This document shows positions 1 to 64,000 of a DNA stretch of 64,000 nt, piece by piece (within the stretch, counting starts at the first letter, position 1; each line of letters starts with the position of its first letter). This DNA comes from Ctenosaura bakeri. Lineage: Eukaryota > Chordata > Lepidosauria > Squamata > Iguanidae. The notes beneath the pieces were generated by a model. The model saw nothing but the letters and a program-made list of their open reading frames with translations, was not told where the DNA came from and did not search any database. The DNA lies in NCBI GenBank assembly GCA_948474755.1, contig CAOLHI010002522.1:62001-126000 (forward strand). Direction: 5' to 3'. A program made the position numbers and the translations under genes.

Positions 1-639
1 GCAGTTCAGCAGCTGGGAGCAAAAAATTGATTTCACCCTCTTGGACTTTCAGTGAGTTTCTGGAGATCCAGAAAGATGATAGCTCTCTTCCACCAGCTGC
101 AAACTGTCTGGCCATCTTCCCTCCCCATGTCACTCTACCCCCCCAAAACATCCAGGCAGGATGCTACAGTCCTAGTATACTGCAGTTCTGGAAAGCTGCT
201 TTCCAGGGATAAGAGAGATGCATAATTACCCAGATGGATAGCAACAGTAGGATCACAGACTATTTTACAGCACCACAACACCAGCCCATCTTCAGGATCC
301 ATGAGGATATATGATGGTACTGTGAATTACCTGGAATATCTGCATCCTGACATACCATGCCATCTGAACTGACCCTTTCTAACCCTGTCCCATCTCATCT
401 CTCATTCTTGACCCTATAGTGCCAATAGGACTTCAGTAACTCACATCTCCTTTCATAGGCTGCTGAAAATTAGGATCAGCAAACAATGCTACTATTCTAG
501 AGTCTGAGAAAGCTTTAAATCTTTTCTTTTCCTTTTTAAATCATTTATTAATTTTAACACATTGTTAACATAATGAAAAAAAAACTAAAATTAAACTAAA
601 ACTAAAAGGCAATATTAAAACACTAAAGTAGTATACACT
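1..639. other. anonymous AT-rich DNA, no gene seen
   Basis: I see no conserved coding pattern, RNA gene or recognisable repeat here. Open frames are short and lack family motifs. The stretch from about 520 to 620 is A/T-rich low-complexity sequence. Confidence 0.5.
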
Positions 640-842
640 GGCCATTTTCAGCACTACACTGTTAGAGTGCTATTACCCCACTTTCAACATCCTGTGGAAT
701 TCTGGGGTTTGTAGTTTACTGAAGCCAAAGAGTTGTCTGGCTGAGAATTCTAAAGGCTCCTCCCTAAACTGCAAACCCCAGAATTCCATAGGATGTTGAA
801 AGTGGAATAATAGCACTATAACAGTGCAGGGCTGAAATGACC
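640..842. mobile_element. foldback MITE, GGCC-ended family, older copy
   Basis: The two halves are near reverse complements: GGCCATTTTCAGCACTACAC on the left faces GTGCAGGGCTGAAATGACC on the right. The internal arms CTTTCAACATCCTGTGGAAT and ATTCCATAGGATGTTGAAAG also pair. It has no open frame, so it is non-autonomous. The same sequence recurs at 10349, 33468, 47124 and 53555. The flanking triplets ACT and TCT are an imperfect trace of the 3-bp duplication seen at better copies. Confidence 0.8.
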
Positions 843-887
843 TCTAACTAAAACACTAAACACCAAATTACTGAAACACAAAACTAT

Positions 888-930
888 AATGACACACACA
901 CACACAAGCGCACACACGCACACATACATA
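888..930. repeat. (CA)n microsatellite, interrupted
   Basis: CA dinucleotides interrupted by GCG and TA steps. The 76-codon minus-strand frame across it owes its cysteine/valine run to this repeat. Confidence 0.9.
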
Positions 931-3900
931 ACTCTACCACTACAGAGCCAGCTAAGTAATCCTGCTAGCACTACTAGTAACCATAGCCACAGATTATTGC
1001 ATTGTTGGATTTCTTCTTGCTCAAAAAGTCCATAAATGGTTTCCAATTTGGAAAAAAAAAATTCAATTGGCTTGTCCTTTAAGACCTATGTTAGTTTGGC
1101 AGTTTGCGCTAGAAAGCTTTAAATCTTTTCTGAATCTGAAATTGAAGGGTTGGTTGTTTGAAACTTTCATCCCACAGAAAATTAATGGTGAAAGATAAAA
1201 GCTTTCCAATTTTTTCCAAACATATAATTACTTTTCAAGACATTTTTTTTCTCAAAGATTTTTCCCAGCCCTCTTTTCTAGATAGATATTTGATTATCAC
1301 CAGTAATTTGTTCTGGGAAAAGCAATTCATATACACTTATCTTTTAAATCCTGAGGTCAGTAAGATGGGACAGTGGGCATTAAGAAGTATTTAAAGCCAG
1401 CAACTCCAGTGCGTATAATCTTAAATCCTGATAATTTTGACAACTTTTTGCCTATTTCTTTTCTCTTAAAAAAATCCTTATATCTGTAAAGTTGTGGTCT
1501 CATAGCAACTGGTCAGACTTGCAAATCCTGCTGACACATCTGTTTGCATGGTTTGGGAAGTGGTTTCGTTTTTAGCTCTGCTTACCAGACAGTATGTACT
1601 GAACAGTCTTGTTGTGAACAGGGGATCAGTTTTAGAAGAGGGTGTGGAATGCTTATTCTGAGGTCTTTTTTGCAATAAACTAGTTAACATGAATAACGGA
1701 AGATTATTCATACTGAATCAGACAGTTGGTCCATATGGGATGATAGTGTCTGCACTAAGGGTGGGAAATTCAAGACCTGAGATCCGTATATGTGCCTCCA
1801 CCTCTTTGGAACAGAATTTGGAGGTTACTTTTTAAAAGTAATTCATAATTAGTTTCCCTTCTAAGTGCCTTTGATTGCTTTTGTAGTTGCACTTTTTAAA
1901 ACTAAGTGTTTGCTTTCATGTTATTCAGAAGTAATTAAAATTGATATCATTTTAGTACTGCATTTGTACTTTAAAATGGTACCATTAGTATTAAAAAAAA
2001 AAAACAACCGTCAGAATTCTGCTAGCCACTCGCCTCTGTTACAAAATACATACTTCTACCATCCATCCAGTTATTGCTTCAACATCTACAATAGAGCACA
2101 AGGTAAAATGAAAGCTAATGCTGGAACTATGTGAAATTCCTCTTCCACCATTTACTTTAGCACATCCCCCAACTATAAAAGCAACTAAAAAGATACAGTT
2201 AAATCACAAATGGAATTGCATTATCCCTTCTTGTGTTTCAGTAGCAATATTACTTAATTATGACTCTCTGTTACAGGCTTCCTCCACTTACCTAACATGT
2301 TAGGGACTGGGGCACTGTCAGAAAATGGAATTGGTTGAAAAGTACAACCCACATATGGTACTGTAGGGATCATGAAGGACTTGTTAAGGCTCAGTTGGGA
2401 CCAACTGCATGCACACTGCTTGTAAAGTCTCCTAGCCAGCTTAGCTACTGGTATTTTTTCTTCCTCTCACCTCACTTTGCAAGCAGTGTGTGTGTGAGAG
2501 AGAGAGGGGGGTTTCAAGCAGACCTCTATAGGCAAGAAGAACTGATGAAAAAATGGAAGCCCTGTCAAAATAATGGAACTCATCCTTAATTTGGAAGTGC
2601 CAAAAGAGCAAATCATCAGATAATGGAGCATCAAAAGGTGGGTGGTTTCTGTTAGGTGAGTTGTAGTAAGTTATTTCCAAGCTCTGCTTTGTATGCAAGA
2701 ATGCAGACCCATTCTTGCTCTCCAGAATTCTCCTGTGACAATTGTTTCCAGTATGTCTGTATGTGTACTCATGTAAGAAAGAGAAAGACAGAGGGAGAGG
2801 GAGGCAGAAACAAGTGAAGGAGCTATTCAGTGTTGTAAATCTGGCCCTCTTGCTTCATTTTTCATTGGCTGAGACCTCTGATTGGGTTTTCTCAAGTATC
2901 AACTACACTTAAGAAACAGGTTGCATGTTCCTGAATGCCACTGATCTTCAGCTGGTGAGTCAAAGCCCACTACTGGGTTGCAACGGCATTAATACAAGCT
3001 TACCAATACTGTGTGCATGTGTATAAATATAGGTGAAAATATCTGTCTGAAAAATGAAATATTACTGGTCTGTACTGACTGGTAGTAGTTTTCTGGGGTT
3101 CCAGACAGGAATCTTTCACAGCTTTACCTGGGAAGGAATAGGAGCAGAGAAGGAAAGAAAGACTGTTGAGCCCCAAGACTTGTGTATGTAATGCTGAATC
3201 ATATCAGAGCCCAGAAATAAACCTGGACAACAAGTACCAGAATTCCCCAAAGCCAGTCCGAATGCAGGATGGGGAAATCTAGAGGCCATAGTTAGAACAA
3301 TAACTTCTCCAAACCGAACTATAGTTTAAGGTTGCATGTAAAATGAATCTTCTTGTCTGCTTCTTGTCATTTTCTAATATACGCAGTTCCCACTTCCCAC
3401 CTCAGGTGTCTTCAGGGCCTTATCAGTTCTGCTGTCTTTCAAGAGTTCCATCTCTTTCACTGTTTAAAAACAAATTCTGACAAAGAGAAGGGAGAGCATG
3501 TTAAGGCGAGCAGTCTGACATGACATTGTATTCCACTTTTCTTTGACTCCAATTAAGGACAGTCTGTAAAGCCACTTTAAAGGAGGCACAGTAAGATGTG
3601 CCATTTCCATACACTACTGCTGACCTTTATTTTTAAGACACACACTTAAAGCTCAACTCTAGACATAGGTTGACAGTATGTGCGTCTTAACAAGGTAAGA
3701 GATGGCTCTGATTTCCGCTACAGCTTTTTATTTAAGAAATGTTCCACTACATTTATTTTGCTTGATTCTTTTAAATATTTATACCCTTAAAATAAAGCTT
3801 TCTCTTTTTTTGCTCCAGCTGCATGAAATTCAAAGGCCGCAGGTTTATTTTGAATCCAACCACAATCCTATGAGTTCTCCTCCTGATTTACATAAGAGCC

Positions 3901-4344
3901 TTATGCATCAGCGGCTAATTCTGTGAATGCTGTCTGTCTGAGAGGCTGGTTTTGTTCCCAGAATGAAAAGAAAGAAAATCTCTTCTTCAGTTTCAAGATG
4001 AAAAATGTGGCTGAGGGAATCTTCAAAGTGATTCATTATGAGGAATTAAATTTTATATTATGAGGAGAAAATACACCAAACGTTTCAGTGAGTATTGTAC
4101 CTATTCATTAAAAAGGGAGCAACCATTCTAGTCTATGAGGAAACCACAGTCAAAACTAAAATCCAGAATTAGACAGTAGATTTTATGTTCTCCAGAACTT
4201 TAGTCAAGCTAGGAGGTGTTGAAAATGAGTATAACCACAGCTGCAAGAAGGACCATGGGCTTACAAGTGGTAGAGATAGTAGGATTATCTGGTGTGTTCT
4301 CCTCTTTGACTTTCCCTAATCTGTCTTGTCCTTACCTAGACTGA
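931..4344. other. anonymous DNA, no gene seen
   Basis: About 3.4 kb without a recognisable gene or well-defined repeat. A short GT/GA-rich tract lies near 2487-2512 and a GA-rich tract near 2779-2806. Several frames of 60-90 codons show no conserved motif or splice-flanked exon structure that I can support. Confidence 0.45.
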
Positions 4345-4475
4345 AGTCCCTTCCACATTGTACAATTACAGTGGTATGATTCCACTATAACAGTCATGGC
4401 AAACCCTATGGGATTTGGAGTTTGCTGAAGCACTAGAACTCTCAGACTGAGAATTCTAAATACCCCTCTCCACAG
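4345..4475. mobile_element. degenerate foldback MITE fragment
   Basis: This fragment resembles a half-copy of the foldback group: a 'tacaattacagtggtatgat' start, an 'accctatgggattt' core and a 'ctgagaattctaaatacccc' arm. It is diverged and the ends are approximate. Confidence 0.5.
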
Positions 4476-5979
4476 TATTAAACATATATGTAGCCAGGCT
4501 GCAACCCAGTAGCAGCACAGCCTTCTTGATTGCTACTGCTGCGATCTCCAGCACCGCTTCTTTTTCTCACACTGAGCTCAGGCATTGCTGGGCTATCACA
4601 ACTGAAGCAGGGCAAAGAGAGGAGGAGAAGCAGCAGCGATCAAAGGAGGAAAGGCTCAAAGTGATACGGAGCAGTCAGTGTTGGGTGCAGTGGCAGAGAT
4701 GATCTTTCTGTAATGGAGGAAAAGTTTTTTAAAAAAGGAATGGATCCTACTTGACCCAACCCACGTGGCTTCAGATGCCCACCCTGATGATGTACCTCCT
4801 TCTACCACCTGCTGGAGGACTACCACCTTAACCCAGGCAATGAAATACATGAAGTAAGGGCAAAGAAAAACCCAAACTATTTGAAAAACATCTTGGATTA
4901 AAACTGTCACTTTTCCCCTCAGGTAGTGAAAAGATCTGAGATTGTTCTGTGAGTAAATCTTACATGCCATGTACAGGTTACTGTTTAGGCTAAAGTGCAG
5001 TTGCAGCCCTGTGCAGATTAGACTAAGGATGAGGGAAGGTAACAACTCTGTATACTTAGTCAGCATTGCATGTTTTGAAGTTTGCAAGTACAATGAAACC
5101 AAAATTTGTACTTCAGAGGAAGTTCTGGAGCAGCTTTTTAAGAGTGACTCTATGAAGGAGTCACTGCCCATCTGAGGATGAAGACACTACCTGCTGAAAA
5201 TTGATTAGAATATGAAGACAACTTTCTCTCAGCTCATCAGATGGAAGTAGAATTAAAGAGCAATCTCCAAAATGCCTCTAGGTACACAAGGAAGAGAGAG
5301 GTTTTCTGGCAATATGGACAAAACGGACAAAAGACCTCATGGTGGAATGGCACCAAGCGTTTAGGACTAACTGGAAATACTGATGTCATGAAAGGCAGAG
5401 ATGGAAGGATTTGCTGTTTATATCCACAGGCAGTTTTCACAGTAGAGAAGCCAGAAACATCATTCAAGGAGGCCGAAGATAAAAGAAGGATGCAATTGAA
5501 GAGACCATGCTAGAACACTTTGAGCTACTTCTTAGAGAAAGCATTCTTTACTACAGTGTCCCCTCCCCCATGTTTGTAAAGTGGAACTTGTAGTATTCCT
5601 CATAGTTTGCTCTACTGGGTAGGGTTGAATGCAGCTGAAGTCCAGGGCTGCTTCAATCATATAATCTAAGGCACAGTGTGTATTTAGGGCATGGAGGAAG
5701 AGAAATGCTTCCAAAGTGGGCATCACTGCACTGAAGACATACACTGGACTGCTGCTGCTGGCATAAACATAAAGCCCTGGAGGGATTGTGGTATCTACTG
5801 TCATAGTGCTGCTACTTCAGAATAGCAATGAGCCAGGAGAGATTTTGTGAACTCTGAGGGCACTTGAGGTTTGACAATGAGGAAACAAATACAGAGTCAC
5901 TGATTTTTCTGCCTCAGTGGCAAAATAACTTGATGTACCTTGGGTACACCAAGGAGCCTAAGGTGTTCTTTGATTACTC

Positions 5980-5982
<3 letters not shown>
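4476..5982. other. anonymous DNA with unrecognised open frames
   Basis: The longest open frame outside the provirus and its insert is here (minus strand 4656-5171, 171 codons). It overlaps + strand frames at 4969-5175 and 5241-5513. None shows a domain, repeat or signal that I recognise, and composition does not separate them from surrounding DNA. A decayed processed transcript is possible but not supported. Confidence 0.35.

Positions 5983-6013
<31 letters not shown>
5983..6013. repeat. (TG)n microsatellite
   Basis: About 15 uninterrupted TG units, one of the purest dinucleotide tracts in the window. Confidence 0.95.
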
Positions 6014-7714
6014 TTAAAGTGGTTACCTTTTACTGCTTCATCTCAGGAAGCAAAAATATATGAAGCTGGTTTTAGGAAGAGAAGTAGTAGCTTCCTGGGC
6101 TAGACATTGCAACCTGGTTGTTTTCAGATACTAACCCATGCCTATCATTGTCCATGTTCTTTGTTTTTGTGACCTATATGTCTTACTGTCTTTAAAAACA
6201 GCAGTAGCTGCACCAACAAAGGATGGTCATGGAAGCAGAGCTGTTTGAAAACTTATTAAATTGGAGAGCATGTATGGGGGTACAGAAACTGGTCAACAGT
6301 GCTGTGGACAATGGTATAAATTATAGGGTAAGACTGATTATAGACTGTAGAATAGTTCTAATTCTAAACCACCTCCATTTTATCCTCAGTAACAGAATAG
6401 AATGAAAGGGTTCTATTATGTGACATAAAGAGATATACTCTGTTTTACACAGACATACAACACACCCTAACTACCTCAAGCTTTATGTGTCCTTCTTGTG
6501 GCAACAAGAGGAGCTTCCAAAATTTTTCTGGATTACAGCTTCAAGAATCCACCTTGTCATATAGGCAAGAGTTGTAGTCACTGAAGTTCCTTTTTCACCA
6601 TTCATGTTCTGGGGTCTACTTTATGGCTGGGAACTCATTGGTTCCTTACACACCTTACATAAGCAGTTGCATGTGAGTGATATGGAAGAGCTCTCTTTAG
6701 TTCAAGGTTGTAGAAACAGAGTTACACATGCAGTATGCTGTGCATGGATGCACATTGCATGACAATGTGATTTCACATGGATGTGCATGCACATTATACC
6801 TTATTATTATGCAGTACACATGGAGATGCACATGTGCATTGGGCGGTGCATTTGGATGTGCAATGTTGCAATTCATTAATGAGGCTGTGTTGCACTAACA
6901 GCATATATTCTATGAGTGTAAAATTACCTTCCATCTCCTTATATATTTCAGTCAGAGAAATTCAGCTTTAGATGGGAAAAAAATGCTCTCAGCAGTTAAA
7001 ACTATAAGTTTCTGATTTCTCTGAGCAGAGTATCAGTTATGGGTTGCCCTGAAAGCCTGTGTTGATTTGACAAAAGAGTGTTATTAGCCCAATAATGTGT
7101 TTCCATGGGAGCTAATTGTTAGATCATTTTTTCATGAATTACTATGAAACACTAAAGGAAAAGGAAAGCAGGTCATTGCTCTTCCCACCTGAACATGTTA
7201 TAAATCCATCTCTGTGTGTGTGTCCTTGTATGAGCATGTGTGTGTGTAAAGAAGATGCCACACACTTTAAATCATACAAAGAGGAAACAGAGAGACCTGG
7301 CTTTGAATTCTATGAGCATCCCAGAATGGAGGAGCAGTGGATGTTGGCTCTCTGTGCTTCAAGTGTGTTTCCATGTGAAGTACATTTGAAGGTATATTTC
7401 TATATAAACACAAATACCATTTGTGGAATCTATCCACAAACCCCAGACCATCAACAGTGGGTTGAACAGAGACAATAATTTCTTGGCACACAACAACATA
7501 TTATTGTACTAGTTAACACATCAGCCTCATGAGGGCTTTCTTGGCCAGTTTATCACACCACCTTTATGGCTCCATGGCTTTAGGCAGCATCTTTCTTCCT
7601 GCCTTTGTCCCCTAATGACCATTGTTAAAACTGAACTTGTCACCTCATCGCCATACCCACAAGTCTGGCAGTTCTATTGCTATTCACTCTTACAGCCCAC
7701 TCAGAATGGTCTGC
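6014..7714. other. anonymous DNA with a TGCA-rich stretch
   Basis: No gene is recognised. From about 6724 to 6880 the words TGCA, GTGCATG and ATGTGCA recur irregularly, giving a degenerate minisatellite-like, alternating purine-pyrimidine stretch. Confidence 0.45.
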
Positions 7715-7835
7715 TCTTAGGCACTTCACTCGATGGATATGATGAAGTAGACTTAAGTCAACAAAAGCTCGTGCTACCAACTTCTTTCTCGCAGATAATC
7801 TTAAAGGTGCTATGAAATCTCTTTGCATACTGATC
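7715..7835 (+). repeat. interspersed repeat fragment (amniote 'gatgaag...aaagctcgtgc' type)
   Basis: The order 'gatgaagtagacttaagtc', 'aaaagctcgtgctacc', 'cttaaaggtgctatga' matches a repeat common in reptile genomes. A related sequence lies in the opposite orientation at about 53440-53505. Superfamily and ends are uncertain. Confidence 0.4.
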
Positions 7836-8009
7836 CAGACTATCATGGCTGTGTCTTTGAATTCTGAACAAATACTGTAAAACACTATTCATGCTCACCC
7901 GCCACAATTTCCATAACAGTACCATCTGAAACCAAAATAAGCACTGCAGCCTTGGAACCTCTCATTGTTTTCAAAAGTGGGGTGAATATCACAACACAAA
8001 TGCTATAGA

Positions 8010-8165
8010 AACCATTTCTTCTTTAGAAGATTTTAAGGAGAAATTGGATGTCCACCTGTCAGGGATCACATACTGGTGGATTTCCAAGGGGGCAGGGTTT
8101 TGGACTAGATGATTTTGCATTTCCTTCAAGTCCTATAATGTAGTCAGTCTATTGTTCCATCTGGC
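8010..8165 (+). mobile_element. CR1-like LINE 3' region fragment
   Basis: The order 'gaagattttaaggagaaatt', 'tggatgtccacctgtcaggg', 'gggttttggactagatgat' is a diverged copy of the phrase common near the 3' ends of amniote CR1-type elements. It is short, carries no open frame and has uncertain boundaries. Confidence 0.5.
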
Positions 8166-8357
8166 ATTTGAGAAAGTTTGTTTTTTTGGAGTGCAACTCC
8201 TAGAAGCCCACACCAGCATAGCGACTAGTTATTCTGGCTTAGAATTTCAGGGAGGGTGGTACCTTTCCTGAACTATTCTTTTCTGTGTAGCATGCTACCT
8301 ACTTCTCTTCTGAGGTGAAAGAGCCCTGAAGACTTAACAGTATTTTTCTCTTTAACA

Positions 8358-8562
8358 CTACACAATTATAGTACTTTCATACCACTTTAACTACTTTGGC
8401 TGCAGCTTATGAAATCCTGGAATTTGTAGTTTTATGAGGCATTTAGACATCTCTGACAGGGAGCTCTAATGCCTGGACATACTACAAATCCCAGAATTCT
8501 ACAGGATGTAGCCATGGCAGTTCAAGTGGTATGAAAGTGCTTTAAATGTGTAGTATGCTATA
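8358..8562. mobile_element. foldback MITE, variant group
   Basis: Left 'ttatagtactttcataccac' pairs with right 'gtggtatgaaagtgcttta', and 'aaatcctggaatttgtagt' pairs with 'actacaaatcccagaattct'. It is related to the GGCC-ended family but differs in the outer arms and in the 'ccatggcagttcaagtgg' segment. It is similar to 17753-17959. Confidence 0.7.
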
Positions 8563-10348
8563 CTAAAAACTTTATAGGCTGAGCACATTTATTAAGGGAG
8601 ACATCCAGAACTATTAATGTATTTTTTTTATTTTAAGAAATCCATTTTTCATAAATGTCACTGTCTCCCCCCACCTTAAGAAAAACTATAGCAACAGGTT
8701 CATTCACAGTAATTATTGGAAACCAAATACACAGAGGGATATTCAGAACACCAGCTATTCTCTGTATCAAAGCTTGCCAGTAGCTCAACAGGGTTCCTTG
8801 TCCAATATCATACAACAGCTTTGTAACTTCAAGTTTTTTCCCCTGGATGCTGTTTCAGAAAGCAAAACAATAACAGTTAAGCCGAACCTGAATAATGGAT
8901 GTGTGAGTTCATCCCAGGATACATAAGCAAGAGGAATTGCAGGGATTTTCAGAGGAAGCAATCTCATGCTTGAGGAAGGCTGCCAAAAGTGACTACAGTG
9001 GAGCCCTTGGTGTTTTGAGAATACATCTTGGATTGGCTATTTTAAGTCAACTTACCAGGGGCTATCGTACTGCAATAAAGAAATTGACATGAATGCAACT
9101 AATTATTGAAACTCTAACACCAGCATACAGCATACGACCATGGACAAGAGAAGGCATACAGATGTGTTGTCACACCATTTTTGAGAAGATGACATGATGA
9201 GGCTAGACCATGCACATTACAAAGAGCACATTTTTTCACTGAAGTTCCTTTTTCACCATTACAACAACATAGTGAATGGCTTACTATCATAAACAGTGGG
9301 CATCTGTTAACAAAGCAGCATAGCAATTGGTGGAGAGATGAGTAATATGACAATTTCTACCACAGGGATGAGACTGTAATATGGGTTGAGCTACAGCTGG
9401 GACTCAACACAATTCTGAAAGGTGCAAGTAGGCCCTTACATTTACTGTCAGGTAAGCAAATCACCAGTATTCACTTGTGGTCTCCAGTTTCCTGAAACAT
9501 CTCTCCCCCCTCTTCTCTGGAAAGAAAGAAGAAAACTATAAAAATCAAGGGGAAGTTGGGGGGAAATCACTGCATTGCCTTTGCATGTTTCCTCCACGTC
9601 ACTGACATTCCTGCTATTAGGCAGAGTAAGGCAACAGCCCCAGACAGAAGATTCTGGGTGTCCTAAATGGGTAGGATATGCTGAGCTGCTCCAATATATT
9701 TGTATTTCTCCTTTTTACTGTCAGAGTTGAGAAAGGGTGCTTGTGGGATTTCCTGCCTGTTGTGCCCCAACACCATAGTACTATGGGCACCATGCACATT
9801 GATGTAGGAGACAGGTGGTAGAGCTATTTGTTGTCTTTGCCTCGGGCAGCAAAATGTCGTGGACTGGCCCTGCTTTTCACCCGCTTCATCTCTTGAACAT
9901 ATAAACATTTGTGACATGCATTTCAAAAAACTCCCCCATCATATTCTCAACAATGAGGAAGAGTCCATGGTTGTAGAACTTTATCATGCAGTCTCGCAAG
10001 CCAAAGCAGACTCTTCACAGGAAGGATTTAAACCTGCCACCCAACATGATTAATTCTACTGATTTCAGTAGTTCTTCTGCATTGAAAATCTCAGCATCAA
10101 AGTAACTCTCCTCTTAAGAACGTTCCAATTCAATCAATCATGATTACTGTGTTCCTTGTGTCTGCAAAATCATCTCTTACACTTGTGTAAGCTGACAATA
10201 GATTTTTTTTTCCACATATGAGAAGTGATGGAGCATTCAGCCAGATTATCAGCTGATGCAAGATGAAAAACCTCACGAACTTCATTTACATTTAGACAAG
10301 CTTTGTTGATCACCTGACATCTAAGCAGAAAAAAAAACCCCTCTCTAA
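8563..10348. other. anonymous DNA, no gene seen
   Basis: No conserved frame or defined repeat is recognised. Overlapping minus-strand frames at 9617-9926 show no motif. A TAA triplet at 10346-10348 is the left target duplication of the next element. Confidence 0.45.
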
Positions 10349-10528
10349 GTCCATTTCCAGACTAGACTGTTATAGCTCTATTATTCCACTTTCAACATCC
10401 TATGGAATCCTGGGGTTTGCAGTTTAGGGAGGGGCTGGCCAGCCACTCCCTAAACCGCAAACCCCAGGATTCCATAGGATGTTGAAAGTGGAATAATAGC
10501 GCTATAACAGTCTAGTGTGGAAATGGTC
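10349..10528. mobile_element. near-perfect palindromic MITE with TAA duplication
   Basis: Two arms of about 90 bp are reverse complements with roughly four mismatches by eye, meeting at 'ggggctggccagccactccc'. TAA at 10346-10348 and TAA at 10529-10531 flank the element. Terminal GTCCATTTCC/GGAAATGGTC is a variant of the family's GGCCATTTCC. The 3-bp AT-rich duplication and terminal inversion fit PIF/Harbinger-type non-autonomous elements. The near-identity of the arms suggests a young copy or arm correction. Confidence 0.85.
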
Positions 10529-10542
10529 TAAGGCTATGAATA

Positions 10543-11404
10543 TGTTACCCTGCTTGCTTGGAACTTCCTTACGGGGATTCCCAAAAGCTGTCAAAATCGT
10601 CTCTTGTGGGGAAATTAGCTCTGAGCACTGCTTTAGCAATGCAAAGAGGGCAGGGTAATTAGGATCTTTTTAACCCAATGTTTATGGGGGTCTGGCTCAG
10701 TCAGAAATCACATAAAGAGATTCAATGAATAGCTTTATTGAATAACAATAGTTTGTACTTAAGCGCGCGCGCACACACACACACACTCATTCAAGGGCTA
10801 ATAGACTTAAAGAGTGAAAACAGGAAAAATAGGATAGTATACTGCACCTCTCCTGAAGTCTTCCGTTAGAGAGGCAGGGATCACAGCATTACATCGCCTT
10901 TTTCTTCTTGCATTCCCTCCTGTGTCCTTTTGTTTTCTGTGTTCCCTCTAGCCTTAAAACATGGACTATTTGTGGGAAAAATTTACTTTGAAGGCAAATC
11001 CTTTCCCAGGGAAAACAAACAAACAGGGCAGAAAGCAAAACATCTCCACACCTGGCATTTCCCTGATATCAGAAGATCATCTAAATAACAGGATCTTCCT
11101 CCGCTTTGAGGCTGTCCTGTGGGTTTCTGGAGGTGAGTCTCATAAGGTTTATTACTCCCAGTGCCCAACACTTTGACTCCCTTCAAGTGGACTCCTTAAA
11201 AGGTCAAAGACCATTTGTCCACCATGGAAATATAACATGAGGTCTTCTCTTGTTATGTGACTGGGGATATTTACTGGCCTGGTCTTTTTAGATGGTACCA
11301 CCGTTGATTGCCTACGTGCACATTCGAGTGACCTCTCTGGTGGGTTAGATTAATTTTATATCAAAGTTGTAAACCCTGGGACAGGGTTAGGCAAGGGGGT
11401 AACA
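10543..11404 (-). mobile_element. solo LTR, family A, with AATA target duplication
   Basis: The 862-bp unit starts TGTTACCC and ends GGGTAACA, the usual inverted TG..CA LTR termini. AATA occurs immediately outside both ends (10539-10542 and 11405-11408), a 4-bp target duplication. Orientation is minus: a minus-strand AATAAA lies at about 10733-10738, and related units at 23988 and 55186 carry the same signal about 190 bp from the same end. The shared phrase 'ggatctttttaacccaatgt' links it to the 55186 copy. A CG/CA microsatellite (10763-10787) sits inside. No internal retroviral region adjoins it. Confidence 0.75.
10763..10787. repeat. (GC)n(AC)n microsatellite
   Basis: GCGCGCGC runs directly into (AC)n. 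It lies inside the family A LTR, and the LTR at 55186 has a CA tract in the equivalent place. Confidence 0.85.
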
Positions 11405-12535
11405 AATACCAAGCACTTAACATTGTTGTTGATCTAAGTCCTAGACTAGGAGCCAGTTCTTAAGTACACAGGATAGCTGTATTGGAGGGTGGGGAATTCT
11501 TTGCATTCTAGTTCCTGACAGGCTTTTTTTTAAGAGCCCCAAAGCTGTTTCTTTTGCACTGACTTCTCTCTCTGACCTTACCCCAACCTGTCAGCCCATA
11601 TGGGAGAAAGCTGGGCTTTTTGACAAGATTCTTCTGCTTAAAGGTGAGTGGAGAATTATTTGTTGTTTTCTGAAAACATCTTAATTTGTTTAGTTAGCCA
11701 CTGAAAAACTGCATGTTCAGAGCTGTTGGAACACTGCTTAGAGAAAGAGAAGTGAAAGCAAGAGTTGATTTCTGAATCCAGCAAAAGATGGCTTTTCCTA
11801 TCTCACACAGAAACAAATCATTGTACACAGAAATCTTTCTCGATTTGTCTTTCTCTGTTACACACACATTCACACATGTATTTTCATCCGCTTGCCACAT
11901 TTACAATACTGGATCTCTCTGGCATTTGGATACAGTAGCGACATAGTCCTTTGTTGTGCTTAGAGAAATAACTTTACTAGAAATTTTGAAGCTGTTAGGG
12001 AGGGAGAGAAAACAGTGGAGGTGAAAAAAATGCAGTATTATCACCATTTACAGTTTGAAAATCATTTTCTTCTTTAGGAATGTAAATTGTGTTATGTATA
12101 GCTTGTTTGAAATAAAATTATTATGTTTGGTATTATGGTAAGTACAGCTTATTCAGAAAATAATTACAATTTTAACACGTTTAATTTTTTTTTCTTACAA
12201 ATGGGACTACAAAGTCCTGAAAAGTAAAGAACCTCCTTGGTTTTCCCAAGTTTGAGATTCAAGCAAAATAACCCAAACAATGATAAAACCCATCAACATT
12301 AACAAAACAAAGTAAATTACCTTGTCTCCTCTAGTCCTTCATTGGGTTAAGAAGATATAAAGCATTCATTCTTTCAGAAAGATATGCAAGGTGTTACCTT
12401 GCAGTAAATCACCACTCCATGATATGGTATAATTGGCAATGAACATTATTTAATTGGCACAGAATATAACATACATGTTTATGGCTGAACACCATGTGGA
12501 AAGGGACTCTGACTGAACACATACTTAGGCAAATG
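11405..12535. other. anonymous AT-rich DNA, no gene seen
   Basis: AT-rich sequence with no supported gene and no repeat I can name. Confidence 0.45.
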
Positions 12536-13964
12536 ATATCAACATGGCCAGGTCATAAATTCATGAGGATTAGCTGGAGAGCTTTGACTTACTACCTGTC
12601 CTGTTCTGCCCTGCCCTGGAGACCCTGGCAGTGAGAAGGAGGATTCTGAATATGAGGCAAGAGTTTCCTTAGAGGCAGGAGTTTCCCCAGAAGCTTGATC
12701 AGGAGAAGATAAGCAACAGCAGGGGCCTGAGCAAGGGGAACAAATGTCAGAGGATGAGATAACACAGATGCTTACCATGCAAGAGAGATAATGTCAGAGA
12801 GGGGCTGCACAGCTCAGTGTGTTTGAATAATAAATGAGCCCTAATAAAAGAACACCTGTGGTGACAGCATCAGTAGATGAAAGGCTTTCAGCTAGTCCTT
12901 TCCTTTCAGGTTCAGCAACTGATTTTTATAGTCATGGAAGCCCTGTGTTGTGTTCTCTTGTATCTGGACTCTGCCTGTTTGACTACAACTTGGATTTGCC
13001 CTTTTGGATTTGTTTGTTTCAGAACCTAAACTCTGTTTGGACATTTTTTCCCACTCTTGCCTTGTGAGTAAGCCCTGCTGTGCCATTTGGTGATTAATTG
13101 TCTGCTCTGCCCTGGACACAAGAATAGCTTAAGGTAATCCTATCAATTGCCCAAACTCTGAAAAAGGTAGCCAGCAAGGCAGCTCCGATGAGGCACCATC
13201 CTGTAACCTCTTCCTGTCATGGGCCTTTTCACATGGCATTTTCCAGGTGAAAGGGCCCCGCGAGCATTGCGCAAATGTGAGGAGTGGTCCACACGACGCA
13301 CTCACATTTGCATGATGCTCCAGGACCTGGCAGGCACCACTCATACACTTTTTCATTTTCGGCTTTAAGCCAAAAATAGGGCGTAGTTGCGCACTGCTCT
13401 CAGGCCCTGTGTTCACTTACCTTGCATGCAGAGCCTTGGGAGCTGGGTGGTCCCGCTTCCTGTCTCAGTGTAGCCTGGGAAGATCCCAGGCTCCACTGCA
13501 AAAGGAAGAGTTGGGGCTCTTGCGCGAGCAGGAAGCTCATGCGGAGCTGAAGAAACCTGGACGCGAGGGCCTCTCACAAGGGGCTGCTCACATGAGCACT
13601 GCACCCCAGTGCCAAGAAAAGGTAGGATGCTGAAAGGGCCATGGGCCAGAAGTTAGCTTCTCCAGGTGAACAGCAGCCTCAAAGTAAGACAAGTAAATGC
13701 AAGTGCACCAGGACCTAATCAGGCTGGGATGAAAGCCAACTGGCTTGAGCCTTTTCAAGGAAGGCAGAGGGTGGTGGCTTGACAACAGAAATAATTTGTG
13801 TGTTTGCCAGTTGTTGCCTTGTGTGCTATAGACTCCTTGCTTACTGTCTGCCTGGCTTCTCTGACCCCAGACTGTCTGACTGTGTTGCCCACTAGATTCC
13901 TGGACTTTTGGACTGACCTTTGACTATGCTTCTGCTCCATCCTGAACAAGCAAACTGTACTAAC
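12536..13964. other. repeat-like, higher-GC stretch, unclassified
   Basis: The base composition is visibly higher in GC than its neighbours. Phrases such as 'gactgtctgactgtgttgcc' and 'cctggacttttggactgacc' resemble the repetitive interior of squamate LTR or LINE elements. Frames at 12539-12778 (-) and 13129-13416 (-) show no recognised domain. I cannot name the element or its limits. Confidence 0.3.
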
Positions 13965-14661
13965 TGTTATTATCTCTGTTTGACTTTGAATGGCTTGCTG
14001 CTAGCCCTGTACTCCATTGCCTGGCAATGGGCTGACAGCTGCAAAAACACTTCCCACTATATTTTCCTTTTGTTTCCTCACCTACCCAGCCTTTAAGGAG
14101 CTATCACAACCTCCATCAATATTTTGCCTCCAAAGTCAAGACCATTAGCCCATTCTGGACCTCTTTTGTCTGATCTGCTAGAGAGCTATTAATACCTTTC
14201 CCATTGGAGCGAAAAAGGGATATTTAAACCCTAGTCAGGACCCTGGCTTTTTTTGCTAGCGCTTGGGTGTCACACTGCACCTCAGACTGTGGTTCCTCTG
14301 TGCTGCCCTCAAATTCTCATGCTTGAGACATTTTCTTCAACTTCCTTCTCTTCAGGACTGCTTAATATCACCCACTTCATCCTAACTCCTCACTATCCAA
14401 CTTTCTCCATCCTTTCCTTCCGCTAGCTTTGTATGGTTGTGAGACTGCTTGCATATTGCATGTGCTTGTGATTTTTTCCCCCTCAATAGCATCCTTTGAC
14501 CTCCAACTGGTGTCTCTCAGTTAGTACTACTATACACAGGTGAAAATGTTCTGTGGTTACCTCCCTCTCATAGGCCTCCTTTGGGCTATAATTTCCCACA
14601 TTTCTACAGAGGCATTGTAATTGTGGGTGGACCCCTGAATCATCCACCTTTTGGGATAACA
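13965..14661 (+). mobile_element. LTR, family B, older copy
   Basis: Collinear by eye with the better copy at 43179-44032. Shared landmarks are 'catcaatattttgcctcc' against 'catcaatgttttgtcactcc', a TATA-like 'gggatatttaaaccc' against 'gggtataaaaaccc', 'ttcttcaggactg', 'cttgtatggtt' and 'ggcctcctttg'. It ends GGATAACA. The left end is an estimate from TGTTAT at 13965, and no target duplication is visible. Confidence 0.6.
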
Positions 14662-14892
14662 AAGGAGGAAACCAAGACCAGGAATTACATTGATCTGATA
14701 CTGGACATTGATACTTGTCAAGTTATCTGATGTGTGGAAACAGGCATTTTTTCCCCTAAAGTGCAAAGAACCAGTATCATATTTGTACCTGCTGATTGCA
14801 ACAGTTTCTTTCTTTTCTGGAAATTTGCCATGGACTCACAGCCATCTGCACGGGTCTGCAGTGCACTGCATATTTCTTTGCAGTTGTATGTC

Positions 14893-15075
14893 TTTAAGTC
14901 AATTCCAAATTATGGTGAGTCGAAAGTGAATGGGGTTTTCTTGGCAAGATTTGTTTAGAGGCTGAACAGAGTGTGACTTGACCATGACCAAGCAGGAATT
15001 TGAATCCTGGACTCCCAGAGTCTTAGCCAAGAGGCATACCGCTACACCACAGTTAGCTCTCATTGCTATTGTAGC
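14893..15075 (-). mobile_element. tRNA-derived SINE, minus orientation
   Basis: Read on the minus strand it carries a tRNA-like head ('gtggtgtagcggtatgcctc') and a B-box-like 'ggattcaaattcctg'. Then come 'tggtcatggtcaagtcacac' and 'aaatcttgccaagaaaaccc'. The same order is found at 26856-27040 (+) and 46956-47125 (-). Confidence 0.65.
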
Positions 15076-15464
15076 CTCACATAAAAGTTTATCTGCTACA
15101 CAGCTTTTAGAAATAATGTGGGAGGAATAAATAATAAAACACCTTGGCTTACACATTTGATTCATAATTCAGAAAATAAAAATCCATAGCCATTTTTTTA
15201 ATGGAAAACAAGGCTTTAGGGAAAAAATGGAAATTTTTTCCTCCAAATTTTTCTGTCCCCCACCCCCCGTCCTTCACAGCTTTGGTTGTACCATGGTGAA
15301 TATACCTAGTGTGCCAAGCAGTAACAGTTTCTGGTTTCAGTGTCATTGGGGCAGTTCATATACTCATGGTTTGCCTGAGCTAAGTGCTGTCCAATATCCA
15401 CTTTGGATAGCTCTTTTAAAATTCACCATTCCACTGACATGATGGCCACCAGCCACTACTGGTG

Positions 15465-15525
<61 letters not shown>
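15465..15525. repeat. (CTAT)n tetranucleotide microsatellite
   Basis: About fifteen uninterrupted CTAT units, likely polymorphic. Confidence 0.97.
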
Positions 15526-15567
15526 ATTGAGCCTATGCCTGTGAATGACTGGCTGATTGACTGATTA

Positions 15568-15780
15568 CTATATTCTATGACTTTCTCCCATTATGAGATC
15601 CAAAGCAGCTCACAGCACAGAAACAAAGTACAGCTAAATAACAATTTTAATTGAAAAAATTAAACTATCCAATTAAAAATAGCAGTAATTTAAAACTGTT
15701 TGGAGGCATGTAAAACAATGAGAATAAAATGTACCACCTTGCATTAAAAAAAACAACAAACCTTTGTAACAACAAGTTAA
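15568..15780 (-). mobile_element. CR1-like LINE tail fragment
   Basis: 'gagatccaaagcagctcaca' followed by A-rich sequence is the minus-strand form of the 3' tail common to CR1/L3-type elements. A similar tail is at 26105. The boundaries are approximate. Confidence 0.5.
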
Positions 15781-16264
15781 AAGCCAAAAGCCCATCTAGA
15801 AAAAAAGGTCTTTTCCTTCTGGCAGAAAGACTTCAGACATATGCACCCACAGAACACTGAAGAAATAACAGCTAGCAATGGAAGTGAACTACATAATATA
15901 TTCTGGACAACTTAATGACACAGGAGCTCATAGAAGGCCCTTCATTTGATAAGCCTCTAAGGGCAGCTATCTCAAATGTGGACAGGCAGCTACATACACT
16001 CCTGAATCAGAGCTTCAGAATGTTCCTTCCTTGGACTGCAACGCAAAGGACACCACCAGGAAAACACCCTTTCTCACATGTTATGTATAGACACCTACAA
16101 TGAAGACTTAAAGGAAGTTGGATGAAGGGAAATGTTGAACAAACAACATGATGGCACAGAGGATAATGTTTACAAAACCACCAGAGGTCTCCCAGTCAGC
16201 CAGCCAGATAGTGCTACATCTACTAAATTTCAGCATCATTTCTTATTATGTTGCTTCAAATTAT

Positions 16265-16402
16265 GTCTCAGACAGGTCTCTCCCAACTTCAGTGTCCTCC
16301 AGATTAGACTACAAGTTAGATTAAAACTTCTATCATCCCTGCCTGATGCTGATGGGATTTGTAATCCAATACATCTGGAGGATACTGCGTTGGGGAAGCT
16401 AC
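16265..16402. mobile_element. foldback MITE, second family (hAT-like)
   Basis: Left 'tgtcctccagattagactac' pairs with right 'gtaatccaatacatctggag', and 'cttctatcatccctg' faces 'ctgatgggatttg'. This resembles a foldback element abundant in squamates with 'ccagatgttgttggactaca' arms, also seen in part at 42690 and 53068. Confidence 0.55.
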
Positions 16403-17752
16403 CTCGATCATAGCTCTGTGCATGCAGTGAATGGCAGAGAACATGAAGTAAACAATCATTTCATCAGGAACTTGAATCTGAACAAGCACAGTTCAGAGAC
16501 CTGAGGTTTGCTCTGGTTCTAAGTATTTGGCTGCTACACTATAAAGAAAAAAATCCTCCCAAAGGTTATTTTTCACATTGCTGAAGTAAGGAAGGTACCT
16601 AAAAAAACAAAAAACAAACAAAAAAGCCTTCCTTGGAGTTTTACATCCCTTTACAGCTACCCCATTTATCCCTTTATCTGACAATCTTCTGATCTGATGG
16701 TAGCTTTCAAAACCTCAGATATTCTTCAGCATTTTTTTATTTTTAAATAAAATATTTGCTGAAGTCTTTTCAAGCAATATAGATAAAAACCTGTCCATAT
16801 ATCTGAGCTTGGCAAAAAAAGAACATAATTCTGCTTTTCCTGGGGAATGACACAATAATATGCATATCACAGTGCTGCAGATGTCTTGTCTCACAAAAAT
16901 CACATTTTCCAGTCTAAACTTTATTTGCCTTTAACACTTCATTTTGAAAGCATTTGTTACTCCCTAATGTCTTACAGTTATTAAATTTCATAACAAGATT
17001 ATCCATCTTTTCTGTGTTAGCAGAAAATTTCTAATTCTAAAAATGTAAATGAGAGTTTAAAAAAAAACAGCTGAAGCTGTGAAACAATAAAAAGAGAGGC
17101 AGTTTATACAGACAAAAGTCTGCCCTAAAAATACACCACTGTTGACAGTTCTCAGTGTCTCAGATGGACTCTTTTAGTCAGTATACAGATTTATGAAGAA
17201 CAAAGAGAATATTGTCTTCTATAATACTACCCTGGCAGAGTTTGTCAAGTTACTTTTTAAAAAGTATTTAGTTACCGTTATAATTTCCAAGGGAGCCTCC
17301 CCCACATAACCATTATAGTTGTGGCATTTTTTTAAAGAACTCTTTCTTTCCATTTCTGAAAGGCAATTTAAATTGTTACTTCTTGTTGCTTATAACTAAA
17401 ATTTCTTCTACAAGCTGCTAATTAGTGATATTAAGCACATTCTTCTCTTTTCTGCTTCCTCACTGTCTCAACATTCTCAGAAGAGCATGAGGCACACCAT
17501 GAGCCAATACTTGAACCATGTAATTCTTCTCCTCCACATTTGGAGAGACTATGTCCCTGTAACTACAAAAGTAACTAAAGTGTATAGCTACACCACAAAC
17601 AGCATGAACTTATCCCTAATGAATGTAACATTACAAGTATAATGCAATACAATCAGACATTTGTTACTGGAAAAATGAATTAACTACAAATAACAAATTA
17701 TTTGTAACTAGTGTTTCCAACTAGCACTTGGTAGTACACAAACATAATCGTT
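16403..17752. other. anonymous AT-rich DNA, no gene seen
   Basis: No supported gene or named repeat. Short A-runs occur near 16600 and 17060. Confidence 0.45.
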
Positions 17753-17959
17753 GGACCCTTTCATACTACGTCATTAGAGCACCATGATTCCACTTTAACT
17801 ATCACAGCTGCATCCTGTGGAATCGTGGGATTGGTAGTTTGGTGAGGCTGAGAATTCCAACTATCTCTCCTTGAATTGCAAATCCCAGGATTCCACAGGA
17901 TGTTGCCATGGCAATTAAAGTGGAACCATAGTGCTATAACTGTGTAGTGTGAAAGGGCC
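17753..17959. mobile_element. foldback MITE, variant group
   Basis: Inverted arms: 'ctttcatactacgtcattag' faces 'ctataactgtgtagtgtgaa', and 'gcatcctgtggaatcgtggg' faces 'tcccaggattccacaggatg'. TTG at both ends could be a 3-bp duplication, depending on the exact boundary. It shares the 'ccatggcaattaaagtggaa' segment with 8358-8562. Confidence 0.75.
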
Positions 17960-20900
17960 TTGAATAATCTGTGCATTCATCACTCACCCTTCAAACACCT
18001 TATTAGTCAAACGTTAATAAAAAAGTGATATTAAAGGTTAGTACAGAATGACATGTTCATTGTACACTGATCCATAACAAGTACAAGAATAAGCAGCTGA
18101 CTACAAAGAACAGTCAGTGATCAATTGTGAAGAATTCTTAATTGGAAATGTTTTGTGTGTGTCTAAGAATACACAGAACATTTTCAGCTCAACTGAATCA
18201 ATGTCACCTGTCTACCTCCCCACTTCCAATCAAGAAATCTGATTTGCAAAGATCAGCAGTAGCACATGCTTTGTGAACATGAGCTAGAGATGTGAAGGAT
18301 TGGGGGGAACCATGAAAAATTGGGAAAAGAATCCCCCCCTTGATAAAATGGATTATGTGTTGAACAAATGTTTAAGACAAGATTGCCACATATACACTGT
18401 TCCCAAATCATTTCTATAAACAGTGTAAAAGAAAGACTTTTCTTTAAGAATGTGTACAGTATCAGGACATTACAATACTGTTTGGGTTTTCTCTTCTCAG
18501 TTTTATTTATCAGTGTGTTATATCTTTTTTACAATGTGGAGAAATAGTGGAGGCAAAACAATTTGCTTTGTTTTAGTAATGTTGATGGATTTTTTTCTGT
18601 TTTCTTGAGCACTTTTGCTTGTTTCTCAGAAACTGGTAAAATCAAAGAAGTTCTTTATAATCCAGGTGTTCTTTATGGTACAGAACTTGTAGTTTTTTAT
18701 GTAACAAAAATAAAATTTAGAAAAGTAATTTTATTTTGGACAGCAATTATCTTCTGAATAAGCTGTACTTTTAATATATCAAAAATAGTAGTTTTATATC
18801 TAACCAAGTTATATATAATGCATTTTATGTGCCCAAAGTAACAAGGTAAATTTTAATCTGCAAAGGGTGCCGATATTGCATTTTTTAAAATGTTTTCCAA
18901 AATTTTCCATTTCTACTCCCCGAAACTGAAAAAATGTTTTACCCTCCAGAGCTTCAATATTTCTGGAAATTTTGCATATCTAATAGGAGCAAAGGACCCC
19001 AAGTTAAATCTCCAGTTTAAAACAGCAAGTATCTAATCCACTAATCTCTGCCTGTAGCTTACCTTAATGCTTGTTTGTTTAAATCTCATGAATTGGCAGT
19101 CTAGGGCTAATGAAATAAAGGGATGTTTGATAACACAGGCATAGTTCCACCAGCCCTACATTTTGTAGAAGTTTGAAGGTACTTTGCTTTATACCTATCA
19201 ATCTGTGACTAACCAAATTTTCTTGAATTCACCATTTTGGTTGCTTGGGGTCCAAATTTGCAAACACTGGTCTCATCCAGTAAGTCAGATCAACAAAAAT
19301 ATTCACCTTAAGGATGTCTTAAGCTTTGGACTATCAGAAAATTACTGCAGAATAATGTTTACAGCTTTATAACTAATGTTTACTTCTCTTGCATATGTTT
19401 GTTTTCTTCCTAGCAGCTATCAGTGATGTGTTTTGAACTCTGACAGCTTTATTTAATGTGAGTATTATGTATGAACAAAAACTGGTGCTAGGCACACAGT
19501 GATTAACATTTTGCCTCACCACTCTCTGTTCCTACACACCCCATTCTCTTTTTAGCCCAGTGTCAGTCTTGCACTGGTACAGTGGTGTCTATGTAAGAAG
19601 TGCACAATGATTGCACTACATTAGTGTTGCAATATGACTGGATCAGTGAAACTAAACTCAGTTCATGGCATTATCACCCTACAGTTATGTGCAGCCAGCC
19701 CAGGGGACAGCAATTTTAGCCTGCCAAGCCACTCTAACTCATGGACAGAAGAATGTTAACAGCTTTGGTGGAAGGTGAGGAGGAATCATAAAGGATCTTA
19801 TTTGTATCTGCCTATCTTTATATGTTTTTTGTGGAAACAAGATACTGAATGATAATGCCAAGAAACAAAACACAACTACCAGTGTTTTAGTTCTGAGGCT
19901 ACATCAAATAAGTGTTTAGTTCTTACGTTGTAGTCAAGAGATAATATACAATCTCTCTCTTTGTAAACTCACAAAAACCTCTATTTTGTTTTGCCTATAA
20001 CCCCATGGTGTGTGTTGGTTTTCATGTCTGTGAGGGTAAGTCTGTTTCGTGTTGTAGTTTTCAAAGATGCTTTCCAACTTGTCTTTAAGTAAAAATGCAG
20101 CCCCTTGGATAGCTTTTTCAAAGTTGGAACTAAAATCCAATCAGCATCCACTTGCAGGCCTCCAGTTACACTTGCTATAAACCTTTCTTGGCTAGACTTG
20201 GTTTTCCCTAAATTAGGTAGGACAGGATCTGGGCAATAACTCTTCACTGAATTTTGTATTCCCCCACCCAATTGCTAGATACATTTTTGTAATTTCTACT
20301 TATGTAGGCAGGAGTATATTGTTACACTTTTTAGAAAAGCTAATTCCCAGTTCCAACAAGAGAATACTCCCTGAATTGACAGGACATACTTAAGCATTGG
20401 TCATTGATTCAGTGGGTCTGTTCTATTCAGCAACTGATTCAGGGTGTCCATTGTAACTGGGCTGAGCAACTTGATTTAGCCACTATAAATCAAATCCTGT
20501 TTAACATATGTTTCTCAGTTGTTCGAATAGTCTAATCAGTTGCCCAAAGAATCACAAATATGTGGTTCCAGACACAGGGTAGAATTCAGCACTGGCCTTA
20601 CATGTTAATTTCAGTGGTATTACTTTAGGAATATGTTGTCTTAGCGAGTATCACAACTTGTACTATTTAAATCTAAACTCACTGGCTATAAATAAAATAT
20701 GAATGTGACAGCAGCAGAGAGATGAAGGGATCTTATTTCTTAAGGAACAGAAAACTAAAAGCAATTTTGTAGCACTACTTATTATACAACACTGAAGCCA
20801 CAAAATATGTATCATCCACTCCTTTTTGCAAAAATAAGAAATGGAAGTGTCATTTGGAGTTTCACTTGCCACTCAAAGCATTATTACAAACAGAAACAAT

Positions 20901-23900
20901 ACTTCTCTATAACCTTTTCTGTAAAAAGGGGGAAATTGGAACCTTACATTTCAAGTAGTAAATTCATAATTTAGTACTTGAATTCATAATAATTCAAGGA
21001 TGAATATTTGATGTTTGTCATGCTACAGAACACATTTTTTTTGCTCCCCTGAGAGAACAATGGATATCATTGATAATTTGATAACATTAAGTTGTTTGTG
21101 TAATCTTTTAGTAGAAAAGACCATTTGCATGTCTTTATTTTAGGTCCAGCAGGTATCTGCACTGGTATTATGGTTTTAAATTTAAAAAAAGAAAAACTTA
21201 AATATGGGAGGTTGTTATAAATAATTCATTTTACTTGGTAAAAAAAAATCAAAGTATTATAAAACCCAATAATAAACCGAGGTGCAAGAGCAAACAGGCA
21301 AAATTAAAACAGTATGAGAGATAACAAGAAAGAAACCAACAGCTTTCTAAGAACTCTTAAGAACTGTGTCTTTAAATCAAAAATCTGGTGTCCCCTATGA
21401 GAAGGAGAAAAGGAGTCAATATGAGGTTCTTGTCTTGAAATCTCTCAGCACCCCTTGAGATTATTTTTAGACTGCAACTTCTGGCATTTCAGCTCCCAAC
21501 ACCTATTTATTTATCTATTTATTGAGTTTATATCCTTCCTTCCTCCCAAAGTGGGATGCTTTGTGGGTTTTCAAAATGAAACACTGACATGCCTTTACTA
21601 GTTCCAGAGGACTCATACACGCTTCTCCAAAGAGCCACTCATCTGAGCTATTGCTGTGAAAATAGTCTCTTTTGCAACTAATACTGCTTTGTGAAAAGTC
21701 ATAGTAAGGCTGTCATATTATCCAGTTTTCTGGGTTTTATCCAGTTTTTAGACATTCTAGTAATTGTTCATTTGGGGCCTTAATGGGAATGAGATTTCAC
21801 CTTCTAGAGTTTGAGGGAAATCTACCTGCTAATACCTTCCAGTGTTTAGCCAATAAGTGGAGACTCACACCTGCATAAAGACTTAAATTACAGAGTGGAC
21901 CTCTCCCAGTTTCCTGGATAAATGTTGCAATTTGAGGAGCAAGTCTAGTCTGTTTGCAAAGAGATGAAATAGAAAGGAACCGAGCCAAGTGATACCAGTG
22001 AATAAGGAGAAAATGAAACAGAACAAAGTACTGGGGAAAAATATATAAGGCCATAATCCCATGGAAAAGTGATTAATATTTATGATGGCATGGACTTGTT
22101 TTTGCTGTAACAGATTTGGTATGGCAATATTATTTATCTTCACTGGATTTCCAGAAACATGCAAGTTTCATTTTGTTTCGTACAAGTTCCTTGGAAGCTA
22201 TGTACTACTAGCAGGAAAAAAAGAGGAATTTGGAGGAGTCAAGAGGAGGTAACAGATACTACATTTATACATTTGTATTTATTATGAGATAATGGATAAA
22301 TAGAGAAAAACTAATTGAGGAGGATAGATGCTTGCTATGTTTCACAGTTTTATGAAAACTAGTTTCAAATGACAAAGAAATTGTTAAGTCATTGGACTAA
22401 CTCTTCATTAGTTGTCTTGTGTATATGGCACATAGCCCCTTAAACAGTTTGCTGAGACTGTCCTACTCAGGCAAATGCACCTAACACAAAAGTAAACATG
22501 CACAGAAGATTGATAGATTTGTTTGTATTAGTGACACATAGTAAGGAAGCAGAGAAAAAAGATGTGGGTACAGGGGGATTTAAACTGAAGAGAAGGGAAA
22601 GAAAAACACAGGAGACTGGTCTTAAAAGGGGACAATAGGTCTTCTATATCAGACTGGTACTTGATTTGAAATACATGTTCTTTCCTTCACAAAGTTGAAA
22701 CGTCCATGCTTTTCAAGGAGATAGCCATCTTAGTATATTGCAACAAAAGCAATAGAGTCCTCTGGGACCTTAAAGGCTTAAGAAAAATGACAAAAATTGG
22801 ATAGCAGCAGCTCAAGCTATCACACTGCCAGAGATGGGAGAAAAGTACCACTGCTGTGTCCATGCTCAAGCTTCCTATCTGCCACACTGCTCTTTTACTA
22901 CATGTAGTCCTGATACTTGCAACTCTGTGCAGAGGGCAGCAGCAGTTAGGAGCACCTGCTTGCATAGAGAGGTAAGTGGGAGCTAGAAGGATTGTTCCAG
23001 TGAAGCTGCTCCCATTGCTGCACAAGTAAGGCAGCAGGCAGGTATGCAAACAAGAAAAAGGAAAAGCACCATGAGCCAGCAATGGGTAGAAAAGGGAGGG
23101 GTAGAAGATGGAGGAGCAGGTAAAGGTAAAAGGGCTGTGAGTGAGGCATCAAGAAGGTGGAGGGGTGAGAGATTGAACTTTGTGAAATGGAGGTGTGGTG
23201 GGCAGACATGGCAAGGTGTGGTGCAAAAAACATGAGTTGAGGCGACAATGGCAGAACTCTCTCAGTGAGGAAAATCACACAGTCACCACACCCAACATTT
23301 AGCTGTCTGAAGCAATGACTTCACCCTGTCTAATGAGCATCCAGCCCTTTTTTTGGACCTCAGTCCACTTCATCAAACACCTGGTGTTGCTTAAGTTGGC
23401 AGAATATTCTACATATGTTTGAGTGGGACAGTATAATCAATAGGGTGAGAGGAAATTAAAATGCAAAAAGTATAAACACTAATCATTAACTGGTTCCTTA
23501 ATAGACAGTAGCTGGGTATTAGCACAGGCATCCCAACATGGAGGAGCTGATTAACATATTTAAATAAGACAAAGAAAAATTATAATATTTTCTAATCAAA
23601 ATTAAATACTCAATGTGTACCTCTGTAGGAAATCATCTGTTTTTCCGCTGTGATTTCTACCACTTGTCCCCACTTTATTTTGTATCTTTCCCCCTCTGCG
23701 TCAGATAACAAATGTGTCAATTGTAGGGTATTCTGTGGTATTCTCATAAATGTGTTAAGTTTTTGCCATCAGTTAAAAAAAACATCCTGATGGCAAAGAC
23801 CACAATGATCCCACTATAAAAATCCTGAGTCCTGCATATAACAAAATGCTACTTCTGTCATAATGGGCTGACATCCTCTTACATTTGCACTTTTGGGTTG

Positions 23901-23987
23901 TTATAGAGTTCAGAATTCTTTACCAACGTTGTTCAGTGACCAAACTCTCCTGCTCCCTTCTCTTTTAGCTGCCACAGTCCCTCTCCA
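17960..23987. other. anonymous AT-rich DNA, no gene seen
   Basis: About 6 kb with no gene I can support. A LINE-tail-like T/TTA-rich phrase lies at about 21500-21560. Frames up to 131 codons at 22687-23278 (-) overlap each other and have low-complexity hydrophobic content without motifs. Confidence 0.4.
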
Positions 23988-24978
23988 TGTTACCCCAAAA
24001 CGTAGGTGCCACAAGGGCCACCCTGCAATGCCAAATACCTCCTTGAAAAAGTGGGGAATGAATTAGCTCAAAGAGGAGGCTTGCAAGAGGGGGCAACTTA
24101 GCGAGATCTTTTCTACCAGTGGTTATGGGCACACGCAGGAAAAGAACCAGCCAGAGATTCAGAAGTAAGCTAAAAATGTGTTTTATTGAGGGGAATTCAC
24201 TCATGCATGTACACAAGATACACACAATCACACATTCACACAAGAACTAGCTGAAAGACAAAGAGAGGAAAAATTATAGAGAGGCTGAGGGATTTGGGGG
24301 GATTTATAATTACCAGTCCAGAAGAGTAGTGAAGAGCAGAAATGTGTTTTGGCTTAGGTAGGACCTAAGGACAGTTCTCATTCAGGAGCCAGATGGACAG
24401 AGTGATGGGTAGACCTTCAAGAGACTGCACTGGGCACCCTGAAATCAGGGGTATCTGTACCCTGAAAATGGCTTGTGGCTGTGAAAGTTCCAGATGCAAG
24501 ACAAAGGGAACCTGTTGTGGACAATGGGTCTTTTGCCTGTTGATGGGCTTAGTGCTTTGATTGACAAAGACATGATGAATGTTGTAATAGCTGTCTAGTG
24601 TGGGTGCTGTGAGGAAAGAGGAAAGAATCCAGGTGTACAAGGGATGGATATCTGTCAATCAGTGTCCTGGTGGGCTCCTCACAGTTGGATTCCCTGGAAA
24701 ATTCCAGCTTCTATTTAAGCCTGTTATCCACAGGAATTCTATGTATTTGCCTGACAAATGACTCAGTATTACCTGGAAGAAGTTTGGAGTTGACCTATGT
24801 CTCTCACATTTACAGTCAAATTCTTTCCCTCGGTCAGTTTGACCTCTCCATCACCTCTCCGACTTGAACTTGATATCAGAGCCAATAAAATCTTTTGCCA
24901 GTTATATATGATGCCAATTAAGTATGGTGCCCATCCAAACCATACTGACATTGGGGACCCCCAAAGCGGGACCTTACA
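23988..24978 (-). mobile_element. LTR-like, family A, degraded copy
   Basis: Begins TGTTACCCC like 10543. A minus-strand poly(A) signal (tttatt at 24181-24186) is at the same distance from this end as in the other two family A units. 'gaattagctcaaagagg' and 'gcaacttagcgagatctttt' align with the equivalent parts of 10543 and 55186. The right end is diverged and estimated from 'gggaccttaca'. No target duplication is visible. Confidence 0.5.
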
Positions 24979-25023
24979 CCCATGTCAATTAACTGGCCAG
25001 TAGACATGACTTATAAGAAAAGA

Positions 25024-25205
25024 CAACAATGCCTGGTGAGGTAGAAAGCAGTAGGAAAAGCAGAAGGCTTCACTGCAGGTGGATAGACTCAGTCAAAGAA
25101 GCCATGGCTCTGAGTTTGCAAGACCTGAGTTGTCCATAGGTCTACCTGAAAATCTCTCATTCACAGAGTTGCCATTAGTCAAAGTCTAGTTGACAGCAAT
25201 TAACA
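25024..25205 (+). mobile_element. RTE/BovB-like LINE 3' end fragment
   Basis: Translation gives a decayed end of an RTE-clade ORF2: residues like 'GEVESSRKSRRLHCRWIDSV' then 'KEAMALSLQDLS'. The tail 'tcattcacagagttgccatt' and 'agttgacagcaattaacaac' follow. This resembles the tail of the 59993-60850 element. Only the last part of the LINE is present, a typical 5' truncation. Confidence 0.7.
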
Positions 25206-25573
25206 ACAACAAGAAAAGTGGAGGCACAGCACAGAAGTATGCAGCTGTGTTTCTATAGCTAGATGCACAACACCTCCAGGAAATCCTGGAGGATTCCTGG
25301 TTGCTGTGCGTCCAGCTAGAATCATAACTTTATGCTTCTCTGCTGCTCCCTTACTCTCCATGGTCAGTAAATTTGCATGGGGGCTTGCAGCGGCCATAAA
25401 AAGTGGGTTTCCATGGATTAGAGGGGAGATGTGTTGTAGTTTTCTAGATAAATTTCATGGTATGTCTTCCAATCCAGGGCTCAGTCTGGTTGTTGTTGTT
25501 CGGTACTAAGGAACATACATAGGTACCTCACATAATTCCCATTTCATATTTATTCCTACAAATACTCTATAAA

Positions 25574-25886
25574 GCAGGGCTTTCCAAGCAGTGTGCTGTG
25601 ACACGTTAGTGTGTCACCTGAAGTGCATTGGTATGTCGCCTACAATCTTGGAAATGTATATTATTATTTATAAATCATATATTTTTAAAAAATATATGAA
25701 AGGTTTCATGAGATATGTTGTGTCCCCATACATTTTATTATTACAATTTATGTATATGTTTGCATCTCTTATAAAGGATTAGTTTAACCTCTGGTTTGCT
25801 AGTAAAACTAAAATTACTGTGTCGTGAAATGGTGCATGTCTGAAAAGTGTGTCACCAACATGAAAAGTCTGGAAAGTTCTGCTGTA
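25574..25886. mobile_element. non-autonomous DNA element, inverted ends
   Basis: Ends 'cagggctttccaagcag' and 'aagtctggaaagttctgctg' are imperfect inverted repeats. 'gtgacacgttagtgtgtcac' near the left recurs as 'gtgtcaccaacatgaaaagt' at the right. The interior is AT-rich and non-coding. A hAT-like origin is plausible, but I could not find an 8-bp duplication. Confidence 0.45.
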
Positions 25887-26104
25887 TGGCATGTTTTGCT
25901 GAGGGGTATTGACTGGCCCAAACCTTATAAACATTGAGACCAAACAGGAATTTAAACTTGAATCTTCCTCTTTGAGGTCTAGCACTGTTAAACTAATAAA
26001 CTATACTGTCTGTCTCAGATCAGTTCTGATACTATCAGTAGTGTCCAGGATGAAACACAGTGTAGTAAAACAGTTCAGCAACTAATGTGCTTAATCTGCT
26101 TAAT

Positions 26105-26595
26105 AAGAAAAAATATTTTATTTTTTTTATTTTATTTTCATCCCACCTTTCTCCTGGCGCAGGACTCAAGGTGGCTTATGAAAATATTAAGAGAAAACTT
26201 TTCAAAAAATGCTGATCATAAAGAAATTAAAATCTAAGTTAAACAAGTTATCCTATTATGGTTCCATTAAATTTTAAAAAATAAAATAACAAGAAAGTTA
26301 AAAAATACAGCAAATGCACACACATCATGAAAAATGACTCCCTGCAATCATTTTATCACCAAATGCCTGATTGAACAGAAAGGTCTTTGCTGGCCAGGAA
26401 AAAGAAAGCAGGGAGGAAGCTACCCAAGGTTTCTGTGGAAGGGGATTCCACGGCCTGAAAGCAGCTGCAGAGGCTTTCTCCTGCGTCTCCGGATGGGCCT
26501 GTGATAGTGGCAGGGCTGAATTAAAGCCTTTCTCTCATGATCTTAAGACTCCAGCAGCTTCATATAGGGGGATAAGATCTTTCAGAAAAAAATGC
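26105..26595 (-). mobile_element. CR1/L2-like LINE fragment
   Basis: The T-rich start, 'atcccacctttctcctggcg' and 'caggactcaaggtggcttat' form the typical minus-strand 3' tail. 'ggggattccacggcctgaaa' and the following coding-like sequence resemble the antisense of a CR1/L2-type element. The 86-codon frame at 26371-26631 lies on the opposite strand and is not a gene. Confidence 0.65.
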
Positions 26596-26624
26596 ACAAC
26601 ATACTTGACTTCTGAGAACTTGGT

Positions 26625-26842
26625 TACCTGATGGCGCAGTGGTTAAATGCCGGTACTGCAGACACAAAGTTGTGAGTTTGATTCTGCTGGGCTCCAGGTT
26701 GACTCAGCCTTCCATCCTTTTGCAGGTTGGTAAAATGAGTACCCAGCTTGTTGGGGGCAATTAGCTAAATACATTGTTAACTGCTTAGAGAGCACTTAGC
26801 TGATAAGCTGTATAGAAATACAGATGCTATTGCTATTCCTCC
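26625..26842 (+). mobile_element. Sauria-type tRNA-derived SINE
   Basis: The tRNA-like head 'tgatggcgcagtggttaaat' (A-box region) and 'gttgtgagtttgattctgct' (B-box) are followed by 'ggtaaaatgagtacccagct'. Next is 'tgttgggggcaattagctaa', and the end is 'agatgctattgctatt'. This order is that of Sauria SINEs, which are known from squamates, and is the main taxonomic clue in the window. Confidence 0.85.
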
Positions 26843-26855
26843 TGGTTTGAGCTTT

Positions 26856-27040
26856 CGACTATGATTCTGGAGATCAGGATTTGAATCTCTGCTCAGCAAT
26901 GGAAACCCACCAGGTTACCCTGGGCAAGTCACATTCTCTCAGCCTCAAAGAAAGGCAAAGGCAAATGTCCTCTGAACAAATCTTGCCAAGAAAACTCTTA
27001 TGATACAGAAATGACTCAAAGGCACACAAAAGCAACACTA
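26856..27040 (+). mobile_element. tRNA-derived SINE, second family
   Basis: 'ggagatcaggatttgaatct' (B-box-like), 'ggaaacccaccaggttaccc', 'tgggcaagtcacattctctc', 'caaatcttgccaagaaaact' and a 'caaaggcacacaaaagcaac' tail follow in order. It lies directly after the Sauria SINE. Other copies are at 14893 and 46956, both minus. Confidence 0.75.
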
Positions 27041-27155
27041 CTTAATTATTATATTTACAAAATTGTATACTGTACAAATTAGGCTACTCAGATTTAGAAG
27101 CTGGAATATGAGAACCCTGTACTTGAATGCCATGGGAACTTATTGGATAACAGCC

Positions 27156-27159
<4 letters not shown>

Positions 27160-27215
<56 letters not shown>
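27160..27215. repeat. (AAT)n microsatellite
   Basis: About 18 TAA units, abutting a SINE-tail sequence. It probably grew from that element's A/T-rich 3' tail. Confidence 0.95.
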
Positions 27216-27218
<3 letters not shown>

Positions 27219-27312
27219 TACCCGCCTCTCCACATGGATTGAGGCAGCGAACAACATGAAATACATTATACATTACAAATAGCATGTATTTCTATACCAC
27301 TTAGCACCCCCA
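27216..27312 (-). mobile_element. SINE 3' tail fragment
   Basis: 'cctctccacatggattgagg', 'cagcgaacaacatgaaatac' and 'aatagcatgtatttctatac' match the tail of the SINE at 45233-45476 in the same orientation. Only the tail is present, without the tRNA-like head. Confidence 0.65.
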
Positions 27313-30300
27313 GTGATGAATGACCATGACTAAAGATATTTTAGGTGATCTATTTTAAAAGTTTAATTTAACTTGTAAATTTTTCCTACTCCTTAATGCC
27401 TGAGTTCTCCCTGCTGTGTTAGTAAACATAGAGACATGAACATCAGCAAGGCTATACCTCACAGTAATTTTCCATTTCAGAAAGGATTTTTTTCTTTCCT
27501 TTTTAAAATGTTTTTCCTGACATACTTGAATACACATACCAAGAAGAAAAATATTTTTAAAGTATCAAATAAACTGTTTCCTCCCCCTCCATTAACCATA
27601 GATCTATTTAACTCACTACTGGTGCTTGATCCTCAGTGGAATTAATGTTGCACAAACAGCAAAACAAAGAGAGACAAGGATGTTCTTAGCTAGATAGGTT
27701 TTTTTTAATCACTGAGAGGCTAGCTAGTGTTCAAACGCCCTTCAGTTAAACCTGTCAATTTATATGTCAGTTACATTTTTAAGGTAAATTACCATTATTA
27801 AATTATATTGCAACATAGTAGTGGACATTTTCCTTGACTCTAATATGCTATAAGCTACGACATAGGGCTATTCTGTATGATTACATCACCAGCTGTCAAA
27901 TAAAACATGGTAATTACTAGCTTGTTCCCCATTACACTGTATAAAAATTTAGGAAATCACTCCCAACCACTCATACCTTCCATTATGTTTTCCATCCACT
28001 GGAAGCTGTCATCAGCTGATAATTCAAAGTGAGGAAGGGATGAAATCAGGGGTCTTTTAGAGTAGGCAGAAGAGTCTAGTAAAGGATACTTCTGTTTCTG
28101 AGTTGGAGCTCAATCAAAATCTCAACAGTGTCATTTATCTTGTATGACACTACCTTTGTTCTCTATCCATCTGCAGATTTCTGCTTGATGCGCCTTCTTC
28201 TTAAAACACTCTAATGTGTCCATTTGTGTCTCATACCAGAGTGGTTACAATATTGCTTGGTTTTTTTTTCCTTGTCCACCTCCAACTGAGGGTGTATTGT
28301 CTGATTGAAGATGTCACTTAGCTAAAACAGCCATTACAGGATGAACCTCAGCAATATCAAAAAATACTGGAAATGGATTCTATAATAATGCTTTGAAATA
28401 CCCAATTTCCCTTGGGAAAGCCAAAAAGAAGCTCTAAGTGGCTGGAGTATAGTTTTAGGAGAGGCTTTGTTACTGAAGGTTTGGAAAGTCCTGTAGTATG
28501 ATGGTTCTATTGGGAATTGTGAGACCAACATCGTTTATTCACATTAGCCTTGTTTTAAATTCACCAGTGTAGTTATTTCTTCAGTAACAAGGTCAAGAAT
28601 TGAATGGAAGCCAAAAGAGTGAAAAAAAATAAAAGCCTAAATATCTTTTAATTATACCCATAAGTATTACATTTTAAAGTAGACTCCAGGTAGGTAAGGG
28701 TTTCGTTAGAGCTTAAAATTGTTAGCATATTGGCAAAAATTCTGCAGAAACACACATGAGAAATCAGCAAGAGTTTTTCTGGAGAAGCAACCAAAAACAG
28801 CTGTAAGATGTAGCTGAATTATACTTTAATTGGCAAATTAGTCAAAAGGTGTTTCCAGAAAAGGCTTTGCTCTTCTCTCCACATAATTTTATGGAGCTTC
28901 CAGATAGTATCATCACCCATCTGTAATCCTGCCATGTTTACTCCTGGATTCTTCCATCTTTTTCCCCCTATAAGTATAAAATCCATTAAAAATTAGAAAA
29001 AAGTGGAACAGCAGCATAATTTATTTGCAGATGTGGACAGGCAGGCGACGGAGGCACTTTAGGAGCAGCTGTCCTTAAGGATGGTAATGGATAGGTTGAG
29101 AACAGAGATGGCTGCCATCATGGCATCCACTGGTATCAGATTTTTCCTCTTCCAAAAGGGAGACCTCATAATGATGCCAGACTGCATTGTCTCTCTGGCA
29201 TCTGTAGTTGGGTAGGGCAGATCTGCTGCCCTCAAAATTTACGAAGATATTTACATAACTTTGGAGAATGAGGGTTGATGAAAGAGATGCAAATGAAAGA
29301 GAAGAGCATGTTTGCTTACACAAATCTGTATAAGTGCCTTCTAGAAAAATATATATTATTTTGCATAGCATGTTCTGTTCAAAATCAGCTAATGTGAGGG
29401 ATGAAATTCCAGAAAGAGAACTCTGCTGGAGGGGGAAAGAGCTCCTGACCTGATGAAAAATCTGCAGTGCAGATTATCATTGATTTGTACATCACTATTT
29501 GGGAATGCCTCTCTTTTCATCCCTGCTCTTCCTGTTCCAGATATTTTGTGTCCTCCATAGCTGCTTCCTATTTCTTCCTCAGTTTCCATTCTGAAACTAC
29601 TATAATGCTACTTCAGAACCTTCAAAGCAGTTGCATGGGCCTGATGATTAGGAAATTAGAACCTGTCAAGGGAAATCCAACTGTTGAAATTCCAGCTGTA
29701 CACCCAGTCTAATGTCACTAGTTATGGCAAGAGGCTGCTATGGGCATCAACACATAGTAATGGCACTTAACACACCACATATCTCCCTTGCTTGGATTAG
29801 CCCTTGAAAGTGAAAAGGAAAACAGAAGCTGTGCAGCTTTCTCTCTCCAAAGTAAGGAGTTTACTGCATACTTTAGCAGATCAGAATCATCCCAGATCTG
29901 CTCTGTGGATTGTCTTTGGGTGTGTGCATGCCCCTTTTCCTCTTAGCACCAAGTTTTCCATTTACACTTAGCTTGGGAAATGTTTAAGCACAGTGCTTTG
30001 GAAAGAGAAGAGGCTCATTGCAGATGAAGGGAGTGAGTGTTAAAAGCAGAAAGAGATCAAACATTGAACACATCAATGATTGCTTCCAAGTAAATATTTG
30101 TGTAGGTTCTGGCTATAAGCCGGCAAGCTCCTTCACTCTGTGCTGCAGGCTTTCAATTTTAACTAAAGAGGCTCCTGTTTTCCCTTAGCAGTGCCTTTAA
30201 GTAATTAGCATTAGAAACCCCTTCATTAATCATCTCTTGAACTTGTTAACTCCCTGAAATGACTTATCCTTAGTTCCAGCACTGAAATTAGCTATTTAAC

Positions 30301-31661
30301 CAGATATTTGTACTCTTTGGGCTAGTTCAGTTCTACCTGAGTGGAATTATAAAATCATCTAAGTGCTCTAAAATGCATAGATGTGTATGTGCATGCATGT
30401 GCACAGGCACTGCTAGTGAATATCTGCATGAAACAACTTTTAAAAGCAGAAGCACAGACAAAACCTAACACATTAAATAAAATATGCCTTGTAATTCCAC
30501 CAGTGTCACATAAGTGATTGGATGCTAACACCTTGGATGCAATATGTGGAAAAAAACACTAACAATCTGTGTGCAAGATTCAGCAAACGTAAGTCAGAAG
30601 TCGTCATCAAAAAGTTGGAAAAATCTGTTGCTAAACTGTTGGTTTCTGAAGGACACAGCCACTCCAACATGTCTGTATTTCTGGCAGCGAATTCCCTTGA
30701 TCCAGCCATGCTTCAGAAAGAAGCAAATGTCTGTATTCACAGACTTGACTCCTGGACACCAAATGGTCTTATTATAACAGACAATACCAGGACCATTCTT
30801 CTGAATTCCAAGCCCGTACCTGGGAACTCTATAACTCCCATAGGATGCTAGCTGTCCCTCCCTCCCATTCCAATGGACATCACTAAGGAAGCAGAAAGCT
30901 GAAATGTTTGGTTTTTTTATAACATCAATTTTCAATTTTTTTAAAAATATTCAGCCTTGTTCAAAATTTAGAGCATCCTGAAGGAATCCAAGTTCTATAT
31001 GAAAACAGTTAGTTGCTTTTTTCAACTATTATTACATATAATGATTAAGAAAAAACAATGTCCAGGGTTATTTAATGTGGATTGACCCTAAGTCTGTTGC
31101 TTCAACTCACCCTGCTGAACTGTTAACTGCAGGAAGTGCATATGAGGAAGAAATCTACTCCTCTGACTAGCACGGGGCCTAGAAAGCATCCACAGAGAAA
31201 ATTAATCCTCTTACTGCTTCCAGAGGTTCACAGGATGAGAAAGCTTTGGAAAAGGTGCTAGTGGAAATCACCCTTGGTACTAAGACTCCTTTTCTGATTT
31301 TTTTCCCCTTTCATGAGCCCAGTCTAGAGCTGATTTCTGCTATTTTGCTTCCTGAGGCAAAACATCAAGTCCTCCCTCCCTCACCCCACACACCCCAGTC
31401 AAGCTGCAAAGTACTTGAAGCCTCTTATTTTATCACTCAAAAGGTGGGAAAAGGAGTGCAGTTTCAAACTACCATTATTTGTTTGTTTGTTTTGATTGTG
31501 TTGGAAATCATTCCATTCATCAGAGTGAGGCAACCTCAGGCATGTGCTTTGGGGAGGTTCAGCAAACTGATGCTTGATGGATTAATTACTATTTTATATT
31601 TACTTCCAGGTAGGAGAAAAATAATACGTGGGACTTTCTGAAGGTATCTACCCTGTGCACT
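27313..31661. other. anonymous DNA, no gene seen
   Basis: About 4.3 kb with no named repeat. Frames at 30522-30851 (+, 109 codons) and 30594-30935 (-, 113 codons) overlap on opposite strands without recognised domains. Confidence 0.4.
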
Positions 31662-31999
31662 TATAGCCCTTTGATACCACTTTAGCTGTTGTGGTGTTAT
31701 CCTATGGAATCCTGGGATCTGTACAGTAGCGTAGCTTGGCACGAGTGGGGGAGAGGTGGGAGTGGGCGGAGTGGTGGGGTGGGGTGACAGCACATGAGCG
31801 GGATGACAGCACGCAGGGGTGGGATAATGATATGTGGGAGGCAGGCATGTTGTGGTGGCACCCCCCCAAAAATGCTGCCCAGGGTGCACTGCCCCCCTCG
31901 CCCCCCCGTCCCAATGCCACTGGATCTGTAGATTGGTAAAGTACCATGAATTTTGCTCTAGGAAGCTCTAGTGCACTTCCTTGAGGATACCAAAGCGGA
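31662..31999. mobile_element. degenerate foldback MITE, split by a later insertion
   Basis: 'ctttgataccactttagctg' and 'tcctatggaatcctgggatc' are the left arm of the variant foldback group. The trace after the insertion, 'gattggtaaagtacc', is the weakly preserved middle. The 31724-31922 element interrupts it. Confidence 0.5.
31724..31922. mobile_element. hAT-like MITE with 8-bp target duplication
   Basis: A 199-bp GC-rich unit begins CAGTAGCG and ends TGCCACTG, so its ends are imperfect inverted repeats of the hAT CAGTGGCG type. GATCTGTA occurs just before it (31716-31723) and just after (31923-31930), an exact 8-bp duplication as hAT elements make. The interior is G-rich on the + strand with no transposase. 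It is inserted in an older foldback element. Confidence 0.8.
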
Positions 32000-33467
32000 A
32001 TGGCATCCCATGGGAGAAAAACCCACACACCTGCAAAACTAGCAGGCAGTGGTAGTCCAAGCTTCCCTGCTGCCACTGCCCAATGCCTAGTTTTACACTG
32101 AGCCAGTGGGACCAATATGCTTAGCTTTAAAAAGTCCTTCCTCGGAGTCAGATGTTGTTGACTGGGTGATCTGGGAGATTGTCTGAGATCTGGGAGATTA
32201 CCTCTCTTAGGACACCTCATTCACAATACTTTGTTCTGAGGATGCCTCAGACCAAGGCATTTGGGGCCTGCCTAGTTGTCTCTAGAGCAGCAGGTATTCT
32301 GGTGGGGAGGAAGGGAAATTCAGTGCCCCTTGTGCTCCACTGTGTGAGAAAACCACCTTACCTTGCTTAATGGAAGTAGTGTCCGGGCTATTGTGTTAGG
32401 GATAAAACATACTGGTGTGTTAATTTTTTTATACACACCAAGGAGTGGGGAGGGAGAAGCATTTGCCACCCTAGCTTCCATTTGTGTGAACCAGATTAGA
32501 CTCAGACTTAGATTTTTACAGGCAAATACAGTGGCTTACTGTGACTGTGACACTCCTTTCCAATAGAGATGAAATTCTTAAAGCAAACAGCATTTACAGG
32601 TGAGCACAGTAAAGGCCTGAGGATGGGCGGCTCCACCTTGTGTGTTGTACTTGACTTTACTGTTTCTTGTGTGAGCCACCCTGAGGGTCAAAAGTCAACC
32701 CAGTACCTGACAATTCTACCCATAGTTTATAAAAGCAACACGAGTACTGTCAACCTATACAAGACAGCGCACAGTATAGCCCCTTTCATCAGCTGTCAAT
32801 TATTTAGCATTTCAGTAACATGCTGGTTCACTGGCTTGATCTGCTGCGATAATCCTGAGGCTGATTGTGTTCTTGTGCTGAACAGTATAACTCAGAAGTG
32901 CCTTTATTGTACTTAGTGAGGTCATGTGGAATCACACTGGTGCAAAACTAAAATTAACATAGAATAAGAAACAAGCTAATTATGTCTCTTCTATATTTTT
33001 TGATTCCAGCTGGCTATAAAATGTCAGACCAATGGTAGTCTATTAGAAAATAAGCTTCACGCCCTGAAGTGATAACAAACTCATGTTAGTCTAGTTTACT
33101 GCTGTGCTAATATATGCTTTTCCCCCAGTTTCCCAAATTTTCTCCCCTTGTGAACTAAGCTTCTGAGGGTTTTTTTTTCTCTTTCTTTCTTTTTGCTTCA
33201 TTCTCTGGATGCTTTAAACTTTCCGTCAGCATTGCTTTTCAGCTTATCTTATCACTATGAACTGTCCAAAAGTGGTGTTATGTTACACATCTTTTAATTA
33301 CTCTGAAGCTTCCCTAGCTGTCTGCACTTCCTGATTTGACAAACACTGTGGCAGAGGAACAATTTCGTGACAATTTACCCTTCACTTTATTTGAGGCCTG
33401 GGAAACCGGGAAGACTTACTGTACAATGAAAGGCAGGACACTCACACACACTTTGGCCACCTCCTAA
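32000..33467. other. anonymous DNA, no gene seen
   Basis: No named repeat or supported gene. Frames at 32363-32916 lack motifs. Confidence 0.4.
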
Positions 33468-33669
33468 GGCCATTTCCACACTACACTATTATAGTGTTAT
33501 TATTCCACTTCCAACATCCTGTGGAATCCTGGGGTTTGCAGTTTAGGGAGAAGCCTTTAGAATTCTCAGCCAGAGAGCTATTTGGCCTCAGTAAACTACA
33601 AACCCCAGAATTCCCCAGGATGTTGAAAGTAGAATAATAGCACTGTAACAGTGCAGTGCAGAAATGGCC
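33468..33669. mobile_element. foldback MITE with TAA target duplication
   Basis: Begins GGCCATTTCCACACTACACT and ends CAGTGCAGAAATGGCC, with inverted inner arms around 'atcctggggtttgcagttta' and 'aaactacaaaccccagaatt'. TAA at 33465-33467 and 33670-33672 flanks it exactly. It is the best-bounded long member of the GGCC-ended family. Confidence 0.88.
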
Positions 33670-33879
33670 TAAGTAAGATAACTGTAGGCCCAGCAAATCC
33701 TACCCATGACAATTCTCCAAATGTCCCCCTTTGATCCGCTTCACCAAATATTTCTTTTCTACCAGTCTGAATGAGAATAGTTGGGGGGGAAATGGGGAAG
33801 AGATTTTGACACCCCATTAGTCTAGTTGTAAGGTTGTGATTCCCCCCCCCAAGAACTAGATAATGTGTTTTGGGAGGGG

Positions 33880-33883
33880 GAAT
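33880..33883. repeat. 5' target-site duplication GAAT
   Basis: GAAT immediately precedes the TG start of the 5' LTR and is repeated immediately after the CA end of the 3' LTR (39710-39713). Four base pairs is the usual gammaretroviral duplication size. Confidence 0.85.
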
Positions 33884-33985
33884 TGAGGAGGAATAGGGAA
33901 AAAGAAACAAAGTAGAGTAGAAGTTCTACTTGCAACATTAAAGAATGCACGGCCACAGAATGGTCTATTGTATTATGTAGAGTAA

Positions 33986-34073
33986 CCAATCAGATTTGTA
34001 CAACACATCTGGTGCCTTATGTGAACATGAAGACACTATATTAAAGATAACACTGTGCAAAAATTGTATAAAG
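33986..34073 (+). promoter_or_regulatory. LTR U3 promoter: CCAAT and TATA boxes
   Basis: 'aaccaatcag' and, about 80 bp further, 'ttgtataaagc' form a conventional RNA polymerase II promoter. Transcription would start about 25-30 bp after the TATA box, near 34100. Both motifs are intact in the 3' LTR as well. Confidence 0.7.
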
Positions 34074-34140
34074 CGTTGTGAATTGATGAAGGGGGGGTGC
34101 TCGGTCTTTGGAAGCGATTCCACCGAGGCCCAGCCGGCTG

Positions 34141-34146
34141 AATAAA
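34141..34146 (+). terminator. LTR polyadenylation signal AATAAA
   Basis: AATAAA lies about 75 bp after the TATA box. R would therefore be short and would end shortly after this hexamer. It is intact in the 3' LTR too, where it would terminate the transcript. Confidence 0.75.
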
Positions 34147-34198
34147 CTTTGAATTTCCACTCCATGGGTCTCGATCTCTATTTTTCTGCAACATTTTC

Positions 34199-34219
34199 TG
34201 GGGGCTCGTTATCTGGGAT
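34199..34219 (+). other. primer binding site, tRNA-Pro type, imperfect
   Basis: TGGGGGCTCGT starts 5 nt after the LTR and corresponds to the 3' end of tRNA-Pro, the usual gammaretroviral primer. The next bases, TATCTGGGAT, depart from the expected continuation by a small insertion or substitutions before TGGGAT resumes. The 5-nt gap from the LTR is slightly longer than usual. Confidence 0.75.
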
Positions 34220-34733
34220 CTGAGGGGCCTTTTGCCCACTTAAGCACCCGCCTCCCCAGTATCCGTGCCCCATCGACAGGGAACTTGGGTGCCCCCGATG
34301 CTTAGTCGGACGGTCCTCCTCGTGAGGGCACTGGACCAAGGGATCGGTTTGCCACCTTGGGAACCCAGGATGGTTTGGAAATTCAACATAGACACGGCCT
34401 TAGGTAAGTGCCTCCCTGCAAAGTGTGTGAAAAGGGGAGAAGAGGGGCTTGATCACCCCCTTAGGACCTGCCCTAGTAGAGTGGCCCCAGAGGGGGACTA
34501 CTGAAACCACAGGATTCCTTAGAAGAATGGGAAAAGGAGGGTGGCCATGTTGTTTGGGTGAAAGAACGTGTGACTGGCATCGCAGTTCCTAATGCATACT
34601 GTCGAGAGTCCAGGTGCCTAGGTTGGTGTGTGTATGTGACTGTCTAAACGCTGTTGTGTCGGACTGTTGGGACCCCTTAACCACAGTCCAACCTCCTCCA
34701 ACCCACTTTGTGTTTTTACCAACGGGGAGGAAA
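34220..34733 (+). other. proviral leader with splice-donor consensus
   Basis: About 0.5 kb between primer binding site and gag start, a normal gammaretroviral leader length. 'taggtaagtg' at 34401-34410 is a near-consensus 5' splice site and probably served spliced env RNA. The packaging signal should be here, but I cannot identify its stems by eye. Confidence 0.6.
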
Positions 34734-34811
34734 ATGGGTGGGGGCGGTAGTCAACAAACACCACTCCAATGTATGTTGAAAAACTTCAAGAAAGGGTTTA
34801 GATTGGAGAGT
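34734..34811 (+). pseudogene. gag: gag matrix N-terminus (partial)
   Basis: The ATG at 34734 follows 'ggggaggaaa' and opens 26 codons starting Met-Gly. It has a serine and TPL soon after, then a basic 'NFKKGF' stretch. The glycine at position 2 is the expected myristoylation site that anchors gammaretroviral Gag to the plasma membrane. The frame meets TAA at 34812. Matrix similarity resumes only at about 35600, so the domain is interrupted by foreign sequence. An in-frame ATG further upstream (34614) is less likely to be the Gag start. Confidence 0.75.
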
Positions 34812-35599
34812 TAAGGGTTAAATTTCAGAAAGCAGGCTTCTTGGTTCTCACTCTCTCTGTCTCTTTGTGTCCTGCAAGGAATCAAGCAAGGAGGAGGGAG
34901 GAGTGGGCGAAGTGGCATTGTTTGTCTAAACCGGCTTTCGATTTTTTCCCCTTTCTTTTCCTCCTTGTAGCAGGGAGGTGGTAGAGAGGGGGGGATTTTT
35001 GGTAGCAGAGGATGGCTGCCTTGGTCATACAAAGCCACTCTTTAGGAATGAGTGATTTCTGGATTTTCCTTTTCCCGTTTTTACAGGGGAGATGGATTTT
35101 TAAAGCTGCAAAACTCTGGCATTGCGCTTCTGAGTAAGGACTTGGCATTCCCCCCCGCCTTACTTTCTACAGTCAGTGCTGAGCAGCCAGAGCTGGCTGG
35201 AATTTGCTCTAAGTACTTACTGATGAAGTGAATGTTGCAGACTGGCACCCCGTTGAGTCTCACTGAGGCAAGAGCGGGGGAGAGAAGGGCTCTTCTTCTC
35301 TTTGGGTATCTAGTAATAGGTACTCTTTGGAGCAGCCTGCGACTGGCACAGATTTTATCTCCAGGAGGTTTTTGTTGTTGTTGTTTCTCTCCCACATGGC
35401 CTCTCAAGGATTTTTATAACTTCTCCATCGAAGCATCTCAAAGCATCTTGAAGATGCTCACTTCTTTCCCCTTAATTGGGCAATTCTCTCCCCATGACCT
35501 GTGAGGCTAGCCCACAATAAAAAGTGTAACCTAACCCCAACACCTCATTAACCCCTGGCTTACCTGAAGAGGGAAGTATCCCCCTTCAGCCAAAGTCTA
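34812..35599. other. foreign sequence interrupting gag matrix
   Basis: Matrix similarity stops at about 34811 and resumes at about 35600. The roughly 0.8 kb between them has no gag likeness. It contains pyrimidine-rich tracts followed by AG ('ctcctttcttttcctcc'-like near 34950-34970, 'cttttcccgtttttacag' at 35069-35086, 'tatcccccttcag' near 35580). It also has a GTTGTTGTTGTT run and AATAAA at about 35515. It could be an insertion, a second captured host piece with intronic features, or an element I do not recognise. Ends are approximate. Confidence 0.5.
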
Positions 35600-36818
35600 G
35601 ATAATGGGAAGCCCCATTATCACAGGTTGCGAAGCTTGTGTGAGGTAGAATGGCCGTCATTCAAGGTGGGGCTGTGTATGCAGTGGTGGTAGGGAACCCT
35701 GGACACCCAGACCAGTACCCCTATATAGATGCATGGGACACAGTAGTAACCGAATCCCCCCTCCCCCGGCTTGCAAAATGTAAGGAACAATGCAGTAAAG
35801 TTATGGTGCTGATGAAGGAAAAAACTCGGAAAAAGTACCATTGCCACCATCATCCCCTGCTCTATATCCAGACTTGTCAGACCTGAAAGGGGGATTCACC
35901 CCCACTTAGTCCATCTGATGCCTATGATCTCAGAATTGGGCCAAAGATAAAGGCCAAGGAGATTAAAAGAATACAAGAGAAGCCCCTTTGTGAGGCCCAA
36001 GAAGGGGATAAAGAGGAGGTAGTGACTCCACTTAGACAGGATAGCCAGCTGGTCTCTGATGACTGTGCAAGAAGGAGGCTACAGGCGAGTGCAAGGTTAT
36101 CAATATACTCCCTTCACTACATCAGACCTCCTTAATTGGAAGACACACTATGCTACTCATATCGATAAGCCTCAGGAAATAATTGAACCTTGCTCCAGTA
36201 TCATGGCCTCCCACATTCCAAATTGGCAAGGTTGCCAACAATTGTTAATGACCTTGTTCACTACTGAAGAGCGGAGAAGGATAATTCAACATGCCAAACG
36301 GATAGCCCAGAACAGGGCACTCCCCCCTTTGGAGAGGCAAACCCCGAGCAATGGATGAGGAGGAGAGTTCCCTTAGCCAATCCAGGTTGGGATCCAAATA
36401 AACCAGACCAAATGGCTATGCTCCATGAGGGAAGGAATGAAGAAACCTGTTAACATGTCCAAGGTTTTGGAGGCTCTTCAGGGACCCACCGAACCTCCGG
36501 GGACATAATTGGAAAAGCCGCTTAATGCCTACAGGCAGTTTACCCATGTGAATCCTGATGATCGGGTAACCAGCAAACTGTGAGCTTGGCTTTTGTGACC
36601 CAAAGTTATCCTGATATTAGGAAGAAACTTCAGAAGTAGGAAGGATTTGCAGGTATGAATTTGAGTCAACTGTTGGAGATTGCCCAGAAGGTGTACATGA
36701 ATAGAGATCAAGAAGAGAAACAAGAGAAGGATAGGTGAATGCATGAGAAGGTGGAGTTGCTGGCAGCCGCATTGAGCACTGAGAAGGGTGATTCTAAGCG
36801 GGGAAGAGGAAGGGGCAG
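35600..36818 (+). pseudogene. gag: gag: matrix C-terminal part, capsid and pre-nucleocapsid (broken)
   Basis: Matrix resumes with 'LCEVEWPSFKVG' (35636 on) and, after a frameshift near 35690, 'GHPDQYPYIDAW', a typical gammaretroviral matrix motif. Capsid similarity (Gag p30 family) is clear in the open frame 36059-36358, with 'PFTTSDLLNWKTHY' and 'WQGCQQLLMTLFTTEERRR'. It continues in broken form through 'SYPDIRKKLQK' (36600-36640) and a charged 'KVYMNRDQEEKQEKDR' segment. The last gag-like part (36739-36818) ends in a basic 'KRGRGRGRR' stretch. The zinc knuckle that should follow is missing, because NuMA-like sequence starts there in a different frame. Multiple stops and frameshifts make it non-functional. 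Confidence 0.85.
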
Positions 36819-38466
36819 AAGATGGATGAGGAGAAGGCCAAGAGACTGGCACTGGAAGGTCAGGTGCAACAGCTGGGGGAAGAATCCAGGACCAAAGTCC
36901 AGGAGCTTCAGCAGCAGCTGGCAGAATTGTCCTCTGCTGCCAGAGGGGAGACAGGCAAGTGCGAGAGGCTGGAAGAGAAAGTCCAAGCCCTAAGCAGGGA
37001 TTGACAGCAGCTCCTGCAGAAATTGCAGGTTGAGCAAGCGAAGGTGGCAGAAGTGGAAACACAGATGAGGCACCTGAGCACCAAACACCAAGAAGCTCTG
37101 GCTGAGCTTCAAGCCAGTTTGTCTCTTGCACATTCCCAGGCCAAGGTGGCAGAGGGTGCCAAGGAGAAGCTCAGAGCTGAGATTGCCTCTTTGCAGGAGG
37201 AGATGGCGGCTGTTCACCAAGAAGCAGCCCAGAATGCAGCAAAAGCGAAAAAGCGTGGGCGTGAAGCAGCGCAGGCCCTCGAAGCTGCCACCAGAGACCT
37301 GGCTGAGGAGAAACTCAAGAGAGCAGAGCTGAAGGCCAGAGTGAAGCAACTGGGTGAGCATAGCCATAAAGACCAGTCAAGCCTCTCCAGTATCAGGTCT
37401 TCCCTGAAGGAGAAGGAGCACGAGGTGAAGCAGCTCTCTACCCAGGTGAAGTTGCTGGAGAGCAAGTTAGAGGAGGCCATGCAGCAGCAGAAATGGGAGC
37501 TAGCTCTGCACGACGAGGAAGCGAAGTGGCTGGCAGGAGAGGAGGAGCGAGCCAGGGCAGAGCTAGCCACAGAAAAGGCTGGCTAGGCAACGCTGGAGGT
37601 CCAGCTGCAGAACTTCACTAATGAGCACCGCATGAGGTCTCTGGCCTCCAGAAAGAGGTGGCCAGAGCCCAGGAGCTGGTTGGGGAGAAAAGAGGGAGCT
37701 GGAGAAACTGTGCCTGAAGAACGTCTCTCGCAGCGAGGAGCTGACGGACCTGCAGAAGACCGTCAGCAAGCTGAAAGGGGAGCTGGCTTCCATGGAGGCA
37801 CTGAAGGAGAGGGAAGCCAAAATGCAGAACTAGCTGCAGGGCTTCCTGGAGGTGGCCAGGACCCTGGAAGCAGAGCTGAAGAGTATCAAGTCCCTGGTAC
37901 ACTCCAAGGACCTCTCTCTGAAAAAACCTGGAGGAGGAGAAGCGCCTTTGGGAATGGGAGTGTGCTTCAAGCTGGGAGCTCTATGAGAAACAGCTGAAGG
38001 AGTGTGAGGCACTGCGCGGCCAGATGGGGAAGCTGGAGCGGCAGTGCAAGGAGCACCAGAGCACCCTTGCCAAACTGGAGAAGGCCGTGGCAGCCTTGGG
38101 GCAAGAGCGGCAAATGGAGATGGAAGCTGTAAAGCAGGAGGTGGTGCAGCACAAGCAGCGAGCCTCTGAGCTGGAGAAGCTGCTGGAGGCTTCTAGGTCC
38201 ACGCAGGAGGCTGCTGTAGAGAAGCTGAAGAGGGACCTTCTTGAGAAGGGAGAGCAACTGACCCAAAGCAGAGAGGCTGTGTCAAGAGCCGAGAAGGAGC
38301 TGGCTTCTCTGTGCGCCTCAGCCCAGGAGAAGGGCAAGCCCGAGGAGAGCTGGAAGGAGCAAATGTCACGGTGCCTCCAGGAATCTGAGAGGAAGGTCAG
38401 CCTGGTCAACAGCCTGGAGAAGGAGATGTCCATCATGCACAGGCAGCTGCTGGAAAAGGAAAGTCT
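36819..38466 (+). pseudogene. NUMA1-like: captured NuMA (NUMA1) central coiled-coil segment
   Basis: About 548 codons of Glu/Lys/Leu/Gln-rich heptad sequence with no viral character. I recognise it as the rod of NuMA, which tethers spindle microtubules at the poles. The best segment, 38399-38458, reads SLVNSLEKEMSIMHRQLLEK. Human NuMA, from memory, has SLISSLEEEVSILNRQVLEK. Preceding parts ('QLQNFTNEHR', 'ELTDLQKTVSKLKGEL', 'LGQERQ..', 'ELASLCASAQEK') follow in the same order as NuMA. The globular N-terminus and the C-terminal tail (tubulin, LGN and nuclear import sites) are absent. Lesions: TGA 37002, TAG 37584, TAG 37831, frameshifts near 37632, 37690 and 37923. It is visibly GC-richer than its surroundings. 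NUMA1 is known to have a very long exon for the rod, so lack of introns does not prove a cDNA origin. Other coiled-coil proteins are less likely given the ordered match. Confidence 0.85.
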
Positions 38467-39140
38467 ATCTTAATGGGATACATGGATTTGCTGCCCTGGC
38501 CTCCTCAAGGTGTCAGCCGTGCGCCAAAATTAATCCCCGACAGGGACCTAAGATGGCAGAAGGAAAACAGTATCAAGGAAGCAGCCCCTTCGAGTCACTG
38601 GTAGTAGATTTCACTGAATTGCCCTGAGCCGGAGCCTATCACTACCTCCTAGTCTTTGTTTGTACTTACACTGGATGGGTGGAAGCTTAGCCCACCCACA
38701 CCGAGAAAACGCGGGAGGTCATACGAGCCCTGCTCCAAGATTTCATTCCCCGACACAGATTACCACATCATATAGGCTCAGATAATGGACCCGTGTTCGT
38801 CCACAAGATCATCCAACCACCACTCTGGGAATCACCTGGAAGCTACACTGCACTTACCGACCCAGAGTTCAGGGAAGGTGGAAAGGATGAATCGAAACCT
38901 AAAGACACAGTTTTCCAAATTGTGCCAAGAAACGAGGTTGTAGTGGCCAGATGCTCTACCCATAGCCTATTTCAGGATAAGGTGCACGCCACATTAAACC
39001 ACAGGGCTTGGGACTAGGCCCTACTGCAGTTGCTACCAGGGATGCACTGCTCTACGTATGGCCAGATCCTGAATGTGGGAAACAATATTGTGGGTTGGAG
39101 GAGGTATAGGGGCAGCGGCAGGCCTTGGTTATATATTGTA
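38467..39140 (+). pseudogene. pol: pol remnant: integrase (broken)
   Basis: The frame that resumes right after the NuMA-like part contains 'CQPCAKINP', the CxxC half of the integrase zinc-binding domain. 'VVDFTELP' follows with the first catalytic aspartate, then 'YLLVFVCTYTGWVEA' and 'HIGSDNGPVF' with the second aspartate. The region of the catalytic glutamate is shifted to another frame near 38815 and further broken. In-frame stops are TGA 38625 and TAG 38688. Nothing of protease, reverse transcriptase or RNase H is seen upstream, so the host insert joins capsid to the start of integrase. Integrase inserts viral DNA into the host genome. This one is inactive. Confidence 0.88.
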
Positions 39141-39175
39141 TCACTTCAGACAGTGGTATTGCGGATCTTGACAAT

Positions 39176-39356
39176 ATGTGGATATGGGGATTGTTGCTTG
39201 TGATGGGAGTGATGCTGAGCCAGGGAGGCTGGGAAGTGAATTGGTTTCACCAGTTAGTCAATCAGATCTTAGCACCCTGAATGTCAGTGATTGCTGGGTA
39301 TGTTCTCATGGGCCAAGCTCACACATGCAAAGCTCAATGACCCAAACCAAGTAATT
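39176..39356 (+). pseudogene. env: env 5' remnant (signal peptide and surface-unit start)
   Basis: The ATG at 39176 opens 34 codons with a hydrophobic signal-like run (Trp-Ile-Trp-Gly then Leu/Val/Met) ending at TGA 39278. In another frame the next residues read 'NVSDCWVC', a glycosylation site and CxxC-like pair as found near the start of gammaretroviral surface subunits. The rest of env is missing: the 3' LTR begins about 45 bp after the last recognisable codon. It cannot make an envelope protein. Confidence 0.6.
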
Positions 39357-39386
39357 ATGCTTAAATTGCTGTGTAGAATTTAGCAT

Positions 39387-39399
39387 AAAAGTGGGGAAA
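39387..39399 (+). other. polypurine tract
   Basis: 'aaaagtggggaaa' directly precedes the TG of the 3' LTR. It is the plus-strand primer site for reverse transcription, with one T interrupting the purine run. Confidence 0.75.
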
Positions 39400-39709
39400 T
39401 GAGGAGGAATAGGGAAAAAGAAACAAAGTAGGGTAGAAGTTCTACTTGCAACATTAAAGAATGCACAGCCACAGAATGGTCTATCGTATTATGTAGAGTA
39501 ACCAATCAGATTTGTACAACACATCTGGTGCCTTATGTGAACATGATGACACTATATTAAAGATAACACTGTGCAAAAATTGTATAAAGCGTTGTGAATT
39601 GATGAAGGGGGGATGCTGGTTCTTTGGAAACGATTCCACCGAGGCCCAGCTGGCTGAATAAACTTTGAATTTCCACTCTGTGGGTCTCGATCTTTATTTT
39701 TCTGCAACA
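39400..39709 (+). repeat. 3' LTR of the provirus
   Basis: 310 bp from TGAGGAGG to TGCAACA, gap-free against the 5' LTR. The differences counted by eye are about 12, mostly transitions, near 3.9 percent. CCAAT, TATA-like and AATAAA signals are all preserved. Confidence 0.95.
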
Positions 39710-39713
39710 GAAT
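39710..39713. repeat. 3' target-site duplication GAAT
   Basis: Matches GAAT at 33880-33883, so both proviral ends are original and were not made by recombination between copies. Confidence 0.85.
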
Positions 39714-40092
39714 TAAAGCTTTCACCTTATACCACTTTAATGAGCTCTTCAAAGTTCACATGCATTCAGTCAGTTATCCTGAATTTAACAGACCTGTCCC
39801 TCATTTTTTGTGTTTGAAGATTTTGGTCTTACGTTATTGTACTGCCACAGGATTGTTTAGGCATGTAACTGACAATTTTCAGTAAGATATGAAACCAGAG
39901 AGTAGAAATCAGGGAGAGAAAGAACTCTAAAGCCAAACATTGTACTTATTGACACAAACCCATATAAAAATGTTTAGTTTCTTTCAATATAGATGCATCA
40001 CAATTGCATCTTTAGAAGCTGTAAATACTCATAATACCACTTTTATTATGGAAAGCTTAGCCCACATTTGTCATGGTTATATATTTGGGTAT
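39714..40092. other. anonymous DNA, no gene seen
   Basis: No gene or named repeat recognised. Confidence 0.4.
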
Positions 40093-40215
40093 AATCAGAA
40101 TTATAGCATCATAAGGTTGGAAATGACCTCAAACACATTTCATCTGAATGTTTTGTTTTAAATCAAGATCCATTGCTCTTTAATCATATCCTTAGCACAT
40201 TACAGCTTCATCAGG
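40093..40215 (-). mobile_element. CR1-like LINE fragment
   Basis: 'cagaattatagcatcataag' then 'gttggaaatgacctcaaaca' resembles the common amniote CR1-type phrase 'atagaatcatagagttggaa'. It is short and diverged. Orientation is inferred. Confidence 0.45.
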
Positions 40216-41640
40216 AATTTATGTGTGAAGTCCCGTCTGTGGTAGAAGCATGCAGAGTGCACAAAAACACATGGTTCCAGTATACCATAGGGAAGACCTG
40301 TACTAAAATAGTCCAGGTGTGTTGTGCAAGCAAATGATGCTCCATATGAGTTACAATATATTCAGAGATTACCAAACATAGTGTGGTACATATTTGGAAA
40401 GAAAAAATCCATAGCAAATGTTTGTGACAGTCTACTTTCTCTAGCATCTTAGCCCAATATTCCCTCTACTAGTTCTCAGGTAGCCTAATAAGCAGGAAGA
40501 ATTTTGCAACATCTCAAAGCAGTTTCTCTTTTGCAAACGAAAAAGATAAAACAGGAATCAATATATCTAATTTGTAGCATAATGTTAATGATGCGCCAAA
40601 ATCTTTCCTTAACTGTGAACAGAGCACAAAAAGAGGTTGCTGTTTTTTTTTGTCTTTTTTTGCATTTTTCTTAATTTGCATGCTGTTATCTGCATAATTG
40701 GATTTCCCCCCCTTGTTATTAATTTGAGCGTTGTTGTTTTATAACTTTTTAAAATTAGAATGGGTGATCAGGAGTATGGGGGAATACTGGTCTAATAGAG
40801 TATTAAAAATAAAATGCAAGCTGGTGTTAAAAGCCACAGGGGAACCTTGCACTCAGGACCCACTTGCTCTGATCACTAAAGGGGACTTTCTTTCTTGCCT
40901 GCAAGAACTGGACATACACACATCCATGCTGAAGTTTATAAAATCTCTGTTCTGCCTCTGGAACCTCCTGACTTTCAGACCAAGGGCAGATGCAGGAACC
41001 TGAGAGGCAGACTGCAGGCTGGAAGCAGCAGGGCAAGCAGGGAGAGGCTGTTTCAAAGCCAGCTATCTAGAGAGGATGGGTGGGCCAAGTACTTTCCTCC
41101 AGCGATCACTGGAAACCATCATGTCTCTGAATCTTTATATAGGTAGCACTGGATTGGTCCTCCATCAGCATCAGCTGACTTCCTGGGCTATAAAATTCTC
41201 CAAGCAGGGGTGAGCAATCTGCAGCTCTTGACCAATCACTTCAGATCTCTGGCAAGAGTGATCTGTTGCCACTTGACAGCCTGTTGCAAAAGGAGGAAGT
41301 GGGGGTTAGATATATATGGATATACCTATAGCCCTGGGGGCAGAGAGAAGCCATGATGTTCTAGCCATCCCAAATGTGCTTCTGCCTTCTTCTGCCAAAG
41401 CAAGGATGGACTGGTCACTGGTGCCAATGTGCTGTACTTTTCCTGCCTGCTTGCATATTTATTTCTTGGTGCAAGACCTGGACATATCCACAGTGTCTTC
41501 AAAAGCATTGTGCCTTACCTATACCGAGGATATGCCAGTTCCAAATTTCCAGGGATGAGTTTCCTGGTGATCAGGAAGAATAATAGATCACTGCTATTCA
41601 CTGTCCTGAACTGTTGGTGGGGTGATGAGTTCTGTAGAGA
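40216..41640. other. anonymous DNA, no gene seen
   Basis: No supported gene. Overlapping frames at 40731-41146 and 41316-41583 occur on both strands without motifs. Confidence 0.4.
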
Positions 41641-41800
41641 AAAACATGTACAAGGATGTGTGTGTACAAAAACTGTTTTCTGTACAGAAAATGCATTTCC
41701 TGCTCAGGAAATGGGTTTCCCACAGAGGAAACCTGTTTTCTGTGCAGGAAATAGGTTGCTACACAGAAAGAACACCAGTTTTCTTTTGCAGAAGGATACC
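41641..41800. repeat. degenerate ~20-bp tandem repeat
   Basis: Units such as 'ctgttttctgtacagaaaa', 'tgcatttcctgctcaggaaa', 'tgggtttcccacagaggaaa' and 'cctgttttctgtgcaggaaa' alternate pyrimidine and purine halves. They form a decayed minisatellite with internal dyads. It accounts for part of the 152-codon frame 41429-41887, which is therefore unlikely to be a gene. Confidence 0.6.
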
Positions 41801-43178
41801 ATTACAACACTTTGGATGCTGAAATACAAGGAGAATACTCTAGAGGAATATTTGTTTTTCCCCATAACAGGGAGAAAACTACCATAACTAATTGTCTTTA
41901 CATGTGAGAATGAAAAACTCAAGGCTTTACAGTAGTCTAGGATCTAGTTCCAAGAGCTCAGTGATTGACCCAGTACAGTACTTGCTAGTCATATGTACTC
42001 AGGTCCTTTAATACTCCAGTATTCCATTGAGAACTTCAGGTAACATGCTGAAGCCCAAATACATTACTGAAAGAAAAGCTTCTGGCTGAGAGGCCTTTTA
42101 TATTATATAAAAATGCAGCTTTAAATGTAAGAAGAATGAGCATGGCTGAAACTGAAACAAGACAGGAATGTTTTTTCAGGGATTCTGTCAGACTCCCAAC
42201 AAAGTAAAAAAAACATAGCCAGCTGATCTGTAACAATCTATGATAGATATAAAATTTCTACTCAAGGAAATATATGGCTCTATTGATCCTCTTGTTTTCT
42301 CAGGATGATTCTCTGGAAAGTGTGTATGCGTATAGAACCTGCCAGAGATGTGACATAGCAGATGATCAGAATTTGCTAAAATGTAGGAATTGTTGCTTGA
42401 AAAGCCAGGGCAGAAACTCAGCTGGTTGCTATATTTGCAAGGAAGGCACATGTGTATGTTTCCTGTAATAACCTATGGAGAGTGAAAACATACACTCCAA
42501 AAAGGATTTTAAGCTTTCCTTCTACATACGTGCCTGTGGGACATCTGTATGCTCATATAAGGTTGAAGATGATCTTTTATTTTAAGAGTAGTGCTCTGCT
42601 CAAGTCGAATTTAAAGGTAAAGAATCATAAGAACGGAGAGCTTAGGGTTTTAATGGCTCATTGACAGCAAAAGTAAGACTCATGTGAAATCTGATATCTG
42701 GAAACCCTCATCAGGATAGCCAATGGTGAGGGGTGCTAGGAGTTTCAGTCCAACAATATTTGGAAGGGCACACAATTCCTACCCCCAGTCAATAGCACTT
42801 AGACTGAGTACCTCACAGACTTCCCCAACTATGGTGACATGCATTGTACATTTCTATTTAAATTAGGTATAACATCTAAATTTGCTGTCAAATTACTTTC
42901 AAATTCTATAACATTATAACTATAACATCAGCATATGCAAATCTTGTGTAAGCCTGTGCCACTTCTGTCTCCTTGGGGCTGATGAATTAATTGAATATAT
43001 ATGGGAACTACATGGGCAAAATAATAAAGTTAATGAGAGGGGCGATGACAACATTAGAGCAGGATGGAGGAAACTGTGACCTTCTAGGTGTTCTTAGACA
43101 CTTAATTCCCATCAGAGCCCAGATATCTTGATCAATAGTGAGGAACAACAGGATTAGTGGCTTTTCAGCATTTGGAGG
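41801..43178. other. anonymous DNA with a foldback fragment
   Basis: A 'gatagccaatggtgaggggt' and 'gtttcagtccaacaatattt' pair at about 42690-42790 is a fragment of the second foldback family (see 16265, 53068). A cysteine-rich frame at 42274-42468 is discussed under findings. No gene is supported. Confidence 0.4.
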
Positions 43179-44032
43179 TGTTACCATACCTTACACCCCT
43201 CATCCTGTGGGATGTGCTATTTTCATAACTAGACATATTTATGGCTGAAAGATATGATCAAAGGCATGCTGACTGGAAAGGTCAGGTCAGAGATTCAGCA
43301 GCAAAATGTGACACTAATGGGTTTATGCTAATCCTTTCAACACCTCATGCTCTATGCACTCCCAAATGCAATGGAGGGAGAACTGCCCAGGTAAAGCAAT
43401 CAGGGACCAGTCCTTTATCTTGTCCCATGGAGATCTTCTCTATACCTTATACAAGCCCAAACATTAAGAGATTTTCATGACCCCATCAATGTTTTGTCAC
43501 TCCAGAGAAAGACAATCAGCTCAGTCCAGACTCCTTTGTCATTTCTGTGGGAAAGCTATTATGGCTTTGTCGTGGCACCCTTTCAGGGCAGGAAACAGGG
43601 TATAAAAACCCCCGTTTTGACCCCAGCCTTTCTGTAGTACATTGGACATAGTATGTTGTATGTGGTGTCCCAGACTGCAGTTCCTCCATGCTATCCTCAG
43701 ATACTGTCTGAGCCATTCTGCTGTGACCCCTTCTTCAGGACTGGTAACTATCACCCTTTCCAGCCAATCTTTTTCTGTCCAGCCTTTCTTGCCTCACTTT
43801 CCAGTAGTCTTGTATGGTTCTTACAAGTATCTGATTTCTCATATGTTTATCAATTCAAATAAAATACTTTGTTTACTTTTAACTGGAGCCCTCTCTACAG
43901 TTAGTCCTGGTATTCATAGGTGAAAAGATCCAGCTTGTTACCCTCCTCTTGCTGGCCTCCTTTGACCTATAATTCTACCACGGAAATGCTGGCATTGCGG
44001 GACTCAAACACCTCTCACCTCTTAGGGTAACA
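43179..44032 (+). mobile_element. solo LTR, family B, 5-bp near-match duplication
   Basis: 854 bp from TGTTACC to GGTAACA. GGAGG precedes it and GAAGG follows, a 5-bp duplication with one mismatch. TATAAAA at 43601-43607 and AATAAA at 43858-43863 give + orientation. The collinear older copy is at about 13965-14661. No internal coding region is attached, so it is probably a solo LTR left by recombination. A Gypsy or ERV origin is not decided. Confidence 0.75.
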
Positions 44033-44550
44033 GAAGGCCCTACCTTCTCCACTCCTACATTAGATATTTGTTTTAATTCTGACCTTTTTTTAACCTGTTA
44101 AGGTTACACTCAAGTTCAGGTTTTGTTTGAGCTGTGAAGGCTTAGAGATTTCAGAATAGTAGAAGACATACAAGTAATAGGCAAGGAACCTCCTTGTTTT
44201 GTGCAAACTTGCTTGGAGGAGCACAGAGTATGGTATGTTTGAGCAAATAGTACACCACTTACCAAAGTCCCAATACTCTTCCCAACTAGCAATGGTGTAG
44301 ACAGAATTCTTTGACCTCACAAACCAGATGTAATGGGCTTCACCTCTGGTGACACACCCCCCCCCAGCTTTCTCACACCTTCTGCTCTAGCAGCTCCAGG
44401 GAGCATCCGTCAGTACTAGTGCAGAAGTTGCTCCTAGGTAGCACAATAGATGAAGATTTATTTTTGATAGGTGGAGCCCAAAGTCACAATCCTGCATAAG
44501 CATCACTGAAATGATGTCAGAGTATTAAAGAAAGCCAGTGCAGCCAAAAT
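44033..44550. other. anonymous DNA, no gene seen
   Basis: No gene or named repeat recognised. Confidence 0.4.
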
Positions 44551-44612
44551 GAAAGAAAGAAAAAGAAAGGGAGGGAGGGAGAGGGAGAGAGAGAGAGAAA
44601 GAGAGAGAGAGA
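44551..44612. repeat. GA/GGGA purine-rich low-complexity tract
   Basis: A pure purine strand of (GAAA)n, (GGGA)n and (GA)n of about 60 bp, capable of triplex formation. Confidence 0.92.
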
Positions 44613-45232
44613 TCACATGAAACTCCCTCTCTTACATACATCTCACCCAATATCCAAAGGCAAGCTATCTCTAAAATAGCTGATGGTAAGGATATCATTA
44701 GAATAGCATTTAATTTCTCTTAAAAATCAATATTGAGTTAAAAGGTTGATGGTGACATTTAATGGCAAAAGAGGGGGCTTGTTTTGCCTGTATATATATA
44801 CAAACCTAAAATTATTCTGTCTTGACATTACTCCATTATCTAGCCTCATTGTTCACCCTGAAAGAACCATGCTGAAAATTTATTACAGTTCTCCTTAGGG
44901 AAAGTGATAAACTTGAGTCAAATGATCATAGAACTAATCACATATTTCAGAGAAAATAGGGCATCAGAATCATATCTGCTGCTGCAAAGCAATTTGTCAT
45001 GTAAGAAAAGACAACTTTCTGCTGTGCTTAAGGATCTCATCTGTTCAACTTCTTGTGACCCATTCAAGAGTAGGATATAATTTTACTGTTTTCAATTTCA
45101 AAAAGCTTTACTCATTGCTAGCCATGCTGCTTCCTCCATCACTATCAGAGGCAGAACAATCTAGCAATTGGAAGAACGTATGTGTTTGTGTGCCAAGAAT
45201 TCTTTAACTGTCTGTTCTTCATCCCTTTTTAA
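44613..45232. other. anonymous DNA, no gene seen
   Basis: No gene or named repeat recognised. Confidence 0.4.
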
Positions 45233-45476
45233 ATTTTTTTTTATTATTTATTTGTATCCCACCTCTCCATATGGATCGAGGCAGCGAACAACTTACAAAT
45301 AGCATGTATTTCAAAACATTTCTATACATACCCCCAACAAGCTGGGTACTCATTTTACCAACCTGCGAAAGGGTGGAAGGCTGAGTCAACCTTGGAGCCT
45401 GGCAGGATCGAACTCACAACCTTGTGGCTTGCCGTACTGGCATTTAACCACTGCGCCACCAGGGCTCCCTTGACCA
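45233..45476 (-). mobile_element. Sauria-type SINE with an alternative 3' tail, minus
   Basis: On the minus strand the head reads 'gggagccctggtggcgcagt' with a B-box 'gttgtgagttcgatcctgcc', then 'ggtaaaatgagtacccagct' and 'tgttggggg'. After that it runs into a tail with 'gttgttcgctgcctcgatcc' and 'atggagaggtgggatacaaa', ending A/T-rich. It differs from 26625-26842 beyond the 'tgttgggggcaattagctaa' point, so two tails share one head. Confidence 0.8.
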
Positions 45477-45654
45477 ATATTATACATTCTTCCTGAGATA
45501 TACTTCCTCCTGATTAGGATTGCAGTCTTAGCTACTAAACATTTAGGACTGTAACTCAAAAGTGAACCCCACTGTGATGATGTTAATTTCCTGCCCTCCA
45601 TCACTCTACTGAGGTGGTCCTCCAGGATGTCAGTTCTAAGACTACATCATATCC

Positions 45655-45942
45655 TCCAGCTGTCCTGATTTGGAAGAGACAGCTCCAGTTAATCCTCTGC
45701 CATCCCTCTTTTTCAGTTGCTTTTATTATCTCCCAATTTCTCCTTCTTCCTACTAGTTTCCCTCTGTCTTTCAATTGCTGCAAACTAAGTTCAAAGTGCA
45801 AAAGCAGTTTGTATTCAATTAACTCAGCAGAGGAGAGAGAGGATTTTGCTATTCCCAGAAGGGTCAGGCAAACACAAACTGCTGCAGTCTCTCCTAGCTT
45901 GTGTGTTCTTCCTCAGTAGTAACTTTTGTGATCTTGACTAGA
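45655..45942 (+). repeat. dispersed repeat C, copy 1
   Basis: Collinear with 51845-52134: 'gtcctgatttggaagagaca', 'tttttcagttgctttt', 'aagttcaaagtgcaaaagca', 'gtttgtattcaatta' and 'gtgtgttcttcctcagtagt'. No tRNA-like head or open frame is seen. It is an unnamed SINE- or LTR-like repeat. Confidence 0.65.
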
Positions 45943-46955
45943 AGTTATTGCTTGGCAACATGTATCCCAGTGTTCATCTGTACAATGTTGGACAGTATAG
46001 TCCATAGGCCTGTTTGAGCTGGGGAACTACAGGTCCTGGAACTAAATTTGGCATCCTTGTCCAGGTGGTCACAAACCCTTGCCCATTGCACCATCATTTG
46101 GCAGTTCTTCAGCTTTCACACTGTTTTTTCTCCCCATTCTAAAAGGCTGAAATGTCTCTCCTAAGGATTAGTTACTTGTAGTAAGAGCGTTAGTCTAAAA
46201 TATGCTGATATTTTTGGTCTCACCTTTTTTGCCTTTGGTCTCAGGAGTATAGCCTCAGAGAATTTGTCTGAAAGGTTCCAGATGCTTGACATATGATATG
46301 CTAGGAACTTTATCTAGCATTGCTTGGATTAAGGTTGATGGTTCTGATTACAATTTGAACGAAACAAAAGTTTGAATGGCAGCACTTCTAATCCTACACT
46401 CAGTTCTACTTCTGTGTTACATTTGACTCAGGTAAGGCCTTGCACAACCTATACCTGTGCCCAGAGACAGTGGTGGGCTTGTGAAGCCTAATCAACTGAG
46501 ACTGAATCTTGCAAAGACAGTATTCATGTGGATGTGTGGTTCCAGAGTGTTGGAACTGTGTAATTTACTTATTCTAACAGTTACTCCTACAGGAGCAGCA
46601 ACATAGTCGCAGAATGGATTTAACTCTGTTACTATAGGCCAAGTGGACTTAGTAGCAAAGAGTTCCTACTACCAGTACCATCTGCTATGGTGGCTACAAC
46701 CACTCCTTAACAGGTATAGTATTTTCCACAACAGTCCATTCTTTGATAACTTTAAAATTATTTTATTTTATTTATTTTATTTATTGTTTATTATGTGGGG
46801 TTGCCCTTGGACTTGGCTTGGAGTTTGCAACCAGAGCAGGATGTGGCAGTTAGGCTGCTTGGTGGGGTCTCCTGCCATCCACATATAATTCCAGTGCTAA
46901 AAGATGCGCAGTGGCTAACAGATACTGAACCATGTTCTAGATACTCTGCTGCTGT
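45943..46955. other. anonymous DNA, no gene seen
   Basis: No supported gene. A T/TTTA-rich stretch at 46757-46792 could be a LINE tail remnant. Confidence 0.4.
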
Positions 46956-47120
46956 TGTTCTACGCCTTCAAGACACATGGCAGCCTAATCAAAGAGTTTT
47001 CTAAGCAAGATTAGTTCAGAGGGGGTTTCCTATCACCTTCCTGTCAGGCTTAGAAAGTGTGCTTGCCCAAGGTCATCCAATGGGGCTGAATGAAGAGTTG
47101 AATCATGGTCTCCTGGAGTC
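46956..47120 (-). mobile_element. tRNA-derived SINE, second family, minus
   Basis: Same family as 26856-27040: 'tacgccttcaagacacatgg', 'gagttttctaagcaagatta', 'gttcagagggggtttcctat', 'tgcccaaggtcatccaatgg' and a B-box-like segment at the right. It directly abuts the next foldback element. Confidence 0.65.
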
Positions 47121-47123
47121 TTA

Positions 47124-47302
47124 GGCCATTTCCGCACTAGCCTGTTATAGCGCGATGATTCCACTTTCAGCATCCCTGGAATCCTGGGGTTTGCAGTTTC
47201 GGGAGGGGCCAATTGGCCCCTCCCGAAACTGCAAACCCCAGGATTCCAGGGGATGTTGAAAGTGGAATCATCGCACTATAACAGGCTAGTGCGGAAATAA
47301 CC
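47124..47302. mobile_element. near-perfect palindromic MITE with TTA duplication
   Basis: Arms of about 88 bp are reverse complements with roughly four substitutions and one gap, meeting at 'ggggccaattggcccc'. TTA at 47121-47123 and 47303-47305 flanks it. It is the GC-richest member of the GGCC-ended family and could extrude a long hairpin. Confidence 0.88.
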
Positions 47303-48002
47303 TTAGTGCAGCACCGAAACTTATCATCAGGCCCTTCACAGCATAGGACCATGCTATCTGAGATATGTTCTGTGCAAAATGAGATCTGAGAATGTTCTGT
47401 GCAAAATGAAGTAAAGCCATGTAATACGAAGACAAAGTTTACCAATAAGCCGTGAAAGTGTACAAAAAAGTTTATGATGTCAAACTATGCCTAAATATCA
47501 CCTTTTTTTTTTTAGTCAAGATCAATTCATAAAAAGTCACCCACTGAACCCAAAACTCCAAAATGTTTGCTAGGAAATCATATGAAATAGTTGATTAATC
47601 TGGTCCAAAATCTTACTGCAGTTTTCTTTGTAGTCCAATCAGATAACATACCAAGTTGTGTGATTTTGTTAATTAAATTGTATAGGTTTGTATAACAAAG
47701 AAACAGACAGACAGATGAATGTTATAAATTATTGTGTAGATGCAGGATGAGGCCAGGTTTCACACACCAAATATCACTGGTGATTCTGCCAATGGCTTAA
47801 GAAGTCACAAGAATGTCTCTATAGAACAACTGTGATGGATTCTATTACATTCTGCAAAAGCTTCCTATACACCAAGTATAGGTAAGGTGGCCATTTATAT
47901 ATCATCCGAAAAGTGGACAAGACATAAGTTTGTCTTGTGTTAATCTATATACATAGGTATAAATACAGATATAATAACCATAGCTGAAAGAAAAATGCAA
48001 TA
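47303..48002. other. anonymous DNA, no gene seen
   Basis: No gene or named repeat. TA at 48001-48002 is the left duplication of the next element. Confidence 0.4.
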
Positions 48003-48390
48003 CAGTAATCCCTCCACATTCGCTAGGGTTAGGAGCACAGGACCCCTGTGAAAGTGGAAAACCCATGAATAACTCTAGACCCTCCCAAACCATATTTAAC
48101 ACACACACAAAAAGTACGATCACCATATTCAACCCACCATGGATTCCTTTGAGGCATCAAGGTTCCTTCACGAGGCCGAAATGGCTGGCTGGTGGAGCTT
48201 ACTGCCACCTCCACTGCTGTCCCACACCATTTTTAATAGGGACTTATAAGCCTGGTTCTCAGTTTCTCAGTCTCAAGAGGCTTGCCATCCCTATTAAAAA
48301 CGGCATAGGGAGGCAGCAGAGGTCACGGCAAATAATCCATGAATAATCAAATCCACAAAAGTGAAACCCACGAATGTGGAGGGCTGACTG
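48003..48390. mobile_element. Tigger-like (Tc1/mariner) non-autonomous element
   Basis: 388 bp with inverted ends CAGTAATCCCTCCACATTCG and CGAATGTGGAGGGCTGACTG. TA at 48001-48002 and 48391-48392 is the Tc1/mariner target duplication. The 'ccctccacattcg' terminus resembles Tigger-type ends. There is no transposase frame. A second, more diverged copy is at 62038-62523 in opposite orientation. Confidence 0.8.
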
Positions 48391-49050
48391 TACATCTTAC
48401 CACAGTGGGGACCTGTGCACATGCTCAGCTCTCCACATTCATGGGTTGTCCAGTTGCAGCTCCAAGACCCTGGCTGCTCTTCCTTCTTGGCATTCTTTTT
48501 CTTTAAACCAGACTTGGACTGGTAGTCCCTTCAAACAGAGAACACTTGTGATTAGAAATCTATCCTCTAGCAACCTTTCATACAGACACTGAAAAGGAAG
48601 ACATGAGGCCACAAAAATACAAGTCATATAGTGAAAAGAAACCTGGAATAAGTGGTATAGGCAGTCCTGAGGCAAGATCTGGTAAAGACTGAAACCTGCT
48701 ACCCTGTCTTTTAAGTCCCCTTCAGAAATCTATTATGTTTGTGAGAATTCCATCGTTTCAGTGGGACTGTAATGTGGGAATTGTGCAACACAAGCTTCCA
48801 GAAGATTATATAATTCAGGCTGTAAATAATAACATCTCAAATAGGGGCATGACACCCTTTCTGAAGATTTTTTTCCATTAAAGCAATCCGTCAGAACTGC
48901 ACACTGGTTGTAAAGAGGCCAAAGATAGCTTTTGCCCTTCTCCAGCTTTGCATTCTCTGTTTAATTTGTAGAGCATTCTGAGTGAAGTCTTTTAGGTTTT
49001 CTGTGTTTGAGAGCACTTTGAAGGAAAACTTGTAGATCATCCATAGGGTT
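48391..49050. other. anonymous DNA, no gene seen
   Basis: No gene or named repeat recognised. Confidence 0.4.
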
Positions 49051-49222
49051 GCCAGAGTAGAAAATGGAAAGGGCTCCTGTTCCTTTCATGGTTGCATAGA
49101 TGATGGAATTTCAGCAGGTGTTGCTTGTTACACAACCAGGTAATAAGCAACACCAGCTGAAATTCCCTCATCTATGCAACAACGATGAAACGGGAGTTCG
49201 CCCCAGTTTTCACTCTGATAAC
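49051..49222. mobile_element. foldback MITE, third family
   Basis: 'atagatgatggaatttcagc' and 'aggtgttgcttgttac' face 'gtaataagcaacacc' and 'agctgaaattccctcatcta'. The outer arms 'agagtagaaaatggaaaggg' and 'ccccagttttcactctgat' also pair. The total is about 172 bp with an 8-10 bp loop around 'acaaccag'. No relation to the GGCC-ended family. Confidence 0.75.
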
Positions 49223-51844
49223 CTTAGTCACCTGGCATTTAACAGTAAATGTTTAATCCTGCCTAGGGAAACTTACACTACAAATAATATTTGAGCAGTA
49301 TGTCATATTAACAGGTAATACTGCAGTCCTAAGAAGAATGCATGCCATTGGAGTTATTACTTACATTTGCACTGTGACTGCCAAATCAGAAACTGTTCTG
49401 AAACCACAGAGAAGCTTGTTGTTTAGTTGGGCCCCCTGAATGTGAGGTAATGGCTCTCTAGGTTTGGAGAATAATTTTTATTCAATTTTCCTGTTCTACA
49501 GCAGTTGAATTTATTATAAACATTTATCTACCAGATATAAATATTTCTATAGCAAGCAAAATTCAAATGAGGTCATTTTGAAAGCTTTCTTGGTTATTCT
49601 CAGTATACAATGAACAATGCAAGCATTTTCTGTTAGCAATGATAGACTCAATCAAATACTGTTGTACCCCAGGTCACATTTATTTTCTGAGAGGGAATTC
49701 ACTTTCATCCACCAGTATCAATTTATTGAAATATTAACTCTATTATTGTGAGGACACTGTACCCTCCTGACTCATATTATGCAACCTACTTCCAGCTTAT
49801 TTCCTTTATAGGCTTGAGTCCACGATTTATATCTTGTAATTACATGTGTTGTTATTTCAAGAATAAGTGTAACTATTCATTTTGACAGTCTAATGAGATG
49901 TGGGACTACAGAGCCCCCCAAATTTATAATTTTATAGAATATTTCACCACACAGGATAGTAATGAATAGAAAAATAGGCCACCAAAAGCTGCCTTTTCTT
50001 TATCAAACTATTCCTGGTGACTGAACAGAAGTAGTGTGTTGACATTTCTTCAGCATACCTTACCGCTGTTATAAAGCACTTACTAAGAATGGCCAAGAAA
50101 ATCAAAAGAGAATGTAAAACTAACATTTAACTTGAAACAAAATATTTTATATTTCATTTTAAAACAATGTATACAGTCCCATGCACAGTTACATGGAAAT
50201 AAGTGCCATGGACCTCAATAGGAATTACTTCAGAGTAGATACACATGGATTACTTTGCTGCTAATATTGCACTGTGAATTTTGGTAGGTTCTTTACTAAC
50301 AAGGACATCTGACATTGTGGTATTGGGATGATGCATAGTTTATTATAGTCGAAGTCCATATGAAAACCGATCATTTATATATACTAGAAAATTGTACAAG
50401 TGGGGTATCAAAAATTGTTAATACAGTTCCAGGGGCTGTCCACCTGCATCAGTTTTTTGTCTCTTTGTTCTCCACACAACTGATAGAAAAATTGCCAACA
50501 CATCTGACCACAACTATAATGGGAATAGTACTGGGCAGATTTTTAACTGACAGGGTGTCTAGATCAAACACCAATTGGTTAACTCTCTTATATAGGCTAC
50601 ATTAAAAAAAACTATACACTTCACCAGTTCCATCCTATGGTTATCATGTACACAGATTCTTACTGAAAAGAAGACTCTCAGCATAATGAACGCTTAACAA
50701 GTGGGAAGGCAAAACAGGACAACAGGCTAAAGGTCAAATGGAATTGCCATATACAGCTGTGGAGGACTAGGACTCACCAGAACATCACCTTACCTGTTTC
50801 CATCTCCCTGACCTCAGTTAAAGCCTCTGTGGGGTGGGGGAGCCAACTGACTCTGAAGGGAGTATGTATAGAAGACAGGAGTTACAAAGTGCCAGAAGAG
50901 TTACAGAAATCTCCTTTGGACTTAAGTTGCCAAAGAATGAAGGGCTGTTCTCTATGACTCGTTTGGCAGCTTGTCTGAAGCCTTTCCTGGCTACCAGAGA
51001 TGGAAGGATATAGAGCTGTGGTCAGAGAGAAACCTACAGGGAATGGAAAATGATCCTTTCTACAAAAGAGAAGGCCAAGCAAAGTGAGATCTAGGGTGGC
51101 TGATGCAAAACTCCTTTTCTCAACTTCTCAGATATCTTCTCTTAGTTGGTTTATTTTTGTTTTGCTTGCTTCTTGGGATTCTCCAAGGCTCCTCATCCAG
51201 CAATTACTTACCAGTGTCCTACCAAGGTCATTATCCTGAGACCACTTACTTGTGTGTCACAGAAGCTCACCCCATAGGTATTTTCACCAGTCTAATTGTC
51301 TATGAGGGTCTCTGTACTCTTAAAGTACTCTTCTCTCTATGTGAGTGATATTGTTCTTGATTGAAAGGACATGTAAGCTGAGGGGGTTGATATATGCTTT
51401 ACGATGAAGGCTGTATCTTCTGTGACTGCAGGTTACTCAACTCTCTCAAATATTCCATAAGGGATTACTGGGGAAAGAGTAGGTTGTGCTCACAGAAGAA
51501 CAAAGTTCATGGAATGAAATCTGCTACTGAATGTCATTTTCTGGGGTTTCTGCCAGTATATTCTTGTCTTTCTTCAGATGCTGCCGCAGCATGCCCTACA
51601 TTCAGTTGATTCATGTGGGGGTGGGATTATCATACAACTCTCTTCTCTCTTGCCTGATGTATGTTTGTCTGCAATGTACTTGCAATGTGCAGACACATTG
51701 AAGATGTGTAAATAAGGATGAAAGGATAGAAAATGTAGATATTTGTAGAACGCGCTTGGAATATTGGAACATATGAAGGTCAAAGTGTGTGTTTGTGTGT
51801 TGGGCGCTCAGTGTTTTATCTCCTGCCTAAAGGCATACGCCCCA
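49223..51844. other. anonymous DNA, no gene seen
   Basis: About 2.6 kb with no supported gene. Phrases near 49321 and 50170-50240 ('cagtcccatgcacagttaca', 'ggaattacttcagagtagat') resemble a short palindromic repeat common in squamates, but are too decayed to delimit. Confidence 0.4.
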
Positions 51845-52134
51845 AGTGTTCTGATTTGGCGAGGCAGTCCCAATTAATCTTTGGTTGTCCCACTTTTTCA
51901 GTCACTTTGAAAATGTCCCCAGTTCCTCTTTCCTCTTCCCACATATCACCATTGTCCTCAGCTTACTTCAGTTGCTTCCAACTGTGTTCAAAATGCAAAA
52001 GTAGTTTGTACTCAACTAGCTCCATGGGGGGGTGGAAGGAGAGAAGATGGAATCTTGCTCTGGAAAAGGCAAACCACTGTAGCCTCTCCTAGATTGTGTG
52101 TTCTTCCTTATTAATAACTTTTGTCATCTTGACC
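51845..52134 (+). repeat. dispersed repeat C, copy 2
   Basis: Same order of landmarks as 45655-45942, with about 290 bp of alignable sequence in the same orientation, ending 'ttttgtcatcttgacc' against 'ttttgtgatcttgac'. Confidence 0.65.
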
Positions 52135-53067
52135 TCACTTTGGTGTAGCGTGGCTATCTGAATCTTGGAGGGTAGGGTATATGTGAGGATAATCTGCTGA
52201 TCTCGCATCTCAATTAAAATATGTATTTCTAGGCTGGTGTGCAAGACCAAGCAACTTGTACACTGGGTAACAACACAGACACTTGCTAGGCCTACATCAG
52301 GCCCTCATATCATACCAGCACTGTCCTACTTTACTTTATTTTGGCTGTTCCATTGTGATATTTGAGCCCCAGCTGGTGCCTCTTGGCTTAGATCCATGTT
52401 TGTCTGAACCAGTGTCAGGCTTGTAGCAAAGGAAGAAATGCACCTGAGCAGAGAAAGGCTGTAGAGATCTCTACCACTCCTTTCCTCAAGGCTTGATAAT
52501 GTTAACTGTCCACCCTGCCTTCATTTTCTACTTGTGGGTATGAATGAAAAGGCTGGTGGTACACTAGTGTGGCTGTCTCTTAGACTTGACCTTCAGTCAT
52601 TCCAGCTGGCACACAAGCAAAGGCTATGTACCTTCTTCCTCAGAACTGAAAGGGACTGTCTCCGGCCTCTGAGAGAATTCCTTTTGGCTTGGCAATATTA
52701 CTGAGCCTAATCCACATAGCACAAAATAACCTTCTAACAGCAGAACTCTCACAGTTGCACAAAGGGGGTCCTGGTTTTGTTTTGTTTTTTTAACTTGTTT
52801 TGGAACTCCCTTAAGGCATCCAGTCTACAGTATGTCAGACATGTCTCTGTGGCAACTTGTTACAAGTTTATTGCCAGGCCTGAACAAAAGGTGGTTTTAA
52901 AACAAAAGTCTAGAATACCTGTACTCCTCAGCTGATGTTCTTTTGAAGTATTGCATGAGAATAAAAGGTAAACAATATGACTAGGTCCTTGCTGTCAGAG
53001 AAAAAACAATCAGAGACAGCTTTGAAACTGACAATATAACAAGTAAGTTAAAGAGAATCTCTTATTC
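52135..53067. other. anonymous DNA, no gene seen
   Basis: No gene or named repeat recognised. Confidence 0.4.
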
Positions 53068-53195
53068 AGGGATGGGAATCCTGTGGTAGTCTACATTTTG
53101 TTGGATTGTAGTTCCCAGCATTCCTCACCATTGGCTATTCTGGTTAGGGATGATGCAAGTTGCAGTCTGACAACATTTGATTCCTAGTTAAAAAG
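53068..53195. mobile_element. foldback MITE, second family (hAT-like)
   Basis: 'gtctacattttgttggattg' faces 'cagtctgacaacatttgatt', and 'tagttcccagcattcctcac' faces 'ggttagggatgatgcaagtt'. It is of the same type as 16265-16402. Ends are not exact. Confidence 0.6.
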
Positions 53196-53339
53196 TGCAG
53201 TGGCTTTAAGCCAGAAATTTGAAAAGTTACTTACTGCACTCAAGGTCCCAGAATCCCTCACTTAGTGTGTTGGCTGGGGGGATCCGGGTGCTGTAGTCCC
53301 AAAGGATAATGTTTTCAAACTATGAGTTCCACAATTACC

Positions 53340-53505
53340 AAACCAAGTTCTATATTCAGGAGTAACTATGTTGGCCATGCAGCAAAATACAACAAAAACT
53401 AAAGCTAACAGTGATACCTATATTGGGCCAACTAAAATGCACAAAATAATCATGCAAGCTTTTGAAGTTCTATTGGCTTCTTCATCAGGCAAAGATGTTA
53501 AAAAT
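53340..53505 (-). repeat. interspersed repeat fragment, opposite to 7715
   Basis: 'ggagtaactatgttggccat', 'gcagcaaaatacaacaaaaa', 'cctatattgggccaactaaa' and 'cttcttcatcaggcaaagat' read, on the minus strand, as a repeat phrase common in reptiles. The superfamily is unknown to me. Confidence 0.45.
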
Positions 53506-53554
53506 CATACAGGAGAAGAAAAGTGATGACGTTAGAGCTATAGACCTACATTTT

Positions 53555-53749
53555 GGCCATTTCCGCGCTATACTGCTATAGTGCTATCATTCCACTTTCA
53601 ACATCCGGTGGAATTCTGGGGTTTGTAGCTTACTGAGAACTCTCTAGCTGAGAACTCTAAATGTCCCTCCCTGAACTGCAAACCCCAGAATTGCATAGGA
53701 TCTTGAAAGTGGAATAATAGCACTATAACAGTGTAGTGTGGAAATGGCC
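53555..53749. mobile_element. foldback MITE with TTT duplication
   Basis: Starts GGCCATTTCCGCGCTATACT and ends AGTGTAGTGTGGAAATGGCC. TTT at 53552-53554 and 53750-53752 flanks it. The arms around 'ctttcaacatccggtggaat' and 'attgcataggatcttgaaag' pair. Confidence 0.85.
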
Positions 53750-53804
53750 TTTGTCTCAGATTTTACATCTGTTGTTAGTTCCTTTTGTTAGTTAGCAGGA
53801 ATGA

Positions 53805-53930
53805 GACACTAGAACTCTCTGGTTGAGAATTCTAAACACCCCTATGTAAACTACAAGTTCCAAGATCCCATAGGATGAAACCATGGTGGTTAAAGAACAA
53901 CCATAGTGTTATGTAGCGTGAAATAGCCCC
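53805..53930. mobile_element. partial foldback MITE
   Basis: Right half only of the variant group: 'gagaattctaaacacccc', 'aactacaagttccaagatcc', 'cataggatgaaaccatggtg', 'gttatgtagcgtgaaat'. Confidence 0.55.
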
Positions 53931-54129
53931 AGGTTATTGGATGGACCACCTGTACCCATATAAAGCTTTTGAGATTTGAGATCAGCTTTGAATTCCTTGC
54001 TCTCTGAACTTGTTCACATCTTGAACTATCAGATAAATGGTCATCATGGTTGAGGTCTTTTACTAGTGGTACTGCATCTCTGGAACGGTCTGCGCCTTTC
54101 ATTAGTGACTTTTAACCAGAACTTTAACA

Positions 54130-54340
54130 TTCCCAAAGCTTTTTATTAGATCTTGTTGGTTTTGTGCTGGTTTGACATTTTAGCTATTTCTGCTCTTAAT
54201 TGTTTTGTACCTGTTTTGCTATTTAAATTGTTTCTTAAATGGATGGTTGAGTGGGAGTTTAGTTAATAGTTATAAACCATCTAGAGAGGGTGCACTCTAA
54301 AAGGTGAGTATCTGTTTAATAAATATGCACATAAGTATAC
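54130..54340 (+). mobile_element. LINE 3' tail (CR1/L2-like)
   Basis: 'attgttttgtacctgttttg' leads to 'ataaaccatctagagagggt' and 'aataaatatgcacataag', the usual end of CR1/L2-type squamate LINEs. Upstream sequence is too decayed to translate. Confidence 0.5.
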
Positions 54341-55024
54341 ATCAGAACAGCAAATATATTTTACTGAATGTGACTGAAGGAGAAAACCCAATGTGAGGAT
54401 GTTGTGGGGTTTTTTGGCAGAAGCCCCATTTCTCTAATAATCCTAGATCAGCACAATGAGATTTATAGCTTAGCTCTTCTTTGGTGTTTTGTTTTGCTAC
54501 CACCAAAACCCTAATGAAGCCAGAATTATCTCCAAAAGATTAACCTGGAGTAAACCTCTGGGCTATTATTCATATACAGTTGCATTGTGGATCTGAATGC
54601 ACCTCAGTAGGTTTATTGGTGTGATGAAGAAAAGCAGGATTTGGTTTCCAGTGTGTAATTTCCCTTGACATGTTATTCAACTGATGTCACAGGAAATAGG
54701 AATCAAAGAGTAAATTTAAAGTCAGCCTACTTCCCTATATTGCCAGTTTGCCCTCACAGTGCAAAACAGCAACAACTGGTAATCATTCTGAATGAGAGGT
54801 TAGCCTCTTGCAGTTGCTGCTTAGTTCTGCATCCTTAAGCTCACAATACATGGTGGCTGAGTAGTATTTTATTTAAAAATTTAAATGTATAGTTTCTGGG
54901 TGGAATTACAGATGGCAGTGTCTGAAAACTTACTAAGGTCATATTGTTAAAAATTATGGTTAAGAGGGAGATATTTGAAAAGAAGAGGTGTGCTTTGAAC
55001 TATCACGAACACAACAAAAAGTCT
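54341..55024. other. anonymous DNA, no gene seen
   Basis: No gene or named repeat recognised. Confidence 0.4.
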
Positions 55025-55185
55025 ACCTTTACATCTGAACAAACAGTTCTTAGTTCCAGACATAGCTTGTTCATTTGTCCTTTTAGCAGTCCATAGTACC
55101 TGTAGAATTCTGTTCCAGCACCACACTTCAAAAGAGTTCATTTTATTCCTGACAGATTTCTTCACTGTCCAGCTGTTACCCTGTA
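55025..55185 (-). mobile_element. RTE/BovB-like LINE ORF2 fragment
   Basis: The minus strand encodes 'SWTVKKSVRNKMNSFEVWCW' followed by 'NRILQVLWTAKRTNEQ', a hallmark segment after the reverse transcriptase of RTE-clade elements. It is truncated by the solo LTR at 55186. The 115-codon frame 54947-55294 runs across both and is not a host gene. Confidence 0.8.
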
Positions 55186-56008
55186 TGTTGGGGGTCCCAA
55201 GAGGGGCACCCAAATAATCAAATAAAAACACAAGTTGGAGGAATTTAGCTTGAGCACTCTCTAGGCTAAACGAGAGGCAGGGTAACTTCAGCAAGGATCT
55301 TTTAACCCAATGTCTACGGCTTCAGGTCAGAGAGCAGGCAAGCCAATTTAAAAGTAACAAAAATAACAGTTTTATTGAAAGATAACCAGCAAATAGAAAC
55401 AACACACACACACCAGCTAACTTGGAAGCAGAAATAGAGAGCTTGAGGATAGGCGATACGACACCTGGTCTCGTAGTCCTGGAGATAAAGATGGGGTTTC
55501 GGGGCAGTAAGCTCAGCGTGGCTGGCTGAGGGGAGCTCCTTAGACAAACCGGCAGCAAGGTGGGATGGAAGTCCAAAGTAGTCCGAAGACCGCTTGGAAA
55601 TGAGGGGTTTTTATAGGGGAGTTTGTGCCTACTGGCTATGACATGCCAGGTGAGAACAAAGGAAATTTAGGGCTGGACAAAGGAGTTGGAAAAGGTCAAG
55701 TTTGCACGATGAGCTTAACGCTTGACGACAGTAATTTAGTCAGTATGTAAATGTCCTGTCTAAAAGGACTGGTTCGGCTGAGAGCCATGCAGCTATTGTA
55801 TGGTTTGCAGTTGGAAGTTCCCTGAAGCTACAAGAGAGGCTTGAGTTTCTAGCCTCAATAGGGTCTGGAATGTAAAACCATTAGCGGCTGCACCCTGCCC
55901 ATGCTTGACTGGAGAACCTCGCAAACATGTGGAGTGGGGTGACTGGAAAAGGTCAAGCTAAGGCCGAATTGTTTGATATCAAAGTGATATCTGGGGTCCT
56001 CACCAACA
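55186..56008 (-). mobile_element. solo LTR, family A, minus orientation
   Basis: 823 bp from TGTTGGGGGTCCC to CTCACCAACA. On the minus strand a TATAAAA lies at about 55610-55617 and AATAAA at about 55370-55375, giving promoter then polyadenylation signal. 'ggatcttttaacccaatgtc' is shared with 10543-11404. A CA tract lies at 55401-55413. No target duplication is evident. Frames at 55314-55576 lie in the LTR. Confidence 0.7.
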
Positions 56009-57149
56009 GTGCCATAGCTGGAGTAACACAGCTTACACAGCCACACAACTATACAATCAGACACACAAATCAGAAAGCAAGCATCTTTTGAGTATTTTCC
56101 TAATGCAGGAACCAGAGCTTGGAAAAACTGCTTTTGGGTTATAGTTCCCTAAAGTATGACCAGTGGCCATTGCAAAGTAAAAAGTTAGTTTTCAAAGCTC
56201 TGCCTCTTTGTCTGTGTAGCCTGAGAAGCTATAATATGATTTTGACATTGCCTAGGGCTTACTGCAAGGGTGGGCATCTGTGGTGGTTAGGGAGGCCAGT
56301 GTTCTGTTGGTGAGACCATCTGGGGACTACATGGACTGCAAGATGCAAACAGAAAACAAAGCAGAGCTGGAAGTGCCTAGAAATCCATGTCTGGTTTTGA
56401 AATAAACTGATATTTTGATGTTGAATAGGGCAGGGCAGGAGGAGAAAGATGCAACTTATTTAAAAGATGAAATTGTGTTCCTGGAGACTTTGAGAAGAGG
56501 CAATTCAAACCTTTGGGGGCCATACAAAAGGGGGGTCTAACGATTTTTGAGGAGTCAAGAGACACAAAAAAATCACTGGGGACCACACTTTGCTCATCCT
56601 TGTTTTCAAATGTGATACTGGGATATGATGGAACTATGAGGACTGGAATTGATAGGCATTAGCCTATTCCAACCTGCCATTCTGAATGCGGTTGATCGGA
56701 ATTGTAGTCTAACTCGGCTGGAGCGACCAAGGTTGAAAAGTTTGCTCCAGGTCTATGCAGAACATGAGATGTTCCAGCACTTAGCCCTGGCTCTAAGGAG
56801 AGATTCTGGAGCTAGGCACTGCTGTGAGCCAAACTAACAGCCCAGCAGGCAAGGAGGCTTCTTTGCGAATAAGTGGGTATGAGACTTAAATCTGTCTCAT
56901 GGACTGTGCTCTCATATACAAGCCTGCCCAGAATTTGAGAATTTGAGGAAAGCTTTCTTCTCAGTCCTGCCATCTTCTGAGGCAGGTCTGGTAAGGATAT
57001 GAGAGGATTTGTGGCTGTTCTAGGTTTTCGGACTCATCCCCTCTGTGCTGCTTTTCTGCGGCAGGCAAAAGTCTTTTGATTTGGTTGGAGCTTTAGGAGG
57101 TGGTTTTACAGGCTGTGGCAGACACCTTTACCTAGTGGATTATGTGTTT
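56009..57149. other. anonymous DNA, no gene seen
   Basis: No supported gene. A trace of the second foldback family may lie at 56650-56760. Confidence 0.4.
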
Positions 57150-57297
57150 TCTTCTATTTGTACATTTTAAAATAGCATGTTTTTTAAAATGATTTTATTC
57201 ATTTAATGTTTTAATTGTATTTTTCTGTGTAACCGCAGGCTGCCTTGAGTGTCAACCCTGTAAGAAAGGTGGCGTATAAACCAAATAAATAGTAAGA
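57150..57297 (+). mobile_element. CR1/L2-like LINE 3' tail
   Basis: 'gtaaccgcaggctgccttga' then 'aaggtggcgtataaaccaaa' and 'taaatag' is the standard 3' end of squamate CR1/L2-type LINEs, corresponding to 'gccgccttgagt...ggcgggatataaat'. Confidence 0.65.
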
Positions 57298-59992
57298 TTT
57301 TAACCTGAGGCTGCCATCCTGTGGGGTCTGCTGGATTCCATGTCAATGAAGTGATGAATCCACTTCAGGTTTTAGCCTGAACTTTAAAGGAATTATCCAA
57401 GATGCTGAACCCATCCCCAAAAGAAGTTCATAATCTTGGATGACTCCTTTAAAATTCAAATGGAAAACTATAGTAGAGTCACTGCCCCACTGACAAGCAA
57501 CCCACACATTACCACTGCTACCACCCTCCCCCAACCTTCTCCTGGAGAGGAAGCTCATTTGGACACAGTGGGACTTACTTTTGAATAAGCATGCATAATA
57601 TTACATTGTAAGGCTTGCACTGCAAGCAAGAATGCCATTTTCTGTATCAGCCTCATGAATGACAACTGATCTCAGAGGAAAAAATATAACAATTTTTCCT
57701 CTCTCCAAAGAGCTTGGTGATACCCATATTTCTTCCCTAAGACTACTTTGTCTCTTCAAATGATGTCTTGTTATTATTCCATCATTTCTGCACTGAGCTT
57801 TGGTACATTGTGCTGTCCTCTTACTTTCTCCCTTTGGGACAAGAAAGACCTGTAACTGCCTTGGCACATCCTTCTTACTAAATACAGTCCTGTGTGTTGC
57901 CTACAGCACTCTATCAATAATTCACTATAAATCATCAAAGCACAGAACTACTCTGAGGCTATGTGACCGCTTTGTTTTAACCCCTGTAACAATCCCCTTA
58001 ACTTTAGGAAGACGCCTTAGTTCACATTTGGGAAACCACAGAGAACCAAATTAACAAACAAAATGCAAAGATAATTTGATTGCTTCAACACTAATTGCAG
58101 AGGGTTAGACTTGGATCCCAAGGACATTGTTTGTTGAAAGGGCAGGAAAACTGCCTGAGATCCATAGAGAGACCTTTCTTTCTGTTTCTCTGACTGTGAC
58201 AAGGGGTGGCTAGAGGAATACCACACGCATGATGGTGAGAGCCAAAGTCAGACTGGCTATCAGAGAGTTTGGCATTTTTACTTCTTTTCTGTCTAAAGTC
58301 TTGGATTTGCTAAGCAACAGAACTGGGAAAAATATTATCCAATATATGCATCTCACACTTTGGCACAGCTTATCCATCCAGTGGACTTAATACTGTCACT
58401 GGTAGTAGCAATACAACTCTGACCCGTGCCTGCCGTCTGCCATTTTGACATTCCTGACATACACTGTAGCAATGTCAAAACAGTAGCTTTCTGTCACCCA
58501 ATTCATCTGCTGAGTATGTTCAAACCAAGATCCCATGGGAGAGCCTAGGTCAAGAGTTGGTGTGTTCTCATAAGGTTCTCAGCTCTCAGAACTGCCCAGT
58601 CACCTCAGGTGTTGTTACCAGTCCTGCTGAAAGTCATTTGGGTTTGCTTTGAGGCCTGAAAACGTAAAGACACTGATCTGTCTGAACAAAACTGTATTCA
58701 GAATCTCGCATTGTCATTGCTTCAATCTGATTTTGGAAATGCCCTCTTTTAATAAAAAAGTCTTTGTTACACTTTGAGAGCTATGCCCCTCTAGTGAACC
58801 TACTCTGTGAATAAACAGAGCCTTGCAGTATTCTTCACAAATAATTAATAGAGCCTGTAACTTACAACAATCATATATAGATTTTAAGGGAACATTTTGA
58901 AGGAAGCAATTCCCAGTCCTGTTTTCAGGAGACGGAGAAGATGAGAAGTGGGGAGGGAGAAAGGAGAAAGGGAAAGAAAGATGATTATTACTTTTAGTTT
59001 CTCCTGTGTCTACAGTTATTGGGTTTTAACCAGGGGTTTGAAAAGTTAGTGTTGGCTTTTTTAATCCTGCAGGTCCAAAAGAGTAACTGTTGCAGGCTTT
59101 GGTTCTATCCCAGAGATTTTAAAAGCGCAGATGTGGTGTTAGAAGTTGCATTTCCTGCCTGTTCTTTCAGCATTCTATTGCTCACCTTCCTGTGCTAAAA
59201 TGAGTCTTACATTTCCCTCCTGCCCACACACACACAACAGATGAGCAATAAGGTCCAGGAAGGAGAAGGACAGGAAATACAGGGGTGAAAACATCTCTTG
59301 TCACATCTGAATTGTTAGTCCTAATTAGCCGTCATTTCTTTTAAAATTGTTTTGGAGATGTTCTGTCACCTGCATTTGAACAATTTAAACTTGTACATTT
59401 AAGATATAGTCCTGTGTAAATGATGAATGTAATTATGGATATCATTCCAGGTTCTAAAAATTAATTTTAAAAATGATGAGCCTGTATAGGGGACTGTGCA
59501 TCTGATACAGCTCTCAAAGCAAATTGTAGGTCATTGACAGTGAAGTAGTTAAATCAAGAGTAGTCAAGCTGTGTCTTTCCAAATGTATTCGGGCAGAAAC
59601 CCTTATCACCCAATCTTGATTGGCTTGAGATGATCTTGAGCAAGTTGTCTAATGGTCCAGTCTGAAGCTTTATTTCAATATTCTGTTCTGTTACAGATTT
59701 CTGTCTAGTTTTCTGTCATACTTGTATTAACTCACCCTTCTGTGCTTAGGGCACTGTGTATCCACTATAGATTGTGGCAGTTTGCCCAGCTAATCTGTTT
59801 CACATGGACAAGAGAAAAAAATGTTGAAGAAACTATTATATATCCCTGCACTCTTTTATATCAACCAAGGAACGGTTACAGTTCACTAATGGAGCACATT
59901 TTGCCTTTTACTCAGAGGGTTCCATATTCAGTTCCTGGCACCTCTAGACAGAGCTGGCTAAAGACTCCTCACTGAGACCTAAAGAGCTTTCT
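57298..59992. other. anonymous DNA, no gene seen
   Basis: No supported gene. A purine-rich stretch lies at 58928-58980 and a short (CA)n at 59227-59237. Confidence 0.4.
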
Positions 59993-60850
59993 GTTGTTAA
60001 CTCCTCCGAAGTTGACTTCAGCTTAGGGTGACCCTATGAATGAGAGACCTCTAAGTTACCTTATCATCAACAACTCTAGGCAGGGCCATGGCTTCCTTCA
60101 TTGAGTCTATGTATCTGTTATGTGGTCTTCCTCTTTTCCTGCTGCCTTCTACCTTACCAAATATTATTCTCTTTTCTAGTGAGTTATGTCTTCATATGAT
60201 ATGCCAAAAGTATGATAGTCTCAATTTAGTCATCTTGGCTTCTAGGGAGAGTTCAGCCTTGATCTATTCTTAATATATTTTGTCTTTTTGGTATTCCAAG
60301 GTATTTGTAGAACTTTCTTCAGCACCAAATTTCAAGTGAGTTCATTTTCTTCCCATCAGCTCTCTTCACTGTCCAGCTTTCACATCTATATATAGATATT
60401 GGAAATATCATGGCACGGGCAATTGTGTCTTTAATATTCAATGATATATCTTTACACTTTGGGATCTTGTCTAGTTCCTTCATAGCTGCCCTTCCAAGGC
60501 CTAGTCTGCTTCTAATTTCTTGACTGCAGACTCCATTCTGATTAATGACTGAGCCAGGGTATGAAAAATCTTAAACTATTTCAATATCTTCATCATCTGC
60601 TTTAAAGTAATATAAATAATCTGTGGTAATTATTTTTGTTTTCCTTTACACTTTCTTCCTTGACTTTCTTCAGTAACTGTTCCAAGTCTTTGCTATTTTC
60701 TACTAGTAGTAGTTTCACTTGCACATCTTAAATTGATGATATTCCTTCCTCCAGTTTTCACACTTCCTTCCTCCACCTGACCTCCTTGCCAATTGGAAAC
60801 CATTCCATTTCTCCATATTCTGTCCTAATGGTAACTTTTGTCCTAAGTAC
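59993..60850 (-). mobile_element. RTE/BovB-like LINE, 5'-truncated
   Basis: Read on the minus strand, decayed ORF2 residues appear in order: 'GSVINQNGVCSQEIRSRL', 'GRAAMKELDKIPKCKDISLN', 'DTIARAMIFPISIYRCES', then 'KMTKLRLSYFWHII' and 'VEGSRKRGRPHNRYIDSM'. A tail close to 25024-25205 ends it. This covers the region after the reverse transcriptase to the 3' end. Stops and frameshifts interrupt it throughout. Bov-B LINEs of this clade are known in squamates. Confidence 0.8.
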
Positions 60851-62037
60851 ACATTACACATCAAGATAATCAAATGAACACTGTTGTCAGTTAATGTAAA
60901 TAGTCAATGTATCAAATGGATCAAAAATTTAATGTGTAAGGCAGCTTTCCATGATATGTTTATGACAGCGTGCTATTCGTTCATAACACCTATTGAGATA
61001 AAACTGTTTCGTTTCACCAGACTGAAATAGATATAGCCATTTGTGTTACAAATTACTGAAATCTCCATGCATTTCTTTAGAATAAATTTTTTAAAATATT
61101 CAGCATTCTGTCCACTCTTAAGTAACCAAATGCACAGAATTCGTAAAAGCATGTATAATAGTTGGCAGCATAGAGTTGAGTCACTCTGCAATCTCATCTT
61201 CCATTTGTTAAAAATAATGAAAGTTCTAAGGTTGGCTTTTGCACAGCATGACTCCAGGTTGCTTATTCATAGAGCACACTCTACTGGTTGACTTCCAAAT
61301 CTGTCTTGCTAGCTAGCTTCAAAATAGGCAGATGGCACCTCTTTGCAGCTAAACTAAGGCTGCAATCCTAAACACATCAGCCTCAGCAAAAATTACTTTT
61401 GAGTAAACATGCTTAGGGTTATACATCAGGGCTTTGCATTTCTGAATATGAAACACATGCAAGTAGTTATCATTTATGAATAGTGTGGATATGTGTAAAT
61501 TACATCAGGTAAATGTCCTATTCTGTACTAGGTATAGGCTCTTATGGAAAAGGTCTCAATGGGAAAAACTTCTGAAGATCTGAAATGAGTACATTCATTT
61601 TGGTATGCTCTCATAATTATCTTCGGTAAAAGAAAAAAGTTACTAATGGCTGTAAGGTTTTTCATACTTAGATTTTTTAAATAATGCAATTGTAGCATGC
61701 ATTATTAAGTTTTATCTTTTGAAACTACTAATGGTTCAGTGGAAGATTAATTTGTCCCAGTATATAATTTGCATGCTGATGTTCAGTACGATAACAGTTA
61801 TGTCACTGATTTTCAAGGAAAGAAATTATGGAACAATATTTTTATTGGGCATTATTGGTTCCTTCATTCTTTTCAAAGATCAAACATTGGTACTACATTG
61901 TTGAAATCTACCTAAATTTAATCTGTAGTTCATTCTTCCTGTAATTACATTTGAAAGAAAGGGGTTAATCTGGTTGCTAAGGTTAATCTGGTGAGAATTC
62001 TTCTTCATGGATTCATGTTCATTGTTGCTAATTACTA
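60851..62037. other. anonymous AT-rich DNA, no gene seen
   Basis: No supported gene. 'ggctgcaatcctaaacacat' and 'acttttgagtaaacatgctt' at 61355-61415 form a short inverted repeat of the type also suspected at 50170. Confidence 0.4.
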
Positions 62038-62523
62038 CAGTCCTCCCTCTTCATTTGTGGATTTGATTATTCCTGAGGCACTGCTTGCCTCCTCACCCCC
62101 AATTTTCCTCCTCCCATCCCTTGCATTCCTTACCCCAGGCTTGTCAGGTTTGTGTTTAAAATTGACTTTTTTTTCCTTTTGGGTGAGCAAAGCCCCCTCC
62201 CACTGCTGAAAGCATGGCCTTTTTGCCATGTGGTTGCACAGTCTGCTGTGTATTGGCTGCTGATTGGTCAAGTACTCCTTTCTCAAGATGGCCACTGGAA
62301 ACAGTACTCCAAAACTCCCCTGTTCTCTGCCTCAGGAGAAAGTATTGTAAGCCTTTTAGGTTTTCTTTTTTCTCCCTCCACCATGAATGCTGGGACCAGA
62401 GGCAAAGGAATGGGAGAAGGAAGCTTGGGAGGGGAATTGTAGCAGGTGGGGAGTTATTTGTGGTTTTTCCACTTTTGCAAGTGTTCTGTGCCTCTAGCCC
62501 TCACAAATATGGAGTCGCTACTG
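62038..62523. mobile_element. Tigger-like non-autonomous element, reverse to 48003
   Basis: Starts CAGTCCTCCCTCTTCATTTG and ends with 'tatggagtcgctactg'. 'gtggatttgattattcctg' matches the reverse complement of the right end of 48003-48390, and 'tttttccacttttgcaagtg' matches the reverse complement of its left end. TA precedes it. The right duplication has decayed to CA. The frames at 62152-62585 lie inside it and are not genes. Confidence 0.65.
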
Positions 62524-63765
62524 CATACGACTGTCAAAATGCTTACAAACTTACTTCTATTCTGTTCCACTGTCTACTCTGGTAGTGAAGTCAAACTGCC
62601 AAGTCCTTCACTTTCCTGAAAGAGCTTCATAGTGAGACGTGAAATTTTTATAGGTATGTCCAATGGTGTTCTAAAATCCCATGTGGAGAGCAAGAAGAGA
62701 TAGTGAGTTTAAGTCTTCAAAAACTACCATGTATATCCAAGATCTGTACAGCATATTTCACAGTCCCATATGATGTCTAGAATTCCTAAGAGTTCCATAT
62801 GATGCCCTGAAGTGAGGCCTTTTGGAGAATGAATTCTCCCAGCAGCAGCAGCTTCAAAAAGTAGCCAACTCCACTCCCTGGTTCCTCTCAAGTACAGCAA
62901 TCCAGTTGGATCCTGCACCCTAACCACTAAATCCTATCTATGTATTATTCACCTCTTGACCCATGGAATGAAGTTTGAACTCTTTCAGTGAAAAGAGTTC
63001 TACGGAAGAACTCTTCCCCAACCAAATCTTCACTCTTCATATTCCCATTATCCAGGATGAGGCAGCAACTGCAGGAAGCTTGGCAATCACACACTTTAAG
63101 AAAGCCAGATGGAGTACTTGAGAGGAGGGAGCTCTCAGAATCATTCTCTTGATCAGACTCTTGCAGTTGATTCAGGTCAGTACTGGGGTAATTTGCCTCT
63201 GACCTTAGCTGCAGGATTGCTAGCCATGGTCCTGAAGCTAAGCCAAGAATATGGATCAGTACCTGCAGTACTGTCCAGGGTCCTGAACCTGCTCTGCTTC
63301 TGAGTTGCACAGGTTACCTTTTTTTACCCTGTGTAAAGGATATTCACTCACACCTGTACTGTCACTCCACTGCCGACAGAATCCCTGATGGTGCAGAACA
63401 GTTGTGGTGGCACACATCCTCTCCATAGGAAGGTCACAAGCACCATTTCTCTTCATTTCTTTGCAAGTGGTTGTCTGTCCTTGAAAGGGAGGAAATCTTC
63501 CATCCAACCAGTGTAAGTTGCTGAACTCCACCTTAGAAGGTGTATGATAGACTGCACAAGAGACAAAACTCTGTCTTCCAACATATAACTGCCATTCCTA
63601 TCTCCAAGTACCAGCTGCTTGAAGCAGTTGCCTCACTCTTTCTATGGGTAGGGTTGGCCCTGTGACAAGGATCTCTTTTTGGTCATCACTCACCTCACTA
63701 CTGAAGGTGACTTGGAGAAGGGTGTTAGTGGAGAAAAATGCACATAAACTCTTGATCGACTTCCA
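62524..63765. other. anonymous DNA, no gene seen
   Basis: No supported gene. Frames at 62945-63531 on both strands lack motifs. Confidence 0.4.
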
Positions 63766-63995
63766 TTAACTTCTGGTTCCTTTGCTATCCTGATTGCTCT
63801 TCTCTGCACATGCTCCATTTTGTCAATGCCCTTCTTAAAATGTAGCACCTACAGTTAAACACCGTAATTGGGTGCATCCTGACTTACCTAGAAGAGGTCT
63901 GCTTGGGAAAGCAAATAGAATTGTGTAGTGGAATGTCAAAAAGTCCCTTTCAATCACACAATTGCACAACGTTCAGAAACTCTAACATGATCATA
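63766..63995. mobile_element. CR1-like LINE 3' region fragment
   Basis: 'ttgctcttctctgcacatgc', 'tccattttgtcaatgccctt', 'cttaaaatgtagcacctaca' and 'tgggtgcatcctgacttacc' resemble a CR1-associated phrase common in reptiles. It runs to near the window edge. Confidence 0.5.
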
Positions 63996-64000
63996 AAGAA

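What the first reader, a model, noticed from the sequence alone, without database searches (positions are those of the whole stretch)
36819..38466. A retrovirus that captured the coiled-coil rod of the mitotic protein NuMA
Inside a provirus with matching LTRs, about 1.65 kb of sequence lies between gag capsid and integrase. It encodes a long coiled coil that follows human NuMA in order. The clearest segment is 38399-38458: SLVNSLEKEMSIMHRQLLEK here, against SLISSLEEEVSILNRQVLEK in human NuMA from memory. Host-gene capture is the hallmark of acute transforming retroviruses. I know of no described NuMA capture in a virus, nor of an ancient fixed transducing provirus of this kind in a reptile. 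NuMA's rod drives self-assembly, and a Gag-NuMA fusion could have perturbed spindle poles or formed large assemblies, though that is inference.
Basis: partly seen in the sequence, partly recalled or inferred. Interest (0 to 1): 0.93.

Follow-up and report, generated by a model that had tools for sequence, protein, structure and literature searches.

The report
Lizard retrovirus family carrying host NuMA
In a genome that is likely an iguanian lizard's, 22 old retrovirus-like insertions examined, this one included, carry a piece of the host's own spindle gene NUMA1, and most of them share the same exact joins, so the gene piece was likely picked up once by a retrovirus and then likely copied around the genome with it.

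Summary
Window 36815-38461 is 93% identical over 1.65 kb to the middle of the host's own giant NUMA1 exon. It lies in a provirus (33884-39709) with 310-bp LTRs 3.9% apart and a 4-bp target duplication. It is not a one-off: NuMA matches lie on 38 contigs besides the gene, and all 21 other proviruses fetched carry NuMA. Breakpoints agree in all 18 copies aligned at the 5' join and all 17 at the 3' join (of 22). Exon sequence outside the capture is in none of the 22. The segment stands where nucleocapsid, protease and reverse transcriptase would lie, so the genome was defective and likely spread with helper proteins.

A Gag-NuMA fusion is not supported: in 18 of 18 copies NuMA's frame is closed just upstream of its ATG, and in 17 of 18 the gag stub reads in another frame. 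Changes after the copies diverged look neutral.

New here: related proviruses carry a second host gene, linker histone H1, where capsid is missing. Crocodilian ERVs with captured KIT-ligand and nectin3 are the printed precedent. I rate it a new variant of a known kind.

The parts
33884..34193 (+). 5' LTR, TG...CA, 310 bp; 4 bp before it (GAAT) match the 4 bp after the 3' LTR
34194..35640 (+). leader; begins with a primer-binding-site-like stretch a few bases after the LTR (likeness to a proline-tRNA site is recalled, not tested)
35644..35883 (+). gag matrix remnant (weak Gag_MA, E 0.0073, below the Pfam cut-off)
36026..36355 (+). gag capsid (p30) N-terminal piece; the rest of capsid follows in other frames
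36739..36814 (+). nucleocapsid-like stub before the 5' join (named by eye); its frame differs from NuMA's
36815..38461 (+). captured internal piece of the NUMA1 exon (human residues about 751-1246), 92.8-93.0% identical to the host exon; 3 in-frame stops and 3 frame-changing indels in this copy (a fourth row of the count is the alignment edge); joins good to about 5 bp
38467..39014 (+). integrase remnant broken by stops (core weak by Pfam; zinc-finger end by eye)
39015..39399 (+). envelope remnant (by eye) and the purine-rich stretch before the 3' LTR; most other copies hold about 500 bp more near 39008, missing here
39400..39709 (+). 3' LTR, 96.1% identical to the 5' LTR

Best explanation
Window 36815-38461 is an internal piece of the host's own NUMA1 exon that was likely captured once, likely at the RNA level, by a gammaretrovirus-like endogenous virus, in whose genome it stands where nucleocapsid, protease and reverse transcriptase would lie, between gag and integrase. 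The resulting defective genome was likely packaged and reverse-transcribed by proteins of related proviruses and re-inserted many times in the germ line. Shown: the identity with NUMA1, the shared joins, the LTRs and target duplications, and the spread of LTR divergence. Inferred: template switching onto NUMA1 mRNA as the route, replacement of gag end and pol, help in trans, and one capture. The NuMA frame was open in what all copies share (no stop and no frame-changing indel common to all), so a NuMA rod fragment could once have been made, most simply from its own first ATG rather than as a Gag fusion; that is a guess. After the copies diverged it behaves as a passenger.
For: Genome search: 70 matches on 39 contigs, one of them the host gene; only 40 of 115 candidates were scored. 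Same breakpoints in 18 of 18 copies aligned at 5' and 17 of 17 at 3', of 22 proviral loci held. Host exon parts outside the capture match only the gene among those 22 loci; the 3' part has 1 match in the whole genome. A 12-base in-frame deletion relative to the host exon is in 18 of 21 NuMA rows. Of 16 residue differences inside NuMA shared by >=80% of copies, 4 are virus-derived and 4 perhaps so against Sceloporus, Anolis and Pogona; 4 further rows of that table lie at the join edges and are dropped. LTR K2P 0.014-0.087 in 13 usable pairs of 15 tried. 4-bp duplications in 4 of the 5 proviruses, window included, whose 5' LTR start I had placed right; 5 more of the 10 looked at could not be judged. 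Relatives off the NuMA list have 2681 (C375) and 2876 bp (C1095) between gag and integrase, pol length by my recall, against 1666 here.
Against: The capture lies inside one exon, so missing introns cannot prove an RNA route. The NuMA tree is star-like and does not separate host from virus. Two loci of an older subfamily (L041, L042) do not keep the 5' join; they carry the viral base at 20 of 26 diagnostic sites on a rough alignment, which could also be ancestral host states. Other relatives off the NuMA list have 1846-1851 (C3161, C1686, C1242), 1817 (C543) or 1220 bp (C6019) of unread content between gag and integrase, too short for full pol. No pol-bearing parent was read.
Confidence: 0.86

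Rival explanations
1. A NUMA1 processed pseudogene was inserted by a LINE into one provirus, which then multiplied.
For: The segment is cDNA-like and lies on the gag strand.
Against: It is an internal piece without the gene's 3' end, with no poly(A) tail at the 3' join; viral sequence seems replaced rather than interrupted, going by the spacing in C375 and C1095.
Confidence: 0.05
2. The captured NuMA fragment was a working viral gene, made as a Gag-NuMA or free rod protein and kept by selection while the virus replicated.
For: Differences from the host shared by >=80% of copies, join edges included: 24 N, 26 S, 0 stops, against 35.2, 13.6 and 1.2 expected at random (0 of 2000 simulations reached the observed S); no frame-changing indel common to all copies. 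NuMA differs less between groups A and C (0.926) than its neighbours, stub 0.890 and integrase 0.889.
Against: The >=80% class includes changes on the constrained host branch. Changes shared by fewer copies (130 N, 67 S, 8 stops) and single ones (336 N, 155 S, 25 stops) fit random placement. Within group A NuMA (0.937) is no more alike than gag (0.943). NuMA's frame is closed just upstream of its ATG in 18 of 18 copies.
Confidence: 0.2
3. Several independent captures of the same NUMA1 stretch.
For: Older subfamily copies (L041, L042) hold only parts of the segment in a different arrangement.
Against: Same breakpoints in 18 of 18 and 17 of 17 copies aligned; 12-base deletion in 18 of 21 rows.
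Confidence: 0.07
4. Chance coiled-coil likeness or an assembly artefact.
For: Weak Pfam coiled-coil hits to myosin and golgin.
Against: 92.8% DNA identity over 1.65 kb to the host NUMA1 exon; same joins on many contigs.
Confidence: 0.01

Closest known systems
Crocodilian ERVs with captured host mRNAs: KIT-ligand in CrocERV29, nectin3 in CrocERV31 (PMC4299795; passages and section 15 read)
   Same: A reptile ERV group, several insertions, a host coding sequence inside the provirus; nectin3 at the cost of a viral gene (env).
   Different: There a signalling ligand and an adhesion molecule with reported purifying selection; here an internal fragment of a spindle/nuclear coiled coil standing in place of gag end and pol, neutral after the copies diverged, and a second captured gene (H1) in the same family.
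Acute transforming retroviruses of the gag-delta-pol type (recalled; none fetched)
   Same: Host segment stands in place of gag-pol parts, leaving a defective genome between two LTRs that needs a helper.
   Different: No known oncogene, no in-frame Gag fusion at the join, multi-copy and old in the germ line; no transforming activity tested.
Retroviruses carrying two captured host genes (avian examples, recalled)
   Same: Two unrelated host genes in one provirus.
   Different: Here linker histone H1 and NuMA; some related loci appear to hold only one of them.

Membership tests
Transducing (host-gene-carrying) retrovirus | Host-derived sequence inside an LTR-bounded provirus | tested here: met
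Transducing (host-gene-carrying) retrovirus | The chimeric genome was copied as a unit to other sites | tested here: met
   same breakpoints in 18 and 17 copies aligned; target duplications in 4 of 5 that could be judged
Transducing (host-gene-carrying) retrovirus | Captured from spliced mRNA (introns missing) | tested here: inconclusive
   the segment lies within one host exon, so no intron is expected
Acute transforming retrovirus | Host segment fused in frame to gag | tested here: not met
   18 of 18 copies closed just upstream in NuMA's frame; stub in another frame in 17 of 18. Other modes of expression not testable
Acute transforming retrovirus | Transforming activity | not testable with these tools
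   no expression or cell data
Gammaretrovirus-like (class I) ERV | Gag p30 capsid family | tested here: met
   (PF02093, E 5.7e-13)
Gammaretrovirus-like (class I) ERV | 4-bp target site duplication (recalled for this genus) | tested here: met
   window; 4 of 5 judged, L024 none
Gammaretrovirus-like (class I) ERV | Reverse transcriptase phylogeny | not testable with these tools
   no RT lies between gag and integrase in the NuMA copies; relatives' letters could not be fetched
NUMA1 | Best and collinear match to the NUMA1 rod, not another coiled coil | tested here: met
LINE-made processed pseudogene | 3' end of the mRNA and poly(A) tail | tested here: not met
   3' join without poly(A); internal exon piece

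The most novel reading that the evidence does not exclude
A lizard retrovirus lineage assembled a set of host nuclear genes inside one defective genome, the NuMA rod in place of pol and linker histone H1 in place of capsid, shuffling them between backbones by recombination; the chromatin-binding H1 and the spindle/nuclear NuMA rod gave the viral complex a hold on chromosomes through mitosis, the very step that gammaretroviruses need.
Probability: 0.08. Interest if true: 0.93.

Novelty: new variant of a known kind. Interest (0 to 1): 0.7.

Why it matters
Fixed, multi-copy records of host-gene capture by retroviruses are few (by my knowledge and the one paper read in part), and they let one see which genes get captured when tumours are not the filter. 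This family offers 22 copies in hand, 13 of them dated, the donor gene in the same genome, exact joins, relatives off the NuMA list and a second captured gene. That makes the order of capture, recombination and selection on captured genes directly testable, and asks why an internal piece of a spindle protein and a histone were carried at all.

Tried and rejected
Protein search with the 183-aa NuMA piece found nothing, but its length filter excludes full-length NuMA, so it says nothing. Literature search for a recalled NuMA tryptic peptide: 0 papers. Viral-contig scans with the p30 piece and the 3' join: no relative; that collection would hardly hold vertebrate ERVs. PDB searches with two NuMA pieces gave only weak matches. 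Rfam: none. Two of 15 LTR pairs (L025, L027) were misplaced by my coordinates and are dropped. A row at the 3' edge (8 bases, 19 rows) is the alignment edge, not an event; it also inflates by one the indel counts. Four of 20 rows lie at the join edges and are dropped. Left out of the join alignments: L036 and L040 at 5'; L029, L033 and L036 at 3' (L033 and L036 lack the NuMA end); L041 and L042 at both. The selection test shows no constraint after divergence; the widely shared class is confounded with the host branch. Never answered: the genome search with the NuMA protein, with PF00538, with the 3'-join pattern and with the 5' exon part. That a NuMA or H1 capture is not in print rests on searches; these are listings, some capped (for example 10 of 184, 15 of 78). 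Read in part: PMC4299795 (passages, section 15) and PMC13297096 (passages; 0 NuMA, 0 histone).

Full report
What was checked. The provirus spans 33884-39709. Its LTRs are 310 bp each with 12 mismatches (K2P 0.040), start TG and end CA, and are flanked by the same four bases. Upstream of the insert a 110-aa piece is retroviral capsid p30 (Pfam E 5.7e-13; PDB capsid chains from E 9e-15). A matrix remnant is weak. Integrase downstream is weak by Pfam (E 0.026) but is a block shared across the family.

The insert is NuMA. The host's own gene was then found on contig C2434: one exon holding human residues 414-1518 (E 1.6e-150), open for 1246 aa. Its nearest named relatives are NUMA1 of Sceloporus undulatus (85%), Anolis carolinensis (82%) and Pogona vitticeps (79%), and Phrynosoma platyrhinos (86% over 58%), so the host is likely an iguanian lizard. 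The exon matches window 36815-38461 at 92.8%.

It is a family. A genome search with the insert gave 70 matches on 39 contigs, one of them the gene; 40 of 115 candidates were scored, so this is a lower bound. I fetched 20 stretches, one being the gene, and two more. All 21 proviral loci carry NuMA with viral parts around it. In the main set NuMA identity to the host is 89.9-93.4% over 21 rows (19 loci, one of them in two halves, and the window), and copies differ from each other about as much as from the host (mean 92.7%, 208 pairs). The exon parts outside the capture match none of the 22 proviral loci, and the 3' part has one match in the genome, the gene; the genome search for the 5' part did not complete.

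Joins. I aligned 18 of the 22 loci at the 5' join and 17 at the 3' join; all show the same breakpoints. Left out were L036 and L040 (5'), L029, L033 and L036 (3'; L033 and L036 lack the NuMA end) and the older L041 and L042, which do not keep the 5' join. NuMA homology begins at about 36815 and ends at about 38461; my working segment 36805-38466 therefore includes up to 10 and 5 viral bases. Both breakpoints lie inside the exon, so introns say nothing about the route. In several loci that are not on the NuMA list the gag match runs to the end of my query, just before the join, and the integrase block follows after 2681 (C375) or 2876 bp (C1095), pol length by my recall; others have 1846 (C3161), 1850 (C1686), 1851 (C1242), 1817 (C543) or 1220 bp (C6019) of unread content. 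NuMA copies have 1666 (window).

Frame. In 18 of 18 copies NuMA's frame has a stop with 8 codons between it and the NuMA ATG (L030 has one more ATG in between), and in 17 of 18 the nucleocapsid-like stub reads in a different frame; L038's stub frame was not found by my motif. In L022, L025 and L034, 3 of 7 group A copies, one open frame holds the end of capsid and the stub and runs on past the join, out of NuMA's frame; in none of the 7 does an open frame run from the p30 N-terminal piece to the join. A plain Gag-NuMA fusion is therefore unlikely; translation from NuMA's own ATG is possible but untested.

Age and selection. Thirteen usable LTR pairs give K2P 0.014-0.087, two of them over only 160-182 sites. 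At an assumed 1e-9 substitutions per site per year (my assumption), that is about 7-44 million years, and about 20 for this copy. No frame-changing indel is common to all copies; a 12-base in-frame deletion is in 18 of 21 rows. Differences from the host shared by at least 80% of copies, join edges included, are 24 N and 26 S with no stop, against 35.2, 13.6 and 1.2 expected at random; those shared by fewer copies and those in one copy fit random placement, stops included. So the capture likely began as an open frame and later decayed neutrally; whether it was constrained on the viral stem cannot be told, since the host branch is mixed in. Of 20 shared residue differences, 4 lie at the join edges; of the 16 inside NuMA, 4 look virus-derived, 4 perhaps, 3 host-derived, 3 perhaps, 2 unclear. 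The tree is star-like and does not set the host apart.

Structure of the family. Group A has capsid: the window, L021, L022, L024, L025, L034, L038. L023, L026 and L040 have instead an H1-bearing piece between gag 412 and about 1093. Ten others (L027-L030, L032, L033, L035-L037, L039) jump from gag 453 to about 1093. Recalled human H1.2 hits L023 at 74% over 88 residues (E 9e-34), also L026, L040 and L042, with weak remnants in L032 and L041; an L042 piece passes Pfam's linker-histone cut-off (23.7 against 22.4 bits). Searching the genome with the 830-bp L023 piece gave 54 matches (40 of 71 candidates scored). Some look like host H1 genes (C256, C100, C1513, C1914, positions 515-823 at 82-86%; not tested further), others like proviruses, several not on the NuMA list. 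Between groups A and C (L040 counted with C there) mean identity is NuMA 0.926, env 0.914, LTR 0.895, stub 0.890, integrase 0.889, gag 0.888, leader 0.887; within group A NuMA is 0.937 and gag 0.943. There are almost no fixed differences. This could mean that the NuMA segment moved between older backbones by recombination, but it is inference, and the within-A figures do not add to it.

Mechanism. Shown: capture, shared joins, spread by integration, no reverse transcriptase between gag and integrase. Inferred: template switching between co-packaged viral RNA and NUMA1 mRNA, and mobilisation by pol-bearing relatives.

In print. Crocodilian ERVs with KIT-ligand and nectin3 (PMC4299795, passages and section 15) are the closest case. 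Searches listed no NuMA or H1 capture by a retrovirus; the listings are capped and the library is open-licence papers only.

Noticed in passing
L023:4125-4954; L026 about 4144-4920; L040 (reverse complement) about 5110-5803; L042:1470-2385: A second captured host gene, linker histone H1, sits where gag capsid is missing, next to NuMA; many further matches to the H1-bearing piece in the genome.
   Followed up: partly
C1242:185001-186851, C3161 and C1686 (own genome): Relatives off the NuMA list with about 1850 bp between gag and integrase, too short for full pol; the content was not read.
   Followed up: partly
L041 (reverse complement) 3747-4322; L042:3117-3623: In an older subfamily a 500-570 bp unidentified stretch follows a shortened NuMA piece before integrase.
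   Followed up: partly
NuMA segment against flanks, groups A and C: NuMA differs less between copy groups A and C than the viral sequence on both sides (0.926 against 0.890 and 0.889), but not within group A.
   Followed up: partly
window 33464-33555 and 47215-47306: Inverted pair of 92 nt, 84% complementary, outside the provirus: perhaps two copies of a short mobile element.
   Followed up: no
L031:1399-2802: A 467-aa open frame upstream of the host NUMA1 exon that by eye resembles a tyrosine recombinase of a DIRS-type element; not tested.
   Followed up: no
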